Shown here one piece after another: positions 1 to 64,000 of a stretch of 64,000 bases of DNA; positions within the stretch are counted from its first letter, which is position 1; each line of letters starts with the position of its first letter. The stretch lies in contig JADZEX010000022.1 in NCBI GenBank assembly GCA_020850355.1, positions 62,001 through 126,000 of the forward strand, given 5' to 3'. Below the pieces are notes generated by a model. It made no database searches. It was not told the DNA's origin and was given only the letters and a program-made list of their open reading frames with translations. The position numbers and the translations under genes are program-made. Source of the stretch: Fimbriimonadaceae bacterium (GTDB lineage: Bacteria; Armatimonadota; UBA10988).

Positions 1-403
1 CGAAGGCGGTCAGCAGGCCCAGCAGGCGCCGTCCCCGCAGCGGATCGCCGGCGATGTGAAGCGCCGCGAAGAGCGCCACGAAGAGCGGGTGGGCCGCCAG
101 GAAGACGGTCCCACGGACCGCGCTGGTGTGCTGCTGACCGATGTTCAGCGCGGCGATCTGCAACAAGAAAAGGCTGCTCAGCTTGGTCAGCTTCCACAGC
201 TCACCCGGTTGCGGGCGCAGCGAGACCCCTTGCAGCCAGGCCGTCGGCGCGACCACCAGCAGCGCCAGCAGGAAGCGCCCGCAGGCCGCGGCCAACGGCG
301 GCACCGCCTCGACCGAGACCTTGATCGCGAGGTTGTTGCCCCCCCACAGCGCGTAGATCAGCAGCGCCACGGCGATGCCGGTGCGGTCGAGCGGCCGGTT
401 CAT
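1..403 (-). CDS. EamA/DMT-family permease, 3' part missing
   Basis: The reading frame starts at the ATG at 403 and runs off the left edge, leaving about 134 residues. The visible part begins MNRPLDRTGIAVALL and shows WGGNNLAIKVS, typical of the first helix of EamA (drug/metabolite transporter) repeats, then helices around residues 40-57, 78-93 and 97-117. EamA proteins have ten helices in two repeats and move small metabolites across the inner membrane; the substrate cannot be told from sequence. It lies 17 bases downstream of rsgA on the same strand, so the two may be co-transcribed. Family assignment rests on hydrophobicity and the repeat-1 motif only. Confidence 0.75.
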   Translation of the reverse strand, partial: MNRPLDRTGIAVALLIYALWGGNNLAIKVSVEAVPPLAAACGRFLLALLVVAPTAWLQGVSLRPQPGELWKLTKLSSLFLLQIAALNIGQQHTSAVRGTVFLAAHPLFVALFAALHIAGDPLRGRRLLGLLTAF

Positions 404-420
404 CAAGGCGGCGCGATCGC

Positions 421-1446
421 TCAAGCGCCGCTCCCGCCGCGGAGTTCGGAGTAGAGGCGCAGGTAGCTCTCGTAGCGCGACGGCGCAACCCCGGCGCCGA
501 CGGCCGCCCGGACCCGGCAGTCGGGCTCACTGCGGTGGGTGCAGTCGGCGAAGCGGCAGTCGGCGGCCAGCGGATCGAGCTCGGGAAACAGCTCGACCAG
601 CTCCCGCGCCGCGACCGCCCCGGCGAGCAGCGCAATGGTCTTGACGCCCGGCGTGTCGGCCACCCAGCCGCCGCCGGCCAGCGGCAAGAGCCGGCTGTCG
701 GTGGTGGTGTGGCGGCCCTTGCCAATCCCCATCACCTCGCCGGTGCGCAGCGCGTAGCCGGGGCTGATGCCGTTCAGCAGCGACGACTTGCCAACGCCGG
801 ACGGCCCAATCACGACCGACACCCGCTGCGCCAACTGCGCCGCCAGCTCTGCCAACCCATGCCCGGCCGACGCGCTGGCTGTGACCACCGGCAGGCCCAG
901 CGGACCGTACACGGCAGCGACCTGCGCGCGCACCGCCGCCGCGGTGTCGAGGTCGATCTTGTTGAGCACCAGCACCGCCGGCACGTCGCAGGCGGCCGCC
1001 ACGATCAGGAAGCGGTCGACCGTGTGCAGCCAAAAGTCGGGCTCGGCCACGCTGACCACCACGACCACCTGATCGAGATTGGCGGCGACCACTTGCGGCA
1101 GCTTGCCCGGCCGCCCGCGCGCCAACTGGTTGCGCCGCGGCAGGACCTCTTCCACCACCCCGCACTCCGGCTCGTCGAGGCTGCCCCGCAACAGCACCCG
1201 GTCGCCGACCACGAGGTGCTCCAGGCGCAGCGCGCTGTCCACCTTCAGCCGACCGCGCAGCCGACAGGCCAGCAGTCCGGCGGCGCACTGCACCTGCCAA
1301 CTGCCACCCTTGCCACTGCCGACCACCAGACCTTCGCTGGTCTGCGGCGTCAACCGGTCTGTCGTCGCTGCCTGCACCGTGCGCTTGCTCTGCGGTGGCC
1401 GCGCCACCCTAGCTTGCAGTACGCGCCAGGTGGCCGGTCGCGCCAC
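421..1446 (-). CDS. rsgA: Ribosome small-subunit GTPase RsgA (YjeQ)
   Basis: Circularly permuted GTPase that acts late in 30S ribosomal subunit maturation. The order of motifs is diagnostic: an OB-fold N-terminal region (about 40-105), then G4 (VLNKIDL) before G1 (GPSGVGKSSLLN) and G3 (DTPG). A C-terminal zinc finger follows, with CRFADCTH and a further Cys in SEPDC. At 341 residues it has family length. The basic N-terminal tail of about 35 residues resembles the tail seen in E. coli RsgA, so the upstream start at 1446, 28 bases after the histidine kinase gene, is reasonable. All expected catalytic motifs are present. Confidence 0.95.
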   Translation of the reverse strand: MARPATWRVLQARVARPPQSKRTVQAATTDRLTPQTSEGLVVGSGKGGSWQVQCAAGLLACRLRGRLKVDSALRLEHLVVGDRVLLRGSLDEPECGVVEEVLPRRNQLARGRPGKLPQVVAANLDQVVVVVSVAEPDFWLHTVDRFLIVAAACDVPAVLVLNKIDLDTAAAVRAQVAAVYGPLGLPVVTASASAGHGLAELAAQLAQRVSVVIGPSGVGKSSLLNGISPGYALRTGEVMGIGKGRHTTTDSRLLPLAGGGWVADTPGVKTIALLAGAVAARELVELFPELDPLAADCRFADCTHRSEPDCRVRAAVGAGVAPSRYESYLRLYSELRGGSGA

Positions 1447-1474
1447 GGGTCGCCGAAGTCCAGACCATCCGCGG

Positions 1475-3961
1475 TCACTCGCCGGCGACGCGGAGCAGGC
1501 CGCCGCGCAGGGTGTCCAGGGTCAGGGGCTTGCTGAGCACCAGGTCGACCCCCGGCGGGATCTCGTCGTCGGCGATCATCATGTCGCCGAAGCCGGTCAG
1601 CATGATCACGGCGGTGCCCGGCCAGAGGCGTGTGGCGACCGTGGCCACCTGGTCGCCATTCATGCCGGGCATCGCGCGGTCGGTCAACACCAGATCGTAG
1701 CGGCGCGAACGGAGCAGTTCGAGGGCCTGGCGACCGTTGCCCGCCAGGGTGACGCCATGGCCATCGGTCTCCAGGTACTCTTGGATGATCCGCCGGATGT
1801 GCGGCTCGTCGTCGACCGCCAGGACGCTGAGTTGGCGGTGTAGCGGCTCCGGGTTCGGCAGCGTGAGGTGGTCCCCGCCGCTGCCAGCCGCCGGGAGCAA
1901 CAAGCGGAAGGTGGTGCCGTGCATCCACTGGTTGGTCAGCTCAATCTGCCCGTGGTGGCGCTGCACGATGCCATAAACCATCGCCAGTCCGAGCCCGGTC
2001 CCAGCCTCGCCTTTGGTGCTGTAGAACGGCTCGAGGCAGCGCTGCCGCGTCTCCTCGGTCATCCCGACGCCGTTGTCGATGATGCTGACCACCACCTGCT
2101 CACCAACTTCGGCGGCCCGCAGGGTGATCAGGCCGCTGCGATTGCCGGCCCCGCGCATCAGGATGGCGTCGGCGGCGTTGAAGACCAGGTTGAGCAGCGC
2201 TTCGCGCAGCTCGGCCGGGTTGCCGTAGACGATGGGCAGGTCAGCGGGCAGGTCGAGCGCCATCTCAATGGTCACCCCGCCCGCCTGCGCTTCGTTCTTC
2301 CAGCGCGGCTGCGCCAGCTCGGCCGCCTGGCCGACGACCTCGATCACGTCAACCGGCTGCAGCTCCTCTTCCTCGCCGCGGTGGCGGTAGAACTCCCGGA
2401 GCCGGCTGACCACCCCGGCGGCGTCCTGCGCGCAGGTGCTGATCATCGTCAAGTAGCGGCACAGCTTGTCGTCCTCGGCGCGCGCCTCGGGGTGGGCCAG
2501 CAGCACCTCGCTGAAGCCGAGGATCGGGGCCAGGGCGTTGTTGAAGTCGTGGGCGATGCCGCTGGCCATCGTCCCCAACGCGCGCAACCGCTCTTGCTGA
2601 ATCACCTGCTGCTGAGTCTCGTGGAGGTCGGCCAGGGCGCCTTCCAGGCGCAGGTTGGCGTCGCGCAGTTGCTCCCCGATCTGCTGCGTCTCGTACTGCG
2701 CGTCACGCCGCTGGGTGACCTCGGCGCGGAGCGTGCGGTTAGCTTCCTCCAGGGCGCTGGTCCGGTCGAGCACGCGCTGCTCGAGGTCCTCGGTGGTCTG
2801 TCGCAAGGCCGCCTCGGTCTGTTCACGGCGCGTCAGCTCGGCCGTCGCCTCACCGAACAGACGCTCGTTCTCGCGGGCGCCGGCGACCTGCCGCAATGCG
2901 ACCAGCAGCAGCAGCAGCCCGACCACACCCTCGGTCCAGCCGGTGTGCAGGTGCTCCGGGTGGTCGTAGCCGAAGCACAGCCAGAGGTAGGCGACGACCG
3001 CCCACAGCAGCGGGATGTTGGCGGACAGCAGTTGCCGCGGCCGGTACTGCGCCCGGCACCAGCTCCCCTCGGCGAGCGCGCAGGGGTGGCTGGTCGCCTC
3101 ACTGACGCCGGCCAACAGGAACGCGATGGCGGCGACGACCAGCCCGCCGCTGACCCAGGTGTCGACCGCCGGGCCGCGGTCGCCGCCGCCGCTCAGCGTC
3201 AGCGACAGCAGCCAGGCGGCGCTGCCGCTGGCCAGCAGCCCCCAGGCCCGGGCCCGCGGATGGTCGATCAACGGCAGGAAGCAGGCGGTCAGCCAGGCGA
3301 TCCCAGCGGCCGCCACCAGCAGCGTCAGGCCGCTGCCCAACAGCGGCCACCAGAGCGGTGTGGGCTGCGCCAGGAGCGGCCCCAGCGCCAGTGGTCCAAG
3401 CGCTCCGACGGTGGCCACCACCGCCACCGCGGCATCGAGGACGGCGCGTCCGGTACCTGGCGCGGCGTGGGCGGCCGCCAGGCGACGGAGGCCGGCGGCG
3501 AAGGCGAGCCCGCTCGGCCAGAGCAGCCACTGCCGCAGGTCGACCGCCGCCTCCAAGGGGGCCAACTGCTGTTGCAGCCAGCCGGCCGCCTCGGCCACCA
3601 CCCAGCCACCGAGGCCGGCCGCCAGCAGGGCCCAGGCAGCGCGCACCGGGCGGCCGCAACTGTTGACGCGGATCGCTGCCAGCGTCACCGCCAGCAGCGC
3701 GAGGGTGGCGCTGACGGTCACCAGCAGCCCGCGAGTGGCGGCGGCGGGCAGGCCGAGGATGGACGTCGCCGCGGCCAGCAAGGCCAGCACGAGCGCCGCC
3801 GTGACGGACCAGACGACCATCCGCCGCGGCCGTGGCAGCCGCGGCCGACGACAGTCCGGCGGACCAGCGCAGAGGGCCGGGCGGGCCACCACCGGCAGCT
3901 CCGTCCTGCGCCTACCGCCGCCCGCACCTGCCTCGGGTTTCAGTCGCGTCTGCGCCGCCAT
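1475..3961 (-). CDS. Membrane hybrid histidine kinase with C-terminal receiver
   Basis: Predicted sensor kinase of 828 residues. The first 370 or so residues contain about nine hydrophobic segments and no recognisable named sensor domain. A glutamine/glutamate-rich coiled coil follows (about 370-460), then a HisKA domain with the H-box GIAHDFNNALAPILG (phospho-accepting His near residue 471). A HATPase domain carries an N-box-like LVFNAADA and G-boxes DNGVGM and GTGLGLAMV. The C-terminal receiver has acidic DDE, phospho-acceptor Asp near 761 in LTDRAMPGMNG, and Lys in LSKPL. I chose ATG 3961 over an adjoining TTG because a GGAGGG lies 12 bases upstream. No DNA-binding partner is adjacent; the output is unknown. 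Confidence 0.9.
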   Translation of the reverse strand: MAAQTRLKPEAGAGGGRRRTELPVVARPALCAGPPDCRRPRLPRPRRMVVWSVTAALVLALLAAATSILGLPAAATRGLLVTVSATLALLAVTLAAIRVNSCGRPVRAAWALLAAGLGGWVVAEAAGWLQQQLAPLEAAVDLRQWLLWPSGLAFAAGLRRLAAAHAAPGTGRAVLDAAVAVVATVGALGPLALGPLLAQPTPLWWPLLGSGLTLLVAAAGIAWLTACFLPLIDHPRARAWGLLASGSAAWLLSLTLSGGGDRGPAVDTWVSGGLVVAAIAFLLAGVSEATSHPCALAEGSWCRAQYRPRQLLSANIPLLWAVVAYLWLCFGYDHPEHLHTGWTEGVVGLLLLLVALRQVAGARENERLFGEATAELTRREQTEAALRQTTEDLEQRVLDRTSALEEANRTLRAEVTQRRDAQYETQQIGEQLRDANLRLEGALADLHETQQQVIQQERLRALGTMASGIAHDFNNALAPILGFSEVLLAHPEARAEDDKLCRYLTMISTCAQDAAGVVSRLREFYRHRGEEEELQPVDVIEVVGQAAELAQPRWKNEAQAGGVTIEMALDLPADLPIVYGNPAELREALLNLVFNAADAILMRGAGNRSGLITLRAAEVGEQVVVSIIDNGVGMTEETRQRCLEPFYSTKGEAGTGLGLAMVYGIVQRHHGQIELTNQWMHGTTFRLLLPAAGSGGDHLTLPNPEPLHRQLSVLAVDDEPHIRRIIQEYLETDGHGVTLAGNGRQALELLRSRRYDLVLTDRAMPGMNGDQVATVATRLWPGTAVIMLTGFGDMMIADDEIPPGVDLVLSKPLTLDTLRGGLLRVAGE

Positions 3962-4246
3962 CAACGCCGCTGCCCTCCGCGGAAGATCCCCCGCACCCGC
4001 CCCGGACGCCGCCCGCTGCGCGCGCTCCGCGGTCCACCAGCCAAGTCTTCCTGCCGCACCGTGACATCGGGCTGGATCGACTTGAAGCGTGGGTAAAATC
4101 GCGCCACCTGTTACCGCACTGTAATCACTCGGCGCGCCGTTCGGAGGCGTCGAGCGGTCCGTCGAGAGGCGGCGCGGGCCCGCCCTGGATCTGGTTCGGC
4201 GCCCGCCGCGGTTCCTGTAGTGTCACCACCAGCGCGGCTTGCGGTC

Positions 4247-4279
4247 AATGGCCGGTCCGACCGCGGTCGCCCGGCCATT
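4247..4279 (-). terminator. Stem-loop downstream of the hydrolase gene
   Basis: Perfect 9-base inverted repeat AATGGCCGG (4247-4255) and CCGGCCATT (4271-4279). The intervening sequence contains a second, self-complementary 12-base palindrome CGACCGCGGTCG (4258-4269). It lies 30 bases past the stop codon of the beta-lactamase-fold gene and has no U-tract, so it is at best a weak or Rho-assisted terminator or an mRNA 3' stabiliser. The rest of the 347-base gap (3962-4308) before the histidine kinase holds no gene I can support and no convincing promoter. Confidence 0.5.
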
Positions 4280-4308
4280 CTGAGGCAGAGCCGCACCGCA
4301 GGCCGCCG

Positions 4309-5757
4309 TCATGGTCGTGGGTCGGTGACCAGTCGCCCGCTGCAGACCGCCTTGAGGGCTGGCCCGAAGGCCAGGTTCTGGGTGATCTCGACCTGCCCGC
4401 GCGCGGCGTCTGGCCGCCAGACCAGGTCATGCCGGAACGGTGTCGCGGTGAGCCAGACCCGCAGCCGGAACTCCGTGGCGTCCGGCCAGCCGCCGCTGGC
4501 GGCAGCCGGTCCGGCCGAGGGCGCGGCGAGTCCGGGCGGCGGCGGCAAGGGCAGCGGGGCGGTCGCCCGCCACTCGCCGGCCGTGCCGAAGCAGACTTCG
4601 TGCTCGCCGCTGGCGGTGCCGACAGTCAGTCGGCCGGCGGCGGAGTCCAGGCGCAGGCGGACCCAGCCCAGGTCGTTCGGCTCCAGCTCCCAGGTCTCCG
4701 GCGGGGCGCTGCCGCCGCCGGCCGCCGGGGCCGGTAGCCGCAGCGCCGCCAGCCGCGCCGCCAGCCGGTCCGCCGCCGGATCGGCCGGCCGCGGGACGTC
4801 GTCGAAGGCCGGCAGCAGATGCTCCCAGACCAGGTTCAGGGCCTCCTGCATGTTGCCCAGCCCGGCCGTCATCACCACCGCCGCGGCCTGCTGCGGCAGC
4901 ACCACGAGGAACTGCCCGAAAGCCCCGTCGCCGCGGTAGCAGCCGTGGCGCGAGCGCCAGAACTGGAAGCCGTAGCCCTGCGCCCAGTCGCTCTGCGGGT
5001 CGTCCCCGTTGGCGACGTGCCAGCGCGTCGCCTCGGTGACCCACCCCGCCGGCAAGAGGCGCCGCCCCTGCCAGCAGCCGTCCTCCAGTAGCAGGTGCGC
5101 GAAGCGGGCCAGGTCGCGGGTGGTCAGGTTGAGACCCCAGCCGCCAGTGTCGATGCCACGGGGGCAGGTGTCCCAGGTCGCCGGCCCGATGCCGAGCGGG
5201 TCGAACAGCCGCGGGCGCAAGTAATCCACCAACCGCTGCCCGGTCAGCCGCTGCAGCCAGGCCGAGACCACGTAGGTGGCGCCGCTGTTGTAGAGGAAGT
5301 GCGTCCCCGGCGGGTGCGTCACGGGGCAACTCAGAAAGGTCCGCACCCAGTCGCCGGCGGTGTCGCGCACGAGGTGCGTCAAGGTGTCCTCGCTGTGGCC
5401 GGTGCTCATCGACAGCAGGTGCCGCAAGCGCATCGCCGCGAGGTGGTCGCTGACCGTCGCCGGCAGCGCCTCGGGGAAGGCGTCGACCAGGCGGTCGTCC
5501 AGCGCCAGCCGTCCCTCGGCGATGGCCAGGCCGGCCGCGGTCGAGGTGAAGCTCTTGCTCAGCGAAAACAGCATGTGCGGCGTGGCAGCCTCGTAGGGCG
5601 CCCAGTAGCCTTCGGCCAAGACCGCGCCGTGCCGCACGATCAGCAGGCTGTGCAGCGCGTCGAGACGCTCTTCGGCGGCGGCGACGAAGGCCTCGACGGC
5701 GTGGCTGGAGAGCCCCGCCGACTCGGGCCTGGCGGCGGGCAGAAACGACCTCGCCAT
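4309..5757 (-). CDS. Beta-lactamase-fold serine hydrolase (class C/esterase type)
   Basis: PF00144-type serine hydrolase of 482 residues. The catalytic SxxK is seen as SLSK in LFSLSKSFTS (about residue 72), and the second motif is YNSG. The enzyme family includes class C beta-lactamases, D-peptidases and carboxylesterases; the substrate cannot be deduced. The first 350 residues form the catalytic domain, followed by about 120 residues of beta-rich C-terminal domain as in EstB/D-aminopeptidase relatives. There is no signal peptide. The ATG at 5757 has GGGAG seven bases upstream. It starts 16 bases after the DUF1080 gene ends, so the two are likely one operon. True beta-lactamase activity is unlikely from context. 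Confidence 0.85.
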   Translation of the reverse strand: MARSFLPAARPESAGLSSHAVEAFVAAAEERLDALHSLLIVRHGAVLAEGYWAPYEAATPHMLFSLSKSFTSTAAGLAIAEGRLALDDRLVDAFPEALPATVSDHLAAMRLRHLLSMSTGHSEDTLTHLVRDTAGDWVRTFLSCPVTHPPGTHFLYNSGATYVVSAWLQRLTGQRLVDYLRPRLFDPLGIGPATWDTCPRGIDTGGWGLNLTTRDLARFAHLLLEDGCWQGRRLLPAGWVTEATRWHVANGDDPQSDWAQGYGFQFWRSRHGCYRGDGAFGQFLVVLPQQAAAVVMTAGLGNMQEALNLVWEHLLPAFDDVPRPADPAADRLAARLAALRLPAPAAGGGSAPPETWELEPNDLGWVRLRLDSAAGRLTVGTASGEHEVCFGTAGEWRATAPLPLPPPPGLAAPSAGPAAASGGWPDATEFRLRVWLTATPFRHDLVWRPDAARGQVEITQNLAFGPALKAVCSGRLVTDPRP

Positions 5758-5773
5758 ACGCTGCTCCCGGCCG

Positions 5774-6586
5774 TTACGGCTGGTCGTAGGCCTTGATCGG
5801 GCGGACCCAGATGTTGCGGAAGCGGACCGGGTTGCCGTGGTCCTGCAGCGCCAGCGGGCCGACCGGGTCGTGCGGGTGGTACTTCGCCAGGCCGCGGTGG
5901 GAGGTGCCGCCCAGCAGCGCGGTATGGTTGTGGACCAGCACCCCGTTGTGCAGCATCGTGACGGCCGCCGGGGCGACGAGTTGGTTGTTCGCGAACTTCG
6001 GTGCGGTCCAGATCACGTCGTAGCTCTGCCACTGCCCCGGCGGGCGGCAGGCGTTGACCAGCGGCGGAAACTGCCCGTAGAGCGCGGCCGTCTGGCCATC
6101 GGGATAGGTCTGGCTCTGGTAGCAGTCGAGGATCTGGATCTCGTAGCGCCCGCAGAAGAACAGCCCGCTGTTGCCCCGGCCCTGCCCGCTGCCGCTGGGT
6201 GGCGTCGGGGCTGCCCACTCCAGATGCACCTGGCAATCGCCGAAAGTGTCGCGGGTGGTGATCTGACCGCCGCCCTTGGCGCAGACCAGGACCCCGTCCT
6301 CAATCTTCCAGGCCGGCGTGGCGCCCTTGTCGTTGCGCCACCTGTCGAGGTTGCTGCCGTCGAACAGCACCACCGCGTCGGACGGGGCCTTGCCCACCTG
6401 GTCGTTGGTGCTCGGCAGGCCGGCGTCAATCACCGGCGGTTGCGGGCGCGTGCCGTCATGGACATGCCACTGTCCGCCAGGCAGCATCGGAGTGTCTTGA
6501 TAGCCTAGTTGCCCCAGGGCACAGGCCGCCACCAGCAGCCCCAGCAAACCAGTCGCCCACCACGCCATCGTGATCCGCCGCGCCAT
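5774..6586 (-). CDS. DUF1080 (3-keto-disaccharide hydrolase-type) lipoprotein
   Basis: Secreted protein of 270 residues with the DUF1080 concanavalin-like fold, a family now named 3-keto-disaccharide hydrolase. Characteristic stretches are VVLFDGSNLDRWRN, GQITTRDTFGDCQVHLEW and NSGLFFCGRYEIQILD. The ATG at 6586 has GGGAGAG just upstream and begins a signal peptide with lipobox VAAC (Cys21). The frame is open for 45 codons further, but those codons are Arg/Ser-rich without a signal and are probably not translated. Homologues act on oxidised glycosides together with Gfo/Idh dehydrogenases, and one is encoded 1.1 kb away (7707-8777). Substrate specificity is inferred, not visible. Confidence 0.85.
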   Translation of the reverse strand: MARRITMAWWATGLLGLLVAACALGQLGYQDTPMLPGGQWHVHDGTRPQPPVIDAGLPSTNDQVGKAPSDAVVLFDGSNLDRWRNDKGATPAWKIEDGVLVCAKGGGQITTRDTFGDCQVHLEWAAPTPPSGSGQGRGNSGLFFCGRYEIQILDCYQSQTYPDGQTAALYGQFPPLVNACRPPGQWQSYDVIWTAPKFANNQLVAPAAVTMLHNGVLVHNHTALLGGTSHRGLAKYHPHDPVGPLALQDHGNPVRFRNIWVRPIKAYDQP

Positions 6587-6643
6587 GCTCACTCTCCCGA
6601 CACCTTGCCCCGTTGGCCGACCGCCGGGCGATTCCTCTGCCCC

Positions 6644-6672
6644 TTGACGCCAGCGCGACGAGGTCCTACGCT
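6644..6672 (+). promoter_or_regulatory. Putative sigma70-type promoter of the nitroreductase gene
   Basis: TTGACG at 6644-6649, a 17-base spacer, then TACGCT at 6667-6672. This is a good -35 element but a weak -10 (three of six consensus bases). It is placed 23 bases before the ATG at 6696, which has GGAGG five bases upstream. Confidence 0.4.
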
Positions 6673-6695
6673 CGCGGCGTGCGCTGGAGGTCGCC

Positions 6696-7211
6696 ATGGC
6701 CCTCGACACGCTAACCACCATTCGGACGCGCCGCAGTGTCCGCGTCTATCGCCCCGAGCCCCTGGCGGCGGGGCATCTCGACGAACTGCTCGCGGCGCTG
6801 CGGCTGGCCCCGTCGGCCAAGAATCTGCAGCCCTGGCACTTTCTGGTGGTGCAGGACGCGGAGGTCAAGGCCGACCTCGCGGCGGCCTGCCGCGAGCAGC
6901 ACTGGATGGCCAACGCCGCGTTGATCGTCTGCGCCGTGGGGCTGCCGGAGCAGAGTCCGAAGTGGTACCCCATCGACTGCGCCATTGCCCTCCAGAACCT
7001 GGTGCTCGCGGCGACCAGCCTGGGATACGGCGCCTGCTGGATCGGCGCCTTCGACGAAGCGGCGGTGAAGGACGTGCTGGGCATCCCGGCCGAGGGTCGC
7101 GTGGTGGCCCTGGCGCCGGTCGGCGTCCCGGCCGAGACCCCGCCGGCCCGCGACCGCAAGCCTGCCGCGGCCACCATCTCGGGCGACCGCTGGGGTGAAC
7201 CGCTGAGCTGA
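6696..7211 (+). CDS. Nitroreductase-family flavoprotein
   Basis: FMN-dependent oxidoreductase of the nitroreductase superfamily, 171 residues. The N-terminal TIRTRRSVRVYRPEP is the family FMN-phosphate binding segment (RRSVR). APSAKNLQPWHFLVV and the late LGYGACWIGAF/GIPAEGRVVALAPVG segments are also typical. It is short, as in the compact nitroreductases that form dimers. The electron acceptor is unknown. A strong GGAGG lies in front of the ATG. The gene sits alone on plus between minus-strand neighbours, converging with the Nudix gene nine bases away. Confidence 0.88.
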   Translation: MALDTLTTIRTRRSVRVYRPEPLAAGHLDELLAALRLAPSAKNLQPWHFLVVQDAEVKADLAAACREQHWMANAALIVCAVGLPEQSPKWYPIDCAIALQNLVLAATSLGYGACWIGAFDEAAVKDVLGIPAEGRVVALAPVGVPAETPPARDRKPAAATISGDRWGEPLS

Positions 7212-7220
7212 GGCCACGCC

Positions 7221-7691
7221 TCAGACCCAGACGCGGTAGATCCCGGGGTTCTGCCAGGCCACCTCAACGCTGCCCAGGCCGGGCGCCCCAGCCAGCCAGG
7301 CCCGCGCCAGCTCGCGGGCGATCGGTTGCAGGTCGTCGCGGGTCAGCAGCTCCTCACGAGGCACCCAGCGCGCCTCGTGAACCTCGCCAAGCTGCGGCCG
7401 CAGGACAACCTCCGCTGGGGGGGTCATCAGGAACACGAAGTAGAGGTTCGGCTGCGACTCCAGCAGCCGCTGCCGCACCAGCAGCAGACGGTCGACGTGG
7501 GCGGTGACCCCGGTTTCCTCGGCCACCTCCCGCACCGCCGTCTGCTCCAGCAACTCACCGTCGTCGGCGTGCCCGCCCGGCATCATCAGCCGGCCGTTGG
7601 CCGGACCGTAGGCCATCCGCACCAGCAACACCGCACCGTCGGCGGGACGCACGACCCAGCCGCCGACGCCAATCGTATGGGAGTTATGCAC
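7221..7691 (-). CDS. Nudix hydrolase
   Basis: 156 residues with a perfect Nudix box, Gx5Ex7REVxEExGV, spanning GGHADDGELL to VAEETGV at about residues 48-71. Such enzymes cleave nucleoside diphosphates linked to another moiety using the box glutamates to bind Mg2+. The specific substrate (NTP, NDP-sugar, NADH) cannot be read. The start is a GTG at 7691 without a strong ribosome-binding site, so the N-terminus is somewhat uncertain. It follows the Gfo/Idh gene by 15 bases and may share its transcript. Confidence 0.9.
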   Translation of the reverse strand: MHNSHTIGVGGWVVRPADGAVLLVRMAYGPANGRLMMPGGHADDGELLEQTAVREVAEETGVTAHVDRLLLVRQRLLESQPNLYFVFLMTPPAEVVLRPQLGEVHEARWVPREELLTRDDLQPIARELARAWLAGAPGLGSVEVAWQNPGIYRVWV

Positions 7692-7706
7692 GACCGCGCC
7701 CGCCGT

Positions 7707-8777
7707 CTACTCGCCGAGCCGCGAGAGCGGGTTCTGGCGGTGGCACTCCTCGATCACCTCGATCTGCCGGCGCACTTGGGCCGGATCGATCACCAACGGC
7801 GCGCCGGCTGTCAGGGTCTGGTAGAGGTCGCCGTAGTAGGCCCCCGACATCGTCGCAAAGAGGTCGTTGTTGGCCGGCGGCACGGTCCAGGAATCTTCGT
7901 GCCAGGTCAGGCTCTCGCTGCAGTAGGCCTGCTTCGGCAGCGGCTCACGGATCAGCGGCTGCATCGGGTTCTCGGCCGGCACAAACCAGCGCCACTTCAG
8001 CTCTTTCATCGTCCCGGTCAGCCCGCCCTGGGTGCCGTCGACGTGGTATGTGTACAGTGGCCAGGCGTCGCAACTGCTGATCTCCAGGTCGATGGTGGGG
8101 TGGCCCGGCCCGCTGAGGATCAGCTTGACGAAGTCCTCGGCGTCGCCAGCGACGTTGGCGCGGTCCATCAGGCAGTGGACCCGCGGCATCCCCGGCCCGA
8201 AGAGCTGCAGCGCCTGGTCGAGCGGGTGCGGACCGGTGTTGAGGAGGTTGCCGCCGTTCATCTCCTGCAGCGTCTGCCAGTCCCAGCGGCGGCTGAAGCC
8301 GTTGAAAGCCACCTTGATCAGCACGGCGCGGCCGAGCACGCCGGAGTCGATCACCTCGCGCACCTTGCGGAAATAGGGCGCGTAGCGCGACTGTTGGTAG
8401 ATCGTGAAGACGACGCCAGCTTCCTTGGCGGCCCAGATCAACTGGTCGACCTCGGCCGCGCGCCGGGCCAGCGGCTTCTCGCAGACCACGTTGAAGCCGC
8501 GGCGGATGATCTCCAGGGTCACCGGCACGTGCAGGTGGCTCGGCGTGGCGTTGACCACCAGGTCCAGCCCGCCAGCGGTGAGCATGTCACGCCAGTCGGT
8601 GTAGACGGCACAGCCGAAGGTCTCGGCAGCGTGCGCCAGGCGATCCTCGAGGGGATCGGCAATCGCCGCGATCTGGTACTTCGGGTCCTGTCTGAAGTGC
8701 GCCGCGTGAATGCTGTACCCGCTGCGCCCCTGGCCGATGATGCCGACCTTGAGAACCCTACCCGCTGACTCCGCCAT
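7707..8777 (-). CDS. Gfo/Idh/MocA-family NAD(P)-dependent oxidoreductase
   Basis: 356 residues. The Rossmann N-terminus VGIIGQGRSGYSIHAAHF provides the dinucleotide fold. CEKPLARR contains the EKP catalytic lysine motif, and the C-terminal half is the alpha/beta substrate domain. NTGPHPLDQAL contains the conserved GxHxxD-type His-Asp. Members oxidise or reduce sugars and inositols, often at C3. The ATG at 8777 has GGAGG nine bases upstream. Together with the nearby DUF1080 hydrolase this suggests metabolism of 3-keto-glycosides, which is inference from other bacteria. No signal peptide. Confidence 0.92.
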   Translation of the reverse strand: MAESAGRVLKVGIIGQGRSGYSIHAAHFRQDPKYQIAAIADPLEDRLAHAAETFGCAVYTDWRDMLTAGGLDLVVNATPSHLHVPVTLEIIRRGFNVVCEKPLARRAAEVDQLIWAAKEAGVVFTIYQQSRYAPYFRKVREVIDSGVLGRAVLIKVAFNGFSRRWDWQTLQEMNGGNLLNTGPHPLDQALQLFGPGMPRVHCLMDRANVAGDAEDFVKLILSGPGHPTIDLEISSCDAWPLYTYHVDGTQGGLTGTMKELKWRWFVPAENPMQPLIREPLPKQAYCSESLTWHEDSWTVPPANNDLFATMSGAYYGDLYQTLTAGAPLVIDPAQVRRQIEVIEECHRQNPLSRLGE

Positions 8778-8831
8778 GCTGACTGCCTCCCAGACGATGG
8801 CCTGTTCGCCACCTTGGGGCGGAGGCCTTCT

Positions 8832-9302
8832 TCAGTAGGCCGTCGGCCGCGGGCCCTGCCGCCACTGCTCGAACAGCGCGACGCACTCGGCGCGGCGCGG
8901 TCCGGCGACGACCAGCAACGGGCTCCCGCCGCGCGCGGCGAGGTCGGCCGCGGGCAGTCGCAGCTCGCTGAACCCGGCGGCGGCCGCGTCGGCGATCGCG
9001 GCGCCGTAGACGACCCGCTCGAGCTGCGCCCAATGGCAGGCGCTGAGGCACATCGGGCAGGGCTCGGTGGTGCTGTAGAGCGTGCAGCCGGCCAGGCTGA
9101 TCCGCTGCAGTGCGGCGGCCGCCAGCCGGATCGCCCCGACCTCGGCGTGGGCGGTCGGATCGCCGGTCGCCCAGACGCGGTTGTGGCAGACCGCCACGAC
9201 CTCGTCGCCGCGGACAATCGCCGCGCCAAACGGACTCTGCCCGGCGGCGATGCCGGCGCGACAGATGTCGATGGCCAGTCCCAGCCCGTCGTGGTCGGTC
9301 AT
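8832..9302 (-). CDS. Cytidine/guanine deaminase-family zinc enzyme
   Basis: About 156 residues. The zinc and catalytic motifs of the deaminase superfamily are intact: HAEVGAI (His ligand plus proton-shuttling Glu) and PCPMC (two Cys ligands). FGAAIVRGDEVVA and the PCPMCLSACHWAQ block resemble bacterial guanine deaminase (GuaD) and tRNA adenosine deaminase. I favour a free-base or nucleoside deaminase, since tRNA-specific residues are not evident. An ATG at 9302 preceded by GTGAGG is preferred over a GTG four codons upstream, which lies inside that ribosome-binding site. It is divergently arranged with the sulfatase. Confidence 0.85.
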   Translation of the reverse strand: MTDHDGLGLAIDICRAGIAAGQSPFGAAIVRGDEVVAVCHNRVWATGDPTAHAEVGAIRLAAAALQRISLAGCTLYSTTEPCPMCLSACHWAQLERVVYGAAIADAAAAGFSELRLPAADLAARGGSPLLVVAGPRRAECVALFEQWRQGPRPTAY

Positions 9303-9396
9303 CGGGTGCCTCACCCCCTCAGACGCCGCCGTGGGCGACGCGGTTGCGAGCAGGAGGTCGCCGGGCGGCGGGCAAGGTCACCGGCGGAGAGTGCTG

Positions 9397-11064
9397 ATGG
9401 CTGCCGCCGAGCGTCGTCCGAACATCGTCTTCATCATCATGGATGACCTGGGCTACGGTGACCTGGCCTGCCACGGCAATCCGCACACGCGCACGCCGCA
9501 CCTCGATCAACTGCACCACGACGGCGCGCGGCTGACGCGTTACTGCTCGGGTCCGCTGTGTACGGCGGCGCGCGCCGCGACGATGACCGGGCGGCACCCT
9601 TACCGCACCCGTGCGATCGATACCTACGTTGGCCGGTCGGTGATCGACCCCAGCGAGCTGACTCTGCCGCACCTGCTGCGCGACGCTGGCTACGCCACGG
9701 GGCTCTTCGGGAAGTGGCACCTCGGCGACACCTACCCCTGCCGGCCGCACGACCAGGGCTTTGACGAGGCGTACTACCACACCGGCGGCGGCCTGCGGCA
9801 GCCCGCCAACGTCGGCCGCGACAGCTACTTCGACCCCGACCTGATCCACAACGGCCACCTGGTCCACACCACCGGTTACTGCACCGACCTGTTTGCCGAG
9901 GCCGCCCTGCGCTTCATCGAGGCGCAGCGTGAGCGCTCCTTCTTCTGCTACCTGGCGACCAACGCCCCGCACTCGCCGTTTGAGATTGCCGACGAGTGGG
10001 TCGCGCCCTACCGCGCGCAGGGCCTGCCCGAGACCTGGGCGCGGGTCTACGGCATGGTCGCCAACATCGACCACAACGTCGGCCGCGTGCTGGGCTGCCT
10101 CGACCGGCTGGGGCTGGCCGACAACACGGTGGTGGTCTACACCTCCGACCACGGCCCCTGCGGCTCGGCCTCGGTCAACCGTCAGGTCCGCTGGAACGCC
10201 GGCCTGCGCGGGCTGAAGGGCCAGCTCTACGAGGGCGGCGTGAAGGTCCCTTGCTTCGTGCGCTGGCCCGGCCAGATCGCCCCGCGCGACATCGACCGGC
10301 TGGCCAATCCGATCGACTGGCTGCCGACACTGACCGCGGTCGGCTGCACCCGGCCACCGGAGGACCGGGCGATCGACGGGCTCAACCTGCTGCCGTTGCT
10401 GCGGGGCGAGTTGCCCGCCAGCGCCTGGCTCGACCGTCCGATTCCGATGCAGTGGCACCGCGGCGATGTGCCCCAACGGTACCGCAACGCGGGGGTGCTG
10501 GGCCAGCGGCACAAGTGGTACTGGCCCGAGGGCGGGCAGCCTGAGGTCTACGACCTGGCGGCCGACCCCGCCGAACAGCACAACCTGGCCGCCGCGCAGC
10601 CGGGCCTGGAGCAGGAACTGCGCGCCGTCTACGACGCCTGGTTCGACGATGTCTCGAACACCCGCGGCAACACGCCCGAGGAGAACTACGCCCCGGTGCC
10701 GATCCGGCTGGGCACACCCCACGAGAACCCCACCGCGCTGACGCGGCAGGACTGGCGGCTGTACGGCACGCAGGACGGCTGGGCCGACCATCTGCCGGGC
10801 TACTGGCCGGTGCAGATTGAAACGGCCGGCGACTACGCCGTGCTGTTGGACCTGCCGCCGCAGGCCAAGCCGGGCACGCTGACGGTGCGCTGCGGCGACC
10901 TGGAGCTGCAACGGCCGGTGCCGCCGGGCAGCACCGTGGCGCAGTTCGAGCACCTCACGCTGCCGGCCGGGCGGCAGACCTTCGAGGCCTACCTGGAGGT
11001 CGACGGCCAGCGCCTCGGGATCCGGCAGGCGCGGGTCCGCTGCTGGTCACAACCGCTCTGGTGA
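9397..11064 (+). CDS. Type I sulfatase (arylsulfatase family), cytoplasmic form
   Basis: 555 residues. The N-terminal RRPNIVFIIMDDLGYGD supplies the metal-binding Asp pair. The activation site is CTAAR (Cys55 to Arg59), the Cys-type variant of C/S-x-P/A-x-R whose Cys is converted to formylglycine. Further motifs are GKWHLGD and TSDHGPCG. It hydrolyses sulfate esters, probably of a carbohydrate. A roughly 95-residue C-terminal region beyond the alkaline-phosphatase-like core looks like an added beta domain. The ATG at 9397 has GGCGGAGAG in front; an upstream open stretch is read from the opposite-strand deaminase and is discarded. No signal peptide is seen, which is unusual for a sulfatase. 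No formylglycine-generating enzyme is in the window. Confidence 0.93.
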   Translation: MAAAERRPNIVFIIMDDLGYGDLACHGNPHTRTPHLDQLHHDGARLTRYCSGPLCTAARAATMTGRHPYRTRAIDTYVGRSVIDPSELTLPHLLRDAGYATGLFGKWHLGDTYPCRPHDQGFDEAYYHTGGGLRQPANVGRDSYFDPDLIHNGHLVHTTGYCTDLFAEAALRFIEAQRERSFFCYLATNAPHSPFEIADEWVAPYRAQGLPETWARVYGMVANIDHNVGRVLGCLDRLGLADNTVVVYTSDHGPCGSASVNRQVRWNAGLRGLKGQLYEGGVKVPCFVRWPGQIAPRDIDRLANPIDWLPTLTAVGCTRPPEDRAIDGLNLLPLLRGELPASAWLDRPIPMQWHRGDVPQRYRNAGVLGQRHKWYWPEGGQPEVYDLAADPAEQHNLAAAQPGLEQELRAVYDAWFDDVSNTRGNTPEENYAPVPIRLGTPHENPTALTRQDWRLYGTQDGWADHLPGYWPVQIETAGDYAVLLDLPPQAKPGTLTVRCGDLELQRPVPPGSTVAQFEHLTLPAGRQTFEAYLEVDGQRLGIRQARVRCWSQPLW

Positions 11065-11074
11065 GCCGCGCTGC

Positions 11075-12274
11075 TTACCGCAGCCGCTCGACCGCGTCGA
11101 TCACCGCGGCGCAGACCTGGGCGTTGACCTGCGGCGACATGCTTGGGTGGATCGGAACGCAGAGCAGTCGTTGCGCCAGCGCCTCGCTGCGCGGGCAGCT
11201 CTGCCCCGGGGTGTGCTCGCGCAAGATCCGGCGGCCCTGATAGACCGGCGGGTTGGCAATCACACAGTAGAGGCCGTACTCCTCGCCCAGCAACTGGATC
11301 AGCGCGTCGCGCCGCGGGCCGGCCCAGGCGTCAACCACCTGACAGGTGTAGAGGTAGTAGCTGTGCACGCAGTCGGCCGGCTCGGCCGGCAGGATCAGCT
11401 CGGGCAGGTCGGCCAGCAGCTCATTGCGCTGCGCGGCGACACGGCGGCGGTCGGCGATGAAGCCGTCCAGCTTGCGCAGTTGCACCCGCCCCACCGCGGC
11501 CTGCACCTTGGTCATCACGTTGGAGGTGCCCCAGGCTTCGACGGCGTTGCCGTACATCCGCACCGAGCGGGCGTACTGCTCCACCGCGTCGCTGTCGGTG
11601 GTGATCATCCCACCCTCGCCGAGGGTGGTCATGTTCTTCATGGTGTGGAACGAGTAGACCGTGGCGAAGCCGAACCCGCCGATCTTGCCGCCGCGGTAGC
11701 CGCCGCCGCAGGCTCGGGCGGCGTCGCCGATCACCGGCACCGGTCCGTGCTGCGGGTGCGGGTGCCGCGCGGCGACCTCCTCCAGCTCGGCAATCGGCGC
11801 GCTCAGGCCGTTCATGTGGACCGGGAAGATGGCCCTCGTGCGGGACGACATCTTGGTCTCGACATCGGCCGGGTCGAGCTGCAGGGTGGCCTCGTCCACC
11901 TCACCCCAGACGACCTGCCCGCCCGCGCCGTAGACCGCCAGCGGCGCCGCCTGATAGTTGCAGGCCGGCACAATCACCTCGTCACCGGGCTGCAGGTTGA
12001 GGTAGCGCATCATGATGTCGAGCCCCGGCCCAGCGCTGTTCACCGCCACGGCGTGTTTCGCACCGACGTAGGCGGCAAACTCCTGCTCGAACTCGGGGAT
12101 CGGCGAGGCCGAGAAGCCGAACCCGACGTGCGGGTCCAGGCTGTCGCGCATCGCCGCCACGGCGGCTTCGATTTCCTGCTCGTCGTAGCTGCTGCCCAGC
12201 AACGGCTCCCCGCGCCACGGCGGGTTGAACGGCCCGGCGGCCAGCAGCGTGCGGCGTTCGGCGGCATCCATCAT
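11075..12274 (-). CDS. DegT/DnrJ/EryC1/StrS-family PLP aminotransferase
   Basis: 399 residues, fold type I PLP enzyme used for sugar amination or related chemistry. The PLP-binding features are the DAARACGGGYRG segment and the Schiff-base lysine in FHTMKNMTTLGEGG. The N-terminal GSSYDEQEIEAAV and the NSAGPGLDI loop are typical. AGGAG lies seven bases before the paired ATGATG at 12274. It converges on the sulfatase gene with ten bases between. The substrate is presumably a keto-sugar, but no sugar-nucleotide dehydratase lies adjacent, so the pathway is open. Confidence 0.92.
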   Translation of the reverse strand: MMDAAERRTLLAAGPFNPPWRGEPLLGSSYDEQEIEAAVAAMRDSLDPHVGFGFSASPIPEFEQEFAAYVGAKHAVAVNSAGPGLDIMMRYLNLQPGDEVIVPACNYQAAPLAVYGAGGQVVWGEVDEATLQLDPADVETKMSSRTRAIFPVHMNGLSAPIAELEEVAARHPHPQHGPVPVIGDAARACGGGYRGGKIGGFGFATVYSFHTMKNMTTLGEGGMITTDSDAVEQYARSVRMYGNAVEAWGTSNVMTKVQAAVGRVQLRKLDGFIADRRRVAAQRNELLADLPELILPAEPADCVHSYYLYTCQVVDAWAGPRRDALIQLLGEEYGLYCVIANPPVYQGRRILREHTPGQSCPRSEALAQRLLCVPIHPSMSPQVNAQVCAAVIDAVERLR

Positions 12275-12341
12275 CGGACAGCTCCTGCACGGCGCGCCGC
12301 TTCGCCCTGGCCGCTGGCACTCCTGCCACCGCGCGCGACGG

Positions 12342-14756
12342 TCACCAACTGATCAGCAGGCTGCCGCTGACCGGGCCGAGCTCCAGGAAACGACCGCGCC
12401 GGTCGCTGACCGGCCGGGCATGCAGCTCGTTGCCGATCATGAACGGGTAGCGCGGATCCTGGAGGAAACGCACGGGGCGCTCGTCGGCCGGGAAGAAGCG
12501 CACCGTGGCGTCCCGCAAGCCGCGCACCAGGAAGCGGCGCCGCACGCCGATCTCGCCGGAGTGCTGCTCGACACAGCTCAACTCGCCCGCGGTGGCCTGC
12601 TCGACGCAGACGCGGACCTCGCGGTGCCAGGCCCGGGGCGGGGTGAAGGCGCTGGTACAGCCGGTCGGGCCGGGCTCCACCCAGACCTCGGCGCCGAGCG
12701 GCAGCGGCGCGCCAGCGGGCAGGCCCAGCCGCACCGTGACCAGGCTGTTGGGCGAGTAGCCCGACAACCAGAGCGCCCCATCGCGCCGCGCCAGGGCCAC
12801 CACTGGATTACGCTGCGCCGCCTCGCGCTTCGCGAAACCGACGGTTAGCCCCAAGCGGGCCAGGCCAAAGCGCAGCAGCAGATCGCCGCTGAAGCAGGTG
12901 GCCGGGTCGTCCGGCCGGGCCAGCCGCACGCCGCGGCCATAGCTGTTGGAGCTGGTCCCGCGGACCCAGACGATCCGTCCGGCGCCGTGTGCCAGGTCGA
13001 CCGCCGCGGCCCGCGGGGTGCCGTCCTGGCGGTACGTCGCCCAGGCCGTCCGGGCGATCTCTTCCAGCCCGCCGGCCGACGTCAGCTCGCGGTGCCAAAG
13101 CCGCGTGGGGTAGTCGCCGCCGACGTCATCGGGCCCGTCCCCCCAAGCCATCTCGACCTCCCCGCTGAGCGGCGCGGCCAGCTCCAGGCCAAGGGCCTGG
13201 CGCCAGAACGGCGCGGCGTCGCGGGTCGGGCCGTACAGCAGGCACCGCCCGCCGGCGGCGATCCAGGCTCGCAGCGGCTCGTCCCAGACGGCGCCCGCCG
13301 CCGGGACCGGCGCCAGCAACACGCTGGCCTCGAGACAGCGCGGCGCCGCTGCCAGCGCCGCGGGCAGGTAGCGGCTGGAGATCACGCTGTTCAGCGGCAG
13401 GCCGTTGTTGATGGCGCTACGCAGCAGCCAGTCGCCGTACATCACCTCGCCCAGCGGCGGGTCCGGCCGGAACGTCGCGGCATGCAGGTCGGCAAAGGGA
13501 TAGACCCAGACCAGCGGCCCCGGCTCGTCCGGCGCATGGTCCAGCGCGCTGGCCAGATGCGGCAGCACCTCCCGCGGCACCTGGTCGGGTGTCTGGCCGT
13601 AGCTGTCGTCGACGGTCAGCAGGTTGACCGCGTTCGGCGTGGCGACGCCGCCGGTCTGGTCCACCCGGCAGACGCTCAGGGGCAGGTAGATGTCGTGCGG
13701 CTCGCGGCCGTAGCGGTCGAGCCAGGGGCTGTTCAACCACCACGGGTCGTGGGTGTAGTAGCGGAACGGGTAACCGTCGCCCGGCAGCTCCGCGATCCGG
13801 CTGAGGTAGCCGGCCAGCTCCAGCCCAAAGTCCCCGTCGAGCGCCGCCCACGGGGAGTTCGGCGGCGCCTCCTGCCCGAAGCCGCCGCGGTTCAGTTCGT
13901 CCCACGGCACGCCGTCGCCCGCCAGGTCGATGCCGGTGGCGAGGTTGGTCCCACGGACCTCCAGCCGGTAGTCTGGGCACTCCGCGCGGAACAGCCGCCA
14001 GAACTCCAGAATCAGCTCGCGGCACTCGTTGGCCCGGCGCCCGTCGAAGGTCTCACCATCGAACAGCGGCCCGGTCAGTCCCCAGGTCTCCTGGCCAAAG
14101 CCGAAGCCGTTGCTGAGCCAGAGGAAGTCGAACCCCAGATCGCGCAGGAAGTGCTGGCTCTGGCGGCCCAGGAACGTACCGAACGGCAGCCCCTCGGGGA
14201 TGCCGTCGGGGAACCCGGCGTAGGCCCGCGCCTCGGCGTGCAGCCGGCCGTAGCAGCAGACGAAGCTGGTGGCGCCCATCGTGCCGGAGAGACAGATCTC
14301 GTTGTGCCGTTCGTACTTGAAGGGCGACAGGGCGAACTCCGGGCCGGGATCGAAGGTCGTGCCGACCCGCGCCTCGCGCCCGCAGACCTCGCGCCCGACC
14401 TGCCGCAGGACCTGCACCAGCCGCGCCAGCCAGCGCCAGGTCCACCGCGGCGGGTGCTCGCGGTAGAGGTACCAGCGGCTGTGCAGCGCCCGGCCCTCAG
14501 GGTCGTTCGGCACGTGCTGCCGCGGGTTGGCGCCGCCGATGTACCTGGCCCACTCCAGCGGCGCGTCGAGATCGCCGGTGTACTCCAGGATCTCCGACCC
14601 GTCGGCCGTCCAGAGCATCGTCTGAACCGCCTCACCCCGCTCGATCAGCGGGAGCCACTGCCGGTAGATCCGCCGCGCGACGGTCGCGAAGTGCTCCTCA
14701 TCGAGGCGCTCGAAGGGCTTCAGGCTCAGTTCCAGCGAGGTCCGGCGCAGTTCCAT
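12342..14756 (-). CDS. Large conserved-looking protein of unknown function (possible glycosidase-like)
   Basis: 804 residues starting MELRRTSLELSLKPFERLDE. The same frame is open for 113 codons upstream, but that part lies antisense-shifted inside the neighbouring membrane protein gene and is Arg/Gly/Ala-rich, so ATG 14756 is chosen. The N-terminal 420 residues have the alternating acidic and aromatic character of a TIM-barrel hydrolase: LWTADGSEILEYTGD, TTFDPGPEFALSPFKY, FLWLSNGFGFG, EVRGTNLATGIDLAGDG. After it, a region with WIAAGGRCLLYGP resembles the glutaminase-like domain behind GH42 barrels, then a beta-rich C-terminus. No signal peptide. I cannot assign a family; glycan-related function is inference from fold-like features and neighbours. 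Confidence 0.85.
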   Translation of the reverse strand: MELRRTSLELSLKPFERLDEEHFATVARRIYRQWLPLIERGEAVQTMLWTADGSEILEYTGDLDAPLEWARYIGGANPRQHVPNDPEGRALHSRWYLYREHPPRWTWRWLARLVQVLRQVGREVCGREARVGTTFDPGPEFALSPFKYERHNEICLSGTMGATSFVCCYGRLHAEARAYAGFPDGIPEGLPFGTFLGRQSQHFLRDLGFDFLWLSNGFGFGQETWGLTGPLFDGETFDGRRANECRELILEFWRLFRAECPDYRLEVRGTNLATGIDLAGDGVPWDELNRGGFGQEAPPNSPWAALDGDFGLELAGYLSRIAELPGDGYPFRYYTHDPWWLNSPWLDRYGREPHDIYLPLSVCRVDQTGGVATPNAVNLLTVDDSYGQTPDQVPREVLPHLASALDHAPDEPGPLVWVYPFADLHAATFRPDPPLGEVMYGDWLLRSAINNGLPLNSVISSRYLPAALAAAPRCLEASVLLAPVPAAGAVWDEPLRAWIAAGGRCLLYGPTRDAAPFWRQALGLELAAPLSGEVEMAWGDGPDDVGGDYPTRLWHRELTSAGGLEEIARTAWATYRQDGTPRAAAVDLAHGAGRIVWVRGTSSNSYGRGVRLARPDDPATCFSGDLLLRFGLARLGLTVGFAKREAAQRNPVVALARRDGALWLSGYSPNSLVTVRLGLPAGAPLPLGAEVWVEPGPTGCTSAFTPPRAWHREVRVCVEQATAGELSCVEQHSGEIGVRRRFLVRGLRDATVRFFPADERPVRFLQDPRYPFMIGNELHARPVSDRRGRFLELGPVSGSLLISW

Positions 14757-14806
14757 CGGGTCCGACTCCAGCGTGTCGGTTGCCCGTCGGCCCCGCTCCT
14801 CCTGCC

Positions 14807-16093
14807 TCAGCCCACCCGCCAGCAGGTGATCGCGCCGATCGTGGCGGTCAGCAGCAGACCCAGCAGCACCCGCCGGCCGTGGCGCCAGCCGCCCAGCGAG
14901 CCGGCCAGCAGCCCTTTCAGCAGCGAGTTGCCAGCCGCGGCCAGGACAATCGCCCAGGCGCCCTCCCGCAACGCCAGGGCGACGTCGCGGGCTTGCTCGG
15001 CGACCGAGACGACAATCGCGTCGGTCTCGGCCAGCCCGCCGATGAAGCTGATCACGTACAGCCCCTGGCTGCCAGCCCCACTGGCCTTGACCCACTTCAG
15101 CAGCAGGCTGACCGCCGCAAAGATGGCCGCGAACTTCAGCGCCGCGCTGAGCTCGAAGGGGTTGGCGTGCGGCGCCGTCTGGCCGTCGGTGCTGCGCGTC
15201 GCTTCGCGCTCGTCACGGTAGAGCAGCGCGCAGTAGAGCAACGAGACCAGCAGCATCATGCAAAACGGCGGGGCCACCTGTGGCACCAGCGGGGGGCAGA
15301 TCGCCGCGATGATCAGCAGCAGCCGGGGCAGCATCACGGTGCAGGCCAGTACCGTACCCAGCGCCAGCGGGCCGACCAGCTCCGGCGCCTCGCGGGCGCG
15401 TTTGGCATTGGCCAGGGTGACCGCCGTGCTGGAGGCGAGCCCGCCGATCAGGCCGGTCAGCGCCACCCCGCGCTGCGCGCCGATCCACTGGGTGAGGATG
15501 TAGCCGAGGAAGCTGATCCCCGAGATCAGCACCACCAGCAGCCAGATCTTGAACGGGTTGAAGGCGTGCAGCGGACCGTAGCTGGCGTTCGGCAAGATCG
15601 GCAGCACCACCAGCGTGACCACCGCGAACTTCAGCGAGGCCACCCAGTCGGCCGGGCTGAGCGCGCTGACGAACCGCGAGACCGGCGTCTTGGCCGAGAG
15701 AATCAGCTCGGTGACCCCCGCTGCCACCACCGCGGCACGGGTCTGGCCGTACATCGCCAAGGCGCCGATCACCAGCGACAGCAGCAGGGCGACCTCGCTG
15801 GTCATCCCCCCGCTGCCCCCTTCGCGGCGCTCCCAACGCACCACGTAACCGGCCACCAGCAGGGCTACCGTGGTGCCCAACAGCGCCGCGGTGACCGCGT
15901 AGTGGGTGAGGATGCCGAGCAGCGCCGCGACCGCCCCTAACAGGCCGACCATGGCGTGCGTGCGGACTCCGGCCGGGCGCAGCGAGTTCTCGTGCTCGCG
16001 GCTGTACTCGCGCTGCAGCCCGAGCAGCACGCCCAGGGCGGTGGCCACCGCCAACCGAAAGAGGATCTGCTGGTCCGTCAGCTCGCCGCCCAT
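14807..16093 (-). CDS. MgtC/SapB-type membrane protein with DUF4010
   Basis: 428 residues with about twelve hydrophobic helices. The N-terminal third is the MgtC/SapB fold: RLAVATALGVLLGLQREYSRE, then GVRTHAMVGLLGAVAAL. The remainder is DUF4010, including VVLPILPNASYGP and GLIGGLASSTAVTLANAKRA. It sits in the inner membrane; related proteins are implicated in ion homeostasis, but transport has not been settled for DUF4010 members. The ATG at 16093 has GGGGA five bases upstream. It precedes the 804-residue gene with a 50-base gap on the same strand. Confidence 0.9.
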   Translation of the reverse strand: MGGELTDQQILFRLAVATALGVLLGLQREYSREHENSLRPAGVRTHAMVGLLGAVAALLGILTHYAVTAALLGTTVALLVAGYVVRWERREGGSGGMTSEVALLLSLVIGALAMYGQTRAAVVAAGVTELILSAKTPVSRFVSALSPADWVASLKFAVVTLVVLPILPNASYGPLHAFNPFKIWLLVVLISGISFLGYILTQWIGAQRGVALTGLIGGLASSTAVTLANAKRAREAPELVGPLALGTVLACTVMLPRLLLIIAAICPPLVPQVAPPFCMMLLVSLLYCALLYRDEREATRSTDGQTAPHANPFELSAALKFAAIFAAVSLLLKWVKASGAGSQGLYVISFIGGLAETDAIVVSVAEQARDVALALREGAWAIVLAAAGNSLLKGLLAGSLGGWRHGRRVLLGLLLTATIGAITCWRVG

Positions 16094-16156
16094 CGGCGTC
16101 CCCGGTTCGATGAGCAGTGGGTTAGCGACCGCCGACCGAACTCCTGCCGGCCGCCC

Positions 16157-17716
16157 TCAGGGCAGCGCGCGGCGATTCTTGGCAAACCAGCCGCGCACCA
16201 CCTGCAGCCGGTCCGAGGGCTCACGGGTCGGCGCGTGGTCCTCGGGATCGCTACCGTGCTCCAGGCTCCAGCCGTCCCATTCGCGGTAGGCGTGATAGGT
16301 CCAGTCCCAGCCGTACTCTTCAAACAGCTCGAGGCAGTCGCGGAGGTAGGCCGCGGCGCCCGGTCCCCAGCGGATCGCGCTGAACTCGCCGACGTAGATG
16401 TGGACGTTGTAGGCCAACTGGAACTCGCGAACCGGCGCCAGCACCCCGCGCAGGCGTTCCTTGTTCCACTCCACGCCGTGGATCGGGCCGGGGTAGACCA
16501 CGCCAGTCTTGGAGCCGTGCACGCCCTGGTGGGTGAACTCGCCGGGCACGTACATGTGGACCTGGTAGATCACATTGGTGAGGTCGACCGGGTCGAGGTC
16601 CTTGAAGCCCTCGGCGGAATCCCATTGGTTGGATTCGATGAAGATCGGCGTCGTCGGGTCGATCTCGCGGATCGCCCGGGCGGCCCGCACCTGGGCGCTG
16701 AGGTAGTCGCCGACACCCTCGCGCGACGGCTCGGTCTGGGTCGGCTCGTTGACCAGATCGTAGCCCCAGACCGCCGGGTGGCCCTTGAAGTGGGCCGCCA
16801 GCCGCTGCCAGACCTTGACGAAATGGTCCTGGTAACGGGCCTCGTGGAAGATCGCCAGATCCATGCCTGGCAGCCGTCCGCCCGGCGGCGAGTGGAGGTC
16901 GATCACCACCTTGATCCCGTACCGCTGCGCCGCCGCCAGGACCTGGTCGAGGTCAGCCATCTCGGCGGTGATCCAGCGGTCGTACTCGTCCAGGTCGCGG
17001 TCGGTGCCGGCGACGCCCCAGTTGCGGGTGAGCTGCCAGCGGATCGCGTTGGCGTTCCACTCCTCGGCCAGGAAGCGCAAGTCCTCGGCCTTGAAGGCAT
17101 TCGGCGACATCACCCCGCGCAGTCGCGGCAGGTTGTGGCCCTTGAACGCCGGCGGCGGGTTCGGCTGCGGCGCCGGCCGCGGCGGTCGCGGCAGCTTCGC
17201 GACCACGATCTTGAGGTCATCGAACCAGACCCGGCCACTGCAGGCTTGCAGGCCCAGGTTGAGGTCGGCCGCGCCGATATCGGTCGGCAGCGTGACGGTG
17301 AACTTCAGGTCGCGCCAGTCGAAGGTGCCGTGGACGTCGTTCTGGTTACCCCAGTACTGCTGGCTCGGCGTCTGGAAGTGCAGCATGTACTTGACGCCCA
17401 GGTAGTTGGCAGTCGGTTTGGTGACCCCCTCGGCCCGCGCCCGGGCCGAGAGCAGAAGCTGGCAGCCACGGTACTTCGCCAGGTCCAGCTTGAGCCCGAT
17501 CAGGTTGCCGCCACCGGCCCGCTCGGGCGGCACCGTGACGGCCAGCACCGTGCCACCGGCCGCCGCCTCCCAGGCCGCAAAGGGCGCCTGGTTCCAGGCC
17601 TCCCGCTGCGCAGCGGTCTCAAAGCCGCTCTCGAAGACCACTTCGCCGACGACCGGCACCTCGCCCGCGGTCAGGGCGGTGGCCGTCAGGGTGTAGAACA
17701 GCAACGCAGCAGGCAT
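16157..17716 (-). CDS. Secreted glycoside hydrolase family 5 (cellulase-type) protein
   Basis: 519 residues. A signal peptide (MPAALLFYTLTATALTAG) is followed by a beta-sandwich region of about 160 residues that looks like a carbohydrate-binding or galactose-binding module (FESGFETAA ... GRVWFDDLKIVV). After a Pro-rich linker, the GH5 barrel starts near residue 195. Catalytic residues are visible: acid/base Glu in YDLVNEPTQ and nucleophile Glu in IYVGEFSAI. IDLHSPPGG and HMYVPG are further barrel-strand motifs. It should cut beta-1,4-type polysaccharide outside the cytoplasm. GGAG lies seven bases before the ATG at 17716. Confidence 0.92.
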   Translation of the reverse strand: MPAALLFYTLTATALTAGEVPVVGEVVFESGFETAAQREAWNQAPFAAWEAAAGGTVLAVTVPPERAGGGNLIGLKLDLAKYRGCQLLLSARARAEGVTKPTANYLGVKYMLHFQTPSQQYWGNQNDVHGTFDWRDLKFTVTLPTDIGAADLNLGLQACSGRVWFDDLKIVVAKLPRPPRPAPQPNPPPAFKGHNLPRLRGVMSPNAFKAEDLRFLAEEWNANAIRWQLTRNWGVAGTDRDLDEYDRWITAEMADLDQVLAAAQRYGIKVVIDLHSPPGGRLPGMDLAIFHEARYQDHFVKVWQRLAAHFKGHPAVWGYDLVNEPTQTEPSREGVGDYLSAQVRAARAIREIDPTTPIFIESNQWDSAEGFKDLDPVDLTNVIYQVHMYVPGEFTHQGVHGSKTGVVYPGPIHGVEWNKERLRGVLAPVREFQLAYNVHIYVGEFSAIRWGPGAAAYLRDCLELFEEYGWDWTYHAYREWDGWSLEHGSDPEDHAPTREPSDRLQVVRGWFAKNRRALP

Positions 17717-17772
17717 CGGCGTCTCCGGCGGGTAGACGTTCGGGACCGCTGCGGCGGTTCCTTGCGGTCCGG

Positions 17773-18585
17773 CTACGACTCGCGCCGTGCCACCAGCGCA
17801 TGCCGCACCAGCTTGTGCTGGAAGAGCGGCGACTCATGGGCCAAGGCCGCGGTCAGGGGGATGTCGCAGGCGGCCAGACGCTCGCGTTGGCAGGCGTGCT
17901 CGGCGGCGCCCTGGTTGACGATCAGCAGCGTGCCGCCGGGCCGTACCGTGCTCCAGGCCGCGCGCAGCAACGTCAGGGGGTCGAACAGCCGCTGCGGCAG
18001 GCCCCAGCGGAGGTGGTCGCGGGGGAACACGAAGGGGAACAGCAGCAGCACCAGGTCGGCCCCAGCGTCCGGCGGCTCGAACGCCGTGGGGCGGTACGCC
18101 ACCCCGTCCAGCCCGGCCGCATGCGCCAGGGCGTGGTCGTAGCGGCTGCGCAGATCGCCGTAGACGCGCCAGGGATCGGCCTCGTAGGCCGTGAGCTGCA
18201 GCGGGCGCGGCGCGGTCGCCTGGAACCAGCGCAGCAGCGCGTGCAGGCCCTGCACGTAGAACCAGTGCGACGGGCCGATGTCAACCGCCGTCAGCGGGCT
18301 GGGCAGCGTCGCGGCGGCCGCGGTCAGGGCGCGCTCCAACAGCTCCAGGTAGAACAGGTTCAGCCGCCAGTGGTGCCGCGTGCTGGCCTCCCGCCAGGCG
18401 GCCAGGTGGTAGCGGTCGATCAGCCGGGCCTCGCGTGAGGCGGCGTCGCTGGCCTGGTCCGGGGGCAGGTGCGCCCAGAGGTCGTCCTTCGGCTCCGGCC
18501 GAAAGCGCAGCCCGCCGCGGCGCCAGTGGACGAGCTGTCGGAGCGGGTAATCGACGGCGTTGCGGAGGCGATGGAACCAGAGCAT
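17773..18585 (-). CDS. Putative class I SAM-dependent methyltransferase-like protein
   Basis: 270 residues, soluble. The pattern of a Rossmann methyltransferase can be traced: PLTAVDIGPSHWFYVQG in place of motif I (DxGxG is only partly kept), an acidic loop LTAYEADP, DLVLLLFPFVFP for motif IV, and RPGGTLLIVNQG for motif VI. The N-terminal 80 residues are basic and Trp-rich, perhaps for substrate or membrane contact. The substrate is unknown; with motif I altered, loss of catalysis is possible. GGAGG precedes the ATG at 18585. It lies in a tight run with the TfoX and WecG genes. Confidence 0.6.
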   Translation of the reverse strand: MLWFHRLRNAVDYPLRQLVHWRRGGLRFRPEPKDDLWAHLPPDQASDAASREARLIDRYHLAAWREASTRHHWRLNLFYLELLERALTAAAATLPSPLTAVDIGPSHWFYVQGLHALLRWFQATAPRPLQLTAYEADPWRVYGDLRSRYDHALAHAAGLDGVAYRPTAFEPPDAGADLVLLLFPFVFPRDHLRWGLPQRLFDPLTLLRAAWSTVRPGGTLLIVNQGAAEHACQRERLAACDIPLTAALAHESPLFQHKLVRHALVARRES

Positions 18586-18603
18586 CGGCGCCTCCGGCCC
18601 GCC

Positions 18604-18936
18604 CTACTTCGGCGGCAAGGCCGCGGTGACCGCCAGGGCGCGCTGCGCCCAGGCCAGCAGTTCGGCGTCGTGCAGCAGCCCCTCGGGCGAGACCAGCACC
18701 CAACCGGTCATCGGCTTGCCGGCCAGCGGCGCAAAGGGCCGCACGTGGGCTGCGGCCAACGCCGCGGCATAGTCCACCGCGCCGACGCGGACCAGCAGGT
18801 CGGCCTCGTGGACGCCGACCGCCAGGTGGCCGTGGTGGAGGTAGCCGATGCAGCCGAACATCCGCTTCGCGCGCAGGTCGGGCTGCCGCTCCAAGACGCT
18901 GGTCAGCCGCTGCCAGAGCCCGTCATCGTAGGCCAT
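18604..18936 (-). CDS. TfoX/Sxy N-terminal-domain protein
   Basis: 110 residues matching the TfoX N-terminal domain: MAYDDGLWQRL, KRMFGCIGYLHHGHLAVGV, LLVRVG, and the C-terminal MTGWVLVSPEGL. In gamma-proteobacteria Sxy/TfoX promotes competence gene expression, but stand-alone N-terminal domains are widespread and of unknown role. A GGCGGAGT ribosome-binding site lies before the ATG. It begins four bases after the WecG fusion ends, so it is co-transcribed with cell-surface genes. Confidence 0.85.
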   Translation of the reverse strand: MAYDDGLWQRLTSVLERQPDLRAKRMFGCIGYLHHGHLAVGVHEADLLVRVGAVDYAAALAAAHVRPFAPLAGKPMTGWVLVSPEGLLHDAELLAWAQRALAVTAALPPK

Positions 18937-18939
18937 CGG

Positions 18940-20736
18940 TTACTCCGCCGGTGGCGCCTGTCGCCACTTGCGCCAGGACTCGCGGGCGATCGCCAGCACG
19001 AAGCGCGGCAGGGCGAGCAGACGGGGTAACCGCTTCGGCTCCTGCCACACGCGGAACAGCCACTCCAGCCCGGCGCGCTGCATCCAGACCGGGGCGCGTT
19101 CCAGCTTGCCGCTGATCACGTCGAAGCTGCCGCCGATGCCGAGGCAGACGGGCACGCCCAGTTCGCGGTACCAGCGCCGGATGAACTGCTCCTGCTTCGG
19201 GATGCCCAGCGCGACGTACAGCACCTGCGGCGCGGCCGCCTGGATCGCCGCCACCACGGCGGCCTCGTCCTGGAAGTAGCCGTCCTGAAGGCCGGCGATC
19301 TGCAGTCCCGGGTTCTCGCGCTGCAGAATGTCGGCCGCCGTCGCGGCGACGCCCGGGGCCGCGCCGAGCAGGTACGGGCGGTAGCCCTGGCTCGCCGCCA
19401 AGGAGGCCAGCCGCCGGACCAGGTCGACGCCGCTGACCCGTTCGGGCACCGGCAGGTCAAACAACCGCGCCGCCCACAGCACGCCGGCACCGTCGGCGGT
19501 GACCAGGTCGCAGGTCCGCACGATCTCGAGCAGCTCCGGCTCCTCGCCGGCCTTCATGATGCCCGACACGTCGGCGGTGAAGACATGGTGCGGCTGCCCG
19601 CTGGCGATGAACCCATCGATCCGCGCCAGGGCCTCGTCGTAGGTCACCGCGTCGATCGGCACCCCGAGGATCTCGACGCGGCCACCGCCGACCACCGCCA
19701 CCTTGGCGGCGATCCGACTGAGCAGGAAGAAGACCGCCAGGGCCAGCGGCAACAGCAGCGCCAGCAGCAGCGCCTTGAGCACAAACGGCACGGTGATCAG
19801 ACCGACCAGGGCCAGCGCCACCAGGCAGCAGTAGGCCTGCAGCGCCAACAGCAGGGCGGTCGAGCGCTGGTGCTCGAAGCCCCGGCGGGCGAGCATGTCG
19901 CCGAGCGTCCGCGCGCGGTCGAGCAGGGCGGGGTCCTGCTGCCCGGCCCGGCGGTACTGCCGGCGCATGTAGACGGCGTTCAGCACCGGCACCGCCAGCG
20001 CCAGCACCGGCAGCGCCACCAGCAAAAACGCGGTGTGTTTGAGCGTGCCGACCAGCGCCAGGACGCCCAACAGGAAACCCACCATCCCAGCGCCGCCGCG
20101 GCCGAGCGTGACCGCCTGCGGGCCGAGCCCCGTGCTCAGCAGCCCGAGACAGGCCCCGCCGAGGGCGGCGCCGAGTGGCAGGGTCAACGGCGAAACCGCG
20201 GCCAGCGGATCGCGGCCGCGGGTCAGCGCGACCAGCAGAAACGTCGCCGCGGCCAGCGTGCCCAGCCCGGCGGTCAGCCCCGGCTGCGGATCGGTGGACC
20301 GCACCAGCACGGCCAGCCCGGCGATCCAGACCACCGTCACCAGGGGCGCCAGCAGCCCGAGGTCGGCGAAACGGTCGGCCAGCAAGGGGATCTTGACGGT
20401 CGCCACCCGCAACGGCGTCAGCCACACCACCAGCAGCGCCGCCAGGACGATCGCCAGACCGGCCTGGTAGGGCCGCCCCCGGCCCTGCTCGCGCCAGAGC
20501 CCGGCCAGCAGCACCCCGATCGCCGCCAGCTCAATCACCCGGAGCTGCCAGACCAGCTCGCCCGGCAACGGCGTCGCGGTCAACCCCGCGGTCAGCGCCA
20601 GAGCGCAGGCCAGCGCCCCGCTCAACTCGCGCCCGCGGACGCCGACCTCGCCGGTGGTGTGTAGCAGCCGACAGAGCTGCCAGGCGACCACCGCGGCGAC
20701 CCCTCCCGGCAGCAGCACGCCACTTGCGAAACTCAC
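18940..20736 (-). CDS. Fusion: WecA/MraY-like membrane domain plus WecG/TagA glycosyltransferase
   Basis: 598 residues. Residues 1-365 form about eleven membrane helices whose layout resembles polyprenyl-phosphate sugar-1-phosphate transferases, including GGAGMVGFLLG where WecA has GDxGSxxLGF. The catalytic Asp residues and the usual HHR-type loop are not recognisable (RRGFEHQRS remains), so this half is probably inactive. Residues about 366-598 are a full WecG/TagA/CpsF domain: VEILGVPIDAVTYDEAL, TADGAGVLWAARL, VSGVDLV, LGIGGSFDVISGK. Such enzymes add a (deoxy)aminosugar to a lipid-linked sugar for exopolysaccharide or teichoic-acid type polymers. A GTG start overlaps the rsfS stop codon by four bases. 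Confidence 0.85.
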   Translation of the reverse strand: MSFASGVLLPGGVAAVVAWQLCRLLHTTGEVGVRGRELSGALACALALTAGLTATPLPGELVWQLRVIELAAIGVLLAGLWREQGRGRPYQAGLAIVLAALLVVWLTPLRVATVKIPLLADRFADLGLLAPLVTVVWIAGLAVLVRSTDPQPGLTAGLGTLAAATFLLVALTRGRDPLAAVSPLTLPLGAALGGACLGLLSTGLGPQAVTLGRGGAGMVGFLLGVLALVGTLKHTAFLLVALPVLALAVPVLNAVYMRRQYRRAGQQDPALLDRARTLGDMLARRGFEHQRSTALLLALQAYCCLVALALVGLITVPFVLKALLLALLLPLALAVFFLLSRIAAKVAVVGGGRVEILGVPIDAVTYDEALARIDGFIASGQPHHVFTADVSGIMKAGEEPELLEIVRTCDLVTADGAGVLWAARLFDLPVPERVSGVDLVRRLASLAASQGYRPYLLGAAPGVAATAADILQRENPGLQIAGLQDGYFQDEAAVVAAIQAAAPQVLYVALGIPKQEQFIRRWYRELGVPVCLGIGGSFDVISGKLERAPVWMQRAGLEWLFRVWQEPKRLPRLLALPRFVLAIARESWRKWRQAPPAE

Positions 20737-21152
20737 GCCGGCAGCTCCACCGCGACCCGCGGCGCGTCGTGCCAGAGGTCCTCGAGGCGGTACTTCTCGC
20801 GGTGCGCCGCGTCGAATAGATGCACCACCACGTCGCCGAAGTCGATCAGCACCCAGCGGCCTTCGTTGACGCCCTCACGGTGCAACGGCTTGTCACCAAG
20901 CTCCCGACCGGCGTCCTCGACCCGCTCAGCCAGCGCCCGGACGTGCCGGTCGGAGGTGCCGCTGCAGATCAGGAAGTAGTCGGCCAGGAGGGTCAGACCC
21001 GCGACGTCCAACAGCACCGGGTCCTCGGCCTTGCCGAGCAGCGCGGCCGTCGCCAGCCCGGTCGCCAGGCGGTGGGCCTCAGGATCACGCAAAGCAGCCT
21101 CCTCCAGCAGTGGCGCCGCAGCCGCGGCGCAGGTCGAATCTAGTCGAGGCAC
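20733..21152 (-). CDS. rsfS: Ribosomal silencing factor RsfS (Iojap)
   Basis: 139 residues. RsfS binds ribosomal protein uL14 and blocks subunit joining during starvation. Family hallmarks: DPVLLDVAGLTLLADYFLIC, SGTSDRHVRALAERV, EGVNEGRWVLIDFGDVVVHLF and REKYRLEDLWHD. The N-terminus is extended by about 25 residues and the GTG start at 21152 is only one possibility, since no methionine occurs in that region. The stop overlaps the WecG-fusion start, indicating translational coupling. Confidence 0.93.
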   Translation of the reverse strand: MPRLDSTCAAAAAPLLEEAALRDPEAHRLATGLATAALLGKAEDPVLLDVAGLTLLADYFLICSGTSDRHVRALAERVEDAGRELGDKPLHREGVNEGRWVLIDFGDVVVHLFDAAHREKYRLEDLWHDAPRVAVELPA

Positions 21153-21224
21153 CGAGGGCTGTCAAGGCACCGGAGGCGCCGCAACCTGGCGGCGGCACGG
21201 GCGGCCAGGCCCGGTCGGCGGCGA

Positions 21225-21596
21225 TCAGACGGAGAGCCGCCGACGTAGCATCGCCTCCAGCTCGGCGCTGGCGCGCTCGGAGCGCGTCGCGAGTAGGCGT
21301 TGGTGGTTGGCCACCTGCCAGAGCCCAACGGCCAGCACCACCAGCGCGGCCGCCAAGAGCCAGCCGAGCCCGCTGCGCTGAATGGCGCATCCGGCAGTCA
21401 CGATCAGCACGCCTGACACCACCCGCAGCGCGGCCGCCTGTCGGCGCAGCGGGGTCACCACGGAAGGTCTTGTGATAGTCGTCAACACGGGCTCCGGCAG
21501 GTTGGACGCCGCCGGCTGACCAACCCGCGTCAGATCGGCATCGATCGGTGGATCGGCCAGCCCGAACTGGGTATCCACGCTGCTCACCTCGCTCAT
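21225..21596 (-). CDS. Small two-helix membrane protein of unknown function
   Basis: 123 residues from the ATG at 21596, which has GGAG eight bases upstream. The first 45 residues are polar. Two hydrophobic segments follow (AALRVVSGVLIVTAGCAI and WLLAAALVVLAVGLW), then a basic, Arg-rich tail, probably cytoplasmic. I do not recognise the family. In the same frame, protein-like sequence continues upstream without a start codon as far as a stop at 21723 (reads GTFGVYTVTLGDGLLRAI), so the gene may be longer than annotated or once joined to the next gene by a frameshift. Confidence 0.5.
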   Translation of the reverse strand: MSEVSSVDTQFGLADPPIDADLTRVGQPAASNLPEPVLTTITRPSVVTPLRRQAAALRVVSGVLIVTAGCAIQRSGLGWLLAAALVVLAVGLWQVANHQRLLATRSERASAELEAMLRRRLSV

Positions 21597-21687
21597 CGGC
21601 CACTCCGCCACGGCACGGATGGCTCGAAGCAGCCCATCGCCCAATGTGACCGTGTAGACCCCGAACGTACCCAGGGCGGTGTTGGTT

Positions 21688-22083
21688 TCATCGTGGCCCG
21701 ACGCCCCGGTCCAACCAGGCGGTCAGCTCCGCGTCAATCTGCGCTTGTACACTCCAGCCGTGCCGCCGCCACAGCAGACCGTAACCGAGTTGCTCCGCCA
21801 GTTCCCGGACCGCGGCGGCGATCTGCTCGACCGCCACCCCGAACGCCGCGCTGTGGGGCGCCGGCCAGCCGCCCTCCTGGCCACGGTGAGCCGCCACGTA
21901 GTCTCTGACGGCTGGCGTCAAGAGAGCGCTGACGGCCAACGGGATTGGGTGTTGGCCTGCCAACCGGCTGACGGGGGCTGGATGCCACCGACACCAGAGC
22001 CAGGTCGCCACCGTGTTCAGGCTCCATGCCAGGGCCCCCGGCCGGGCGATCGCGGCGGTCGCTTGGTGTTCCTGCTCAGCCAT
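21688..22083 (-). CDS. Hypothetical protein
   Basis: About 131 residues from ATG 22083; the frame is open back to a GTG at 22293. From 22083 downward third codon positions are mostly G or C as in the neighbours. Above it, codons such as GGT, AAT and CAA are common, arguing that the upstream part is not coding. The protein has Trp-rich SLNTVATWLWCRWH, then VAVEQIAAAVRELAEQLGY, apparently a helix, and ends in LTAWLDRGVG. No family recognised. Opposite-strand reading of the same stretch looks worse (Pro/Arg/Gln-rich). Confidence 0.4.
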   Translation of the reverse strand: MAEQEHQATAAIARPGALAWSLNTVATWLWCRWHPAPVSRLAGQHPIPLAVSALLTPAVRDYVAAHRGQEGGWPAPHSAAFGVAVEQIAAAVRELAEQLGYGLLWRRHGWSVQAQIDAELTAWLDRGVGPR

Positions 22084-22199
22084 TGGCCCGCACCATCCAC
22101 CGGCCCACAGCCAACCGCTAAGGAAGCTGCCCGCGCGCTGGCGGTCGTCAGGATAGCACTCTGGCGGCCGTCCGACAAGGAAATGACCGAGTGCTGATA

Positions 22200-22237
22200 C
22201 GCTGGTTGTGGTAGCAGTCGCACGACACCAACCAGCG
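22200..22237 (-). terminator. Stem-loop after the GT2 gene
   Basis: Perfect 9-base inverted repeat CGCTGGTTG (22200-22208) and CAACCAGCG (22229-22237) with a 20-base loop, starting 30 bases beyond the GT2 stop codon at 22268. No U-tract follows. It may be an attenuator/terminator or a protein-binding palindrome for the downstream small gene. The rest of 22084-22267 shows nothing else. Confidence 0.35.
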
Positions 22238-22267
22238 CTCCGTGCGGCACCATTGCTGACACCTTGG

Positions 22268-23017
22268 TCAGTCCAGTCGGCCATCGCGGTCACCCGGCGT
22301 CAGGTGGCGGTGCATGCGGCGGGCCTGGAGGGCTTCGCGGAGCATCTTCAGGCCGTCGGCGGCAGCGTTGACTTTGGTGGCCTCGTCGTTGCGCCAGACC
22401 ACCGGCACTTCGGCGATCTGGTAGCCCAGGCGGCGGGCGATGTAGAGGACCTCGACATCGAAGCCCCAGCGCTCGATTTGCTGGCGGCCGAAGACCGCCG
22501 GCAGCACCTCGCGGCGGAACGACTTGAAGCCGCACTGCGTGTCGCGGATGCCGCCCATCACGAAGGTCCGGATGAACAGGTTGAAGCACCGCCCGGCCAG
22601 TTCGCGGGCCAGCGGCTGGTGGACCTCGATCTGGCTGGCGGCCAGGGCGCGGGAGCCGATGGCGATGTCGGCGCCGGCCGTGTGGGCCGCCTGCAGCTTG
22701 GCGAACTCCTCGATGGGGGTCGACAGGTCGGCGTCGGTGAACAGCGCGATGGCGCCGCGGGCGCTCAACATGCCGCGGCGGACGCTGGCGCCTTTGCCGG
22801 CATTCGGCTCGTTCCGCAGCACCGTCGCCGCGGGGAAGCCCGCCAGCTCAGCCGTGGCCACGGCGCTGGTCCGGTCGCTGCTGCCGTCGTCGACGACGAT
22901 GATCTCGGCGCGGCCGGGCCAGGCCGCCAGCCATTCACGAATCCGGCGCAAACCGGCGGGGAGGCGCTGCTCCTCGCAATAGGCCGGCACCACCACCGAC
23001 AGATCAAGCCCGCTCAT
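22268..23017 (-). CDS. GT2 glycosyltransferase, dolichyl-phosphate beta-glucosyltransferase-like
   Basis: 249 residues with a GT-A fold. VVVPAYCEE, IIVVDDGSSDRT (UDP-binding), the DxD motif in FTDADLSTP, GSRA, and CGFKSFRREV/RWGFDVEVLYIARRLGY match the dolichyl-/polyprenyl-phosphate glucose synthase branch of GT2. It should transfer a hexose from a nucleotide sugar to a polyprenyl phosphate at the inner face of the membrane, providing a lipid-linked donor for surface glycans. No transmembrane segment. It overlaps the CCA-enzyme gene by 14 bases; the ribosome-binding site is weak, so coupling is likely. Confidence 0.9.
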   Translation of the reverse strand: MSGLDLSVVVPAYCEEQRLPAGLRRIREWLAAWPGRAEIIVVDDGSSDRTSAVATAELAGFPAATVLRNEPNAGKGASVRRGMLSARGAIALFTDADLSTPIEEFAKLQAAHTAGADIAIGSRALAASQIEVHQPLARELAGRCFNLFIRTFVMGGIRDTQCGFKSFRREVLPAVFGRQQIERWGFDVEVLYIARRLGYQIAEVPVVWRNDEATKVNAAADGLKMLREALQARRMHRHLTPGDRDGRLD

Positions 23018-24215
23018 TGCTCGCGCTGTCCTCCATGAACTGCAGCGCCACGGCGCGGGCCGCGGCCGCGTCGGCCGCCGCGCCGCTGAGTTGCGCCAGG
23101 CGGGCCCGTTCGAGCGCCGGGCCGAAGGCCGGCCCCGGTTGCCACCCGGCCTGCTGCAGGTCTCGCCCGCTGACCCAGGGAGTTGCCCGCCAGGCCGGCA
23201 GGACCTGCTCGGTCAGGAGTCCCAGCCCGGCGGCCGCCGCGGGCTCGTCCAGCTCGCCGCTGACCACGGCCTGCAGCAGGGTGCCATAGCTCTCGGCACC
23301 ATTACGCAACACCAGCGCCGCCAGCTCCGGCGGCCCGCTGCCCGCCAGCGGCTGCGTCCAGGCCAACAGCCGGCGGGCCTGCTCGCGACTCAGCCGCAGC
23401 CGGTCGACCAGGGCGTGGACCACGGCGGCTGGCGGCTGACCCAGCAGTACCGCCAGCCGCCACAACGGCAGGCGCTCCTCGGCCGTCATCCAGGCGGGCT
23501 CGCACGCGGCCAGCCGCGCCAGCCAGGCCTCGCCGGCCGGCAGCCGCGCGAGGTGCGTCGGCGGCACTTCGGGCAGCAGCCGGCCGAGCAGCCCGTCGGC
23601 CGCGCTGTCCGCCAGCGCCGCGGCGCAGTGCGGGGCCGCCAGCCAGAGGCGCAGCTCCTGCCAGACGCGTTCGGCCGCGACCTCGGACAGCCGCCCGGCG
23701 GTCGCCGCCACGGCGGCGCGGGTGGTCGGGTGCAGCTCGAAGCCGAGCTGCGCCGCGAAGCGGTAGGCCCGCACGCAGCGCAACGGGTCGGCCGCCAGGC
23801 TGCCCGGCGCGGCGAGCCGAATCTGGCGGGCCGCCAGATCGGCCAGTCCGCCGGTCGGATCGACCCAGTGCGGCGCGGCCGTGGGCCACTCGACCAGCTC
23901 GCAGGCGATGGCGTTGATGCAGAAGTCGCGCTGCCGGAGGTCCGCGTCGAGGCTGCCCTGCCGCTCGGCGAAGTCGCATTGCAGGGCCCGGTCGCGGGTG
24001 ATCAGCCGCGCCGTCCCCCGCTCGTCGTCCAGGGTGATGCACCAGGCTTCCAGCCGCCGGGCGCACCAGCGTGCCAGCTCCAGGGCGTCGGTGGTGATCA
24101 GGTCGAAGTCGACCACGCCACGTCCGAGTAGCCGGTCGCGGACGCTCCCGCCGACCACCTGCACCGTCGCCGCGCGGCTGCCGAGTTCCCGGATCAGCCG
24201 CGCCAGCGGGTCCAC
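23004..24215 (-). CDS. CCA tRNA nucleotidyltransferase / poly(A) polymerase-family protein
   Basis: 403 residues, class II nucleotidyltransferase. GGSVRDRLLGR and the metal-binding DFD (VVDFDLITT) form the catalytic head; RQRDFCINAIA and DPLRCVRAYRFAAQLGF are the conserved neck motifs. Most such proteins add or repair the CCA end of tRNAs; poly(A) polymerase activity is the alternative. There is no C-terminal HD domain, the region after residue 230 being helical body and tail. The start is a GTG, four bases after the patatin gene. Confidence 0.9.
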   Translation of the reverse strand: MDPLARLIRELGSRAATVQVVGGSVRDRLLGRGVVDFDLITTDALELARWCARRLEAWCITLDDERGTARLITRDRALQCDFAERQGSLDADLRQRDFCINAIACELVEWPTAAPHWVDPTGGLADLAARQIRLAAPGSLAADPLRCVRAYRFAAQLGFELHPTTRAAVAATAGRLSEVAAERVWQELRLWLAAPHCAAALADSAADGLLGRLLPEVPPTHLARLPAGEAWLARLAACEPAWMTAEERLPLWRLAVLLGQPPAAVVHALVDRLRLSREQARRLLAWTQPLAGSGPPELAALVLRNGAESYGTLLQAVVSGELDEPAAAAGLGLLTEQVLPAWRATPWVSGRDLQQAGWQPGPAFGPALERARLAQLSGAAADAAAARAVALQFMEDSASNERA

Positions 24216-24219
24216 CAGC

Positions 24220-25626
24220 TCAGCCGGCGGCCGGCGGCGCGGGCGGCTTCGGGCGACTCAGCGTGTCGCTGACCTTCAGCGCAGCATCGGCCGCGGCGCG
24301 GCTGAGCGCGGTGCACAGCTTGTCGCCGCCAACCGCCCGCCAGGCCGTCGACAGCCCGCCGAGCAACCCCTGGCCGACGTACTTCAGACCCTTGCCGCAG
24401 TGGTAGGCGGTCAGCCGCCCAAGCCCGACCGACTGTTCGCTGACGGCGGCCGCCCACTCGGCGACGGCGACCGGCTCCTTGGCGGCGAGGGCTGGCAGGC
24501 CCTGCTGCTGCAGGTACTCCTCAAACTCGTACCCGAACTCCTGCTGCAGGGTCGGCAGCCGGTCGGTCAACGCCAGCAGGTTGCCCCCACCCGCCCCCAC
24601 GGTGGCGGTCCAGCGCGGACCGTCGACCTCGTCGCTCTGCTGGCCCAGCGCGGCGGCCACCGCCGCGGCGTCGAGGCTGAACAGCCCGCCGCCAGCCAGC
24701 TCGGCCGGCGCCAGCAGGGCCGTCACGCTGCGGCGACCGCTCTCGTAGAGGGCCTGCGTCTTGGTGGTCTCGGCGACGCCCACGCCGCTGACCGCCAGGT
24801 TGACAAAGCGCACCGCCTTGCCGGCCAGCGCCGGGTCGGCCGAGTGCGGGTCGAAGGCGTCGGCGGCGGCCACCGTCAGGGCCTGCGCCCAGTTGGCCCC
24901 GAAGCTCTGCCCGGCGTAGTCGGTGACCAGGCTGAAGGTCTCGTTCTCGTCGAGCCCGGCGTGCAGCCAGAGCAGCCGCGTGACGCCCGGCTGGGCGGCC
25001 GCCACGGCGAGGGCCCGCCGCAGGCGCAGGGCGCCGTCGACGAGGCAGTACTGCTCCAGCGAGAGCGGCCGGAAGAGCCCCGGCAGGCTGGCCGCGGCGC
25101 GGCAGGCCGTGGCGACGTTGACGGCTTCCAAGTCGGCCGCCGTGCGGGCGTAGACCCGGTAGGGCAGGTCACCGGCTTCCTGGGTCTGGTTGGCAAAGAT
25201 CACTTCCCGCCCGCTGTTCAGGTCGACCGTCTGGACCAGCAGCGGCCGGGCCAGGTGACCAAAGCCCTGACGGCCGATCGGCGAGGCCAGCAGGGCGGCC
25301 TGCAGGGCCTCGCCGCAGAGCAGGCCGGGGGTTTCGTAAGGCCGGTCGGAGAGCTTCTCGAGGCCCCCAAAGTCGATGTCGGCGAGGTCTTGCCAGGAGT
25401 GCCTGGCGACCAGCTCGTAGAGGGCGTCGCGGGCGGCTGTGGCGGTGCCGGTGGCGGCATAGAGCGCCCCGGCGATGGCGCCGCCGGAGACGCCGACTAC
25501 CAGATCCGGCTGCTGCCCGGCTTCTTCGAGCGCCTGGAGGGCGCCCACCAGGGCTGCCGCGCGGGCCGCCACGCCGCTCAGCACCACCGCCAGCCGCGCC
25601 TGTTCCCCAGCCGCTTTTCGTGCCAT
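24220..25626 (-). CDS. Patatin-like phospholipase-family protein
   Basis: 468 residues. The nucleophile elbow is GVSGG in VVGVSGGAIAGALYA, and the catalytic-dyad Asp is in LVDGALRL (DGA). The usual oxyanion loop (GGGxRG) is replaced by SGVAARAAAL, which has only one glycine, so full lipolytic activity is doubtful. The N-terminal 210 residues are the patatin domain; the remaining 250, helical, are not recognised. The ATG at 25626 is taken because GGAGG lies eight bases upstream; a GTG three codons earlier lies within that site. The promoter at 25662-25690 fits this start. Confidence 0.85.
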   Translation of the reverse strand: MARKAAGEQARLAVVLSGVAARAAALVGALQALEEAGQQPDLVVGVSGGAIAGALYAATGTATAARDALYELVARHSWQDLADIDFGGLEKLSDRPYETPGLLCGEALQAALLASPIGRQGFGHLARPLLVQTVDLNSGREVIFANQTQEAGDLPYRVYARTAADLEAVNVATACRAAASLPGLFRPLSLEQYCLVDGALRLRRALAVAAAQPGVTRLLWLHAGLDENETFSLVTDYAGQSFGANWAQALTVAAADAFDPHSADPALAGKAVRFVNLAVSGVGVAETTKTQALYESGRRSVTALLAPAELAGGGLFSLDAAAVAAALGQQSDEVDGPRWTATVGAGGGNLLALTDRLPTLQQEFGYEFEEYLQQQGLPALAAKEPVAVAEWAAAVSEQSVGLGRLTAYHCGKGLKYVGQGLLGGLSTAWRAVGGDKLCTALSRAAADAALKVSDTLSRPKPPAPPAAG

Positions 25627-25661
25627 CGCCGCCACCTCCCAGAGCCTCTCAAACCGCGCGT

Positions 25662-25690
25662 ACTCTACCCTAGCCGGGGGGCCTTGTCAA
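25662..25690 (-). promoter_or_regulatory. Sigma70-type promoter of the patatin/CCA/GT2 operon
   Basis: On the minus strand: a perfect TTGACA (complement of 25685-25690), a 17-base spacer, and TAGAGT (complement of 25662-25667), with the start codon 36 bases past the -10. It is arranged back to back with a plus-strand promoter whose -35 lies four bases away. Confidence 0.65.
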
Positions 25691-25693
25691 TCG

Positions 25694-25723
25694 TTGACGG
25701 CCGCCGCCGCGCCATGCTAAACT
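25694..25723 (+). promoter_or_regulatory. Sigma70-type promoter of the M24-like lipoprotein gene
   Basis: TTGACG at 25694-25699, an 18-base spacer, TAAACT at 25718-25723. Directly behind it, at the expected transcript start, is a short hairpin CCCGCC-GATT-GGCGGG (25724-25739). The leader to the ATG at 25803 is then about 70 bases. Confidence 0.6.
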
Positions 25724-25802
25724 CCCGCCGATTGGCGGGTCGGCGGCCCCTCTGGAAGGCCGTCGCAAGGCTCCGCCGAGACACCTGCTGCGGAGTCGCC
25801 CG

Positions 25803-27491
25803 ATGCGTCCGAGGGTCCTGCGCCCGATCGCCGTCCTGGCCTGCCTGGCCCTCGCCGGGTGCCGGGTGATGCCGGCTCCCCGCCAGCCGGCGGCCACCGG
25901 TGCGACCACGCCCGCGCCGGCGAGCAGCGCCAGCCCCGCGGCGGCCAGCCCGCTGGTGGAGGTCCCGGCCCCCGGCACGCAGGCGCCGGTCGACAGCGCG
26001 CCCGCCGCGGCCCCGGCGGCCGGCGTAGCATGGCCGACCCTGCCCGAACCAACCCGGCCGCCGGGCCTGCCCGACGGCCCGCCGGTGGTCCGCGCCGCCA
26101 CCGAGACCCCGCTCCCGTCGGCCGGACTCGCCGAGCTGCGGCTGGCGGTCGACGACAAGCTGACTCGCCTGCGCCTGTTCCTGGCCAGCAGCGGGTTTCG
26201 CGTGGTGCTGCTGAGCGACCCGGCGAACTATGCCTGGGTGACCGGCGGCGCCAGCAACCAGCCGGCCGGCGGCGGGCCGGCCGCCGTCCTGGCGGTGCTC
26301 CCCGACCGCGCGCTGGTGCTGGCCGGTAGCGACCAGTTGGCGGCGGTCCGCACGCCGCTGCGCGGGCTCGGGCTGACCGGTCTGGCGCTGCCCTGGGCCG
26401 AGGCCCGCGACGCCGCGGCGGTGGTCCAGGCGGCGCGCCGCAGTGTCGGCGCCGGGAGCATCGCCGCCGACAGCTACCGGCCGGGCGTCGAGTACGTCGG
26501 CCCGGCGGTGCGGGCGCTGCGCGAGGACCTGACGGCGCTCGACCGCGGCCGCCTGCAGTGGCTGGGCGCCACCTGCGGCGAGACCGTCGCCACGGTGTTG
26601 CGGCGGCTGGAAGCGCCGCAGACCGAGCTGGCCCTGGGGCGCCGACTCGAAACCGCCCTCCGCGAGCGCGGCCTGACACTGGTTGACCTGCGGGTCACCG
26701 CCCTGGCGCGCCTGGCGGCCGATGGCCTGACGCCGCCGGGACCGGCGACGCTGGCCAGCGGCGCAGCGGTGCAACTGACGGCCGCCCGCTGGGGCCTGCA
26801 GGTGACCCTCGGCCGCACCGTCTGCGGCAGCGCCGAGCCGGCGACGGTCGAGGCGGTCGTCGCGGCGCGCCGGATCTACGCCGGCACGGTCGCCGCGGTG
26901 GCGGCGGGGCAGCCGCTCCGCGAGGTCTACGCCACGGCGGTGGCGGCGGGTGGGCGGGTCGGCCTGCCGGGCCTGGCGCGCGATCTGCCGCCGGGTGGGG
27001 TCGGGGCCTACGAAACTGCCTGGCAGCCCTGCGCGCCGCGGGCCACCGGGCGACTGGCCGAACGGCAGGCCGTGCTGGTGCAGGTCCGGCTGGGCCGCGC
27101 CGTGCTGGCCGACACGCTGCTGCTGGCCGCCGGGGAAGTGCGGCAGATCACCTTGACGCCGGGCTTCCCGGCACCACGCCAGGTCGTCGGGACCCGCCTG
27201 ATTGCGGTGCCGACGCTGCGCGGCGGCGAGCTGGCGGTGGCCACCGCCGAGGCCGAACGCGCCACCGCCGGGGCGCGGGCCCGACGCACCCAGTTCTTGC
27301 AGCAACTGCTCGGCGACACGCTGGCCGACCTCAAGGCCGCGACGCCCGCGACCCCGGCCACCCTTCCCGCCGCGGCCGCCGCGCCCGCTGGCGACGAGCC
27401 GGACGAGGACGAACGTGAGGCCGCCCGCCGGCCACGGCGACCGGCCGGGGCGACCGGCGGCACGGCGCGGCCGACGGCCCCGACTCCCTGA
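25803..27491 (+). CDS. Lipoprotein with degenerate M24 (Xaa-Pro peptidase-like) fold
   Basis: 562 residues. The signal peptide ends in lipobox LAGC (Cys20). An Ala/Pro/Thr-rich linker runs to about residue 100. Then comes a creatinase-like N-terminal domain with VVLLSDPANYAWVTGGASNQ, the hallmark of a group of M24 peptidases, and a C-terminal pita-bread-like region (from about 250) in which I find none of the Asp-Asp-His-Glu-Glu metal ligands in the usual spacing. The tail is Ala/Pro/Glu/Arg-rich. It is therefore probably a non-enzymatic, membrane-anchored relative. GGAG lies seven bases before the ATG; a good promoter precedes it. It is followed within 20 bases by a Tat-exported isomerase. 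Confidence 0.7.
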   Translation: MRPRVLRPIAVLACLALAGCRVMPAPRQPAATGATTPAPASSASPAAASPLVEVPAPGTQAPVDSAPAAAPAAGVAWPTLPEPTRPPGLPDGPPVVRAATETPLPSAGLAELRLAVDDKLTRLRLFLASSGFRVVLLSDPANYAWVTGGASNQPAGGGPAAVLAVLPDRALVLAGSDQLAAVRTPLRGLGLTGLALPWAEARDAAAVVQAARRSVGAGSIAADSYRPGVEYVGPAVRALREDLTALDRGRLQWLGATCGETVATVLRRLEAPQTELALGRRLETALRERGLTLVDLRVTALARLAADGLTPPGPATLASGAAVQLTAARWGLQVTLGRTVCGSAEPATVEAVVAARRIYAGTVAAVAAGQPLREVYATAVAAGGRVGLPGLARDLPPGGVGAYETAWQPCAPRATGRLAERQAVLVQVRLGRAVLADTLLLAAGEVRQITLTPGFPAPRQVVGTRLIAVPTLRGGELAVATAEAERATAGARARRTQFLQQLLGDTLADLKAATPATPATLPAAAAAPAGDEPDEDEREAARRPRRPAGATGGTARPTAPTP

Positions 27492-27510
27492 TTGCGATGC
27501 GGAGAAACCG

Positions 27511-28377
27511 ATGCAACGACGTGACTTCCTGACCTCCGCGGCCGCCAGCGGCGCCGCCCTGGCCCTGGCCACCCCCAGCCGCGCCCAGGCGCCGGCGGCC
27601 GAGCTGCAGCTTTGCAGCCAGGAGGGGCGAATCCCGGGGAAGAGCCTGGAAGAGAAGCTCGCCAAGATGGTCGCCTGGAACATGCAGGGCCTGGAGGTGG
27701 GCGGCGGCGGGCTGGCCAACCGCGCCGCGGCGCTGACCCAGGCGCTGGCCGCCACGCCGATCAAGCTGGCGGCGGTCTGCGCCGGCTACCAGGGCGCGCT
27801 GGTGGCGGGTGACCCGGCCGAACGCGACAAGGCGATGGCCTCGATCCGCGACCTGCTGACGGTGGTCGGCCAGCTCGGCTCGACTGGCCTGATTGTGGTG
27901 CCCGCCTTCAACCACCACAAGCCGCTGCCGAACCACGAGGCGCGCCCACTGCTGGTGCAGCAGCTCAAAGAGCTGGGCGCCCACGCCGAGAGCGTCAAGG
28001 CGCGGATTCTGCTGGAGCCGCTGAACCGCGGCGAGGCCTTCTTCCTGCGCCAACTGGCCGACGCCGCGTCCATTTGTCGCGACGTCAACAACCCGGCGGT
28101 CTGCCTGATGGGCGACTTCTACCACATGAAGATCGAGGAGACCAGCGACCAGGGCGCTTTCTTGTCGGCCGGCCCGTGGCTGCACCATGTCCACCTCGCC
28201 AGCCGCACGCGGCAGTTGCCGGGCCAGGACGAGCGCAGCTTCGTCGACGGCTTCAAGGGTCTCAAGGCGATCGGCTACCGTGACTACTGCAGCTTCGAGT
28301 GCGGCTGCAAGGGCGACCCGGAAGTCGAGATCCCGAAGTCGCTGGCGCTGCTGCGGGAGCAGTGGGCGCAGGCCTGA
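27511..28377 (+). CDS. Tat-exported xylose-isomerase-like TIM-barrel protein
   Basis: 288 residues. The N-terminus MQRRDFLTSAAASGAALA is a twin-arginine signal (RRDFL). The rest is a sugar phosphate isomerase/epimerase (AP endonuclease 2) TIM barrel: ILLEPLNRGE with a metal-ligand Glu, MGDFYHMKIEE, HHVHLASRTR with paired His, and SFECGCKGDPE near the end. It probably isomerises or epimerises a sugar derivative in the periplasm, a location matching exported sugar-modifying enzymes. The ATG at 27511 has GGAGA close upstream. The reading frame is open for 103 codons before it, but those overlap the previous gene. Confidence 0.85.
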   Translation: MQRRDFLTSAAASGAALALATPSRAQAPAAELQLCSQEGRIPGKSLEEKLAKMVAWNMQGLEVGGGGLANRAAALTQALAATPIKLAAVCAGYQGALVAGDPAERDKAMASIRDLLTVVGQLGSTGLIVVPAFNHHKPLPNHEARPLLVQQLKELGAHAESVKARILLEPLNRGEAFFLRQLADAASICRDVNNPAVCLMGDFYHMKIEETSDQGAFLSAGPWLHHVHLASRTRQLPGQDERSFVDGFKGLKAIGYRDYCSFECGCKGDPEVEIPKSLALLREQWAQA

Positions 28378-28386
28378 GCCACCGCT

Positions 28387-29166
28387 TCAGACGCGGTCCA
28401 GCCGCCGCCGCTCCCAACAGAGCAGCGGCTGGAAGCCGATCGCCGCGGCCAACGCCCGCGACGGCAGGTTGTCGGGGTGGACGCTGTAGGTCGCGGTGAT
28501 CCCCCGTTCGTGCAGCCGTCGCACGACGCCCTGCACCAGCGCTGCGCCGTAGCCTCGGCGGCGGTACTCCGGCCGCGTGTGGACGTCGGCGAGCTCCGCC
28601 AGGCGGGCGCCGATGCGCTGCACCAGCAGGCCACTGACCAACTGCCCGTGGCGCAAGATCGCCCACCGCGTCCCGGCGCGTTCCTCGTCGGTTTCGGCGG
28701 CGAGGTCCTCCGGGCGCCAGTCGTCGGCCGCCACCAGGGCGCGGTGGCGCGGGGTCAGGCGAGTCACCGGGTAAGGCAGCGCCGCGTCGCCCAGGGCACC
28801 CGGCGGGCAGACCAGCACCTCGAGCCGACTCACCACGCTGGTCTGGCCCAGGGCGGCCACCGCCGGCCCCAGCGTGGTCGGCAGCAAGACTTCACAGTGG
28901 GCCGGCAGCCGCACCGCCGCCAGCAGTTCGGCGGCGGCCAGGTCGGCGCCGTCAAGCTGCAGCCAGGGCGGGTCGCTGGCGCCGAACGAGGGGTGCCCGG
29001 TGAGATCGAGCAGCACCGCGCCGGCAGGGTCCCACCAGGCCGCGGCATAGGGCCACGGCGGTTCCAGGCGACCGTCGGCGGTGAGCCGCCAGAGCAACCG
29101 CGAACGTGGCAGCGGGTCGTCCAGCGCCCAGGCCAGGGCAGCGGCCACCGCGGCGGCGGCACTCAC
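28387..29166 (-). CDS. GNAT-family N-acetyltransferase
   Basis: 259 residues. The C-terminal 120 residues are a GNAT domain with acetyl-CoA motif A in VHTRPEYRRRGYGAALVQGV and motif B around NLPSRALAAAIGF. The N-terminal half (about 130 residues) has weak similarity to an acetyltransferase fold, as in tandem-GNAT proteins. The acceptor is unknown. The start is a GTG that overlaps the DUF4397 gene stop by four bases, so it is the last gene of a three-gene operon. Confidence 0.85.
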   Translation of the reverse strand: MSAAAAVAAALAWALDDPLPRSRLLWRLTADGRLEPPWPYAAAWWDPAGAVLLDLTGHPSFGASDPPWLQLDGADLAAAELLAAVRLPAHCEVLLPTTLGPAVAALGQTSVVSRLEVLVCPPGALGDAALPYPVTRLTPRHRALVAADDWRPEDLAAETDEERAGTRWAILRHGQLVSGLLVQRIGARLAELADVHTRPEYRRRGYGAALVQGVVRRLHERGITATYSVHPDNLPSRALAAAIGFQPLLCWERRRLDRV

Positions 29167-29837
29167 GGCTGCGGCTCCAGGATCGCCAGCAACTGCACCG
29201 GCAGGTCGTCGTCGCTCTCCGCCGCCACCATGCCGCAGGCCGCCAGGGTGTAGGCCGCGCCCGGCAACAACCGCAGGCCGGCCTGCTCCAGCACGGTGGC
29301 CTCACCGGTCGGGTCGCTCAGCAGCAGCGTGACCATGCCCGGCCGCGTGATCAGCCAGGGGCCAGCCTCGTGATACGGCACCACGGGCGCCAGCCGTTCG
29401 GTCTGCCAGAGCGTGCCAGCCGGCCGCCGCAACTCGAGGCGCAGTTGCTCCGCGTCGGGGATGGCGTGCAGCAGTCGCAGCGCGGTCTGCTGCGCCGTCA
29501 GCGCGGGCGGCGCGTCGGGCAGCAGGCTGACCGCCGGCTCGCCGACGCGCTGCCACAAGACCAGCGTGGCGCGGCCGGTCGCGGGCAGCGTCAGGGCGCT
29601 CCGCGACCACGCCTCGGGCGCGTCGACCGCGCGCAGGTCGACCGTCGCCGGGCCGGCGCTGAGCGGCTGCCAGGCACTCACCGCAGGCGCCGTGAGGGTC
29701 TCGCGGCGAAGCACCTGCGCACCGCGCTGCACGGCGACCTGGGTCGGCAGCCGCGCCGGCAGCAGGTGCAGCAGCCGCACCTCCGCGGGCGGGTCAGCCG
29801 CGGTCAACAGCAGCCCGCAGAGCAGCCACGGCCGCAT
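29163..29837 (-). CDS. Exported DUF4397-like protein
   Basis: 224 residues from ATG 29837, which overlaps the previous stop. The N-terminus MRPWLLCGLLLTAADPP is a signal peptide. Two copies of a DUF4397-type Ig-like repeat follow, each opening with a VRLLHLLPA / LRLLHAIPDA strand, normally written as VRVVHxSPD. The function of the family is unknown; members are exported and often lie near surface proteins. The open frame upstream (36 codons) lies in another gene and lacks a signal sequence. Confidence 0.7.
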   Translation of the reverse strand: MRPWLLCGLLLTAADPPAEVRLLHLLPARLPTQVAVQRGAQVLRRETLTAPAVSAWQPLSAGPATVDLRAVDAPEAWSRSALTLPATGRATLVLWQRVGEPAVSLLPDAPPALTAQQTALRLLHAIPDAEQLRLELRRPAGTLWQTERLAPVVPYHEAGPWLITRPGMVTLLLSDPTGEATVLEQAGLRLLPGAAYTLAACGMVAAESDDDLPVQLLAILEPQP

Positions 29838-30793
29838 CAGGTGCCCCGCGCCGCGCGGGCCGCGCGCTGGTAATCCTCGTAAGCCTCGCTCGGCGCCGTG
29901 CCGTCGAGCACCTGGCGCAGGGCGCGGCAAATCGCCACCGGGCACTCGTCCTCGAAGATGGCGCGGCCGAACAGGATCAACTGCCCACCGTTGCGGATCA
30001 CCTGATCGGCCAGTTCGAGGGTGCCGCGGGAGTCGCTGCGCGCGCCGCCGAGGGCGCCGATCGGCAGACTCGGATCGAACTCACAGAGCTCGCGCCAGAC
30101 CGCCGGCGTGGTGAAGGCGGTCTTGATGAAGCGCGGGCGCTCGTGCTGCCGCAGGTAGCTCATCGTCCGCACGATGCTGTCGGCGACGTACTCGCCCTGC
30201 GCCTCGGCCGACAGCCCATGCTGCGGCAGGTTCGGCAGGAAGACCTCCAGGAAGTGGTCGAACCCCGGCGTGCGGCCAACTTCGCGGGCGTAGGCGAGGT
30301 AGGCGCCGAGCTGGTCGCGATCGAGGTGGACCTCGTTGTTGAGGGTGATGCTGTACAGCCCGAGCCGAATGTTGTAGTCCTGCACCGCGCAGATCTGCTG
30401 GCGACAGAACCCGGCATCGGCCGGCGGGACGGTCAGAAACGGCTTCGACGGCGAGCTGCGGTAGGTGCCGTGGCGCGGGTTCCAGATCATCGTCTCGGCG
30501 TTGGTGCGGACCAGGGGCGTCACCGGCACGGTGTCGAAGAAGCGCTCCCGGACCGCCAGCGCCTCGGCGTCGGCGGGGGTCAGCAGGCAACCGTCGATCA
30601 CGCCGTCGAGCGACAGCTCGCGGCAGAGGTGCAGGAAGTCGGCCCGTTTCCGCGGCCGGGCCCGCGGCCCGCTGCCGAGGCTGCCCAGCCCGCGTAGCCC
30701 GCCAGCGGCCTGGGCATCGCCCGCGAAGATGAAGATGGGCGCCTGCCGCAGCGTTGCAGGATTGGCGAGCTTCTCGAAGACACGGTCACCCAT
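29837..30793 (-). CDS. Class I aldolase-superfamily protein (LacD/FbaB/DeoC-like)
   Basis: 318 residues. I read it as a TIM-barrel Schiff-base aldolase: IFIFAGDAQ at strand 1, GVIDGCLLTPADAEAL, RFIKTAFTTP carrying the candidate Schiff-base Lys, then the phosphate-binding end LPIGALGGARSDSRG and NGGQLILFGRAIFED, which matches LacD-type aldolases. The substrate is probably a phosphorylated keto-sugar, but this is inference. The ATG at 30793 is preceded by GGAG six bases away. The frame continues 170 codons upstream, antisense to the SLH-barrel gene and of unlikely composition, and is left out. Confidence 0.6.
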   Translation of the reverse strand: MGDRVFEKLANPATLRQAPIFIFAGDAQAAGGLRGLGSLGSGPRARPRKRADFLHLCRELSLDGVIDGCLLTPADAEALAVRERFFDTVPVTPLVRTNAETMIWNPRHGTYRSSPSKPFLTVPPADAGFCRQQICAVQDYNIRLGLYSITLNNEVHLDRDQLGAYLAYAREVGRTPGFDHFLEVFLPNLPQHGLSAEAQGEYVADSIVRTMSYLRQHERPRFIKTAFTTPAVWRELCEFDPSLPIGALGGARSDSRGTLELADQVIRNGGQLILFGRAIFEDECPVAICRALRQVLDGTAPSEAYEDYQRAARAARGT

Positions 30794-30831
30794 CACGAGC
30801 TCCGGCCCGGCCTTGTTGGCGGGGCGCTGGC

Positions 30832-30861
30832 ATGGTATCGTGAAACCAGACGCGGCGGCAA
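30832..30861 (-). promoter_or_regulatory. Possible promoter of the aldolase/DUF4397/GNAT operon
   Basis: On minus: TTGCCG (complement of 30856-30861), 18-base spacer, TACCAT (complement of 30832-30837). Each element matches four of six consensus bases, 38 bases before the ATG. No equally good plus-strand promoter for the SLH-barrel gene is visible in this divergent gap. Confidence 0.35.
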
Positions 30862-30952
30862 GACGTTTAGGTTCTCGTCGCTGGGGCAAAGCCCTTGCAG
30901 GCGTCACGCTGAACGGGTGTTCGAGACAGCGGACTCGTCGATGGATCCGACC

Positions 30953-32218
30953 ATGGCGCGGTGGCTGATAGCACTGGTGTTGATCGTGACGGCGGCGGCC
31001 GCGGGACCGTTCGAGCGGATCCCGGCCGGCGATCCGTTGCTGGACGACCTCGCGGTGATCCGCGGCAGTCGGCTCCTGGACCGCACCTTCGGGAGCGGGC
31101 CGGGTGACGAGCTGTCGCGGTTGCAGGCGGCCTTGCTCTGGAAGGCGGCCTACGACGAGCTGGAACGCCGCGTCGCGGGCAGCGTGCGGGTGGTGGCGGC
31201 GCCGGCCCCGGCGGTGCAACGGCTGACCGCGGCACTGCAGCGGTCGCTGGGGCTGCTGGAGCCCGAGCTGAGCCGCCTCGAGGTGGATCGGGTGATCGCC
31301 CAAAGCCTCTTCGACCGCGCGGTGCTGCGGCTGTCGAGCCTGGATGGCGCGCGCGCCAGCAGCCCCGAGAGCAGCGCCCTGGCGGCGCCGAGCGGCCCAG
31401 CGCTGCCGCTGCCGACGGTCAGCACCCCGCTGTCGCTGCTGGGCCTCACGGGCACCGACGGGGGCAGCCGCCGACCGCTCACCGGCCAGGCTGGCCGCAC
31501 CGCCAGCGACGCCGGCGGCCGCCTCAGCGCCTTCCGGATCGGCCCGGCCGAGGCGGGTGTGTCACTGAATCAGATCCGCCTCTTCGACCGCGACGATGCC
31601 GGGGACCGGCTGTTTTTACAGGGCCACGTCCTGGCGGCCGACCTGCGCCTGGCGCTGGGCGACAACCGGGTCCTGGTCGAGTACGCGCGGAGCGTCGAGG
31701 AGCAGCTCGGGCAGCTCACCCCCGAGCCCCTGGGGGCCGCCTTCCGGGCCAGCTTCTACCGTCAGTTGGGCGACAGCCTGGCGCTCGACCTGGGCTTCCG
31801 CCGGCTGACCGGCAGCTACCTGCCCTTCGCCCTGCCCTTCGGGTCGGCCGGCACCCAGAGCCTGGCCGGGGTCGAGGGCGGCATGGCGCTCTCCAGCTCG
31901 CTGTGGCATCTCAACGCGCGGGCCAGCGTGCTCTGGCCGCAGGGCGAACGGCGCGGCTATGCCAACAGCCTCGACGCGCTGGTGAACTACCGGCTGGCCG
32001 ACACCTGGTCCGTCAGCCTGGGCTACCAGACCGCCAGCCGGCGGCGGCTGACCGATGTCGAAGACCTCTGGCTGAACACCGTCAGCGCCGGGTTGCGGTT
32101 CCAGGCCAGCGACCGCCTCAGCGCCGAGATCAACTACCGTTTCGACATCACCGACCGCCCCGACCGCGGTGACCGCGATGGCCACACCGTCGGCGCCTCG
32201 CTCGGATTGGGCTTCTAG
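30953..32218 (+). CDS. Outer-membrane beta-barrel protein with N-terminal SLH-like segment
   Basis: About 421 residues. The signal peptide is MARWLIALVLIVTAAAAG. The first 60 mature residues (PFERIPAGDP ... LSRLQAALLWKAAYDEL) have the spacing of a degenerate S-layer-homology repeat. A helical/linker region rich in Ala and Ser follows, then from about residue 185 an alternating aromatic beta-barrel ending in ASLGLGF, the terminal Phe expected for BAM insertion. SLH-barrel porins tether the outer membrane to the wall in diderm Terrabacteria. The start may also be ATG 30941 or GTG 30917; none has a strong ribosome-binding site. The next gene starts two bases after its stop. Confidence 0.7.
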   Translation: MARWLIALVLIVTAAAAGPFERIPAGDPLLDDLAVIRGSRLLDRTFGSGPGDELSRLQAALLWKAAYDELERRVAGSVRVVAAPAPAVQRLTAALQRSLGLLEPELSRLEVDRVIAQSLFDRAVLRLSSLDGARASSPESSALAAPSGPALPLPTVSTPLSLLGLTGTDGGSRRPLTGQAGRTASDAGGRLSAFRIGPAEAGVSLNQIRLFDRDDAGDRLFLQGHVLAADLRLALGDNRVLVEYARSVEEQLGQLTPEPLGAAFRASFYRQLGDSLALDLGFRRLTGSYLPFALPFGSAGTQSLAGVEGGMALSSSLWHLNARASVLWPQGERRGYANSLDALVNYRLADTWSVSLGYQTASRRRLTDVEDLWLNTVSAGLRFQASDRLSAEINYRFDITDRPDRGDRDGHTVGASLGLGF

Positions 32219-32220
32219 GC

Positions 32221-33663
32221 TTGACTGCCCTCGTCCTGGCGTTCTGGCTGTCGACGCAACTCGCCGTGCCCGAGCGGCTGCAACTGACCATCGCCGGGCA
32301 GCCGGTCGAGGTCACCGCCGACCACATCATCCTGGACCCGGCCCGCGGCCGGGCCGAGTTGCTCGGGCAGGCGGTGGTGCAACTGGCCGAGACGCGGCTC
32401 AGCGCGGCGCAGATCGCGTTGGAGTACCGCGACCCGGAGCACGCCACCGCCACCGCCAGCGGGCAGGTGGTGCTGCAAGACCCCCAGCGCGGACGGCTCA
32501 CCGCGGCGCGGCTGCGGCTCGACCTGGCCAGCCGCAACGGTGAGCTGATCGACACTCAGGTGACGCTGCCGCTGGAGTGGCAACCTTCGTTCCGCGACCT
32601 GGTGCGGCCGGAAGAGGTGCCTCGCGAGGTCCGCGTCACCGCCGCCGCGGCCAGCAAGGTCGGCGACCGGCTCGACCTGCGGCAGGCCAGCATCAGCATC
32701 GGCGACATCCAGCCCCCGCAGTTCGAGCTGGCGGTCGGCTCCGCGCAGTTGCAGCTTGGGCCGCAGAACACCATCGGCGGCCTGACGCGCCTGCGCACCG
32801 GCGGCGCCAAGGTGCGGTTGTACGGCCGCACCGTGTTCAATCTGCCGGCGATCGACCTGCAGGCCAGCCAGCTCTTCATCCCCCACGTCGGCGTCAACCG
32901 CAGCGATGGGTTCTTCGTCGAACACTCCTTCGCGGTCGGTCACCTGCTGCCGTTCCGACTCTCCTTCACGCCCCGGCTAGGCACCGACAGCAACCTCACG
33001 GGGCGCGGCCGGCTGGCGCTTGGCACCAACTTCGGGTCGTTCGACCTGATCGGCTCGCAGAAAGAGCGCTACCTGCTGCTGACGCAGGCCCAGGCGGTGC
33101 AGGTCTCGCGGGTGCCCGAGTTTGGGTACACGCTGCCGAAGAACCTGAAGCTCTGGGGCGGCCAGCTCAAGGGGCGCGCCAGCTACGGGCTGTACGATGA
33201 AGAGGCCGGGCTGACGACCTGGCGGAGCAGCTTCGATCTGGGCTACGAGCGGCCGCTGCACCGCGGGCGAACCTCGGCGATCACGGCCAACGTCGGCGGA
33301 CACCTGAGCACCTATGCCACCGGCGGCAACTACCGCTGGCTGCGCGGCGGGCTGCAGGTCGAGAAGCAGTTCGGCGCCCTGTGGTACCTCGGCGGCACCA
33401 TCAACTCGCACCTCCTATCGGGCGGCACGCCCTTTCGCTTCGACCAGGTCGAGGTCGCCACGGCGCTGACCATCGAAAACCGCCTGCGCCTGAGCCGCCA
33501 TTGGCTGGTTGGCAATGACCTGCTGCTGGACCTCAACGAGGGCGTCCTGCGCAGCGAGCAGTACAGCATCTGGTACCGTGACCGCCTGCTGGAATACGGC
33601 GTCAGTTGCAGCACGCGGCCCGGCTTTGAGCTGAATCTCGACTTCCACGTGCTGGGCTTCTGA
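32221..33663 (+). CDS. lptD: LptD/OstA-like outer-membrane assembly protein
   Basis: 480 residues. After a short hydrophobic leader comes an OstA/LptA-type domain, VTADHIILDPARGRAELLGQ followed by LSAAQIALEYRD and VVLQDPQRGRLTAARL. A C-terminal beta-barrel runs from about residue 230 and ends in DFHVLGF. LptD forms the outer-membrane gate for lipopolysaccharide; here the protein is shorter than E. coli LptD (784), as in many non-proteobacterial diderms. The start is a TTG immediately after the SLH-barrel stop, so it is translationally coupled; the leader lacks the usual positive residues, leaving the exact start uncertain. Confidence 0.75.
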   Translation: MTALVLAFWLSTQLAVPERLQLTIAGQPVEVTADHIILDPARGRAELLGQAVVQLAETRLSAAQIALEYRDPEHATATASGQVVLQDPQRGRLTAARLRLDLASRNGELIDTQVTLPLEWQPSFRDLVRPEEVPREVRVTAAAASKVGDRLDLRQASISIGDIQPPQFELAVGSAQLQLGPQNTIGGLTRLRTGGAKVRLYGRTVFNLPAIDLQASQLFIPHVGVNRSDGFFVEHSFAVGHLLPFRLSFTPRLGTDSNLTGRGRLALGTNFGSFDLIGSQKERYLLLTQAQAVQVSRVPEFGYTLPKNLKLWGGQLKGRASYGLYDEEAGLTTWRSSFDLGYERPLHRGRTSAITANVGGHLSTYATGGNYRWLRGGLQVEKQFGALWYLGGTINSHLLSGGTPFRFDQVEVATALTIENRLRLSRHWLVGNDLLLDLNEGVLRSEQYSIWYRDRLLEYGVSCSTRPGFELNLDFHVLGF

Positions 33664-33693
33664 CCCGGCGCCCGCGAGCGGCCGCGCCCAGGC

Positions 33694-33719
33694 CGGCAGG
33701 GGATTCCCCCGTCCTGCCG
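33694..33719 (+). terminator. Stem-loop between lptD and the sigma factor
   Basis: Inverted repeat CGGCAGG (33694-33700) and CCTGCCG (33713-33719), 30 bases past the lptD stop. The loop contains GG-ATT-CC, which could extend pairing. No U-tract. It probably separates the outer-membrane genes from the sigma module. Confidence 0.4.
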
Positions 33720-33767
33720 AACCGACCCCCAGGTCGATTGGCCGTGGTTGCCAGGGAGCGGTGTCGA

Positions 33768-34574
33768 GTGACGGTCCGATGGGGCTGCTGGTGGGGCTGG
33801 TGGCTTGGATTCCCCTGGTTTTGGCGAGGGGCCGAACCGCTGCGCACGTCCGAGCGACCGACTCCCCAACCGGGCGACCAGGGGCCGCGTCGAGGGGCGC
33901 GCGAGGGACTCCCGGTTCCGGCGGACCCGGGCCGGCAGCCGCCCTCGGGAGTGGATCCGGACGCCGCGGCGCAGGCGCTCTTCGACCGCGAATGGCCGCG
34001 CCTGAAGGGCACGGCGGAGGCCCGGATTCGCAGCCTGACGCGCTCGGGTCAGCTCTCCGTGGAGGACCGCGAGGACCTGCTGCAGGAGGCTCGCAAGGCG
34101 CTGTATGTGTACCTCCGGCGCCTGACCGGGGTGGTTCCCTGTGATCCGGCGGTGCGGCTGCGCAAGGAACTCCAAGATTGGCTGCGTGGGACGGTCGCCA
34201 AACTGGTATGCACCCACTTCCGCCAGCAAAGCCGGCGCGGCGAGCCGCACCGGGTGGCGGCGCCAGCCGACGACCTGGCGGCCGAGGGCGAGGCGCTGGA
34301 GGCGCTGTTTGGCGATGGCGGCGCGGCGGCCCTGGCGGCCCACGACGCGGGCTGCGCGGCGCGGTTCCAGGCCGACGCCATCGCGGCGCTCGGCGAGTTG
34401 ACGGCCCTGCAGCGCGAGGCGCTGGTGTTGCGCTGGAAACAGGAGCTGACGGAGGACGGGATGGTCGCGGTCCTGCGCGTCCCTGTGGGCACGGTGAAGT
34501 CGCGGCTGCACAGCGCGCGGCAGGCGCTGGCCCGCGGGCTGCGCGAGCGCGGCTGGGAGCTCCCCGATGTCTGA
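33768..34574 (+). CDS. ECF-type RNA polymerase sigma factor
   Basis: About 268 residues. Region 2 is LSVEDREDLLQEARKALYVYLRR (about 106-128), the DREDLLQEA being the classical sigma2 core. Region 4 is ALGELTALQREALVLRW then VPVGTVKSRLHSARQALARGL, a helix-turn-helix for -35 recognition. It should direct polymerase to a few promoters under control of a partner. The first 20 codons read RWGCWWGWWLGFPWFW, a Trp-rich hydrophobic stretch odd for a sigma factor. The GTG at 33768 has AGGGAG nine bases ahead, but codon use is less regular up to about 33950, so translation may begin later. It overlaps the next gene by eight bases. Confidence 0.85.
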   Translation: MTVRWGCWWGWWLGFPWFWRGAEPLRTSERPTPQPGDQGPRRGAREGLPVPADPGRQPPSGVDPDAAAQALFDREWPRLKGTAEARIRSLTRSGQLSVEDREDLLQEARKALYVYLRRLTGVVPCDPAVRLRKELQDWLRGTVAKLVCTHFRQQSRRGEPHRVAAPADDLAAEGEALEALFGDGGAAALAAHDAGCAARFQADAIAALGELTALQREALVLRWKQELTEDGMVAVLRVPVGTVKSRLHSARQALARGLRERGWELPDV

Positions 34575-35604
34575 CCCACGCCGCCCGCCACCGCAGGTCA
34601 CCGGTCCGGAGCAGCTCCCCGCGGAGTTCGCCGGTCGGCTGCCGGCGGGTACCGCGCTGCACCAGGCCTTGTCGCAGGTGGCCGACGACCTGCGCCGGGA
34701 GCAGCGGGTGCCGCCCGACTCGTTCCTCTGTGGTCTGGCCGACGGCAGCCTGCGCCAACTGCTGCCGCCGGTCGCCGCAGAGGTCAGCCGACGCACCCGC
34801 GACAGCGCCCTGGCCCGCCTCGAAGTCAGCCGGTACTGGGCCGTGATGACCCCCTACGAGCGGCTCCGCGCCCTCTGGCGGCGGGTGCCGTTGCGGGCCA
34901 GGCTGCTGCTGGCGTTGCTCTGCTGCTGCGCCGCCGCGGTGGCCGGCGTCGACGCGGTGGAGTGCCACCGGCAGCGCACGGCCCGCCGCTGGCAGCGCTA
35001 TCCGGGCAACGCGCACTGGTACTTCCTGGGCGGCACCCACGACAGCCTGGCCGATGTCGCCCGCTACGGCCGCCGGTACGGCGCGCAGCCGGCCGTCGTG
35101 GACGACCCGGGCGAGCACCGTTGGCTGGCCAGCCAGTTCGTGCTGCCGCTGCTCCCGCGGAGCGCCAAACAGCCGCCAGCGCTGCCGGTCTTGCTGGGCT
35201 ACCGCGAACAGCGGCGCGGGCTGTGGCTGACCAGCAACGGCACGCCGCTGCGCTTCACCCGGTGGGCCCCGGGGGAGCCCTCACCGCAAGCCCGGGAGTT
35301 CAGCCGGGTGGTGGTCTGGGAGGCCGCGACCGGCTGGCGCGCCGTGCCGCCGCCGACCGGTGGCCCGGGCTCGCCGAGCCTGCTGGTGCTCTTCGAGCAC
35401 GTCGGCGACCCCTATGCCTGGACCCTGCGCGAGCTGACCGCCGCGCCGTTGCTGCTGCTGCTGGGGCTTTGGCTGCTGGTCCATGCCACGGCCGTGTTGG
35501 CGGCGCGTAGCCGCCTACGGGTGCAGCTCGACCTGCGCAGCCGCGACCTCGACGATCTGCTGCGCCCCGAACCGCGAAGCGCCAGCCTGGAGCCACGCTG
35601 GTGA
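34567..35604 (+). CDS. Membrane protein with one extracytoplasmic C-type-lectin-like domain; candidate anti-sigma factor
   Basis: 345 residues. The cytoplasmic N-terminus (about 105 residues, helical, SFLCGLADGSLRQLLPPV) has the position and size of an anti-sigma domain but no zinc motif. TM1 is LRARLLLALLCCCAAAVAG (about 109-127). The outer region (140-285) shows a C-type lectin-like pattern: WYFLGGTHDSLADVARYGRRYGA, VLLGYREQ, FTRWAPGEPS and a late GWRAVPP. The calcium-site motifs EPN and WND are changed to EPS and WRA. TM2 (about 297-317) leads to a 28-residue cytoplasmic tail. Its ATG lies inside the sigma gene end, so the two are made together. Confidence 0.6.
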   Translation: MSDPRRPPPQVTGPEQLPAEFAGRLPAGTALHQALSQVADDLRREQRVPPDSFLCGLADGSLRQLLPPVAAEVSRRTRDSALARLEVSRYWAVMTPYERLRALWRRVPLRARLLLALLCCCAAAVAGVDAVECHRQRTARRWQRYPGNAHWYFLGGTHDSLADVARYGRRYGAQPAVVDDPGEHRWLASQFVLPLLPRSAKQPPALPVLLGYREQRRGLWLTSNGTPLRFTRWAPGEPSPQAREFSRVVVWEAATGWRAVPPPTGGPGSPSLLVLFEHVGDPYAWTLRELTAAPLLLLLGLWLLVHATAVLAARSRLRVQLDLRSRDLDDLLRPEPRSASLEPRW

Positions 35605-36986
35605 GCGCCCTGCCGACCTGGCGCGAGCGCTGGCCGACCGCGCGGGCCCGGGTCGCCGGTGGGACGGTGCTGCGGGTCGCCTTGCTGCTGGCGGTCGGCG
35701 CCACCGCCCGGCTCACCGCAGCCCGCTACGACGAGCTCCGCACCGCGCCCTGGGTGCTGCATCCTGAGAGCGGCCATGCCTACGCGCTGGTCGGCCCACA
35801 CCTCTCGTGGGACGACGCCCAGGGCATCGCGCAGCACTGGGGCGGCACCCTGGCTTGCCTCGAAACCGCCAGCGAAAACGCCTGGGTACGTGCCAATCTG
35901 CTGCAGCTCCCCTGCGACGCGGTCTGGCTGGGCGCTCGCGAGGCGGGCCGCGAGGGCGCCTGGCAGTGGACCAATGGCGCGCCCTGGGGGTACACCCACT
36001 GGGGCGAGGGCGAGCCCAACAACCGCGACCGCACCGACAACCGGCTGCTGCTACACCGCGACGGTCTCTGGAACGACGCCGACCCGGACGACTGGCTGCC
36101 GCGCGGGGAGCTGCCGCGCTACTACGGGCTGGTCGAACGAGACCGGGCCGCAGCCAGCCTGCACGAGCCGCTGCTCTGGCAACTGCTGGCCTGGCGCGGG
36201 CTGACACTGCTGCTGGCAGCCAGCCTGTTGGGCCGGGCGGCGGCCGCGCTGGGAGTCGGTCAGCGGCAGGTCTGGTTCGGCGCGCCGCCGCCCTGGAGCG
36301 CCGGCTGGGCCGCGCCCTGGCTGCGACTATCGCCGCGCGGCTGGCTGCTGCTGGGCGCCCTGGCCGCCGGCCTGCTGCTGGGGCGCGGCCACTACCTGGC
36401 GAGCCACCCGCGCGATCACGCGCCGTGGGTCCGGTCACCGGTCAGCGGACAGTGGTACGCCCTGCTTCCGGCGCACTGGAGCTGGTCCGAGGTGCGGGCC
36501 CGCGCCCTGGCGCTGGGCGCCGACCTGGCGGTCGTGCCGAGCGCCGCCGAGAGCGAGTGGATTGCCGAGGCCCTGTGCAGCGCGCCGGGGCCCTGCGTCT
36601 ATCTGGGCCTGCGCGAGGTCATCGGCAACGGGCGCTGGGAGTGGGTCGACGGCAGCCCGCTGACCTTCGTCTACCGCCGGCCCGGCCTGCCGCTGGACCT
36701 CGCTGCCGACCCGGCGCCAAACAACGTGATGTTCATCTGGGGCTACCACGACCAGCGCCGCTTCGACCCGCGCGACCAGTTCGGCGAGCGGCACGGCTGC
36801 TGGGAGACCATCACCGACCCGCTGGTCGACGACCTGCCCGACGAACTGCGCCCGGCCTACGGCCTGCTGCAGCGCCACACCTCACCCTACCGGCCGACCC
36901 CGCTCCGGCTGGCCGGCGCGGCGGCGCTGCTGCTGCTGAGCGGCCTGCTGGCGCTGCTGCGGAGCCGCTGGCGGGACGACCCGTAA
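35601..36986 (+). CDS. Membrane protein with two C-type-lectin-like domains
   Basis: 461 residues, GTG start overlapping the previous stop by four bases. Helices are near residues 22-40, 197-217, 247-262 and 436-453. Between TM1 and TM2 lies a complete C-type lectin domain (about 57-178): SGHAYALVGPHLSWDDAQ, GGTLACLETASENAWV, VWLGAREAGREGAWQWTNG, then EPN (138-140) and WND (157-159), the two motifs that hold calcium and sugar in mannose-type lectins. A second domain (about 282-423) repeats the fold (WSWSEVRARALALGADLAVV, YLGLREVIGNGRWEWVDG) but lacks EPN and WND. I infer a glycan sensor or ligand-presenting partner of the preceding two proteins. Confidence 0.7.
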   Translation: MSALPTWRERWPTARARVAGGTVLRVALLLAVGATARLTAARYDELRTAPWVLHPESGHAYALVGPHLSWDDAQGIAQHWGGTLACLETASENAWVRANLLQLPCDAVWLGAREAGREGAWQWTNGAPWGYTHWGEGEPNNRDRTDNRLLLHRDGLWNDADPDDWLPRGELPRYYGLVERDRAAASLHEPLLWQLLAWRGLTLLLAASLLGRAAAALGVGQRQVWFGAPPPWSAGWAAPWLRLSPRGWLLLGALAAGLLLGRGHYLASHPRDHAPWVRSPVSGQWYALLPAHWSWSEVRARALALGADLAVVPSAAESEWIAEALCSAPGPCVYLGLREVIGNGRWEWVDGSPLTFVYRRPGLPLDLAADPAPNNVMFIWGYHDQRRFDPRDQFGERHGCWETITDPLVDDLPDELRPAYGLLQRHTSPYRPTPLRLAGAAALLLLSGLLALLRSRWRDDP

Positions 36987-36991
36987 CAACC

Positions 36992-37020
36992 CCGCGGGCC
37001 CGGCGTGGCCGGGCCCGCGG
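36992..37020 (+). terminator. Strong stem-loop ending the sigma/lectin module
   Basis: Thirteen-base perfect stem CCGCGGGCCCGGC (36992-37004) and GCCGGGCCCGCGG (37008-37020) with a 3-base loop, five bases after the stop codon of the two-lectin gene. Only TT follows, so termination would depend on stem stability or Rho. Confidence 0.7.
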
Positions 37021-37153
37021 TTCCCTGCATCGGCCTGGCGGCGGATCTCGTCGATCGCGTGCGCCGTTGCGTCCTGCCGGGTGGCTGGCCGCCGAGTCAC
37101 GCACCTGCCAGCGAGGTCGCTCGACGACCGGGCCAGGTTTGGGGTGGAATCAG

Positions 37154-37184
37154 AAAAAACCCTGATCCGAGTCGATCGGGGTTG
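37154..37184 (-). terminator. Intrinsic terminator of the histidine kinase gene
   Basis: Read on the minus strand from 37184: AACCCCGATC, a short loop, GGATCAGGGTT, then six T (complement of 37154-37159). The stem has one mismatch. It lies about 22 bases beyond the kinase stop codon at 37206 and is the only classical U-tract terminator I saw in the window. Confidence 0.75.
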
Positions 37185-37205
37185 GTCGCGGCCGCTCGGC
37201 GGGGA

Positions 37206-38861
37206 TCAGGCGCCGGGGCGTTGGTTCAGCCAGGGGGCGGGCTGGGGCGGTACGCCGTACCGCTGGGACGGCGGCAGGGCAGCCACGGGGGCGGTCCAGG
37301 CCGGAAGATCCAGCCGGACCAGGCAGCCGCCCTCGGGCGGCGACTCGATCTGCCACCAGCCGCCGTGGCGGGTCACCACCCCGTCCACCAGCGCCAGGCC
37401 AAGCCCGACCGCTTGCGGGCCGCGGGTGGTGTAGAACAACTGACCGGCGTGGTGGGTGGTCTCTGGATCCAGCCCCGGGCCGTGGTCGCGGACGGTCAGC
37501 ACGACCCGCGGCCCGCGGTGCTCGGCGCGCACCTGCACCGGCGTGTGCGGCGCCGCCGCCAGGGCGTTCTCCAGCAGCGCCACCAGCACTTCGGTCAGGT
37601 CGCCCTCCAGCCCGCTGACGCAGACCCCGGCCAGGCCCTCGCAGCTCACCGCCGGGCTGCCCGCGGCGAGGCCCAGCCGCGCCATCGCGCGGGTCGCCAC
37701 CTGGGCCAGATCGACCGCCTCGCGCCGCACCAGGCCGTCGCGGAAGCAGGCCTTCTGGAACCGGCGGATCAGGTTCGAGGCCTGCCAACTGCGCTCGATC
37801 ACGTCGTCGAGGTGCTGCCGGTCGGGCTGCTGCTGGACCTGCTCACGCAGGAACTCGAGGTTGCCGATGACCACCGCCAGGGCGTTGTTGAGGTGGTGGT
37901 TGAGGTGCTCGGCAACGGGGCGCAGCGCCTGTTCGACGGTCAGGTCCGGGGTGGTGGCGGAGCGGCGCGCGCCACGCTGCCGGGCGGCCACCGTCGGCGG
38001 CCAGTGGACGCGTTGCTGCTGCGCCCGCAGCTCGTGCCCGCCGAGCAGCGCCAGCGCCAGCAACAGGCCGAGGCCGGCCAGCAACATGCCGCGCTCACCC
38101 CAGACCAGCAGCGGGTCGCGGGGCAGGCTCAACGCCAGGATCCCGGCGGGCTCGCCGGAGGCCGTCCGAAACTGCTGGAAGACCACATCCTGCGACGGGT
38201 CGCTGGCGATCAGGCGGCCGTTGAGCAACTCGTCGGCGCGCGCCGCGACGGCCGGCAGGTGGGCAGTGCCGGCCTGCATCACGCGGTCCAGCTCGGGATG
38301 ACTCAACACGAACGCGTCGGGAACCAGGGCCACCGTGCCGCCGGTGATCTCCTCGATCCGCGCCACGAGGTGGCGGTTGAGGGTGCGCCCGGTGAGCAGC
38401 ACCCCGGCCGGGCGGCCCGGCCCGCGGGGCAACTGCTCGGCGACCAGCAGATCGAAGCCGAGCCCACGCGGCACCAGCCCGCGGGCCGACCCGGCGGCGA
38501 CCGCGGTGGCCAGCAGTTGCTGCGCCGCCGGGCTCGGCAGCAGCTCGCGGCCCGCGCCGGCCAGCCGTTGACCCGGCGGTGAGCTGATGGTGACCCACTC
38601 GGCGCCGGCCAGGCGCAGGTCGGCCAGCAGCGCGGCGGCGGCCCCGGGGGCGGTCACGGGATGTTGCCGCAGAGCGTGGCGCGCTTCCCGCTGCAACTCG
38701 TCGAGGTGGCGCGAAAGCACCTCGTTGGCGACGGTCACCTGGCGCTGCAGGCGGCGCGCGACCAGCATGTCGCGCTGGGCGTCGTAACGCTGCCAGGCCC
38801 GGGCCAGCAGCCCGACCGTCAGCAGCATTCCCAGCCAGCCGGCAACTCGTCGCGCGCGCAT
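37206..38861 (-). CDS. Membrane sensor histidine kinase
   Basis: 551 residues. TM1 is about 8-22 and TM2 about 258-277, enclosing a periplasmic sensor of some 235 residues that resembles CHASE4-type domains (ARIEEITGGTVALVPDA, VFQQFRTASGEPAGILAL). The H-box is VAEHLNHHLNNALAVVIGN with the acceptor His at about 322/323, followed by a HATPase with VALLENALAAAP (N-box), DHGPGLD and GLGLALVDG. No receiver domain and no response regulator gene are adjacent. It faces the sigma/lectin operon and ends at its own intrinsic terminator. It could sense the same envelope signal, but nothing in sequence proves that. Confidence 0.88.
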   Translation of the reverse strand: MRARRVAGWLGMLLTVGLLARAWQRYDAQRDMLVARRLQRQVTVANEVLSRHLDELQREARHALRQHPVTAPGAAAALLADLRLAGAEWVTISSPPGQRLAGAGRELLPSPAAQQLLATAVAAGSARGLVPRGLGFDLLVAEQLPRGPGRPAGVLLTGRTLNRHLVARIEEITGGTVALVPDAFVLSHPELDRVMQAGTAHLPAVAARADELLNGRLIASDPSQDVVFQQFRTASGEPAGILALSLPRDPLLVWGERGMLLAGLGLLLALALLGGHELRAQQQRVHWPPTVAARQRGARRSATTPDLTVEQALRPVAEHLNHHLNNALAVVIGNLEFLREQVQQQPDRQHLDDVIERSWQASNLIRRFQKACFRDGLVRREAVDLAQVATRAMARLGLAAGSPAVSCEGLAGVCVSGLEGDLTEVLVALLENALAAAPHTPVQVRAEHRGPRVVLTVRDHGPGLDPETTHHAGQLFYTTRGPQAVGLGLALVDGVVTRHGGWWQIESPPEGGCLVRLDLPAWTAPVAALPPSQRYGVPPQPAPWLNQRPGA

Positions 38862-38974
38862 CGTCCTTCTCGGCGGCCCTGCTCGTGGGACGGGGTGTCC
38901 GGCGAGGGCCTGCTCAGGTCTTACCCCATCGCGCGCACCGGATGATCCTGCGATTCCTAGCTAACTTCGGAAGG

Positions 38975-39025
38975 ACCTGCCCGACCGGCTGGCCAACCTG
39001 CCGGCGCCTGCGGTGGCAGGTCGGG
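38975..39025 (+). promoter_or_regulatory. Possible alternating leader structure before the PIG-L gene
   Basis: ACCTGCC occurs twice (38975-38981 and 38996-39002), and both copies can pair with GGCAGGT at 39015-39021. An overlapping CCCGACC (38980-38986) can pair with GGTCGGG (39019-39025). The right-hand arm lies eight bases before the ATG at 39033 and covers the likely ribosome-binding GGGAAG region, so pairing could influence translation. Confidence 0.3.
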
Positions 39026-39032
39026 AAGTCAG

Positions 39033-39740
39033 ATGAGTACGTTGTTGACGGTCGGGGCGCATCCCGACGACACTTCGATTTTCTGGGGCGGCACGGTCGC
39101 CAAGCATGTCGCCGAGGGCTGGACGGTGGTCGCGGTGACGGTCGACGAGGGCCGCGGCTCGCCGCACTCGTACGAGATGTCGGCCGACGAACTGGTCACC
39201 ACGCGGGCCGCTGAGCTGGCCTGGGAGAGCCGCCGCCTGGGCGTGCGGCTGGAGCACTTCGGCCTGTCCGGCGTCAAGACCCCGGCGGCGCGGGCCGTCT
39301 GCCGGGAACGCCTCCAGGCGCTGATCGCCGAACTGCGGCCGGAGCGGATGATCATCCACCACCTCGAGGACGCCCACGGCACGCACGTCGCCTGCGGCAA
39401 GTTGGCCCTCGCCGCAATCGTCGCGGCGCGCGCCGCCGACCCGACGCTGCCCTGGCCGGAAGTCTGGCAGGCCGACGGCTGGGAGCCGGTCCACTACCCC
39501 GACGTACGGGTCGATGTGACGCGCTACATGAACCTCAAAATGGCCGCCATCGCGATGCATGGCAGCCAGATCTTCGACACGCCCTACCTGATGGGCGCCT
39601 GGGGGATCTGCCTCTACCGGGCCGGTTTCGCCTCCAGTCACGAGGTCACCGACCCGAGTTGTCTGTTCGCCGAGGCGTTTCGACGGATCGCGCCCGACGA
39701 CGTCGCCGCGGTTGCGGCCGCCAACGATCCGGAGGCTTGA
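39033..39740 (+). CDS. PIG-L/LmbE-family zinc-dependent N-deacetylase
   Basis: 235 residues. The zinc site is AHPDD near the N-terminus plus HHLEDAHGTH (the HxxH-type His). The family removes acetyl groups from N-acetylglucosaminyl compounds (GlcNAc-PI, mycothiol and bacillithiol precursors, chitooligosaccharides). No signal peptide, so a cytoplasmic substrate is expected. It begins a plus-strand operon and ends one base before the ROK gene. Confidence 0.9.
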   Translation: MSTLLTVGAHPDDTSIFWGGTVAKHVAEGWTVVAVTVDEGRGSPHSYEMSADELVTTRAAELAWESRRLGVRLEHFGLSGVKTPAARAVCRERLQALIAELRPERMIIHHLEDAHGTHVACGKLALAAIVAARAADPTLPWPEVWQADGWEPVHYPDVRVDVTRYMNLKMAAIAMHGSQIFDTPYLMGAWGICLYRAGFASSHEVTDPSCLFAEAFRRIAPDDVAAVAAANDPEA

Positions 39741-39741
39741 G

Positions 39742-41136
39742 ATGATGCGCCTGATCGCCCCCCGCATCGTGCCACCGCTGGATCCCGGTTTCCGCCCGGC
39801 GGTGCTCAGCAACCGCGCCTTCCGCGCCGACGCGCTGGCCAGCGGCAGCGCGACGACGCTGGTGCTCTGCGTCGAACGCAGCGAAGGCAGCCGCTCGCGC
39901 TACGAGTCCCCGATCTTCGGCGCCGACCACCCGCGGGCCGGCGAGAATCTGGCCTACGCCGAGCGCTTGCTGAAGTTCCTGCTCTGGCAGCGCGGCGGCT
40001 GGCGGGTCACGGTCGGTGGGCCGGCTGCCGTCGGCGCGCATCTCACCAGCGCGTACAGCGCCTCGGGGGCCCGGGCCTTCGACTGCGACCTGATGGGCCA
40101 GAAGGTCTACGGCCGGCCGTTCGAAGTGGTCACCGTCGACCCGGCCGACGCCCCGCCGGCCGCCGAGCGGACCAAAGCCCTGGGGCGGCACCTGGAGGGT
40201 TGCCGGATCGGCTTCGACCTCGGCGCCAGCGATCGCAAGGCCAGCGCGGTGATCGATGGGGAGGCGGTCTTCAGCGAAGAAGTGCCCTGGAACCCGCGCG
40301 CCTGGAGCGACCCGCAGCAGCATTACGACGGCATCAACGAGAGCCTGCGCCGGGCCGCCGCGCACCTGCCGCGGGTCGACGCGATCGGTGGCAGCAGCGC
40401 CGGGATCTATGTCGACAACGAGGTCCGTATCGCCAGCCTGTTCCGCGGCGTCAGCCCGGCCGACTTCGACACGCGGATCCGCCACATCTTCCATGACCTG
40501 CAGCGCGACTGGGGCGGCGTCCCGTTCGAGGTCGTCAACGACGGCGAGGTCACCGCGCTGGCGGGCTCGATGTCGCTCGGGGTGAACGCCATTCTGGGCG
40601 TCGCGATGGGCTCCAGCGAAGCGGGCGGTTATGTCACCGCCGATGGCAACATCACCGACTGGTTGAACGAACTGGCCTTCGCGCCCGTCGACTACAACCC
40701 AGACGGTCCGGTCGACGAGTGGTCCGGCGACCGCGGCGTCGGGGCGCTCTACTTCAGCCAGCAGGCGGTCAGCCGGTTGGCCGCGCCGGCCGGCATCGTC
40801 GTCGATCCGGCGAGCCACCAGGCCGAGCAACTGAAAGTGGTGCAGGCTCAGATGGCCGCGGGCGACGCCCGTGCGGCGGCGATCTTCGAGACGATCGGCG
40901 TCTACCTGGGCTATACTGTGGCGCATTATGCCGAGTTCTACGATTTGCAGCATCTGCTGATCCTCGGCCGCGTCACCAGCGGGACGGGTGGCGACCTGCT
41001 CCTGACCAAAGCGCGCGAGGTGTTGGCGACGGAGTTCGCGGAACTGGCCGGGCTGCAGATCGGCCTGCCAGACGAACAGGCGCGCCGCGTCGGGCAGTCG
41101 ATCGCGGCGGCCAGCCTGCCGGAGCTGCCAGGGTAG
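39742..41136 (+). CDS. ROK-family protein (sugar kinase-like)
   Basis: 464 residues from ATG 39742, with GGAGG six bases upstream. Actin-like ATPase fold: FDLGASDRKASAVIDG is the phosphate-1 motif (normally DxGGTxxK, here DLGASDRK), GGSSAGIYVDNEV and VNDGEVTALAGSMSLG follow, the latter including the catalytic-Asp region VNDG. It has about 150 extra N-terminal residues compared with glucokinase-type ROK proteins, and no helix-turn-helix. It probably phosphorylates a hexose or amino sugar released by the neighbouring deacetylase; that link is inference. Confidence 0.8.
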   Translation: MMRLIAPRIVPPLDPGFRPAVLSNRAFRADALASGSATTLVLCVERSEGSRSRYESPIFGADHPRAGENLAYAERLLKFLLWQRGGWRVTVGGPAAVGAHLTSAYSASGARAFDCDLMGQKVYGRPFEVVTVDPADAPPAAERTKALGRHLEGCRIGFDLGASDRKASAVIDGEAVFSEEVPWNPRAWSDPQQHYDGINESLRRAAAHLPRVDAIGGSSAGIYVDNEVRIASLFRGVSPADFDTRIRHIFHDLQRDWGGVPFEVVNDGEVTALAGSMSLGVNAILGVAMGSSEAGGYVTADGNITDWLNELAFAPVDYNPDGPVDEWSGDRGVGALYFSQQAVSRLAAPAGIVVDPASHQAEQLKVVQAQMAAGDARAAAIFETIGVYLGYTVAHYAEFYDLQHLLILGRVTSGTGGDLLLTKAREVLATEFAELAGLQIGLPDEQARRVGQSIAAASLPELPG

Positions 41137-41176
41137 CAGCGCGGTTGGTCACCGTCCGGCCTCTGGGGGCTGTTCG

Positions 41177-43003
41177 TTGAGGAAGCTGCTCACGGCCACC
41201 GGCTGGGTTGAGCGCTGTCGCGACGGCGCGGTGTTGCTCGTCTGCCTGTTGCACTGGCGCTATGGCGTCGATCTGTCCCTGGTGGCCGACGGCGGGCTGC
41301 TGGTTGGACACACCGTCTACAGCCGCGACGTGCTCTGGCTGAGCGACCAGTGGGCCGCCGCCGGGGCGCCGTTGAAGCTGACGGCGGCCTGGCTGGTGCA
41401 GTGGTACGGCCTGCCCTGGGCCGGGCCGCTGATCCTCACCGCGGCGACCGCCCTGCTGCTGGCGGCCGGGGAGTGGTTCGGCCGGACAGTCGCCGGGCGC
41501 GCGGTGGCGGGCTACCGCTACGTCGCGCCGCTGCTGCTGGTGGTGCTCCACAACAACCACGCGACGCATCTCGAACAGGGGCTGGGCGCGGCGGTGGCCT
41601 TGGCGGCGGCGGCTGGCTACCGGCACCTGGCCCCAGCACAACCCGGCCGCCGGGGCCTGCTGGCGATGCTCCTGCTGGCCGGCGCTTACGTGCTGCTGGG
41701 CGGATCGTATCTGGTCCTGCTGGCGGTGCTGGTGCTCGGCGAACTGCGCGGTGGGGTGCGGGTCTGGGGGTTGCTGCTGCTGGTCTGGGGCGAGGCGCTG
41801 CCCTGGATGTGGGTCCGGCTGCACGCGGACACGGAGTTCGTGCGGGCCTATCTGGCGGCGCTGCCGGTGCTCTCCTGGCCGCCGCACGTGCTGGCTCTGG
41901 TGCTGCTGTTGTGGTTGGCGCCGGCGCTGCTGCTGCTCTGCTGGCGCGACCGCACCGGCCGCCACTGGCCGGCCTGGGCCGGCTGGCCGGGCCTGGCGCT
42001 GGCCGTGCTGCTGGCGCTCCGGCTGAACACGATGCCGGGGCTCGACCGGTTCCTGCCGTTTGCCGCGGCGGTGCAGCGGGAGGACTGGGCCCGGGTCCGC
42101 GACCTGGCCGAGCGGCTGCCGCGGCGGACCATGCCGGACACCATCGGCTACGGCTACATCCGGGCCCTGGAGCACGCCGGCCGGCTGGGCGAGGACCTCT
42201 TCCGGGTGCCGCAGCGGCCCTACTGCCTGCTATCGTTGGTGGACCCCGCCGGACCGCGGATGTACTACGTCGATCTGCGGGTGCAGAACTTCTCGTTGCT
42301 CGGCGACCTGCTGCTGCGCCTGGGGCTGGTCAACGAAGCTGAGCACGAGGCCATCGAGGCCTACGAGATCTACGGCCCGTTGCCGGCGGCGACCGAGCGG
42401 CTGGCGCTGATCAACGTCCTCAAGGGTCGCCCCGAGGCGGCCCGCGTGTGGCTCCGCAATCTGCTGCCGGTGCCCCTCGCCGGACGCCGGGCGGCGGCGC
42501 TGCTGGACCGCCTGCAGCTCGATCCGACGCTGCGCGAGGATCCGTTGCTGCAGCAGGTGCGGGCCCGCCAACTGCGCACCGACCGGGGGTCGGGGCTGTT
42601 CGAGCTGGAGGTTTCGCTGCGGGACCTGCTGGCGGACCACCCCGACCATCGGCTGGCCTGGGAGTACCTGCAGACCTGGCACCTGCTGACCCGCCGGCCG
42701 GCGGCGGTGGCGGCCGAGGCGGGGCGCTGGCGGCGGCTCGGGCTGGCGGGTCTGCCGACGCTTTACCAGCAGGCCGTCGCGGTCGAGGAGGCGCTGCAGG
42801 GGCGGCCGCTGCCGGCCTCGGCCGCGGTCAGCCCGGCCGTGCGCGAGCAGTTCGCGCAGTTCCTGCGGGCGTTGCAGGTGGACCCCGGTGACCTGGCGCA
42901 GGTCGCCGGCCGGGCCGGCGCGCCGGCCGAGAGCCTGTGGCGACAGTTCGGGACGACCTACTTCTTCTACCACGTGTTCTACGACTCGGGGCTGACGCCA
43001 TGA
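41177..43003 (+). CDS. DUF6057-like polytopic membrane protein
   Basis: 608 residues, TTG start with GGGGG about eight bases upstream. Roughly nine hydrophobic segments occupy residues 15-280. The soluble C-terminal part has helical-repeat character: LLLRLGLVNEAEHEAIEAYE, ERLALINVLKGRPEAARVWLRNL and RLAWEYLQTWHLL, the pattern I associate with DUF6057 of Bacteroidota. Function unknown. The stop overlaps the start of the PD40/haem protein by four bases, and that pairing suggests the two act together in the envelope. Confidence 0.65.
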   Translation: MRKLLTATGWVERCRDGAVLLVCLLHWRYGVDLSLVADGGLLVGHTVYSRDVLWLSDQWAAAGAPLKLTAAWLVQWYGLPWAGPLILTAATALLLAAGEWFGRTVAGRAVAGYRYVAPLLLVVLHNNHATHLEQGLGAAVALAAAAGYRHLAPAQPGRRGLLAMLLLAGAYVLLGGSYLVLLAVLVLGELRGGVRVWGLLLLVWGEALPWMWVRLHADTEFVRAYLAALPVLSWPPHVLALVLLLWLAPALLLLCWRDRTGRHWPAWAGWPGLALAVLLALRLNTMPGLDRFLPFAAAVQREDWARVRDLAERLPRRTMPDTIGYGYIRALEHAGRLGEDLFRVPQRPYCLLSLVDPAGPRMYYVDLRVQNFSLLGDLLLRLGLVNEAEHEAIEAYEIYGPLPAATERLALINVLKGRPEAARVWLRNLLPVPLAGRRAAALLDRLQLDPTLREDPLLQQVRARQLRTDRGSGLFELEVSLRDLLADHPDHRLAWEYLQTWHLLTRRPAAVAAEAGRWRRLGLAGLPTLYQQAVAVEEALQGRPLPASAAVSPAVREQFAQFLRALQVDPGDLAQVAGRAGAPAESLWRQFGTTYFFYHVFYDSGLTP

Positions 43004-44538
43004 GCCGCCGCCGCTGGTTGCCACCCCTCTTGCTGCTGCTGGCGCTGGGCGTCGCCGCGACGCAACGGCGGGTCGGCCTGCCGCTGGACTCCGCGGCGCC
43101 GGAGGTCTGCGGCTCGGCTCCGCTGCAACCGCCTTACAGCGGCGGGGTCCTACCGCCGAACATCGCGCCGCTGCACTGGGACCTGGCCGGCGTGCGCCAG
43201 GAGGTGCGCGCCGAGCTGGCCGGCGCCGCCGGACGGCCGCTCCGGCTGGCTACCCGCCGCGGCACGCTGCGCTGGCCGGCCGGGGCCTGGCGGCGGCTGT
43301 TGGAGGCCAACCGCGGCGGGCACCTGACGCTGCGGCTCTACCTGCGCGGCAGCGAGGGCTGGCAGCGTTACCAGACCGTCCAACTGCCGGTCGCCAGCGA
43401 GCCCTGCGACCCGTACCTGGTCTACCGCAAGCTGCGACCATTGCACAACACCTTCGGCTCGCTCGGCATCTTCGAGCGCCAGCTCAGCAGCTTCCGGGAG
43501 CGGCCGATCCTGCTCAGCCGCCAGATGGACAACGGCTGCGCCAACTGTCATTTCTCACAAGGCCCGCAGACCAACCGCTTCCTGCTGGGCATCCGCAGCG
43601 ATACCTTCGGCAGCGGCACGATCCTGGGGGTCGACGGCCAGGCCACGAAGCTGGCCACCCGGCTCGGCTACCCGACCTGGCATCCCAGCGGACAGCTCTT
43701 CTGCTGCACGGTCAACAAGGTGGTGCAGTGGTTCCACCCCGCCGCGCAGGAATCGCGTGAGGTGCTCGACCTGTCCAGCAGCCTGGCCTATTACCGGCTG
43801 GGGCAGGAGCAGCTCGAGACGATTCCGGCCTTCAGCGCGAAGGACCGCCTGCTGACCTTCGCGACCTGGTCGCCCGACGGCCGGTGGCTCTACTACTGCG
43901 CCACCAAGACGCCCTGGAAGCCGACCCGCGTCGCCCCGCCGGAGCACTACGACCAGTTGCGCTTCTCGCTGGAGCGGATTTCCTACGACCTGGCCAGCAA
44001 CACCTGGGGCCGGCCCGAGGTTGTCCTCTCGGCGCAGCAGGCCGGCGGCAGCCTGTTGCAGCCGAAGGTCGCCCCGGACGGCCGCCGGCTGGTCTTCACC
44101 ATCTGCGACTACGGCGCCTTTCCGATCCACCGCCCCGAGGCCGACCTGGCAGTGGTCGATCTGGCGACCCGCCGCTGGCGGCGACTGCGAATCAACAGTT
44201 CCACGGCCGACACCTGGCACAGCTTCTCGTCCAACGGTCGCTGGCTGGTCTTTTCGAGCAAGCGCCTCAACGGGCTGTTCGTGAAGCCCTACCTGGCCTA
44301 TCTCGACGCCGCGGGCGAGGAGCACGAGCCGTTGCTGCTGCCCGAACGGACGCCCGCGGTGCATCAGACGCTGACCCTCAGCTACAACCTGCCGGAGTTT
44401 GCCGCGCAGCCCGTGCCGTACACCAACCGCGAGCTGGGCGAGCTGGTGCGGGAATCGAAAGGGGTGGATGTTCCGCTGCCAGCGCCGCTGCGGCCGAAAG
44501 ACGCCTCCCCCGGCGCCGCCGCGGCCAACGCCCGCTGA
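43000..44538 (+). CDS. Exported PD40/TolB-like propeller protein with one haem-binding CxxCH
   Basis: 512 residues. The signal peptide or anchor is RRRWLPPLLLLLALGVAA. A beta-rich 150-residue region is followed by MDNGCANCHFSQG, a single CANCH c-type haem site (about residue 185). A series of propeller blades then shows the PD40 signature (YPTWHPSGQLFCC, FATWSPDGRWLYY, KVAPDGRRLVFTI, SFSSNGRWLVFSS). It should be periplasmic and may carry one haem c. It is translated coupled to the DUF6057 protein. Role unknown; electron transfer or envelope sensing are possibilities. Confidence 0.7.
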   Translation: MSRRRWLPPLLLLLALGVAATQRRVGLPLDSAAPEVCGSAPLQPPYSGGVLPPNIAPLHWDLAGVRQEVRAELAGAAGRPLRLATRRGTLRWPAGAWRRLLEANRGGHLTLRLYLRGSEGWQRYQTVQLPVASEPCDPYLVYRKLRPLHNTFGSLGIFERQLSSFRERPILLSRQMDNGCANCHFSQGPQTNRFLLGIRSDTFGSGTILGVDGQATKLATRLGYPTWHPSGQLFCCTVNKVVQWFHPAAQESREVLDLSSSLAYYRLGQEQLETIPAFSAKDRLLTFATWSPDGRWLYYCATKTPWKPTRVAPPEHYDQLRFSLERISYDLASNTWGRPEVVLSAQQAGGSLLQPKVAPDGRRLVFTICDYGAFPIHRPEADLAVVDLATRRWRRLRINSSTADTWHSFSSNGRWLVFSSKRLNGLFVKPYLAYLDAAGEEHEPLLLPERTPAVHQTLTLSYNLPEFAAQPVPYTNRELGELVRESKGVDVPLPAPLRPKDASPGAAAANAR

Positions 44539-44544
44539 GCCGAG

Positions 44545-45324
44545 TCACCGCCCGCGGGGCGCAACCACCGCGGCCTGGCGGCCGGTGCAGGCCCCGTCGC
44601 GGCGGTGGCTGTAGAACAGCTCGGGGTGCTCCCAGGTGCAGACCTCACCGCCGTCGATGGCGGTCAGACCCAGCTCTCGCAGTTGCCGCGCGGCCGTGGC
44701 GGCCAGGTGCAGATGCTCCCGCCCGCGGGGGCCGCTGGTGATCACGGCAGCGGCGAACTGCGCCGCCACCTCCGGGCCGACCTCGTACACCGCCGGGCCG
44801 ATGGCCGGACCGATCGCGGCGAGCAGTCCGGAGACCGCGCAGCCCGCGGCGGCGGCCAGGGCGACCGCCGCGCGCGGCACGATCCCGGCCGCCAAGCCGC
44901 GCCAGCCGGCGTGGACCGCGGCGACCCAGCGGCCATCGCCAGTGGCCAGCAGCAGCGGCAGGCAGTCGGCGGTGCGGACGCCGATCAGAGCGGGCTGGTC
45001 GGTCAGCAAGGCGTCGGCGGCGGGCGGCGCCGGATCCGGGCCGGCGGGCCAGTCGCCGAGCGGCTGCCGCACCTCGCAGCCGTGAACCTGCGTCACCCAG
45101 CGCACCGCGGTCGCGAAGCCCAGCGCCGTGGCGACGCGAGCCCGGTTGGTCTGCACCGCGGCCGGCTGGTCGCCGGTGCCGAAGCCGAGGTTGAGGGAGT
45201 CGTAGGGCGCTGCACTGACGCCGCCGCCGCGGGTCGTGAAGCCATGCGGCAGGCCCCGGTCGACGAGCCGGGGCGCGACGAAGTACCGCAGACCGCCGCA
45301 GTCGCAGAGCACCAGGTCGGCCAT
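44545..45324 (-). CDS. pgeF: Peptidoglycan editing factor PgeF (YfiH, multicopper-laccase-like)
   Basis: 259 residues. YfiH hallmarks: VTQVHGCEVR, TADCLPLLLATGDG (zinc/catalytic Cys), AAVHAGWRGLAAGI and IGPAIGPAVYEVG, ending with LFYSHRRDGACTGRQAAVV. PgeF enforces proper stem peptides in peptidoglycan; older annotations call it laccase or purine nucleoside phosphorylase. ATG 45324 has GGAGG upstream. It begins 19 bases after the last ABC permease gene and may ride on that operon. It converges on the PD40 gene with six bases between. Confidence 0.92.
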   Translation of the reverse strand: MADLVLCDCGGLRYFVAPRLVDRGLPHGFTTRGGGVSAAPYDSLNLGFGTGDQPAAVQTNRARVATALGFATAVRWVTQVHGCEVRQPLGDWPAGPDPAPPAADALLTDQPALIGVRTADCLPLLLATGDGRWVAAVHAGWRGLAAGIVPRAAVALAAAAGCAVSGLLAAIGPAIGPAVYEVGPEVAAQFAAAVITSGPRGREHLHLAATAARQLRELGLTAIDGGEVCTWEHPELFYSHRRDGACTGRQAAVVAPRGR

Positions 45325-45343
45325 CGACGGGAACCCTCCGGGG

Positions 45344-46474
45344 TCAGTCCAGCCGCTTCCGGAAACGCAGCGCGCCGATGGTGAAGAACAGCGTCGCCAG
45401 GCCGGCCAACGCCAGCAGCCGCGGCCAGAGCACCTCAAAGCCGGAGCCGCGCAGGTAGACGCCGCGGCTGACCTCCAAGAAGTGCGTCATCGGCACCACC
45501 GCCGAGACCACCTGCAGGGCCTGCGGCAGGTTGGCGGTCGGGAACATGAACCCCGACAGCAGCATCGACGGGAAGCTCAGGAAGAAGTTGCCGAGCTGCG
45601 CCTGCTGCTGGTTCGCCGAGAAGGTCGAGACCACCAACCCGATGCCGAGGGTGGCCGCCAGGAACAGCCCGATCCCGGTGATCATCACCACGGGGCTGCC
45701 GCGCAACGGGACGTGCAGCACCAGCACCACGAACCCGGTCACCAGAGTCGCGCTGCCACAGCCGACCAGCGCGTAGGGCAGGAGCTTGCCGAGCATGATC
45801 TCGCTCGGTCGCAGCGGCGTCATGACCAGTTGCTCGAGCGTCCCGAGCTCGCGCTCGCGAGCGATCGACAGCGAGGTCAGACCCTGCATCAGCACCGTCA
45901 ACACCAGCGCCAGCACCGCCGGGGCCATCAGCCAGAGACTCCGCAGGTCGGAGTTGTAGAGCACCCGGCTGCGCAGATCGACACTCGGCAACGGCCGCCG
46001 CAGACCCCGGCGCTGCATCGTCTCGAACCGCAGCCCGCGCTCCCAGGCCGCCGCCAGGTTGACCACGTAGGTCGCCGCGACGGTCGCGGTGTTGCTGTCA
46101 GAGCCGTCGACCAGCAGCAGCGCGGTGGCCTTGCCCCGCACCAGGTCGCGGCTCAGCGTCGGCGGCAGCAGCAGACCCAGCGCCGCCTGCCCGCGGTCGA
46201 TGGCTTGCTGCAGCGCGGCTTCGTCGTGCACCGCCGGCCGCGGGCTGAAGTAGCTGCTGGCGACCAGCCGGGCGATCAGCTCCCGGCTCTGCGGGGTCTG
46301 CGACTGATCGCAGAACACCAACGGCACGCGGGTGACGTCGAAGTTGGCGGCGTAGCTCAGGACGATCGTCTGCATCAGCGGCATCAGCACCGCCATCCGC
46401 AGCAGCGCCGGGTTGCGCCGGAACTGACGGCTCTCCTTGTAGATCATCCACCGCAGCCGCTGCCAGCTCGTCAT
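45344..46474 (-). CDS. ABC-2 type permease (YbhR-like)
   Basis: 376 residues with six helices: one N-terminal (near 20-40), a large extracytoplasmic domain, then five from about residue 185. FRRNPALLRMAVLMPLMQTIVL and the C-terminal RERELGTLEQLVMTPLRPSEIMLGKLLPY are signature segments of ABC-2 exporters. The second permease of the operon, its ATG overlapping the preceding stop by four bases. With the two ATPases and the membrane-fusion protein it should form a YbhGFSR-like efflux pump for drugs or lipids. The frame upstream of 46474 is open but lies within the other permease gene. Confidence 0.92.
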   Translation of the reverse strand: MTSWQRLRWMIYKESRQFRRNPALLRMAVLMPLMQTIVLSYAANFDVTRVPLVFCDQSQTPQSRELIARLVASSYFSPRPAVHDEAALQQAIDRGQAALGLLLPPTLSRDLVRGKATALLLVDGSDSNTATVAATYVVNLAAAWERGLRFETMQRRGLRRPLPSVDLRSRVLYNSDLRSLWLMAPAVLALVLTVLMQGLTSLSIARERELGTLEQLVMTPLRPSEIMLGKLLPYALVGCGSATLVTGFVVLVLHVPLRGSPVVMITGIGLFLAATLGIGLVVSTFSANQQQAQLGNFFLSFPSMLLSGFMFPTANLPQALQVVSAVVPMTHFLEVSRGVYLRGSGFEVLWPRLLALAGLATLFFTIGALRFRKRLD

Positions 46475-47601
46475 AGCGTCTTCCGGAACTTGCGCACCGC
46501 GGCGCGCATCAGCAGCAGGCTCAGCACCGTCATCGCCAACACGTTCGGCCAGATCTCCGCCAGCCCGACGCCCTTCAGGATGATCGCCCGCGAGATCACC
46601 ATGAAATGCGTCGCCGGCAGCAACTGGGCCAGGACCTGCAGCACCAGCGGCATGTTGCGCACCGGGAAGGCGAACCCCGAGAGCGTCATCGTCGGCACCA
46701 CCGTGGCCATGATGCTGAGCTGGATGGCGGTCTGCTGCGTCCGCGCGACGCAACTGAAGAACAGCCCCAGCGCCAGGGCCGACAGCACGAAGACCAGCGA
46801 CAGCGCGAACAGCAGCAGCAGGTTGCCCTGCGGGACGACGCCGAAGACCAACCAGCCCATGCCTACCGCCAGCACCACATCGCTGGTCGCCAGCACCAGA
46901 TAGGGCAGCAGCTTGCCGACGATCAGCTCGGCCGACGAGACGGGACTCGCGGCGAGCAGCTCAAACGAGCCGCGCTCCCGTTCGCGGACCACCACGCCGG
47001 AGGTCAGGGACGCGCTAAGCATTACCAGAATCAGGCCGACCAGGCCCGGCACCAGGAACACCCGGCTCTCGAGGTTCGGATTGTAAAGCACCCGCGGGCG
47101 CACCTCGAAGCCGCTCTGGAGCTGCCGCAGTGGCACCCCCATCGCGCGGGCTTCGCGCTCGATCAGGCGCTGCCCCGCCGCCAGCACAGCGCCGCTGGCA
47201 TAGCCTTGCGCAATCTGCGCGGTGCTGCCGTCGGCGCCATCGATCAGCACCTGCACCGGCGCTGGGCGGCGCTCCTTGAGGGCTCGCTCGAACCCGGGCA
47301 CGAGGATCATCCCCATGCTGGCGCGGCGCTCGGCGAACAGCCGCTCGACCTCGTCGGCGGTCTCGGCGTGGCCGCTGTAGACCAACTGCGGCACGGCCCG
47401 CACCAGCTCGACGAGTTGCCGCGACGACGCCGTGCGGTCCTGATCGACCACCACGAAGCGCAGCTGCTTGAGGTCGAAGTCGACGGCGTAGCCGTAGAGC
47501 AGCAGCAACACCACCGGCAGGCCCAGCGCGGCCACCAGACTCCGCGGGTCACGCAGCAGGTGCAGGGTCTCCTTCCAGGCGACCGCCGGCATCCGCTTCA
47601 T
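46471..47601 (-). CDS. ABC-2 type permease (YbhS-like)
   Basis: 376 residues, paralogous to the following gene. KETLHLLRDPRSLVAALGLPVVLLLLYG at the N-terminus, VVVRERERGSFELLAASPVSSAELIVGKLLPY and VPTMTLSGFAFPVRNMP in the second half. It is probably the partner half of a heterodimeric transport channel. Start and stop each overlap neighbours by four bases, indicating coordinated synthesis. The transported substrate is not visible. Confidence 0.92.
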   Translation of the reverse strand: MKRMPAVAWKETLHLLRDPRSLVAALGLPVVLLLLYGYAVDFDLKQLRFVVVDQDRTASSRQLVELVRAVPQLVYSGHAETADEVERLFAERRASMGMILVPGFERALKERRPAPVQVLIDGADGSTAQIAQGYASGAVLAAGQRLIEREARAMGVPLRQLQSGFEVRPRVLYNPNLESRVFLVPGLVGLILVMLSASLTSGVVVRERERGSFELLAASPVSSAELIVGKLLPYLVLATSDVVLAVGMGWLVFGVVPQGNLLLLFALSLVFVLSALALGLFFSCVARTQQTAIQLSIMATVVPTMTLSGFAFPVRNMPLVLQVLAQLLPATHFMVISRAIILKGVGLAEIWPNVLAMTVLSLLLMRAAVRKFRKTL

Positions 47602-48545
47602 GCGCGCACCTCCGCCCGCGTCTCGGCGGCGGCGTCATCGCGGCGAATCAGCTCCAGGAAGCTGTGCTCGATGGTCGACCGGACCGCTTCCGGCTCGCCG
47701 CAACTCAGCCCCGCGGCTCGCAGCGCGGCGGCCAACGCCGCGGGCTGCGCGCCAGCCTGCAGGGTGAACTGCAGGTCCTCCCCAAACAGGGCGACGGTGG
47801 CCACACCGGGCTGCTGTTCGGCCAGCTCCAGGGCGGCTGCCGCCGGCCGGGCCGCCAGCTTCCAGCGCTCCACGGCGCCGGCCTCCTTGAGCGCCTTGGG
47901 CGTCCCCTCGGTGATGATCCGCCCGCGGTTCATGATCGCCAGGCGGTGGCAGCGCTCGGCTTCGTCCATCACGTGGGTCGTCACCAGCACCGTCGCGCCG
48001 GCGGCGGTGAGTTCGCCGATCACGTCGAAGAACTCGCGCCGCGCCAACGGGTCAACGCCGCTGGTCGGCTCGTCGAGCAGCAGCACCGCCGGCTGGTGCA
48101 GCACCGCCGCGGCCAGCGCCAGGCTGCGCTGCTGCCCGGTCGACAGCTCCCCTGCCAGTTGCCGCCGCAGCGCGCCCAGGCTGAGCCGCGCGATCCAGCG
48201 CTCGACCCGTTCCAGCAGGTCGGCCCCGACGCCGTAGACCCCGCCGTAGAAGCGCAGGTTCTCCTCGACCGTCAGATCGGCGTAGAGGTTGAAGAACTGC
48301 GCGACATAGCCGACCCGCTGGCGGATCTGTTCGGCCTGCCGCCGGACGTCAAGCCCGGCCACGCTGGCCTCGCCGCCGCTCGGCAGCAGCAGGCCGCAGA
48401 GCATCCGGATGGTGGTCGACTTGCCGCAGCCGTTGGAGCCCAGGAAACCGAACACCTCGCCCGGGGCGACCTCCAGGTTGACGCGGTCGACCGCCGTGAA
48501 GTCGCCGAACCGCTTGGTCAGGTCGCAGGTCTCGATTGCGCTCAT
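47598..48545 (-). CDS. ABC transporter ATPase (second half of a YbhF-like pair)
   Basis: 315 residues. Walker A GSNGCGKST, Q-loop near YVAQFFNLY, signature LSTGQQRSL (LSGGQ variant), Walker B VLLLDEPTSGVDP and switch His in TTHVMDE. The C-terminal 90 residues form the regulatory extension common in DrrA-type ATPases. In E. coli YbhF two such domains are fused; here they are separate genes overlapping by four bases. The ATG at 48545 is used; the same frame is open upstream inside the first ATPase gene. Confidence 0.93.
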   Translation of the reverse strand: MSAIETCDLTKRFGDFTAVDRVNLEVAPGEVFGFLGSNGCGKSTTIRMLCGLLLPSGGEASVAGLDVRRQAEQIRQRVGYVAQFFNLYADLTVEENLRFYGGVYGVGADLLERVERWIARLSLGALRRQLAGELSTGQQRSLALAAAVLHQPAVLLLDEPTSGVDPLARREFFDVIGELTAAGATVLVTTHVMDEAERCHRLAIMNRGRIITEGTPKALKEAGAVERWKLAARPAAAALELAEQQPGVATVALFGEDLQFTLQAGAQPAALAAALRAAGLSCGEPEAVRSTIEHSFLELIRRDDAAAETRAEVRA

Positions 48546-49471
48546 GCCGGCTGCTCCGCCTGCAGCAGTGCCACGAAGGCATCTTCGAGCGCTGGTTCGA
48601 TGGTGCGCACCTCGCGCAGGGCGACGCCGGCCGCCTGCAGGTGCGCCGTCAGCCGCGCCACCGCGTCGCCGCCGTCGCTCAGCCGAACGTGCAGGCTGTC
48701 GCCGAAGGGCGTGTTGCTGAGGTGACCCGGCAGGCTGGCCAACGCCTGACTGGCGGCCCGCGCCGCGGGGGTCAAGACCTCCAGCATGACCCCCGAGACG
48801 CCGCCGGCCAGCTCGGCGGTGGTCCCGCTGGCGAGCACCCGGCCGTGCGCCAGGAGCGCCAGGCGGTGGCAGCGGCTGGCTTCGTCCATGTAGGGCGACG
48901 ACAGCAGAATGGTCACCCCCTGGTCGGGCAGGCGCGCCAGGATGCGGTGGAAGTCGCGCCGCGAGACCGGGTCGACGCCGGTCGTCGGCTCGTCCAGCAG
49001 CAGCACTTCGGGGCGGTGGATCAGCGCGCAGCAGAGCGCCAGCTTCTGCTTCATGCCGCCCGACAGCCGCCCCGCCTGGCGCCGCGCGAAGGGCGCCAGG
49101 CCGCACATTTCGAGCAGCTCCTCGCGCAGCCGCAGGGCCTCGGCGCGGGGCGTTTGGTAGAGACTGGCGACGAACTCGAGGTTCTCGTTGATGGTCAGGT
49201 CGCCGTACAGCGAGAAGCGCTGCGAGAGGTAGCCGATGCGCTGCTTGACGCCCTCGGGATCGGCCACCACATCGCGGCCCGCGACCAGCGCCGCGCCGCC
49301 ATCGGGGGTCAGGATCCCGGCCAGCATCCGCAGCAGGGTGGTCTTGCCGGCACCGTCAGGGCCCAGCAGCCCGTAGATCTCGCCGCGGCGGACCTCCAGA
49401 TCCACGGCGTCGACCGCCAGGTGGCTGCCGAAGCGCTTGCGGAGCCCGGCGATGCTGACCGCGGCGCTCAT
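48542..49471 (-). CDS. ABC transporter ATPase (first half of a YbhF-like pair)
   Basis: 309 residues. Walker A GPDGAGKTT, signature LSGGMKQKL, Walker B VLLLDEPTTGVDP, and a switch region SSPYMDEASR in which the usual His is replaced by Pro/Tyr. That may make this site less active, with hydrolysis asymmetry between the two ATPases; this is inference. It is coupled by four-base overlaps to both neighbours. Confidence 0.92.
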   Translation of the reverse strand: MSAAVSIAGLRKRFGSHLAVDAVDLEVRRGEIYGLLGPDGAGKTTLLRMLAGILTPDGGAALVAGRDVVADPEGVKQRIGYLSQRFSLYGDLTINENLEFVASLYQTPRAEALRLREELLEMCGLAPFARRQAGRLSGGMKQKLALCCALIHRPEVLLLDEPTTGVDPVSRRDFHRILARLPDQGVTILLSSPYMDEASRCHRLALLAHGRVLASGTTAELAGGVSGVMLEVLTPAARAASQALASLPGHLSNTPFGDSLHVRLSDGGDAVARLTAHLQAAGVALREVRTIEPALEDAFVALLQAEQPA

Positions 49472-51411
49472 CGGCCGGCGGTGTCCAGCACGACGTCCGC
49501 CGGCAGGCCCGGCTTCAGCTTGCCCCGCCCGTCGCCGACCCCGACCTTGACCCAGAAGACCTGCTTCACTCGCTCCTCGACGGTCTGCGTGTTCTTCGGC
49601 GTAAACTCCGCGCTCTCGCTGAGACTGAGCACCGTCCCCGGGTGCTCCTGGCCGGGATAGGCGTCGGCCGTGACGGTCGCCGCCATGCCACGCACCACTT
49701 TGCCAAACTGCCGCACCGGCAGGTAGATGCGCACCCAGAGGTGCTGCAGATCGAGCAGCCGCAGGACCACCGCGCCGGGGGTCACCGTCTCGCCCTCCCG
49801 CAGGATCAGCTCGGTCACGGTCCCGGCGCGCGGGGCGCGGATCACGGTGTCTTCCAGCCGGGTCGCCGCCAGTTCGCGGGTCGCCTCGGCCTGCCGCACT
49901 TCGCCGCCCGCGATGCTCAGCTTGCTGGCCTGCGTCCCGGCCAGCGCCAGGTCCAGGTCGGCCTGCGCCGTCTCGACCTTGGCGCGCGCCGCGCTGACCT
50001 GGCCCTGGGCCGCTTCGAGCGCCTGCCGCAGCGCGAAGCGGTCGCTCTGGGCCTGGCGGGCGTGCTCCACCGCGCGCTCCGCGCCAGCCTCTCCGGCGGC
50101 GGCGCCGGCGACCCCGGCGGCAGCCTGCTCCAGCCGTTCCTGCCGCGTTCCGGCCAGGATCAGCGCCAGGCGGGCGGCGGCCTGGTCGCTGGCCCGCGCG
50201 GCCTGCTGCACACTCTCGCGGGCCTGGTCCCGCCGCGCCGCGGCCTGCGTCACCGCGCTGCCGGCCCGTTCGTTGGCCTGCTGCGCGCCGGACACCAGGA
50301 TCTGCTGCTCGCGTTTGGCGTTCTCGAGATCGGCCCGCGCCCCGCCCAGCTCGGCCGTCGCTCGTGCCACCGCGGCGTCGGCTTCGCGCCGTTCGGGAGC
50401 GCGCGCCCCGGCCTCCAGGTCACGCAGCGCCGCCCGCGCTTCGGCCAGCGCCGCCTGCGCCTGATCGCGCCGCGCCAGGCTGGCCTCCAACTGCTTCTTG
50501 GCAATCGCGCCCGCGCCGAAGAGCTGCTGGTCGCGCGCATACTGCTCACCGGCCAACGTCAGCGCGGCCTGTTGGCTGTCGATGCGCCGCTGCACCTGCT
50601 CCCGCTGATCGGGCCGCGGGCTGTTGTTGACCTGCTCGCGTCGCGCCTCGGCGGCGGCCAGCGCCTGCTCGGCGGCGGCCACGCGGGTCGTCGCCGCGGC
50701 GACCTGGGTGTTGGCGGACTCCCGCTCGCGAGTTGCCGTGCGCACCGCCGGCAGCTCGGCGGTGGCCCCGGCCAGGGCCTGCTCGGCGGCCACCAGCCCG
50801 GCCTTCGCGACGCCGACAGCCTGCTCGGCCGAGGCCACCGCGGCCCGCGCTTCGGCGATCTCCTGCTCCCGCGCGCCGGCCTTGGCCTCGGCCCACTGCG
50901 CCTTGGCCTGGGTCGTGCTGGCGCGCGCCTGCTGGGCTTTGGCGCGCGCACTGTCGGCCGCGGCCCGCAACTCGGTCGGCCGGGCGTAGGCTGCCTGGGC
51001 GGTCCGCGCCAGAGTCTGCGCCGACTCCAGCGCCGTCAGAGCCTCGCGCAGCCGCGCCGCCCGGATGCGCACCTCTTCGGGGCGCGTCCCCGCTTCCAGA
51101 TCGGCCAGCCGCATCCGCGCGGTGTCGGCGGCGGCCGCGGCGCGGTCCAGCTCAGCGGCCAGGCTGTCGCGCTGAATCACCGCCAGCACCTGCCCCGCCA
51201 CGACGCTGTCACCCTCGGCGACGCGCACCTCGGACAGCCGGCCACTGGTCTCGGCGGCGAGGTCCAACTCGGTCGCCTCGACGGTGCCGCTGCCGCGGAC
51301 CAGCGGGTTGGCCAACGCGGCGGCCTCCCGCCGACGGTTGGTCAGCACCACCGTCGTGACGACCGTCGCCACCAGCCCGATCAGCAGGATCCGCCGCGCC
51401 GCAGGTTTCAT
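49468..51411 (-). CDS. HlyD/YbhG-family membrane-fusion protein with very long coiled-coil hairpin
   Basis: 647 residues, about twice the length of YbhG (332). An N-terminal anchor (ILLIGLVATVVTTVVL) is followed by the first lipoyl half-motif (TSGRLSEVRVAEGDSVVAGQ). An Ala/Gln/Glu/Arg-rich helical region spans about residues 82-520, and the second lipoyl half (IRAPRAGTVTELILREGETV) leads to the beta-barrel domain with VRIYLPVRQFGKV. It bridges the ABC pump to an outer-membrane conduit. Codon and amino-acid use in the coil are strongly repetitive, suggesting expansion by duplication. ATG 51411 shares one base with the TetR stop. Confidence 0.9.
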   Translation of the reverse strand: MKPAARRILLIGLVATVVTTVVLTNRRREAAALANPLVRGSGTVEATELDLAAETSGRLSEVRVAEGDSVVAGQVLAVIQRDSLAAELDRAAAAADTARMRLADLEAGTRPEEVRIRAARLREALTALESAQTLARTAQAAYARPTELRAAADSARAKAQQARASTTQAKAQWAEAKAGAREQEIAEARAAVASAEQAVGVAKAGLVAAEQALAGATAELPAVRTATRERESANTQVAAATTRVAAAEQALAAAEARREQVNNSPRPDQREQVQRRIDSQQAALTLAGEQYARDQQLFGAGAIAKKQLEASLARRDQAQAALAEARAALRDLEAGARAPERREADAAVARATAELGGARADLENAKREQQILVSGAQQANERAGSAVTQAAARRDQARESVQQAARASDQAAARLALILAGTRQERLEQAAAGVAGAAAGEAGAERAVEHARQAQSDRFALRQALEAAQGQVSAARAKVETAQADLDLALAGTQASKLSIAGGEVRQAEATRELAATRLEDTVIRAPRAGTVTELILREGETVTPGAVVLRLLDLQHLWVRIYLPVRQFGKVVRGMAATVTADAYPGQEHPGTVLSLSESAEFTPKNTQTVEERVKQVFWVKVGVGDGRGKLKPGLPADVVLDTAGR

Positions 51412-52016
51412 CAGCGCGTCTCCCTTTCATGCGCCGGCGCCGCCAGCAGCCCGCCCAGCAGCAGCTCGACCAGCTCGTCGCACGACGCAGCGGCCCCGCC
51501 GTCGCGCAAGCGGACGAAGGCCACCGGCGCCAACAGCAGCCGGACCGTCAGCTCGACGCGGTGCGGCCGCAGCTCGCCCGCGACGATCCGCGCGGTGAGG
51601 TATTCGCCCAGCAGCCGGGTCACCTCGGCCACGGTGTGCCGCCAGACGGCATCCACCGCCGGATGCTGGCAGCCGTCGCGCCACAGCAGGCGGACCAGCG
51701 CCGCGCGCTGCTGCAAGAGCTGGTCGAAGCGCCGGGCGACCTCGCCCAGCACCTCGCGCGCCGGCCGGTCGGCCGCGGTCGCCACCACCTGGCGCACCTC
51801 GGGCAGCAGGCTGAACCGCTCCACCACCGCCAGCAGCAGCGCTTCTTTGCTGGCGAAGTAATGGTACAAGAGCCCGCCGGCCACCCCCGCAGCCGCCGCG
51901 ATCTGCTTGATCGTCGTCGCCGCGTAGCCCCTCGCCGCGAAGCAGTCCAGCGCCGCCGCCAGCAACTGCTCGCGCCGCTCAACCGCCCCGGCCGTGGTGT
52001 CCAGCGGACTCGTCAC
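51411..52016 (-). CDS. TetR-family transcriptional regulator (CecR-like)
   Basis: About 201 residues from GTG 52016. The helix-turn-helix is GYAATTIKQIAAAAGVAGGLLYHYFASKEALLLAV (about residues 30-64, quoted in part as ATTIKQIAAAAGVA and LYHYFASKEAL). The C-terminal ligand domain is unassigned. The frame is open to a TTG at 52046, but that start lies within a 16-base palindrome that is likely the operator, so the GTG downstream is preferred. First gene of the export operon; by family habit it represses its own transcript until a ligand binds. Confidence 0.9.
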   Translation of the reverse strand: MTSPLDTTAGAVERREQLLAAALDCFAARGYAATTIKQIAAAAGVAGGLLYHYFASKEALLLAVVERFSLLPEVRQVVATAADRPAREVLGEVARRFDQLLQQRAALVRLLWRDGCQHPAVDAVWRHTVAEVTRLLGEYLTARIVAGELRPHRVELTVRLLLAPVAFVRLRDGGAAASCDELVELLLGGLLAAPAHERETR

Positions 52017-52032
52017 TCGCCTGCCTCGTGCT

Positions 52033-52048
52033 GATTGAACGTTCAATC
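52033..52048. promoter_or_regulatory. Perfect 16-base palindrome, likely TetR operator
   Basis: GATTGAACGTTCAATC at 52033-52048, fully self-complementary, 17 bases upstream of the GTG start of the TetR gene. Its AT-rich centre stands out in very GC-rich DNA, and its size is typical for a TetR-family homodimer site. No clear -35/-10 pair was found around it. Confidence 0.6.
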
Positions 52049-52100
52049 GAGCGGCGGGAGTTCCTCCTGGGGGATGCCCACCGGTGCGGGCGCGGTGGGC

Positions 52101-53057
52101 TCAGCGCTGCAGCAGCCCGAGCCAGCGCAGCGCGCGTTCGTCGCGGCGCCAGTCGCGCAGGACGCGGACCTGCAGGTCGAGGAAGACCTTGCGCTGCAGC
52201 CACTGCTCCAGCTTCTCGCGGCCGAGGGTGCCGATCTGCTTCAGTTTGCTGGCCTGTTTGCCGATTACGATGCCCTTCTGCGACTCGCGTTCGACACACA
52301 GCCAGGCCCGCAGGTAGAGCAGCCCGTTGGGGCGCTCCTCCCAGCTCTCGACCTTCACGGCCACGGCGTGGGGCAGCTCCTGCTGCAGCAGCCGCATCGC
52401 CGCCTCGCGGACCAACTCGCCGGCGATCTCGCGCTCGTAGACGTCGGTCACCTGGTCGGGCGGGAAGAACGGCGGCGCCTCGGGCAGGCCGTCCTCAACC
52501 GCCGCCAGCAGCTCCGGCAGGCCGGCCCCGGTGACGGCACTGGTGTGGTGCACCGGCAGCTCGCCAGCCAAGGCCTCGAACTCGCTCCGGAAGCCGCCGT
52601 CGCGGGCCAGGTCGAGCTTGTTGATCACCACCCGCCGCGGAGCCTTGGCCTGCTCCGCGGTCTGCAGGGCCAGCGCATCCTCTTCGCCGGGCTGGCGCGT
52701 GCAGTCGAACACACAGAGCACCAGATCGGCATCGACCAGGGCGGCCTCGGCTTCGTTCACCAGCAGGTGGCCCAGCGTGTGCGCCGGGCGGTGCAGGCCG
52801 GGGGTGTCGACGAAGACCATCTGCACCGCGTCGTTGCTGCGGATGCCCAGCAGCCGCCGGCGGGTGGTCTGCGGGACTGGCGAGACCGGCGCCAGGCGCT
52901 CGCCGACCAGGGCGTTGACGAGTGACGACTTGCCGACATTCGGCCGCCCCACGAGCGTGATGTAGCCCGCCCGATAGCCCTCGGGCACCTCGTAGTCGGC
53001 CAGCGGATCCTCGAAATCCTCGGGCGGTGGCGGTTGGTAGTCGTCGGTCCAGCGCAT
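52101..53057 (-). CDS. era: GTPase Era
   Basis: 318 residues. G1 GRPNVGKSS, G2 around PQTTRRR, G3 DTPG and G4 NKLD. The C-terminal KH domain carries GIVIGKQASKLKQIG and RKVFLDLQVRVLRDWR. Era binds 16S rRNA near its 3' end and assists 30S assembly. The N-terminus has an acidic, Pro-rich extension of about 27 residues (DDYQPPPPEDFEDPLADYEV) not present in E. coli. A GAGGA site lies before the ATG. It begins one base after the CpXC gene ends, so it is the distal gene of the cyclase-headed operon. Confidence 0.95.
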   Translation of the reverse strand: MRWTDDYQPPPPEDFEDPLADYEVPEGYRAGYITLVGRPNVGKSSLVNALVGERLAPVSPVPQTTRRRLLGIRSNDAVQMVFVDTPGLHRPAHTLGHLLVNEAEAALVDADLVLCVFDCTRQPGEEDALALQTAEQAKAPRRVVINKLDLARDGGFRSEFEALAGELPVHHTSAVTGAGLPELLAAVEDGLPEAPPFFPPDQVTDVYEREIAGELVREAAMRLLQQELPHAVAVKVESWEERPNGLLYLRAWLCVERESQKGIVIGKQASKLKQIGTLGREKLEQWLQRKVFLDLQVRVLRDWRRDERALRWLGLLQR

Positions 53058-53058
53058 G

Positions 53059-54231
53059 TCAGTCCTCGTCGCCGAGGTCCAGGTCGTCCTCGGCAGCCAC
53101 GTAGAGGGTCAGGACCAGGGTTTCCAGGAAGCTCACCAGGCTGCCGTCCTCGAGGTCCTCGGCTGCCGCCTGGGCCCGACGCAGAATGCCGACCGTCTCG
53201 CGGCAGATCAGCAGCGGATAGCGTGCCAGCACCTCCCGCGCCAGGTCGACGGTCGGCACTTGCAGCAGCTCGGTCAGGCCGGGCGGCAGCTCGCCGCCTT
53301 CGGCCTGCAGCACAGTCTGCACCAGCAGTTGCTGCTGCTGGTCGGCCGACACCAGCATCTGCTCGACAATCCCGCCGAACAGCCGCGCGTGCTCGCTGAA
53401 GCCCTCGCGCTGCTCCGGCTCCTGGGCGACCTGCAGCGCGCGCCGGGCGTTCAGGTCGTCGACCGGGGCCGGCCGCTCCAGAAACTCCGAGGCCGCCTCC
53501 AGGTCGCCGCCGGTGAGGGCCCCGGCGACCTCGGCTGGCAGACCCTCGGTCTCCGGGTCGTCCTCGGCCGGGACATGCGCCCGCAAGGCGCCGGCGACAT
53601 CGCGCAGCAGATCGGCCAGGGCGGCCCGGCCACGGGCCTCGGCCAGATCGCCGAGGTGTTGCAGTTGACGCAGCACGGCCGGTTCCAGCAACTCCGGTGC
53701 CTGGTTCGCCGCCGCCACCAACTGCGTCAGGTCGCCCACTTCGAGCAGCGCCTCCAGCGCCCGGGCGACCTCGGGTTCGCCCTGCGCGTGGCACCACTCC
53801 GCCGCCTGCACCAGACCCGGGTGCAGCTCGCCGCCGGCGGCCTGCTCGCCGACCCCGCGCAGCGCCTCGACGAAGGCCGCGCCGTCGCGGTAGATCATCG
53901 GCTCCAGCAGCCAGTCGTCGGGGGACTCGGTGGCCTGGCTGAGCCACCGGGCGAGCAGCTCGCCGACCACGCCGTCGGGCGCTTCCAGCCCTTCGGGCAC
54001 ATAGGCCAGGGCGCGTCGCCGGGCGGCCTGCACAAACAGCAGCGGCCGCGGCGCGACGAAGCGGTGGCGACAGGTCGGGCAGGTGACGCGATGCAGCGCC
54101 CCGCGCTCGGCCGCCTGCAGCAGCCGCGGTTCAACCGCGACGTCGGCGACGGCGCGCAGATCCGCCGACAGGCGGCGCCCACAGCGCGGACAGGTCAGCC
54201 GCACGCCCCGCGTGATCCAAGCCTCAATCAT
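53059..54231 (-). CDS. CpXC-domain protein
   Basis: 390 residues. The N-terminus carries two CxxC pairs, TCPRCGRRL and TCPTCRHRF, a zinc-ribbon arrangement of the CpXC family, then a predicted beta-rich extension (PRPLLFVQAARRRALAYVPEG). The remaining 300 residues are acidic and helical, without a known domain. ATG 54231 has GAGG nine bases before it; the longer open frame upstream overlaps the outer-membrane barrel gene and is of unlikely composition. Function unknown; the zinc site suggests nucleic-acid or protein binding. Confidence 0.75.
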   Translation of the reverse strand: MIEAWITRGVRLTCPRCGRRLSADLRAVADVAVEPRLLQAAERGALHRVTCPTCRHRFVAPRPLLFVQAARRRALAYVPEGLEAPDGVVGELLARWLSQATESPDDWLLEPMIYRDGAAFVEALRGVGEQAAGGELHPGLVQAAEWCHAQGEPEVARALEALLEVGDLTQLVAAANQAPELLEPAVLRQLQHLGDLAEARGRAALADLLRDVAGALRAHVPAEDDPETEGLPAEVAGALTGGDLEAASEFLERPAPVDDLNARRALQVAQEPEQREGFSEHARLFGGIVEQMLVSADQQQQLLVQTVLQAEGGELPPGLTELLQVPTVDLAREVLARYPLLICRETVGILRRAQAAAEDLEDGSLVSFLETLVLTLYVAAEDDLDLGDED

Positions 54232-54241
54232 CGTGGCCGCC

Positions 54242-55132
54242 TCAGAAGATCGCCTCGGCGCGCAGCACGAGCCGATTGTCGTGGTCCGGCGCCGGGGCCT
54301 GGTGGAACTCGTAGCGCAACTCCGCCCGCCAGTGGCTGTCCAGCTTCCAGCGCGCCCCCAGGCGGGTGGCCTTGACCGCGCTCCGGCGGTCGTCGTTGTA
54401 GAGCGTCTGCGCCGCAAACAGGTCGACCGGCGCGCCGGGCACCCGCCAGCCCAGCCGCGCCGCCCAGCCGCGTTGGTCGTTCCCGGCGGCACGCCCGAGG
54501 TAGAGCTGCCCGTTGGCCTGCCACCGCGCCCCGCTGTAGCCGCCGTGCAACACCACCTGCCGCAGCAGCGAGCCGTCGTCGAGGCGGCCCTGGAACCCCG
54601 ACAGCCCACCGCGCCAGCCGCGGTCACCCAGTTGCAGCCGGCCCTGCAGCGCCAGTTCCCCGGCGCTGCTGCTGCCGCCGCAGAGGTCGGCGGTCAGCGG
54701 CCCCCAGACGCGGGTTAGCCGCAGGCCGGTCAGCTCGGTGTCCAGCAACACATTGCCCCGCCGCCAGCCGCGGTAGCTGTCGAACAGGTCGGGCGCGCCC
54801 GGCGCGTAACGGTCGGCGGGATCCAGCCGCGGGTCGCCGTGCGGCAACAGGAAGCGGCCGAGCGTCACCTCGACGACCCGCCGGGTCTGCGGCAGTTGGC
54901 AGTACAGCTCCTGCAGCCGCACCCGCCCGCCGGCGACGCTGAGGTCGGCGTAGGCGTCCAGCTTACCGGGCAGGCGGCAGGTCAGGTCGAGCCCGGCGTG
55001 GCGGCCAAAGTCGACCGTCACGTCCCGATCGCTGCGCAGCTCGAGGTCGAGCCGGCCGCCGATCTCGACTTCCTGCGACCAGCCCGCCGCGGTCAGCAGC
55101 AGCAGGCTTCCCAGCGTCCAGACGAGCCTCAT
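54242..55132 (-). CDS. Outer-membrane beta-barrel (porin-like) protein
   Basis: 296 residues. The signal peptide is MRLVWTLGSLLLLTAAGWSQ. The mature part has alternating hydrophobic and polar residues with many Arg, Trp and Tyr (GGRLDLELRSDRDVTV, YADLSVAGGRVRLQELY, GRFLLPHGDPRLDPADRYA), and ends in LVLRAEAIF with terminal Phe. GRFLLPHGDPR resembles the small phosphate- or anion-porin constriction (GRxxxPFG...) of carbohydrate-selective porins. No exact family assigned. The ATG at 55132 is preferred over a GTG three codons upstream. Same operon as the neighbouring isomerase. Confidence 0.7.
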   Translation of the reverse strand: MRLVWTLGSLLLLTAAGWSQEVEIGGRLDLELRSDRDVTVDFGRHAGLDLTCRLPGKLDAYADLSVAGGRVRLQELYCQLPQTRRVVEVTLGRFLLPHGDPRLDPADRYAPGAPDLFDSYRGWRRGNVLLDTELTGLRLTRVWGPLTADLCGGSSSAGELALQGRLQLGDRGWRGGLSGFQGRLDDGSLLRQVVLHGGYSGARWQANGQLYLGRAAGNDQRGWAARLGWRVPGAPVDLFAAQTLYNDDRRSAVKATRLGARWKLDSHWRAELRYEFHQAPAPDHDNRLVLRAEAIF

Positions 55133-55168
55133 CCGTAGCACCCTGCCTCAGGATACCACGGGCGCCGG

Positions 55169-56032
55169 TTAGCCGCCGGCCAGCAGCCGCTCGCGGATCT
55201 CCTCCAAGAGGGCCTTGGCGCGCCGGATGTCGGCGACCTGCTGGTCGCCGCTGATCTCGCGCTCAATCGTCAACGGTCCCCGGAAGCCCCGCTCGTAGAG
55301 CGCCGGAATCAGCGCCCGGATGTCGACGTCGCCCTCGCCCAGGGGGTACTCCTCACCGAGCCCCTGACCCGGCCGCGGGGCCTTGCCGTCCTTGCAGTGC
55401 GTGTTGAAGACGTACGGCGCGACCAGGTCGGCGACCTCCAGCGGCACGCTCTTGCCGTACAGCAGCAAGTTCGCCGGATCGAGGTTGATCCCCACGTGCG
55501 GCGCCCGGCCGATGTCCTGAATCGTCCGCACCAGGGTCTGGGCGGTCTCTTGGCCGGTCTCGAAGGCGAAGGTCTGGCCGTTGTCCAGGAAGTAATCGAC
55601 CAGCGCCTGCATCGTCTCGATGAACGGCGGGTAGGCGGCGTCGGCGGGATCCTCGGGGATGAAGCCGATGTGGCTGGTCAGCGCGTCGATGCCGACCTGG
55701 CGGGCCCAGTTGCTGATCCGGATCGCCCGCACCACCCGCGCGCCGCGCTTGTCGGCCGGCACCAGGCCAATCGTCCGCGGGCCCCCGAAGAGGTTCCAGA
55801 TATGGCCCGACCACATCACGAAGACCGCGGTGATGGTCACCCCGGACTCCTCGTAGGCGGCCTTGAACTCGGCAGTCAGCCGGGCGGCGTCGGGCCCGAC
55901 GAGGTAGCTCTCGGGCGGCGACGAGAGCTGGCAGGTCTCGAACCCCAGCTCACGCACTTTCGCGAACATCTCGCGCGGCGCGCCGTGCAGGCTGGTCATC
56001 ACCCCCAGCGCCAGCGGTGCGGTCTGCGGCAT
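55169..56032 (-). CDS. Sugar phosphate isomerase/epimerase (xylose-isomerase-like TIM barrel)
   Basis: 287 residues, cytoplasmic (no signal). APLALGVMTSLHGAPREMFA, ALTSHIGFIPEDP, FAFETGQETAQT (metal Glu), GINLDPANLLLYG (Asp/Asn), NTHCKDGK (His) and GPLTIEREISGDQQ (Glu) map onto the conserved metal-site strands. ATG 56032 has AAGGAG seven bases upstream, an ideal site; upstream open sequence is not used. Substrate unknown; probably a keto-sugar or inositol-type compound. Confidence 0.88.
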   Translation of the reverse strand: MPQTAPLALGVMTSLHGAPREMFAKVRELGFETCQLSSPPESYLVGPDAARLTAEFKAAYEESGVTITAVFVMWSGHIWNLFGGPRTIGLVPADKRGARVVRAIRISNWARQVGIDALTSHIGFIPEDPADAAYPPFIETMQALVDYFLDNGQTFAFETGQETAQTLVRTIQDIGRAPHVGINLDPANLLLYGKSVPLEVADLVAPYVFNTHCKDGKAPRPGQGLGEEYPLGEGDVDIRALIPALYERGFRGPLTIEREISGDQQVADIRRAKALLEEIRERLLAGG

Positions 56033-56048
56033 CAACGTCTCCTTCGGG

Positions 56049-56258
56049 TTAGGGGCTGCCCGGCGCGGCCGGCGCAGCGGGCTGACCGGGCTGTGCCGGC
56101 GCACCCTTCTTGGCTTTCGACTTGGCACGGATCGAGTTGACATCGGCGGCCGGCGCGCCGATCTCGGCGCCCCAGTCGTCCTTCTTCTTGCAGCCGGCCA
56201 GGGACAGCACCCCAACCGTCAGCAGCGCCACCGCCAGGGCTCGTTTGCCAGTTCGCAT
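56049..56258 (-). CDS. Small lipoprotein
   Basis: 69 residues. Lipobox LAGC (Cys24) follows RALAVALLTVGVLS; the mature peptide is charged (KKKDDWGAEIG), then Lys-rich, and ends in a Pro/Ala/Gly tail. A GGAGG site precedes the ATG by eight bases, inside the end of the tetrahaem gene. Known family not recognised. Position suggests an accessory of the same envelope complex. Confidence 0.75.
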   Translation of the reverse strand: MRTGKRALAVALLTVGVLSLAGCKKKDDWGAEIGAPAADVNSIRAKSKAKKGAPAQPGQPAAPAAPGSP

Positions 56259-56262
56259 CGTC

Positions 56263-57540
56263 TCATCCTCCCGGCGCGGCCAGCCGCGGCTGCACCGTGC
56301 CGGCACACGCCCCCCGCACGTTGGCGAGGTACTTCGGCAGATCCCAGCGCGGGCTGTTCTCGCTGGTGTGGCACCGTTCGCAGGCCTCGCGCCCGCCGGT
56401 CGTTGGCCTGGTCTGCGGATCCGCCAGATGCGCCGCCAATCCTTCGTGACAGGTGGCACACTCGACACCCCGGTCACCGGTCGCCGGCGGCCGCAGGCCG
56501 AGGCGGCGGGTCTGCTCGGCGTGACACACCAGACAGGCCGCGACATCGCGCCCGGCCTGCTCCAAGGTCTCGACGGCGTGGCCATGCGGGTGCGCCCGCC
56601 AGGCGGTTACCGCCGCGGCGTGGCACGGCCCGCAGGTGCTCACCGCCGGCTGGCCGGTCGACCCGGCCGCGACCTGCTGCACCTGTCCCGCCCGCTGCGC
56701 CGCCACGAAGGCGTCGACCCAGCTCGCCACCGCCGCGTCGGACACCCCCGCCAGGACCATCCGCTGCTCACAACTCAGGCTGACCCCGCGGGGCGTGCTG
56801 GCGAAGGTGATGCGCGAGACGGAACGCCCCTTCGCCGCAACCGGCACCCAGGTCGCGCCGAGCTCCTCGAAGTAGGGCAGCGTGTCGCCGTAGGCGCTGG
56901 CCAGCAGCACCAGCCGCGGCCGTTGCGCCGCCGGCAGCCGTTCCAGCAGCCGCTCGGTGTCGCCGTAGCCGAGATGCGACAGCAGCACGGTCAGGTCACA
57001 GTGCCGCTGCTGCCGCAACTGGGTCAGCTCCGCGGCCAGCCGGGGCGCCAGCGCCGTGACGCCGCCTTCCGGCAGTGAGACCGCCACCACGCCGATCCGC
57101 CAGCCGCGCTGGGGCCCGATCACCAGGCTCCGCGGCGGCGCCGGTGGAGCCGCCAGGCGCGGCGGCGGCAGGCTGGTCAGGGGCATCCCAGCGGCCGCGG
57201 CGGCCGGCGCCAGGTGCTCCCAGGCCGCCAGATCATCGGCTGCGCAGCCGGCCAGGGCGACGCCGCTGTAAGCCGCCGCGCGCAGGATCAGTGGCAGCCG
57301 CTCGGTCAGGAAGCCCTGCCCGCCCAGATCGATCACCGGCGCGCCCGGAAACTCGCGGCGCAGTTCGTCGAGCAGTGCGGCGCGGCGCGCCAGGCCCCCG
57401 GCCACCTGGCCGCCACAGCCGCAGGGCTCCAGGTAGTCCATCGTCTGACCGACCACCAGCAGCGTCAGCGGCTCGCGGCGCGGCGGGTCCGCGGCGACCG
57501 TGGTCAGGACCAGCGCCAGCAGCAGGAGCAGCCGCTTCAT
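56263..57540 (-). CDS. Exported tetrahaem cytochrome c with metallophosphatase-like N-terminal domain
   Basis: 425 residues. The signal peptide is KRLLLLLALVLTTVAA. Residues about 25-280 resemble the 5'-nucleotidase/metallophosphatase fold (VVGQTMDYLEPCGCGGQ, GGLARRAALL, VLLSHLGYGDT). The C-terminal 130 residues contain four CxxCH sites: CGPCH, CLVCH, CATCH and CERCH, as in cytochrome c554-type modules. The Cys pair in PCGCGG is characteristic of phosphatase-cytochrome fusions. ATG overlaps the upstream stop by four bases. Periplasmic electron carrier with a possible phosphoesterase role; the metal site was not fully traced. Confidence 0.82.
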   Translation of the reverse strand: MKRLLLLLALVLTTVAADPPRREPLTLLVVGQTMDYLEPCGCGGQVAGGLARRAALLDELRREFPGAPVIDLGGQGFLTERLPLILRAAAYSGVALAGCAADDLAAWEHLAPAAAAAGMPLTSLPPPRLAAPPAPPRSLVIGPQRGWRIGVVAVSLPEGGVTALAPRLAAELTQLRQQRHCDLTVLLSHLGYGDTERLLERLPAAQRPRLVLLASAYGDTLPYFEELGATWVPVAAKGRSVSRITFASTPRGVSLSCEQRMVLAGVSDAAVASWVDAFVAAQRAGQVQQVAAGSTGQPAVSTCGPCHAAAVTAWRAHPHGHAVETLEQAGRDVAACLVCHAEQTRRLGLRPPATGDRGVECATCHEGLAAHLADPQTRPTTGGREACERCHTSENSPRWDLPKYLANVRGACAGTVQPRLAAPGG

Positions 57541-60389
57541 GGTAGCCCGACCTCCTGCACCGCGCCGCCGGGCGTGCCGACCAGGCGCAGTTGCTCCAGC
57601 CGCAGCGGTTGCCCGCCGGACCAGTGGGCGGTCAGCAGGTCGACCTCTTCCCACCGTGGCCGACGCGTCGGGTCGGCCGCGCGGAACGCTCGCCAGGGCA
57701 GCGCGCGTTCGAGGCTCTGTCCCGCGGCGGCGGGCAGCGTCGCCCGGTAGTCGACGCGATCGGCCTGCCCCGCTCGCTCACTGAGGGTCAGCGTCAGCGT
57801 CCCGGCAGCCGGCGCCTGGAACCTCACCTGCAGCCCAAACGCCGCCGGCGCGAGTTGTCGCAGGGCGTCGAGCCGGCGCGTCTGCCAGGTCGGCGGCCCG
57901 CCCCCGGCCGCACCCGCCGGGACCGTGCCGGCGGCCGCGTCGGGCCCGCCGGGCGCGGCTGGCAGCGGCAGCGCGGCGGGCGACGCGCTGCTGCCAGCGG
58001 GCTCCCGGGTCGGCCGCGCCGGCCCGGCCAGCAGGTCGGGCTCGGGCCAGACCGGCGGGGCCAGCGCCAGCCCGAGAGCGGGCGGGTCGAGCTCGGTGGC
58101 GGCCGTCGACAACCAGCCGCCGGCCCCGTCGCCGACGCTGGCAATCGCCCACAGCGGCCCGGCCGGCGCCGCAATCCGGACCACGGCCACGGGCCAGCTC
58201 GGTCCACGCCGCAGCGGCACGGTCGTCCAGTCCCGTCCCGGCCAGGGAGCCCCGCCGCGGGCCAGGTAGAGCGCCCCGGCCAGCGGCGGCGCCGTACCGC
58301 GCACCTCCAGCCGCAGCCGGTCACCACTGACACTCGCTCGCAGCGTCGGCAACCGCGGGGGCTGCGCACTCCAGAGCGCCCGCAGCCAGGGGGCGGCCGC
58401 CGCCACGGCGAGCCGCTCGCCCGGCGCCCAGAGCTGCGGTCCTCGGCCAGCCGCGGCGCGCAGGGCCCACTGCGCCGGCGCGCTGAAGAGCGGATCGTTG
58501 AGCCCGCCGCCCAGCCACAGCGGTCCGCGGTAGGCGGCGATCCGGGCCACCGGGTCAAACGCCGCCAGCCAGCGTTGCCGGCTCGGCGCCGTCGCCGCGG
58601 CCAGCGCCTGGCCGACCTGGCCGTCATCGGGCCCGACCGTCCCGAGCCCGCTGATCGCCACCGCTCGCACCCGCGAGTCGTGCGCCGCCACGGCCAGCGC
58701 CGGCAGACCAGCCAGGCCCTCCGCCAGAATCGCGAGCGGTCGGCCGGGGCAGCGTTGCTGCAGCAGGTCCAGCGCGCCGCGGGTCCAGGCGGCGGTTTGG
58801 TACAGCAGACTGGCCTGCGGCTGCGGCGTCACCCGCAGCGCGGCCCGCACCGCCACGCCGTCGGCGGGCGGCAGCACCGGCAGGGTCAGCACCGCCAGCC
58901 GCGCCCGATCCGGCGAGGCCGCCAGCAGCGCCGCACTGCTCGGGATGGTCGCCTGGCGCGCCAACAGCACCACCGCCGCGGTGGCCGTGGGCGGCAGCCG
59001 CAGCGTGCTGCCGGGCGCCGCCCCGTGCACCACCAGCCGCTCGCCGCGACCGCTGGCGTGCAGCGCCGCCGCGGGCGGCAGCTCCCAATCCGCTGGCGCG
59101 GCCTCCGGACCGTCGCCGTGCGTCGTGACAACGTGCTCCTCGGCGGCTGGTTGCCCCGCCTGGCGCAGGCCCAAATGCAGCACGGCGCCGAGCAGCAGCA
59201 GGCCAGTCAGCGTGGCGATCCGCCGGCGGTCGGCGGCGTCCAGTTGGTAGCGCCCGCGGTTCACCAACAGGAACATCACACTCAAGAACGGCAGTGCCGG
59301 CAGTCCGACCTCCAAGGCCCCGGCCGCCGCCAGCGTCTGGGCCAGCGTCAGGCCGATGGTGAAGGCGGCCATCAGCGCCCAGTAGTTGCGGCCGACGCCC
59401 CAGCCGAAACGCAGCGCCGCGCCCAGAAACAGGGCCAGAAACAGGAAGTCGGCCGCGCCGACCAGGCCAGGCACGAGGTTGGTGCCGAAGACCGGCCAGG
59501 GCAGCGTGGCGACCGCCGCGTAGCTCTGCGCGGCGCTGCTGTCGGAACTCATCACGTGGCCGGTGACGCCGCCGAAGACCGACCAGTAGTCGGCGATCGC
59601 CACCACCAGCGCCGTCAACACGATGTAGCTGGGCCGCCGCAGGCGCAGCGCCAGCAGCCAGCCGGCGGCGGTGGTCCAGAGCACCAGCCCAACCGCGGTG
59701 GCCAGCGGCCCGGCGTGGTGCGCCCCGAGCCGCTGCCCGGCCAGCGCCAGCAGCAGCCCAGCCCCGAAGGCCCCCGCCGCGGCCCACGGCGACGGCTGCA
59801 GCTCCACCAGCACCACCGCCAGACAGCCCGTCAGCAGCGCGGCACAGACCCCCGACAGCCCCTGCGCCAGCTCCGTCGCATAGGGCAGCATATCGGGCGA
59901 GAGCAACCGCAGCAGCTCGAAACCGGCGATCCAGCAGAGCAGCGCGGCCGACACCGAGCGCGGCAGCGACGACTGCCAGCGGCTCCGGGCCCGGCCGTAA
60001 AGCACGATGCCCGCCCCGCTGGCGACCGTCACCACCAGCGCCGTGAGGCTCCACAGCAGACTCAGCAGGCCCAACGCCAGGGGTGTCGCCAGCCGCAGCT
60101 CGAGCGGCCCGCCGCCCTCGCGGACGCCCCAGACCACGCGCGCCTGAGCGGCCCCCGCCGCGGCGCGCAGCTCGTACAGCCCAGGTTCGAGGTGGCGCGC
60201 CGTGAACCGGCCGGCCGCGTCGGTGGTGCTGCTGCTCGCCGCCCCGCCGGCCAGCGGCGTGACCACCACGCGCAGCCCGCCGGGCGATCCACCGCTGCCG
60301 CCGACCAGGCGCACCCGCCCCGTCAGGTCGACGCCCTGGCCCGCCGTCACCGCCAGCAGCAGCACCAGCAGACCGCGGCGGAGGATCAC
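57537..60389 (-). CDS. Large polytopic protein: regulatory beta domain, membrane domain, degenerate alpha/beta-hydrolase, C-terminal beta domain
   Basis: 950 residues, GTG start overlapping the cyclase stop. After a signal peptide comes a carboxypeptidase-regulatory-like (CnaB-type) domain (about 20-95: TDAAGRFTARHLEPGLYEL). About ten helices (100-405) follow. Residues about 440-670 resemble an acetylxylan-esterase-like hydrolase, but the nucleophile elbow reads AEGLAG, with Glu557 where Ser is expected. The Asp loop GGGLNDPLFS remains. The last 300 residues are beta-rich with an Ala/Pro/Gly linker, ending in a galactose-binding-like fold (VDYRATLPAAAG, EEVDLLTAHW). Function not known; probably a scaffold or sensor. 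Confidence 0.65.
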   Translation of the reverse strand: MILRRGLLVLLLAVTAGQGVDLTGRVRLVGGSGGSPGGLRVVVTPLAGGAASSSTTDAAGRFTARHLEPGLYELRAAAGAAQARVVWGVREGGGPLELRLATPLALGLLSLLWSLTALVVTVASGAGIVLYGRARSRWQSSLPRSVSAALLCWIAGFELLRLLSPDMLPYATELAQGLSGVCAALLTGCLAVVLVELQPSPWAAAGAFGAGLLLALAGQRLGAHHAGPLATAVGLVLWTTAAGWLLALRLRRPSYIVLTALVVAIADYWSVFGGVTGHVMSSDSSAAQSYAAVATLPWPVFGTNLVPGLVGAADFLFLALFLGAALRFGWGVGRNYWALMAAFTIGLTLAQTLAAAGALEVGLPALPFLSVMFLLVNRGRYQLDAADRRRIATLTGLLLLGAVLHLGLRQAGQPAAEEHVVTTHGDGPEAAPADWELPPAAALHASGRGERLVVHGAAPGSTLRLPPTATAAVVLLARQATIPSSAALLAASPDRARLAVLTLPVLPPADGVAVRAALRVTPQPQASLLYQTAAWTRGALDLLQQRCPGRPLAILAEGLAGLPALAVAAHDSRVRAVAISGLGTVGPDDGQVGQALAAATAPSRQRWLAAFDPVARIAAYRGPLWLGGGLNDPLFSAPAQWALRAAAGRGPQLWAPGERLAVAAAAPWLRALWSAQPPRLPTLRASVSGDRLRLEVRGTAPPLAGALYLARGGAPWPGRDWTTVPLRRGPSWPVAVVRIAAPAGPLWAIASVGDGAGGWLSTAATELDPPALGLALAPPVWPEPDLLAGPARPTREPAGSSASPAALPLPAAPGGPDAAAGTVPAGAAGGGPPTWQTRRLDALRQLAPAAFGLQVRFQAPAAGTLTLTLSERAGQADRVDYRATLPAAAGQSLERALPWRAFRAADPTRRPRWEEVDLLTAHWSGGQPLRLEQLRLVGTPGGAVQEVGLP

Positions 60390-63300
60390 GCCAGGCTGCC
60401 CAGCAGCGGCGCCAGGTGTCGCTCCCGCGCCGCCGTCACGTAGGGCAGCCCGGCCGCGCTCGCGGCGGCCGTCAGCCGGGCCTCGGCCTCGTCCAGTGTC
60501 GCCCGCGCCGCGGCTCGGTCGTGGTGGGCCAGCAGCCGAGCCTGCAACGCCAGGGCGGCAATCTGCTCCTCCAGCGCACCCATCTCGGTCGCCGCGGTCA
60601 GCGCCGCCGCCGCGTCGGTCGCCGCCCCCGCCGCGTCGCCCGCCCGGCGCACCGCGGCCCGCACCCGCAAGGCCCGCACCAGGATCGGCTTGAACTCCAG
60701 CCGGGTGGCGATCGCCAGCGCCTCCTCGGCCTGCTGCCCGGCCCTCGCCGGGTCGCCGTCGGCCAACGCCGCCGCCGCCAGCTCAGCCAGCACAATCGCC
60801 CGCTCGGCCGGGTGATGCGCACTCTCCAGCGCGCTCTGCAACTGCGCCACCGCGGCCTCCGCGTGGCCGTGGGCCAGCTCCAGATGCGCCCCGGCAACCC
60901 CCAGATCGAGCGCCCCAGCCAGCTCGCCGGCGGTCTCGCAGAGCGCTCGACCCTGGGCCACGAAGCGGTCCGCCACCGTGGTGTCACCAACCGCCAGCGC
61001 CGCCTCGGCCAGCCCGGCCAGGGAGCCGGCCTCCCAACGCGTGCTGCCGGTCTCCCGAGCCAGCGCCAGCGCCTCGTCGAGCTGCACCGGCGCCTCCTGC
61101 AAGCGGCCCAGCAGCAACTGCGTGCGACCCAGCCAGTGCCGCGCCTCGGCCTCGACATTCTTCTCGCCCGTGCTGCGGGTGATCTCGATGGTCCGCTCGT
61201 AGGCCGTCACAGCCTCCGCCAGGTTGCCCAGGTTGCGGTGCGCCGAGCCCAGGTTGCCCGAGGTGTAGCACTCCAGCCGCAGCTTCATCGGGTCGTCGGG
61301 CGCCAGCTTCTCGAGCATCTCGCCACAGACCCGGCAGCTCTCCAGCATCTCGCTGAAGCGCCCCATCGCGTCGTAGGCCGCGGCCAGGTTGTTGTGCGAG
61401 ACCCACAGCCCGAAGGGCTCGAACTCCAGGTGCTCGGTCTGAATGTCGAGCGCCCGCTGGAAGTGCTGCCGCGCGTCCTCGTAACGGCCCTGCAGGTAGC
61501 CCAGATTGCCGATCCCGTACTCGGTGTCGCGCACACCGTCCCAGGCCCCCGCCGCCTCGTACTCGGCCTGCACCCAGGTCCAGGCGGCCTGCGCCTCCTC
61601 GAACTGCCCCGAGGCGGTGTACTGGTGCGCCAGCATGTACGAGGCGTCGATGATGCCATCACGGTCGTGCAGTTCGCGGGCCAGCTCCAACCGCTGCACC
61701 CCGAAATCGAGGGCGTCTTTGTCGCCGGTCAGGGCCAGCACCCCGGTCAGGCCCTTGAGCAGTTCCAGGCGTTGCCGCGGCAGGTCCTCGGGGCCGCCGT
61801 CGCGGCCGATCTCGTCGGCCTTCTCGAGCGCCCGCTTGTATTGCGTCACGGCCTGCTGGTTGGCATACGTCGACGCCGCGCGGGCCGCGCTCTGGGGCAG
61901 GTAGTGCAGCGCCCGCGGCGCGTTGGCGCTGTTGTAGAAGTGCCACGCCAGGTCGTCGGTGTAGGCGCTCAGACTGCTGGCGTAGTGGCCCTCGATGTAC
62001 TGGCCGACCAGCCCGTGCAACCGCCGCCGCTCGGCCCGCAGCAGGTTGTTGTAGGCCACGTCCCGCGATAGGGCGTGCTCGAAGACATACTCGACATCGC
62101 TCTCGCCGCGGTGCTCGACGCGGATCAGGTCACGCTGCTCCAGCACGCCCAACAACTCGTCGAGCCCCTCCTCGCCCGCCACGAACTGCAGCGCGGTGCG
62201 CCGGAAGTAGCGCCCGATCAGCGCCACGCTGGCCGCCTGCAGCAACGCCCGCGGCGCCTCCGGCAGCTTGTCGATCCGCGCCAGCAGAATCTCCTCGACG
62301 CTGTCGGGCACCAGGCTGCCGAGTTCGTCCTCACTGATCAGCAGCCGGCCGCGCCGCACGTCAATCGTCGGCTTGCCGCTCTGCTCGGCTCGCTCGATCA
62401 GCGCGGTTACCGTCTGGTCGATGAAGAACGGGTTGCCCTGCGACTTGCGGTAGACCGCCTCGGCCAGCGAGGCGTCGATCCGCTGCTCGTCCTCAATCTG
62501 GCCCCGCGACTTGAGCAACGAGCCGACCACCTCGCGGGTCTCGTCGACCGTCAGGCGGCTCGGCTGGACCAACTGGAAGCCCGCCCGGCCCGTCAGGTCG
62601 GCGGTGAAGTCCGGCCGGTAGGCCAGCAGCACCAGCAGCCGCAGCTCGGGGCAGCGCTCCAGCAGGTCTTCGACAATCTCCAAAGAGGCCGCGTCGCACC
62701 ATTGCAGGTCGTCCAGGAAGACCACCAGCGGATGCGCCCGGCTGGCCGCCTCGACCACCGCCAGCGTGCTGCCCCGCAGCCGCTGCCGCCGCTCCTGCGG
62801 GTCGAGTTGGTTGAACTCGCGGTCGGCAAAGTCGAGGCCCAGCACAAACCCCAGCGGCGGCCCGTGCTCGGCCGGCGCCAGCCCGACCGCCGCCAACGTC
62901 GCCGTCACCTTCTCGCGGCGCACCTCGGCGGAGTCGGCGTCCTGAATCTGGCACAGCTCATTGAGCAGATCGCGGATCGGCAGGTACAGCGTGTTGGCAC
63001 CGTAGCTGACGCAGCGGCCCTCGATGCAGCGCGCCTCGCTGCCGGCCACCCGCTGCTGCAGCTCAAAGACCAGCCGCGACTTGCCGATGCCGGCCTCGCC
63101 GCAGATGCCCAAGCTGCCGCCGCGCCCGGCCAGAGCGCGCTGCCAGGCCCCCAGCACCGTGTCGAGCTGGGCCTGTCGGCCCACCAGCCGGCTCATCCCC
63201 GCCGCCTGCGCCAGCTCCACCCGCGCCGCCCGCCGCCGCTCCGCCAGCACCGCCCAGATCTTCACCGGCTGCGACTTGCCCTTGACCTGCACCGGCTCCA

Positions 63301-64000
63301 ACTCGGCCAGCTCGAAGCTGCCGGCGACCCGCCGGTGGGTGTTCACCGAAATCAGCGACTGCCCCCAGGCGCAGGCCGTCATCAGGCGCGCCGCGAGGTT
63401 CACCGTGTCGCCCATCGCCGTGTATTCCATGCGCCCGCCCGCGCCCACCCCGCCGACTCGCACCGGGCCGGTGTTGATGCCAATCCGCAGCTTCAACGGC
63501 GTGTCGGCCGGGATCACCCCTTCGTCGTGCAGCCGGGTCAGCTCGGCATGCATCCGCACCGCCGCCCGCAGCGCCCGCTCCGGGGCGTCCTCATGCGCGA
63601 TCGGCGCCCCGAACAGCGCCATGATGTCGCCGTCCAGGAACTTGTCGATGTAGCCGTCGAACTCCTCGACGATGTGCTGCCGCGCCAGCTGCTCGAAGAC
63701 CTCGTTCATCACCGCGGTCTGCTTCTCGCGGCCATGCCCATCAGTCATCTCGGCGAAACCCTCGAGGTCCGCCATCATCACCGTGATCGTCCGCAGCTCG
63801 TCGCGCTTCGATTGGTCGACCGAGACCTCGGCCGGGGTCGCCGCCCCGCCGCCGGCCGCAGCGGTCCGCCCCTCACCCCCCGCCGGCAGCGCCCCCGCCG
63901 GCGCCAGCACCTGCGCCAGCCGCACCCCACACCCGCCGCACCACTGGTCGCCGACCCGATTCGAGAACCCACAGCACGGGCAGAGTACCTCCAGGCTGAC
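60386..64000 (-). CDS. Class III nucleotide cyclase-like/AAA/TPR regulator, 5' end off the window
   Basis: At least 1204 residues visible; the start lies beyond the right edge. A zinc ribbon (CPCCG ... CGGCG, residues 7-24 from the edge) precedes the cyclase domain: ITVMMADLEGF, FLDGDIMALFG, RIGINTGPVRVG, EYTAMGDTVNLAARL. The second metal motif reads DGD where the family has GDG, so catalysis is uncertain. An AAA/STAND ATPase follows (GEAGIGKSRLV Walker A, VVFLDDLQW Walker B), then helical tetratricopeptide-like repeats to the C-terminus (FGLWVSHNNLAAAYDAMGRF is one). It heads the envelope operon and would be a signal-integrating regulator. Confidence 0.85.
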   Translation of the reverse strand, partial: VSLEVLCPCCGFSNRVGDQWCGGCGVRLAQVLAPAGALPAGGEGRTAAAGGGAATPAEVSVDQSKRDELRTITVMMADLEGFAEMTDGHGREKQTAVMNEVFEQLARQHIVEEFDGYIDKFLDGDIMALFGAPIAHEDAPERALRAAVRMHAELTRLHDEGVIPADTPLKLRIGINTGPVRVGGVGAGGRMEYTAMGDTVNLAARLMTACAWGQSLISVNTHRRVAGSFELAELEPVQVKGKSQPVKIWAVLAERRRAARVELAQAAGMSRLVGRQAQLDTVLGAWQRALAGRGGSLGICGEAGIGKSRLVFELQQRVAGSEARCIEGRCVSYGANTLYLPIRDLLNELCQIQDADSAEVRREKVTATLAAVGLAPAEHGPPLGFVLGLDFADREFNQLDPQERRQRLRGSTLAVVEAASRAHPLVVFLDDLQWCDAASLEIVEDLLERCPELRLLVLLAYRPDFTADLTGRAGFQLVQPSRLTVDETREVVGSLLKSRGQIEDEQRIDASLAEAVYRKSQGNPFFIDQTVTALIERAEQSGKPTIDVRRGRLLISEDELGSLVPDSVEEILLARIDKLPEAPRALLQAASVALIGRYFRRTALQFVAGEEGLDELLGVLEQRDLIRVEHRGESDVEYVFEHALSRDVAYNNLLRAERRRLHGLVGQYIEGHYASSLSAYTDDLAWHFYNSANAPRALHYLPQSAARAASTYANQQAVTQYKRALEKADEIGRDGGPEDLPRQRLELLKGLTGVLALTGDKDALDFGVQRLELARELHDRDGIIDASYMLAHQYTASGQFEEAQAAWTWVQAEYEAAGAWDGVRDTEYGIGNLGYLQGRYEDARQHFQRALDIQTEHLEFEPFGLWVSHNNLAAAYDAMGRFSEMLESCRVCGEMLEKLAPDDPMKLRLECYTSGNLGSAHRNLGNLAEAVTAYERTIEITRSTGEKNVEAEARHWLGRTQLLLGRLQEAPVQLDEALALARETGSTRWEAGSLAGLAEAALAVGDTTVADRFVAQGRALCETAGELAGALDLGVAGAHLELAHGHAEAAVAQLQSALESAHHPAERAIVLAELAAAALADGDPARAGQQAEEALAIATRLEFKPILVRALRVRAAVRRAGDAAGAATDAAAALTAATEMGALEEQIAALALQARLLAHHDRAAARATLDEAEARLTAAASAAGLPYVTAARERHLAPLLGSLA

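Follow-up and report, generated by a model that had tools for sequence, protein, structure and literature searches.

We found three overlapping genes on the plus strand that couple a divergent, predicted ECF sigma factor to two membrane proteins of 345 and 461 aa with C-type lectin-like domains (CTLDs). We consider it likely that they form a trans-envelope signalling operon, in which the 345-aa protein would restrain the sigma factor, the CTLD assembly would sense and the sigma factor would then be released. What the sequences show is the domain content and the fold, the linkage of the genes, a paralogue of the 345-aa protein and the recurrence of sigma-CTLD coupling in Poribacteria; topology, inhibition, ligand, proteolysis and regulon are inferred. 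The window, i.e. the whole stretch of 64,000 nt that we analysed, is part of contig 23 of a 6.67-Mb draft genome and contains the following features:

33694-33719, no strand assigned: G+C-rich hairpin in the interval between the upstream gene (ending at 33663) and the sigma gene
33951-34574, plus strand: ECF-type sigma factor of 207 aa (Pfam, TIGR02937, own-genome HMM, codon-position G+C)
34567-35604, plus strand: 345-aa membrane protein with a putative anti-sigma N-terminus, a transmembrane segment (TM), a degenerate CTLD, a second TM and a short tail
34567-34884, plus strand: helical N-terminus of the 345-aa protein (residues 1-106), putatively a class I anti-sigma-like domain that lacks zinc ligands
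34990-35412, plus strand: CTLD of the 345-aa protein (PDB fold search, alignment)
35601-36986, plus strand: 461-aa membrane protein with four TM and two CTLDs, without a sizeable cytoplasmic domain (Pfam Lectin_C, PDB)
35742-36140, plus strand: CTLD1 of the 461-aa protein (alignment to an Endo180/uPARAP CTLD, 5e4k, and to mannose receptors, 5.7e-17)
36414-36881, plus strand: CTLD2 of the 461-aa protein (weak Lectin_C match, 0.0017 alone; alignment with other CTLDs)

The gene order is sigma factor, 345-aa protein, 461-aa protein, and the overlaps of 8 and 4 bases that an earlier note had read from the sequence are exact: the sigma gene stops with TGA at 34572-34574 and the 345-aa gene starts with ATG at 34567; the latter stops at 35602-35604 and the 461-aa gene starts with GTG at 35601. 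A GGAG-type ribosome site precedes the start of each membrane protein gene, and the codon-position G+C gives a strong coding signal in all three genes. The same measure shifts the start of the sigma gene, which had been placed at 33768. The coding frame is absent from about 33700 to about 33950 and clear afterwards, so that the gene most likely starts with the GTG at 33951, giving 207 aa. We rejected 33768, which lies upstream of the coding signal, as does the start of the longest open reading frame (33738). The hairpin between the upstream gene and the sigma gene (-18.5 kcal/mol upon folding of 33681-33730) has no T-run and is a possible boundary of the transcription unit. An alternative frame 5' of the sigma gene (33761-34144, plus strand), with a hydrophobic stretch at its start (MGLLVGLVAWIPLVLA), is probably not a gene, since codon usage gives it no support. 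A membrane histidine kinase (37206-38861, minus strand; HATPase_c 2.9e-17) is encoded convergently with the operon, and no response regulator was found among the few adjacent genes scanned.

Judged by its sequence, the 207-aa protein is a divergent ECF sigma factor, and this identity, as distinct from the start, holds as first proposed. It matches Sigma70_r4_2 of Pfam (5.9e-7) and, below that model's cut-off, TIGR02937 (sigma70-ECF, 9e-9, residues 68-256 of the longer frame). Against an HMM built from 15 further sigma proteins that this genome encodes, with the window's own sigma excluded, it scores 65.6 bits, the best of 1000 shuffles reaching 9.6. Region 2 went undetected by Pfam; the region-2 half alone scores 22.5 with the own-genome HMM, compared with 10.9 for the best shuffle. 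As expected for an ECF factor, the protein consists of regions 2 and 4 only, without region 3. Among 291 Armatimonadota genomes we found no ortholog, only general ECF similarity.

The lectin fold claimed for both membrane proteins was confirmed, by Pfam and PDB matches for the 461-aa protein and by the predicted fold for the 345-aa protein. The 461-aa protein carries two stretches of Lectin_C (6.3e-13), each CTLD lying between two TM segments, and C-type lectins appear throughout its list of PDB matches; its AlphaFold model (two sequences, pLDDT 50) was left out of the evidence. CTLD1 reaches 4.3e-27 against the PDB and aligns with CTLDs of Endo180, the mannose receptor and DEC-205. It holds an EPN motif (36012-36020, residues 138-140), an acidic residue eight positions past the E of EPN (D146) and a WND motif (36069-36077, residues 157-159), all of which agree with the calcium/sugar site known from CTLDs that bind sugars, e.g. 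Endo180 CTLD2. The roles of the EPN and WND residues are well established for animal C-type lectins. In alignment, CTLD2 has lost these motifs, and the full EPN...WND motif is present in only one of the three CTLDs of the operon. Because CTLD1 keeps it, a glycan appears plausible as the signal for this domain only. The earlier proposal of a glycan signal finds weak support in CTLD1; the CTLD of the 345-aa protein, attached to the putative anti-sigma domain, has lost the motifs.

For the 345-aa protein itself, Pfam gave no match, even at E 10. A paralogue, P0004, with a Lectin_C match of 2e-10 aligns with it over the whole length. An AlphaFold model from an alignment of three sequences of the window (mean pLDDT 67) places helices, TM, CTLD and TM in this order, and the top 50 structures found with the model in the PDB were all CTLDs (best E 3.4e-4; TM-score on target <=0.71). 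In place of the calcium/sugar motifs the alignment shows EPS and then GWR, i.e. no WND. An arginine-rich stretch precedes the first TM in both the 345-aa and the 461-aa protein, and for this reason an N-in topology is suggested for both. Neither protein has a FecR domain by Pfam or NCBIfam, and an RsgI-type N-terminus gave no Pfam or NCBIfam match.

Does the 345-aa protein begin with an anti-sigma domain? The helices that the earlier note had described there are indeed predicted before TM1 (residues 30-44, 50-58, 63-77 and 80-106; pLDDT ~64-80, from the three-sequence alignment only), but a score as an anti-sigma sequence is insignificant: 0.5 bits with an HMM of the anti-sigma-like domains of the same genome, with 382 of 1000 shuffles as good. 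An alignment to the N-terminus of P0004 alone is likewise insignificant (73 of 1000 shuffles as good). P0004 (contig 59, L027:8024-8932) is the only carrier of Lectin_C found in this genome outside the gene cluster, and over their full lengths it shares 32% identity with the 345-aa protein. A zinc anti-sigma-like motif is followed in it by the same TM-CTLD-TM body. The motif, CPPEP...RHARGCAAC, reads C...Hx3Cx2C with C22, H50, C54 and C57 as ligands; zf-HC2 matches with E 0.1, below the curated cut-off, and the own-genome anti-sigma-like HMM scores 8.8 bits, equalled by 2 of 1000 shuffles. In the 345-aa protein the aligned H, C and C are replaced by R, S and A, and the first C is missing. No sigma gene lies within the 17 kb surrounding P0004, which we note as an orphan putative anti-sigma factor.

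Like the gene of a class I anti-sigma factor, the 345-aa gene adjoins the ECF gene on the same strand, with the 8-base overlap. In this genome, the gene behind about ten of the sigma genes encodes a protein with a TM and an anti-sigma-like N-terminus, which mostly lacks zinc ligands. Two of these partners share the TM-ectodomain-TM layout, one with a VWA domain (zf-HC2 1.3e-3) and one with a bMG3-like match; another sigma neighbour is RseB-like. In sequence, the 345-aa protein fits this scheme of an anti-sigma-like N-terminus, a TM and a varied ectodomain. Based on the operon position, the motif of P0004 and the similar sigma partners in the genome, its N-terminus is likely an anti-sigma domain. 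Zinc ligands are often absent from class I anti-sigma domains, in ~44% of the class (PMC7406223). At L071:331-2250 (minus strand), a sigma gene is followed by a gene for a zf-HC2-like domain-TM-VWA-TM protein with the layout of the 345-aa protein, and its VWA ectodomain is a putative ECF sensor.

Is the coupling of a sigma factor to CTLDs found in other genomes? A neighbourhood search for sigma genes followed by lectin-domain membrane proteins, which the earlier note had recommended, returned none in other Armatimonadota and conserved fusions in Poribacteria. An orthologous triplet was not found in the other 290 Armatimonadota species, the host's GTDB class being represented by five genomes in the comparison set, and a contig search with four CTLD proteins as queries found no relative. 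CTLD genes do occur in 55 of 291 Armatimonadota genomes, where they encode secreted, PEP-CTERM-type or large proteins; a sigma gene directly adjoined a CTLD gene in none of 59 neighbourhoods, and in one of them a sigma gene lies ~3.6 kb away. We rejected these genes as support, as they are of other types and adjoin no sigma gene directly in these neighbourhoods. In Planctomycetota (L273-L276), four apparently secreted CTLD genes directly adjoin sigma genes on the same strand, an adjacency that is weak evidence on its own because the density of sigma genes is high there.

In Poribacteria, an intact ECF sigma-TM-CTLD chain is encoded in at least 16 of 85 genomes:

L272, 4008-6089 and 6098-7546: ECF sigma-TM-CTLD fusion and further CTLD gene; the same arrangement in L278-L290, L292 and L305

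This count excludes L291 and L295, in which the frame is interrupted, and the full-length matches G730 and G737. The chain consists of ECF regions 2 and 4, a TM at about residue 230-255, a CarboxypepD_reg-type middle part and a C-terminal CTLD, and Pfam confirmed the domains on five of the fusions. The further CTLD gene lies directly 3' of each fusion; in many loci the two genes abut or overlap, and its product mostly has a TM. The fusions are 83% down to 37% identical, which indicates long conservation. Their EPN position varies (EPN, EPD, EPH, EPG, QPD), their WND position is mostly WED, WKD or WEV and rarely WND, and the CTLD encoded 3' of them has neither an EPN-type nor a WND motif. On sequence grounds, the fusions provide strong evidence, and the best we have, for an independent and conserved coupling of sigma factors to CTLDs. 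Separately, Poribacterial genomes (e.g. G738, G762, G773) each hold many paralogues of a sigma-TM protein with a frame of ~1000 aa with the first 240 residues shared, apparently a large family of membrane-tethered ECF sigma factors.

The gene order, the predicted helical cytoplasmic N-terminus, the TM and the extracytoplasmic part of the 345-aa protein resemble those of class I anti-sigma factors (RseA, RskA, RsiW, ChrR; with Hx3Cx2C or zinc-less), whereas its N-terminal domain is unrecognisable by sequence and its lectin-fold ectodomain sits between two TMs. The main text of a survey of class I anti-sigma factors does not contain the word lectin (PMC7406223). In ECF52 (SCO4117, Streptomyces coelicolor), sigma factor, zinc finger, TM and carbohydrate-binding domain are fused in one chain, which is thought to work through proteolysis (PMC8999054). 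Here as there, an ECF sigma is coupled to a membrane protein whose ectodomain is of a carbohydrate-binding type, but ECF52 is a fusion, belongs to Actinobacteria and is not described as a C-type lectin, while the present operon has three proteins and C-type lectin folds. In the SigI/RsgI biomass sensors of Clostridium thermocellum, an outside substrate frees the inside sigma factor (PMC12203970). RsgI resembles the operon as proposed in its anti-sigma domain, TM and carbohydrate-binding ectodomain; SigI, however, is not an ECF factor, RsgI has CBMs instead of CTLDs, and neither the RsgI-type N-terminus nor its self-cleaving periplasmic domain was found in this operon. As ECF52 and RsgI both use carbohydrate-binding ectodomains, the logic of a polysaccharide outside and a sigma factor inside is already known. 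The Poribacterial fusions share with the operon an ECF sigma tied to an outside CTLD and a second CTLD gene directly 3', and differ in that the sigma factor is itself membrane-anchored, a separate anti-sigma protein is absent, extra CarboxypepD_reg-type matches are present and the proteins are not orthologous. In the part of the literature covered, we found no relevant publication on C-type lectins with anti-sigma or ECF factors, nor on Poribacteria with sigma factors, including the sigma-TM-CTLD fusions. The view that a lectin-type sensor is unfamiliar for ECF factors is therefore fair for C-type lectins and too broad for carbohydrate-binding ectodomains, for which ECF52 and RsgI are published. 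New here would be the C-type lectin-like fold as an ECF sensor.

In the reading that we consider most likely, the degenerate, zinc-less class I anti-sigma-like N-terminus of the 345-aa protein would hold the sigma factor at the inner membrane in an inactive state. The 461-aa protein has two CTLDs but lacks an output domain, and would be an accessory partner there for ligand binding. A ligand bound outside by the CTLD assembly, possibly a sugar or glycoconjugate at the calcium-type site of CTLD1 of the 461-aa protein, would then shift the conformation of the 345-aa protein or open it to site-1/site-2 proteolysis, and the freed sigma factor would transcribe its targets, a presumed regulon. An M50/RseP homologue is present in the host genome, a weak support because this family is near-universal.

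The mechanism could be the same and the CTLDs could respond to a protein, to some envelope component or to one another instead of to sugars, a possibility that we put not far short of even. Many CTLDs outside the classical lectins sense ligands other than sugars. The calcium-sugar residues are lost in two of the three CTLDs here, including that of the 345-aa protein, which lies behind the putative anti-sigma domain, and the variable EPN position and mostly replaced WND of the Poribacterial fusions, as well as the adjoining CTLD without both motifs, point in the same direction. CTLD1 of the 461-aa protein speaks for sugars instead, as it retains EPN, the acidic residue and WND in alignment with sugar-binding CTLDs. 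We find it unlikely that the two membrane proteins, instead of regulating the sigma factor, are its targets, e.g. adhesins that it expresses, or mere co-passengers. An adhesin gives no obvious role to the 106-residue cytoplasmic helical domain, P0004 bears an apparent zinc anti-sigma motif in the corresponding N-terminus, the overlapping order of sigma factor and membrane protein is the usual sigma/anti-sigma layout and frequent in this genome, and in Poribacteria sigma factor and CTLD lie within one chain. Such an explanation would nevertheless account for an N-terminus that is unrecognisable by sequence as an anti-sigma domain, and the four secreted Planctomycetota CTLD genes adjoin sigma genes without any anti-sigma domain, so that such adjacency can have other causes. 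A chance arrangement of the genes, or a sigma gene that has degenerated and lost its function, would fit the region 2 missed by Pfam and the phylum search that gave no sigma ortholog. This we judge highly improbable given the strong codon-position G+C signal of the three genes, the overlaps with ribosome sites and a region-2 half that outscores every shuffle.

Returning to the proposed signalling operon, its underlying logic has precedents in ECF52 and RsgI. We suggest, tentatively, that CTLDs may be a recurrent and so far undescribed class of ECF sensor that arose at least twice, in the Armatimonadota operon and in the Poribacterial fusions, with some of its members gating by calcium-dependent glycan binding. 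CTLDs are best known as animal receptors, and many Poribacteria are associated with sponges. If the reading is true, a CTLD-read transcription switch in two phyla, differing in architecture, would give ECF signalling an additional class of sensor, and Poribacteria would gain a candidate regulator for sensing glycans or surfaces. Within one genome, the same anti-sigma-like module is paired with VWA, RseB-like and lectin ectodomains.
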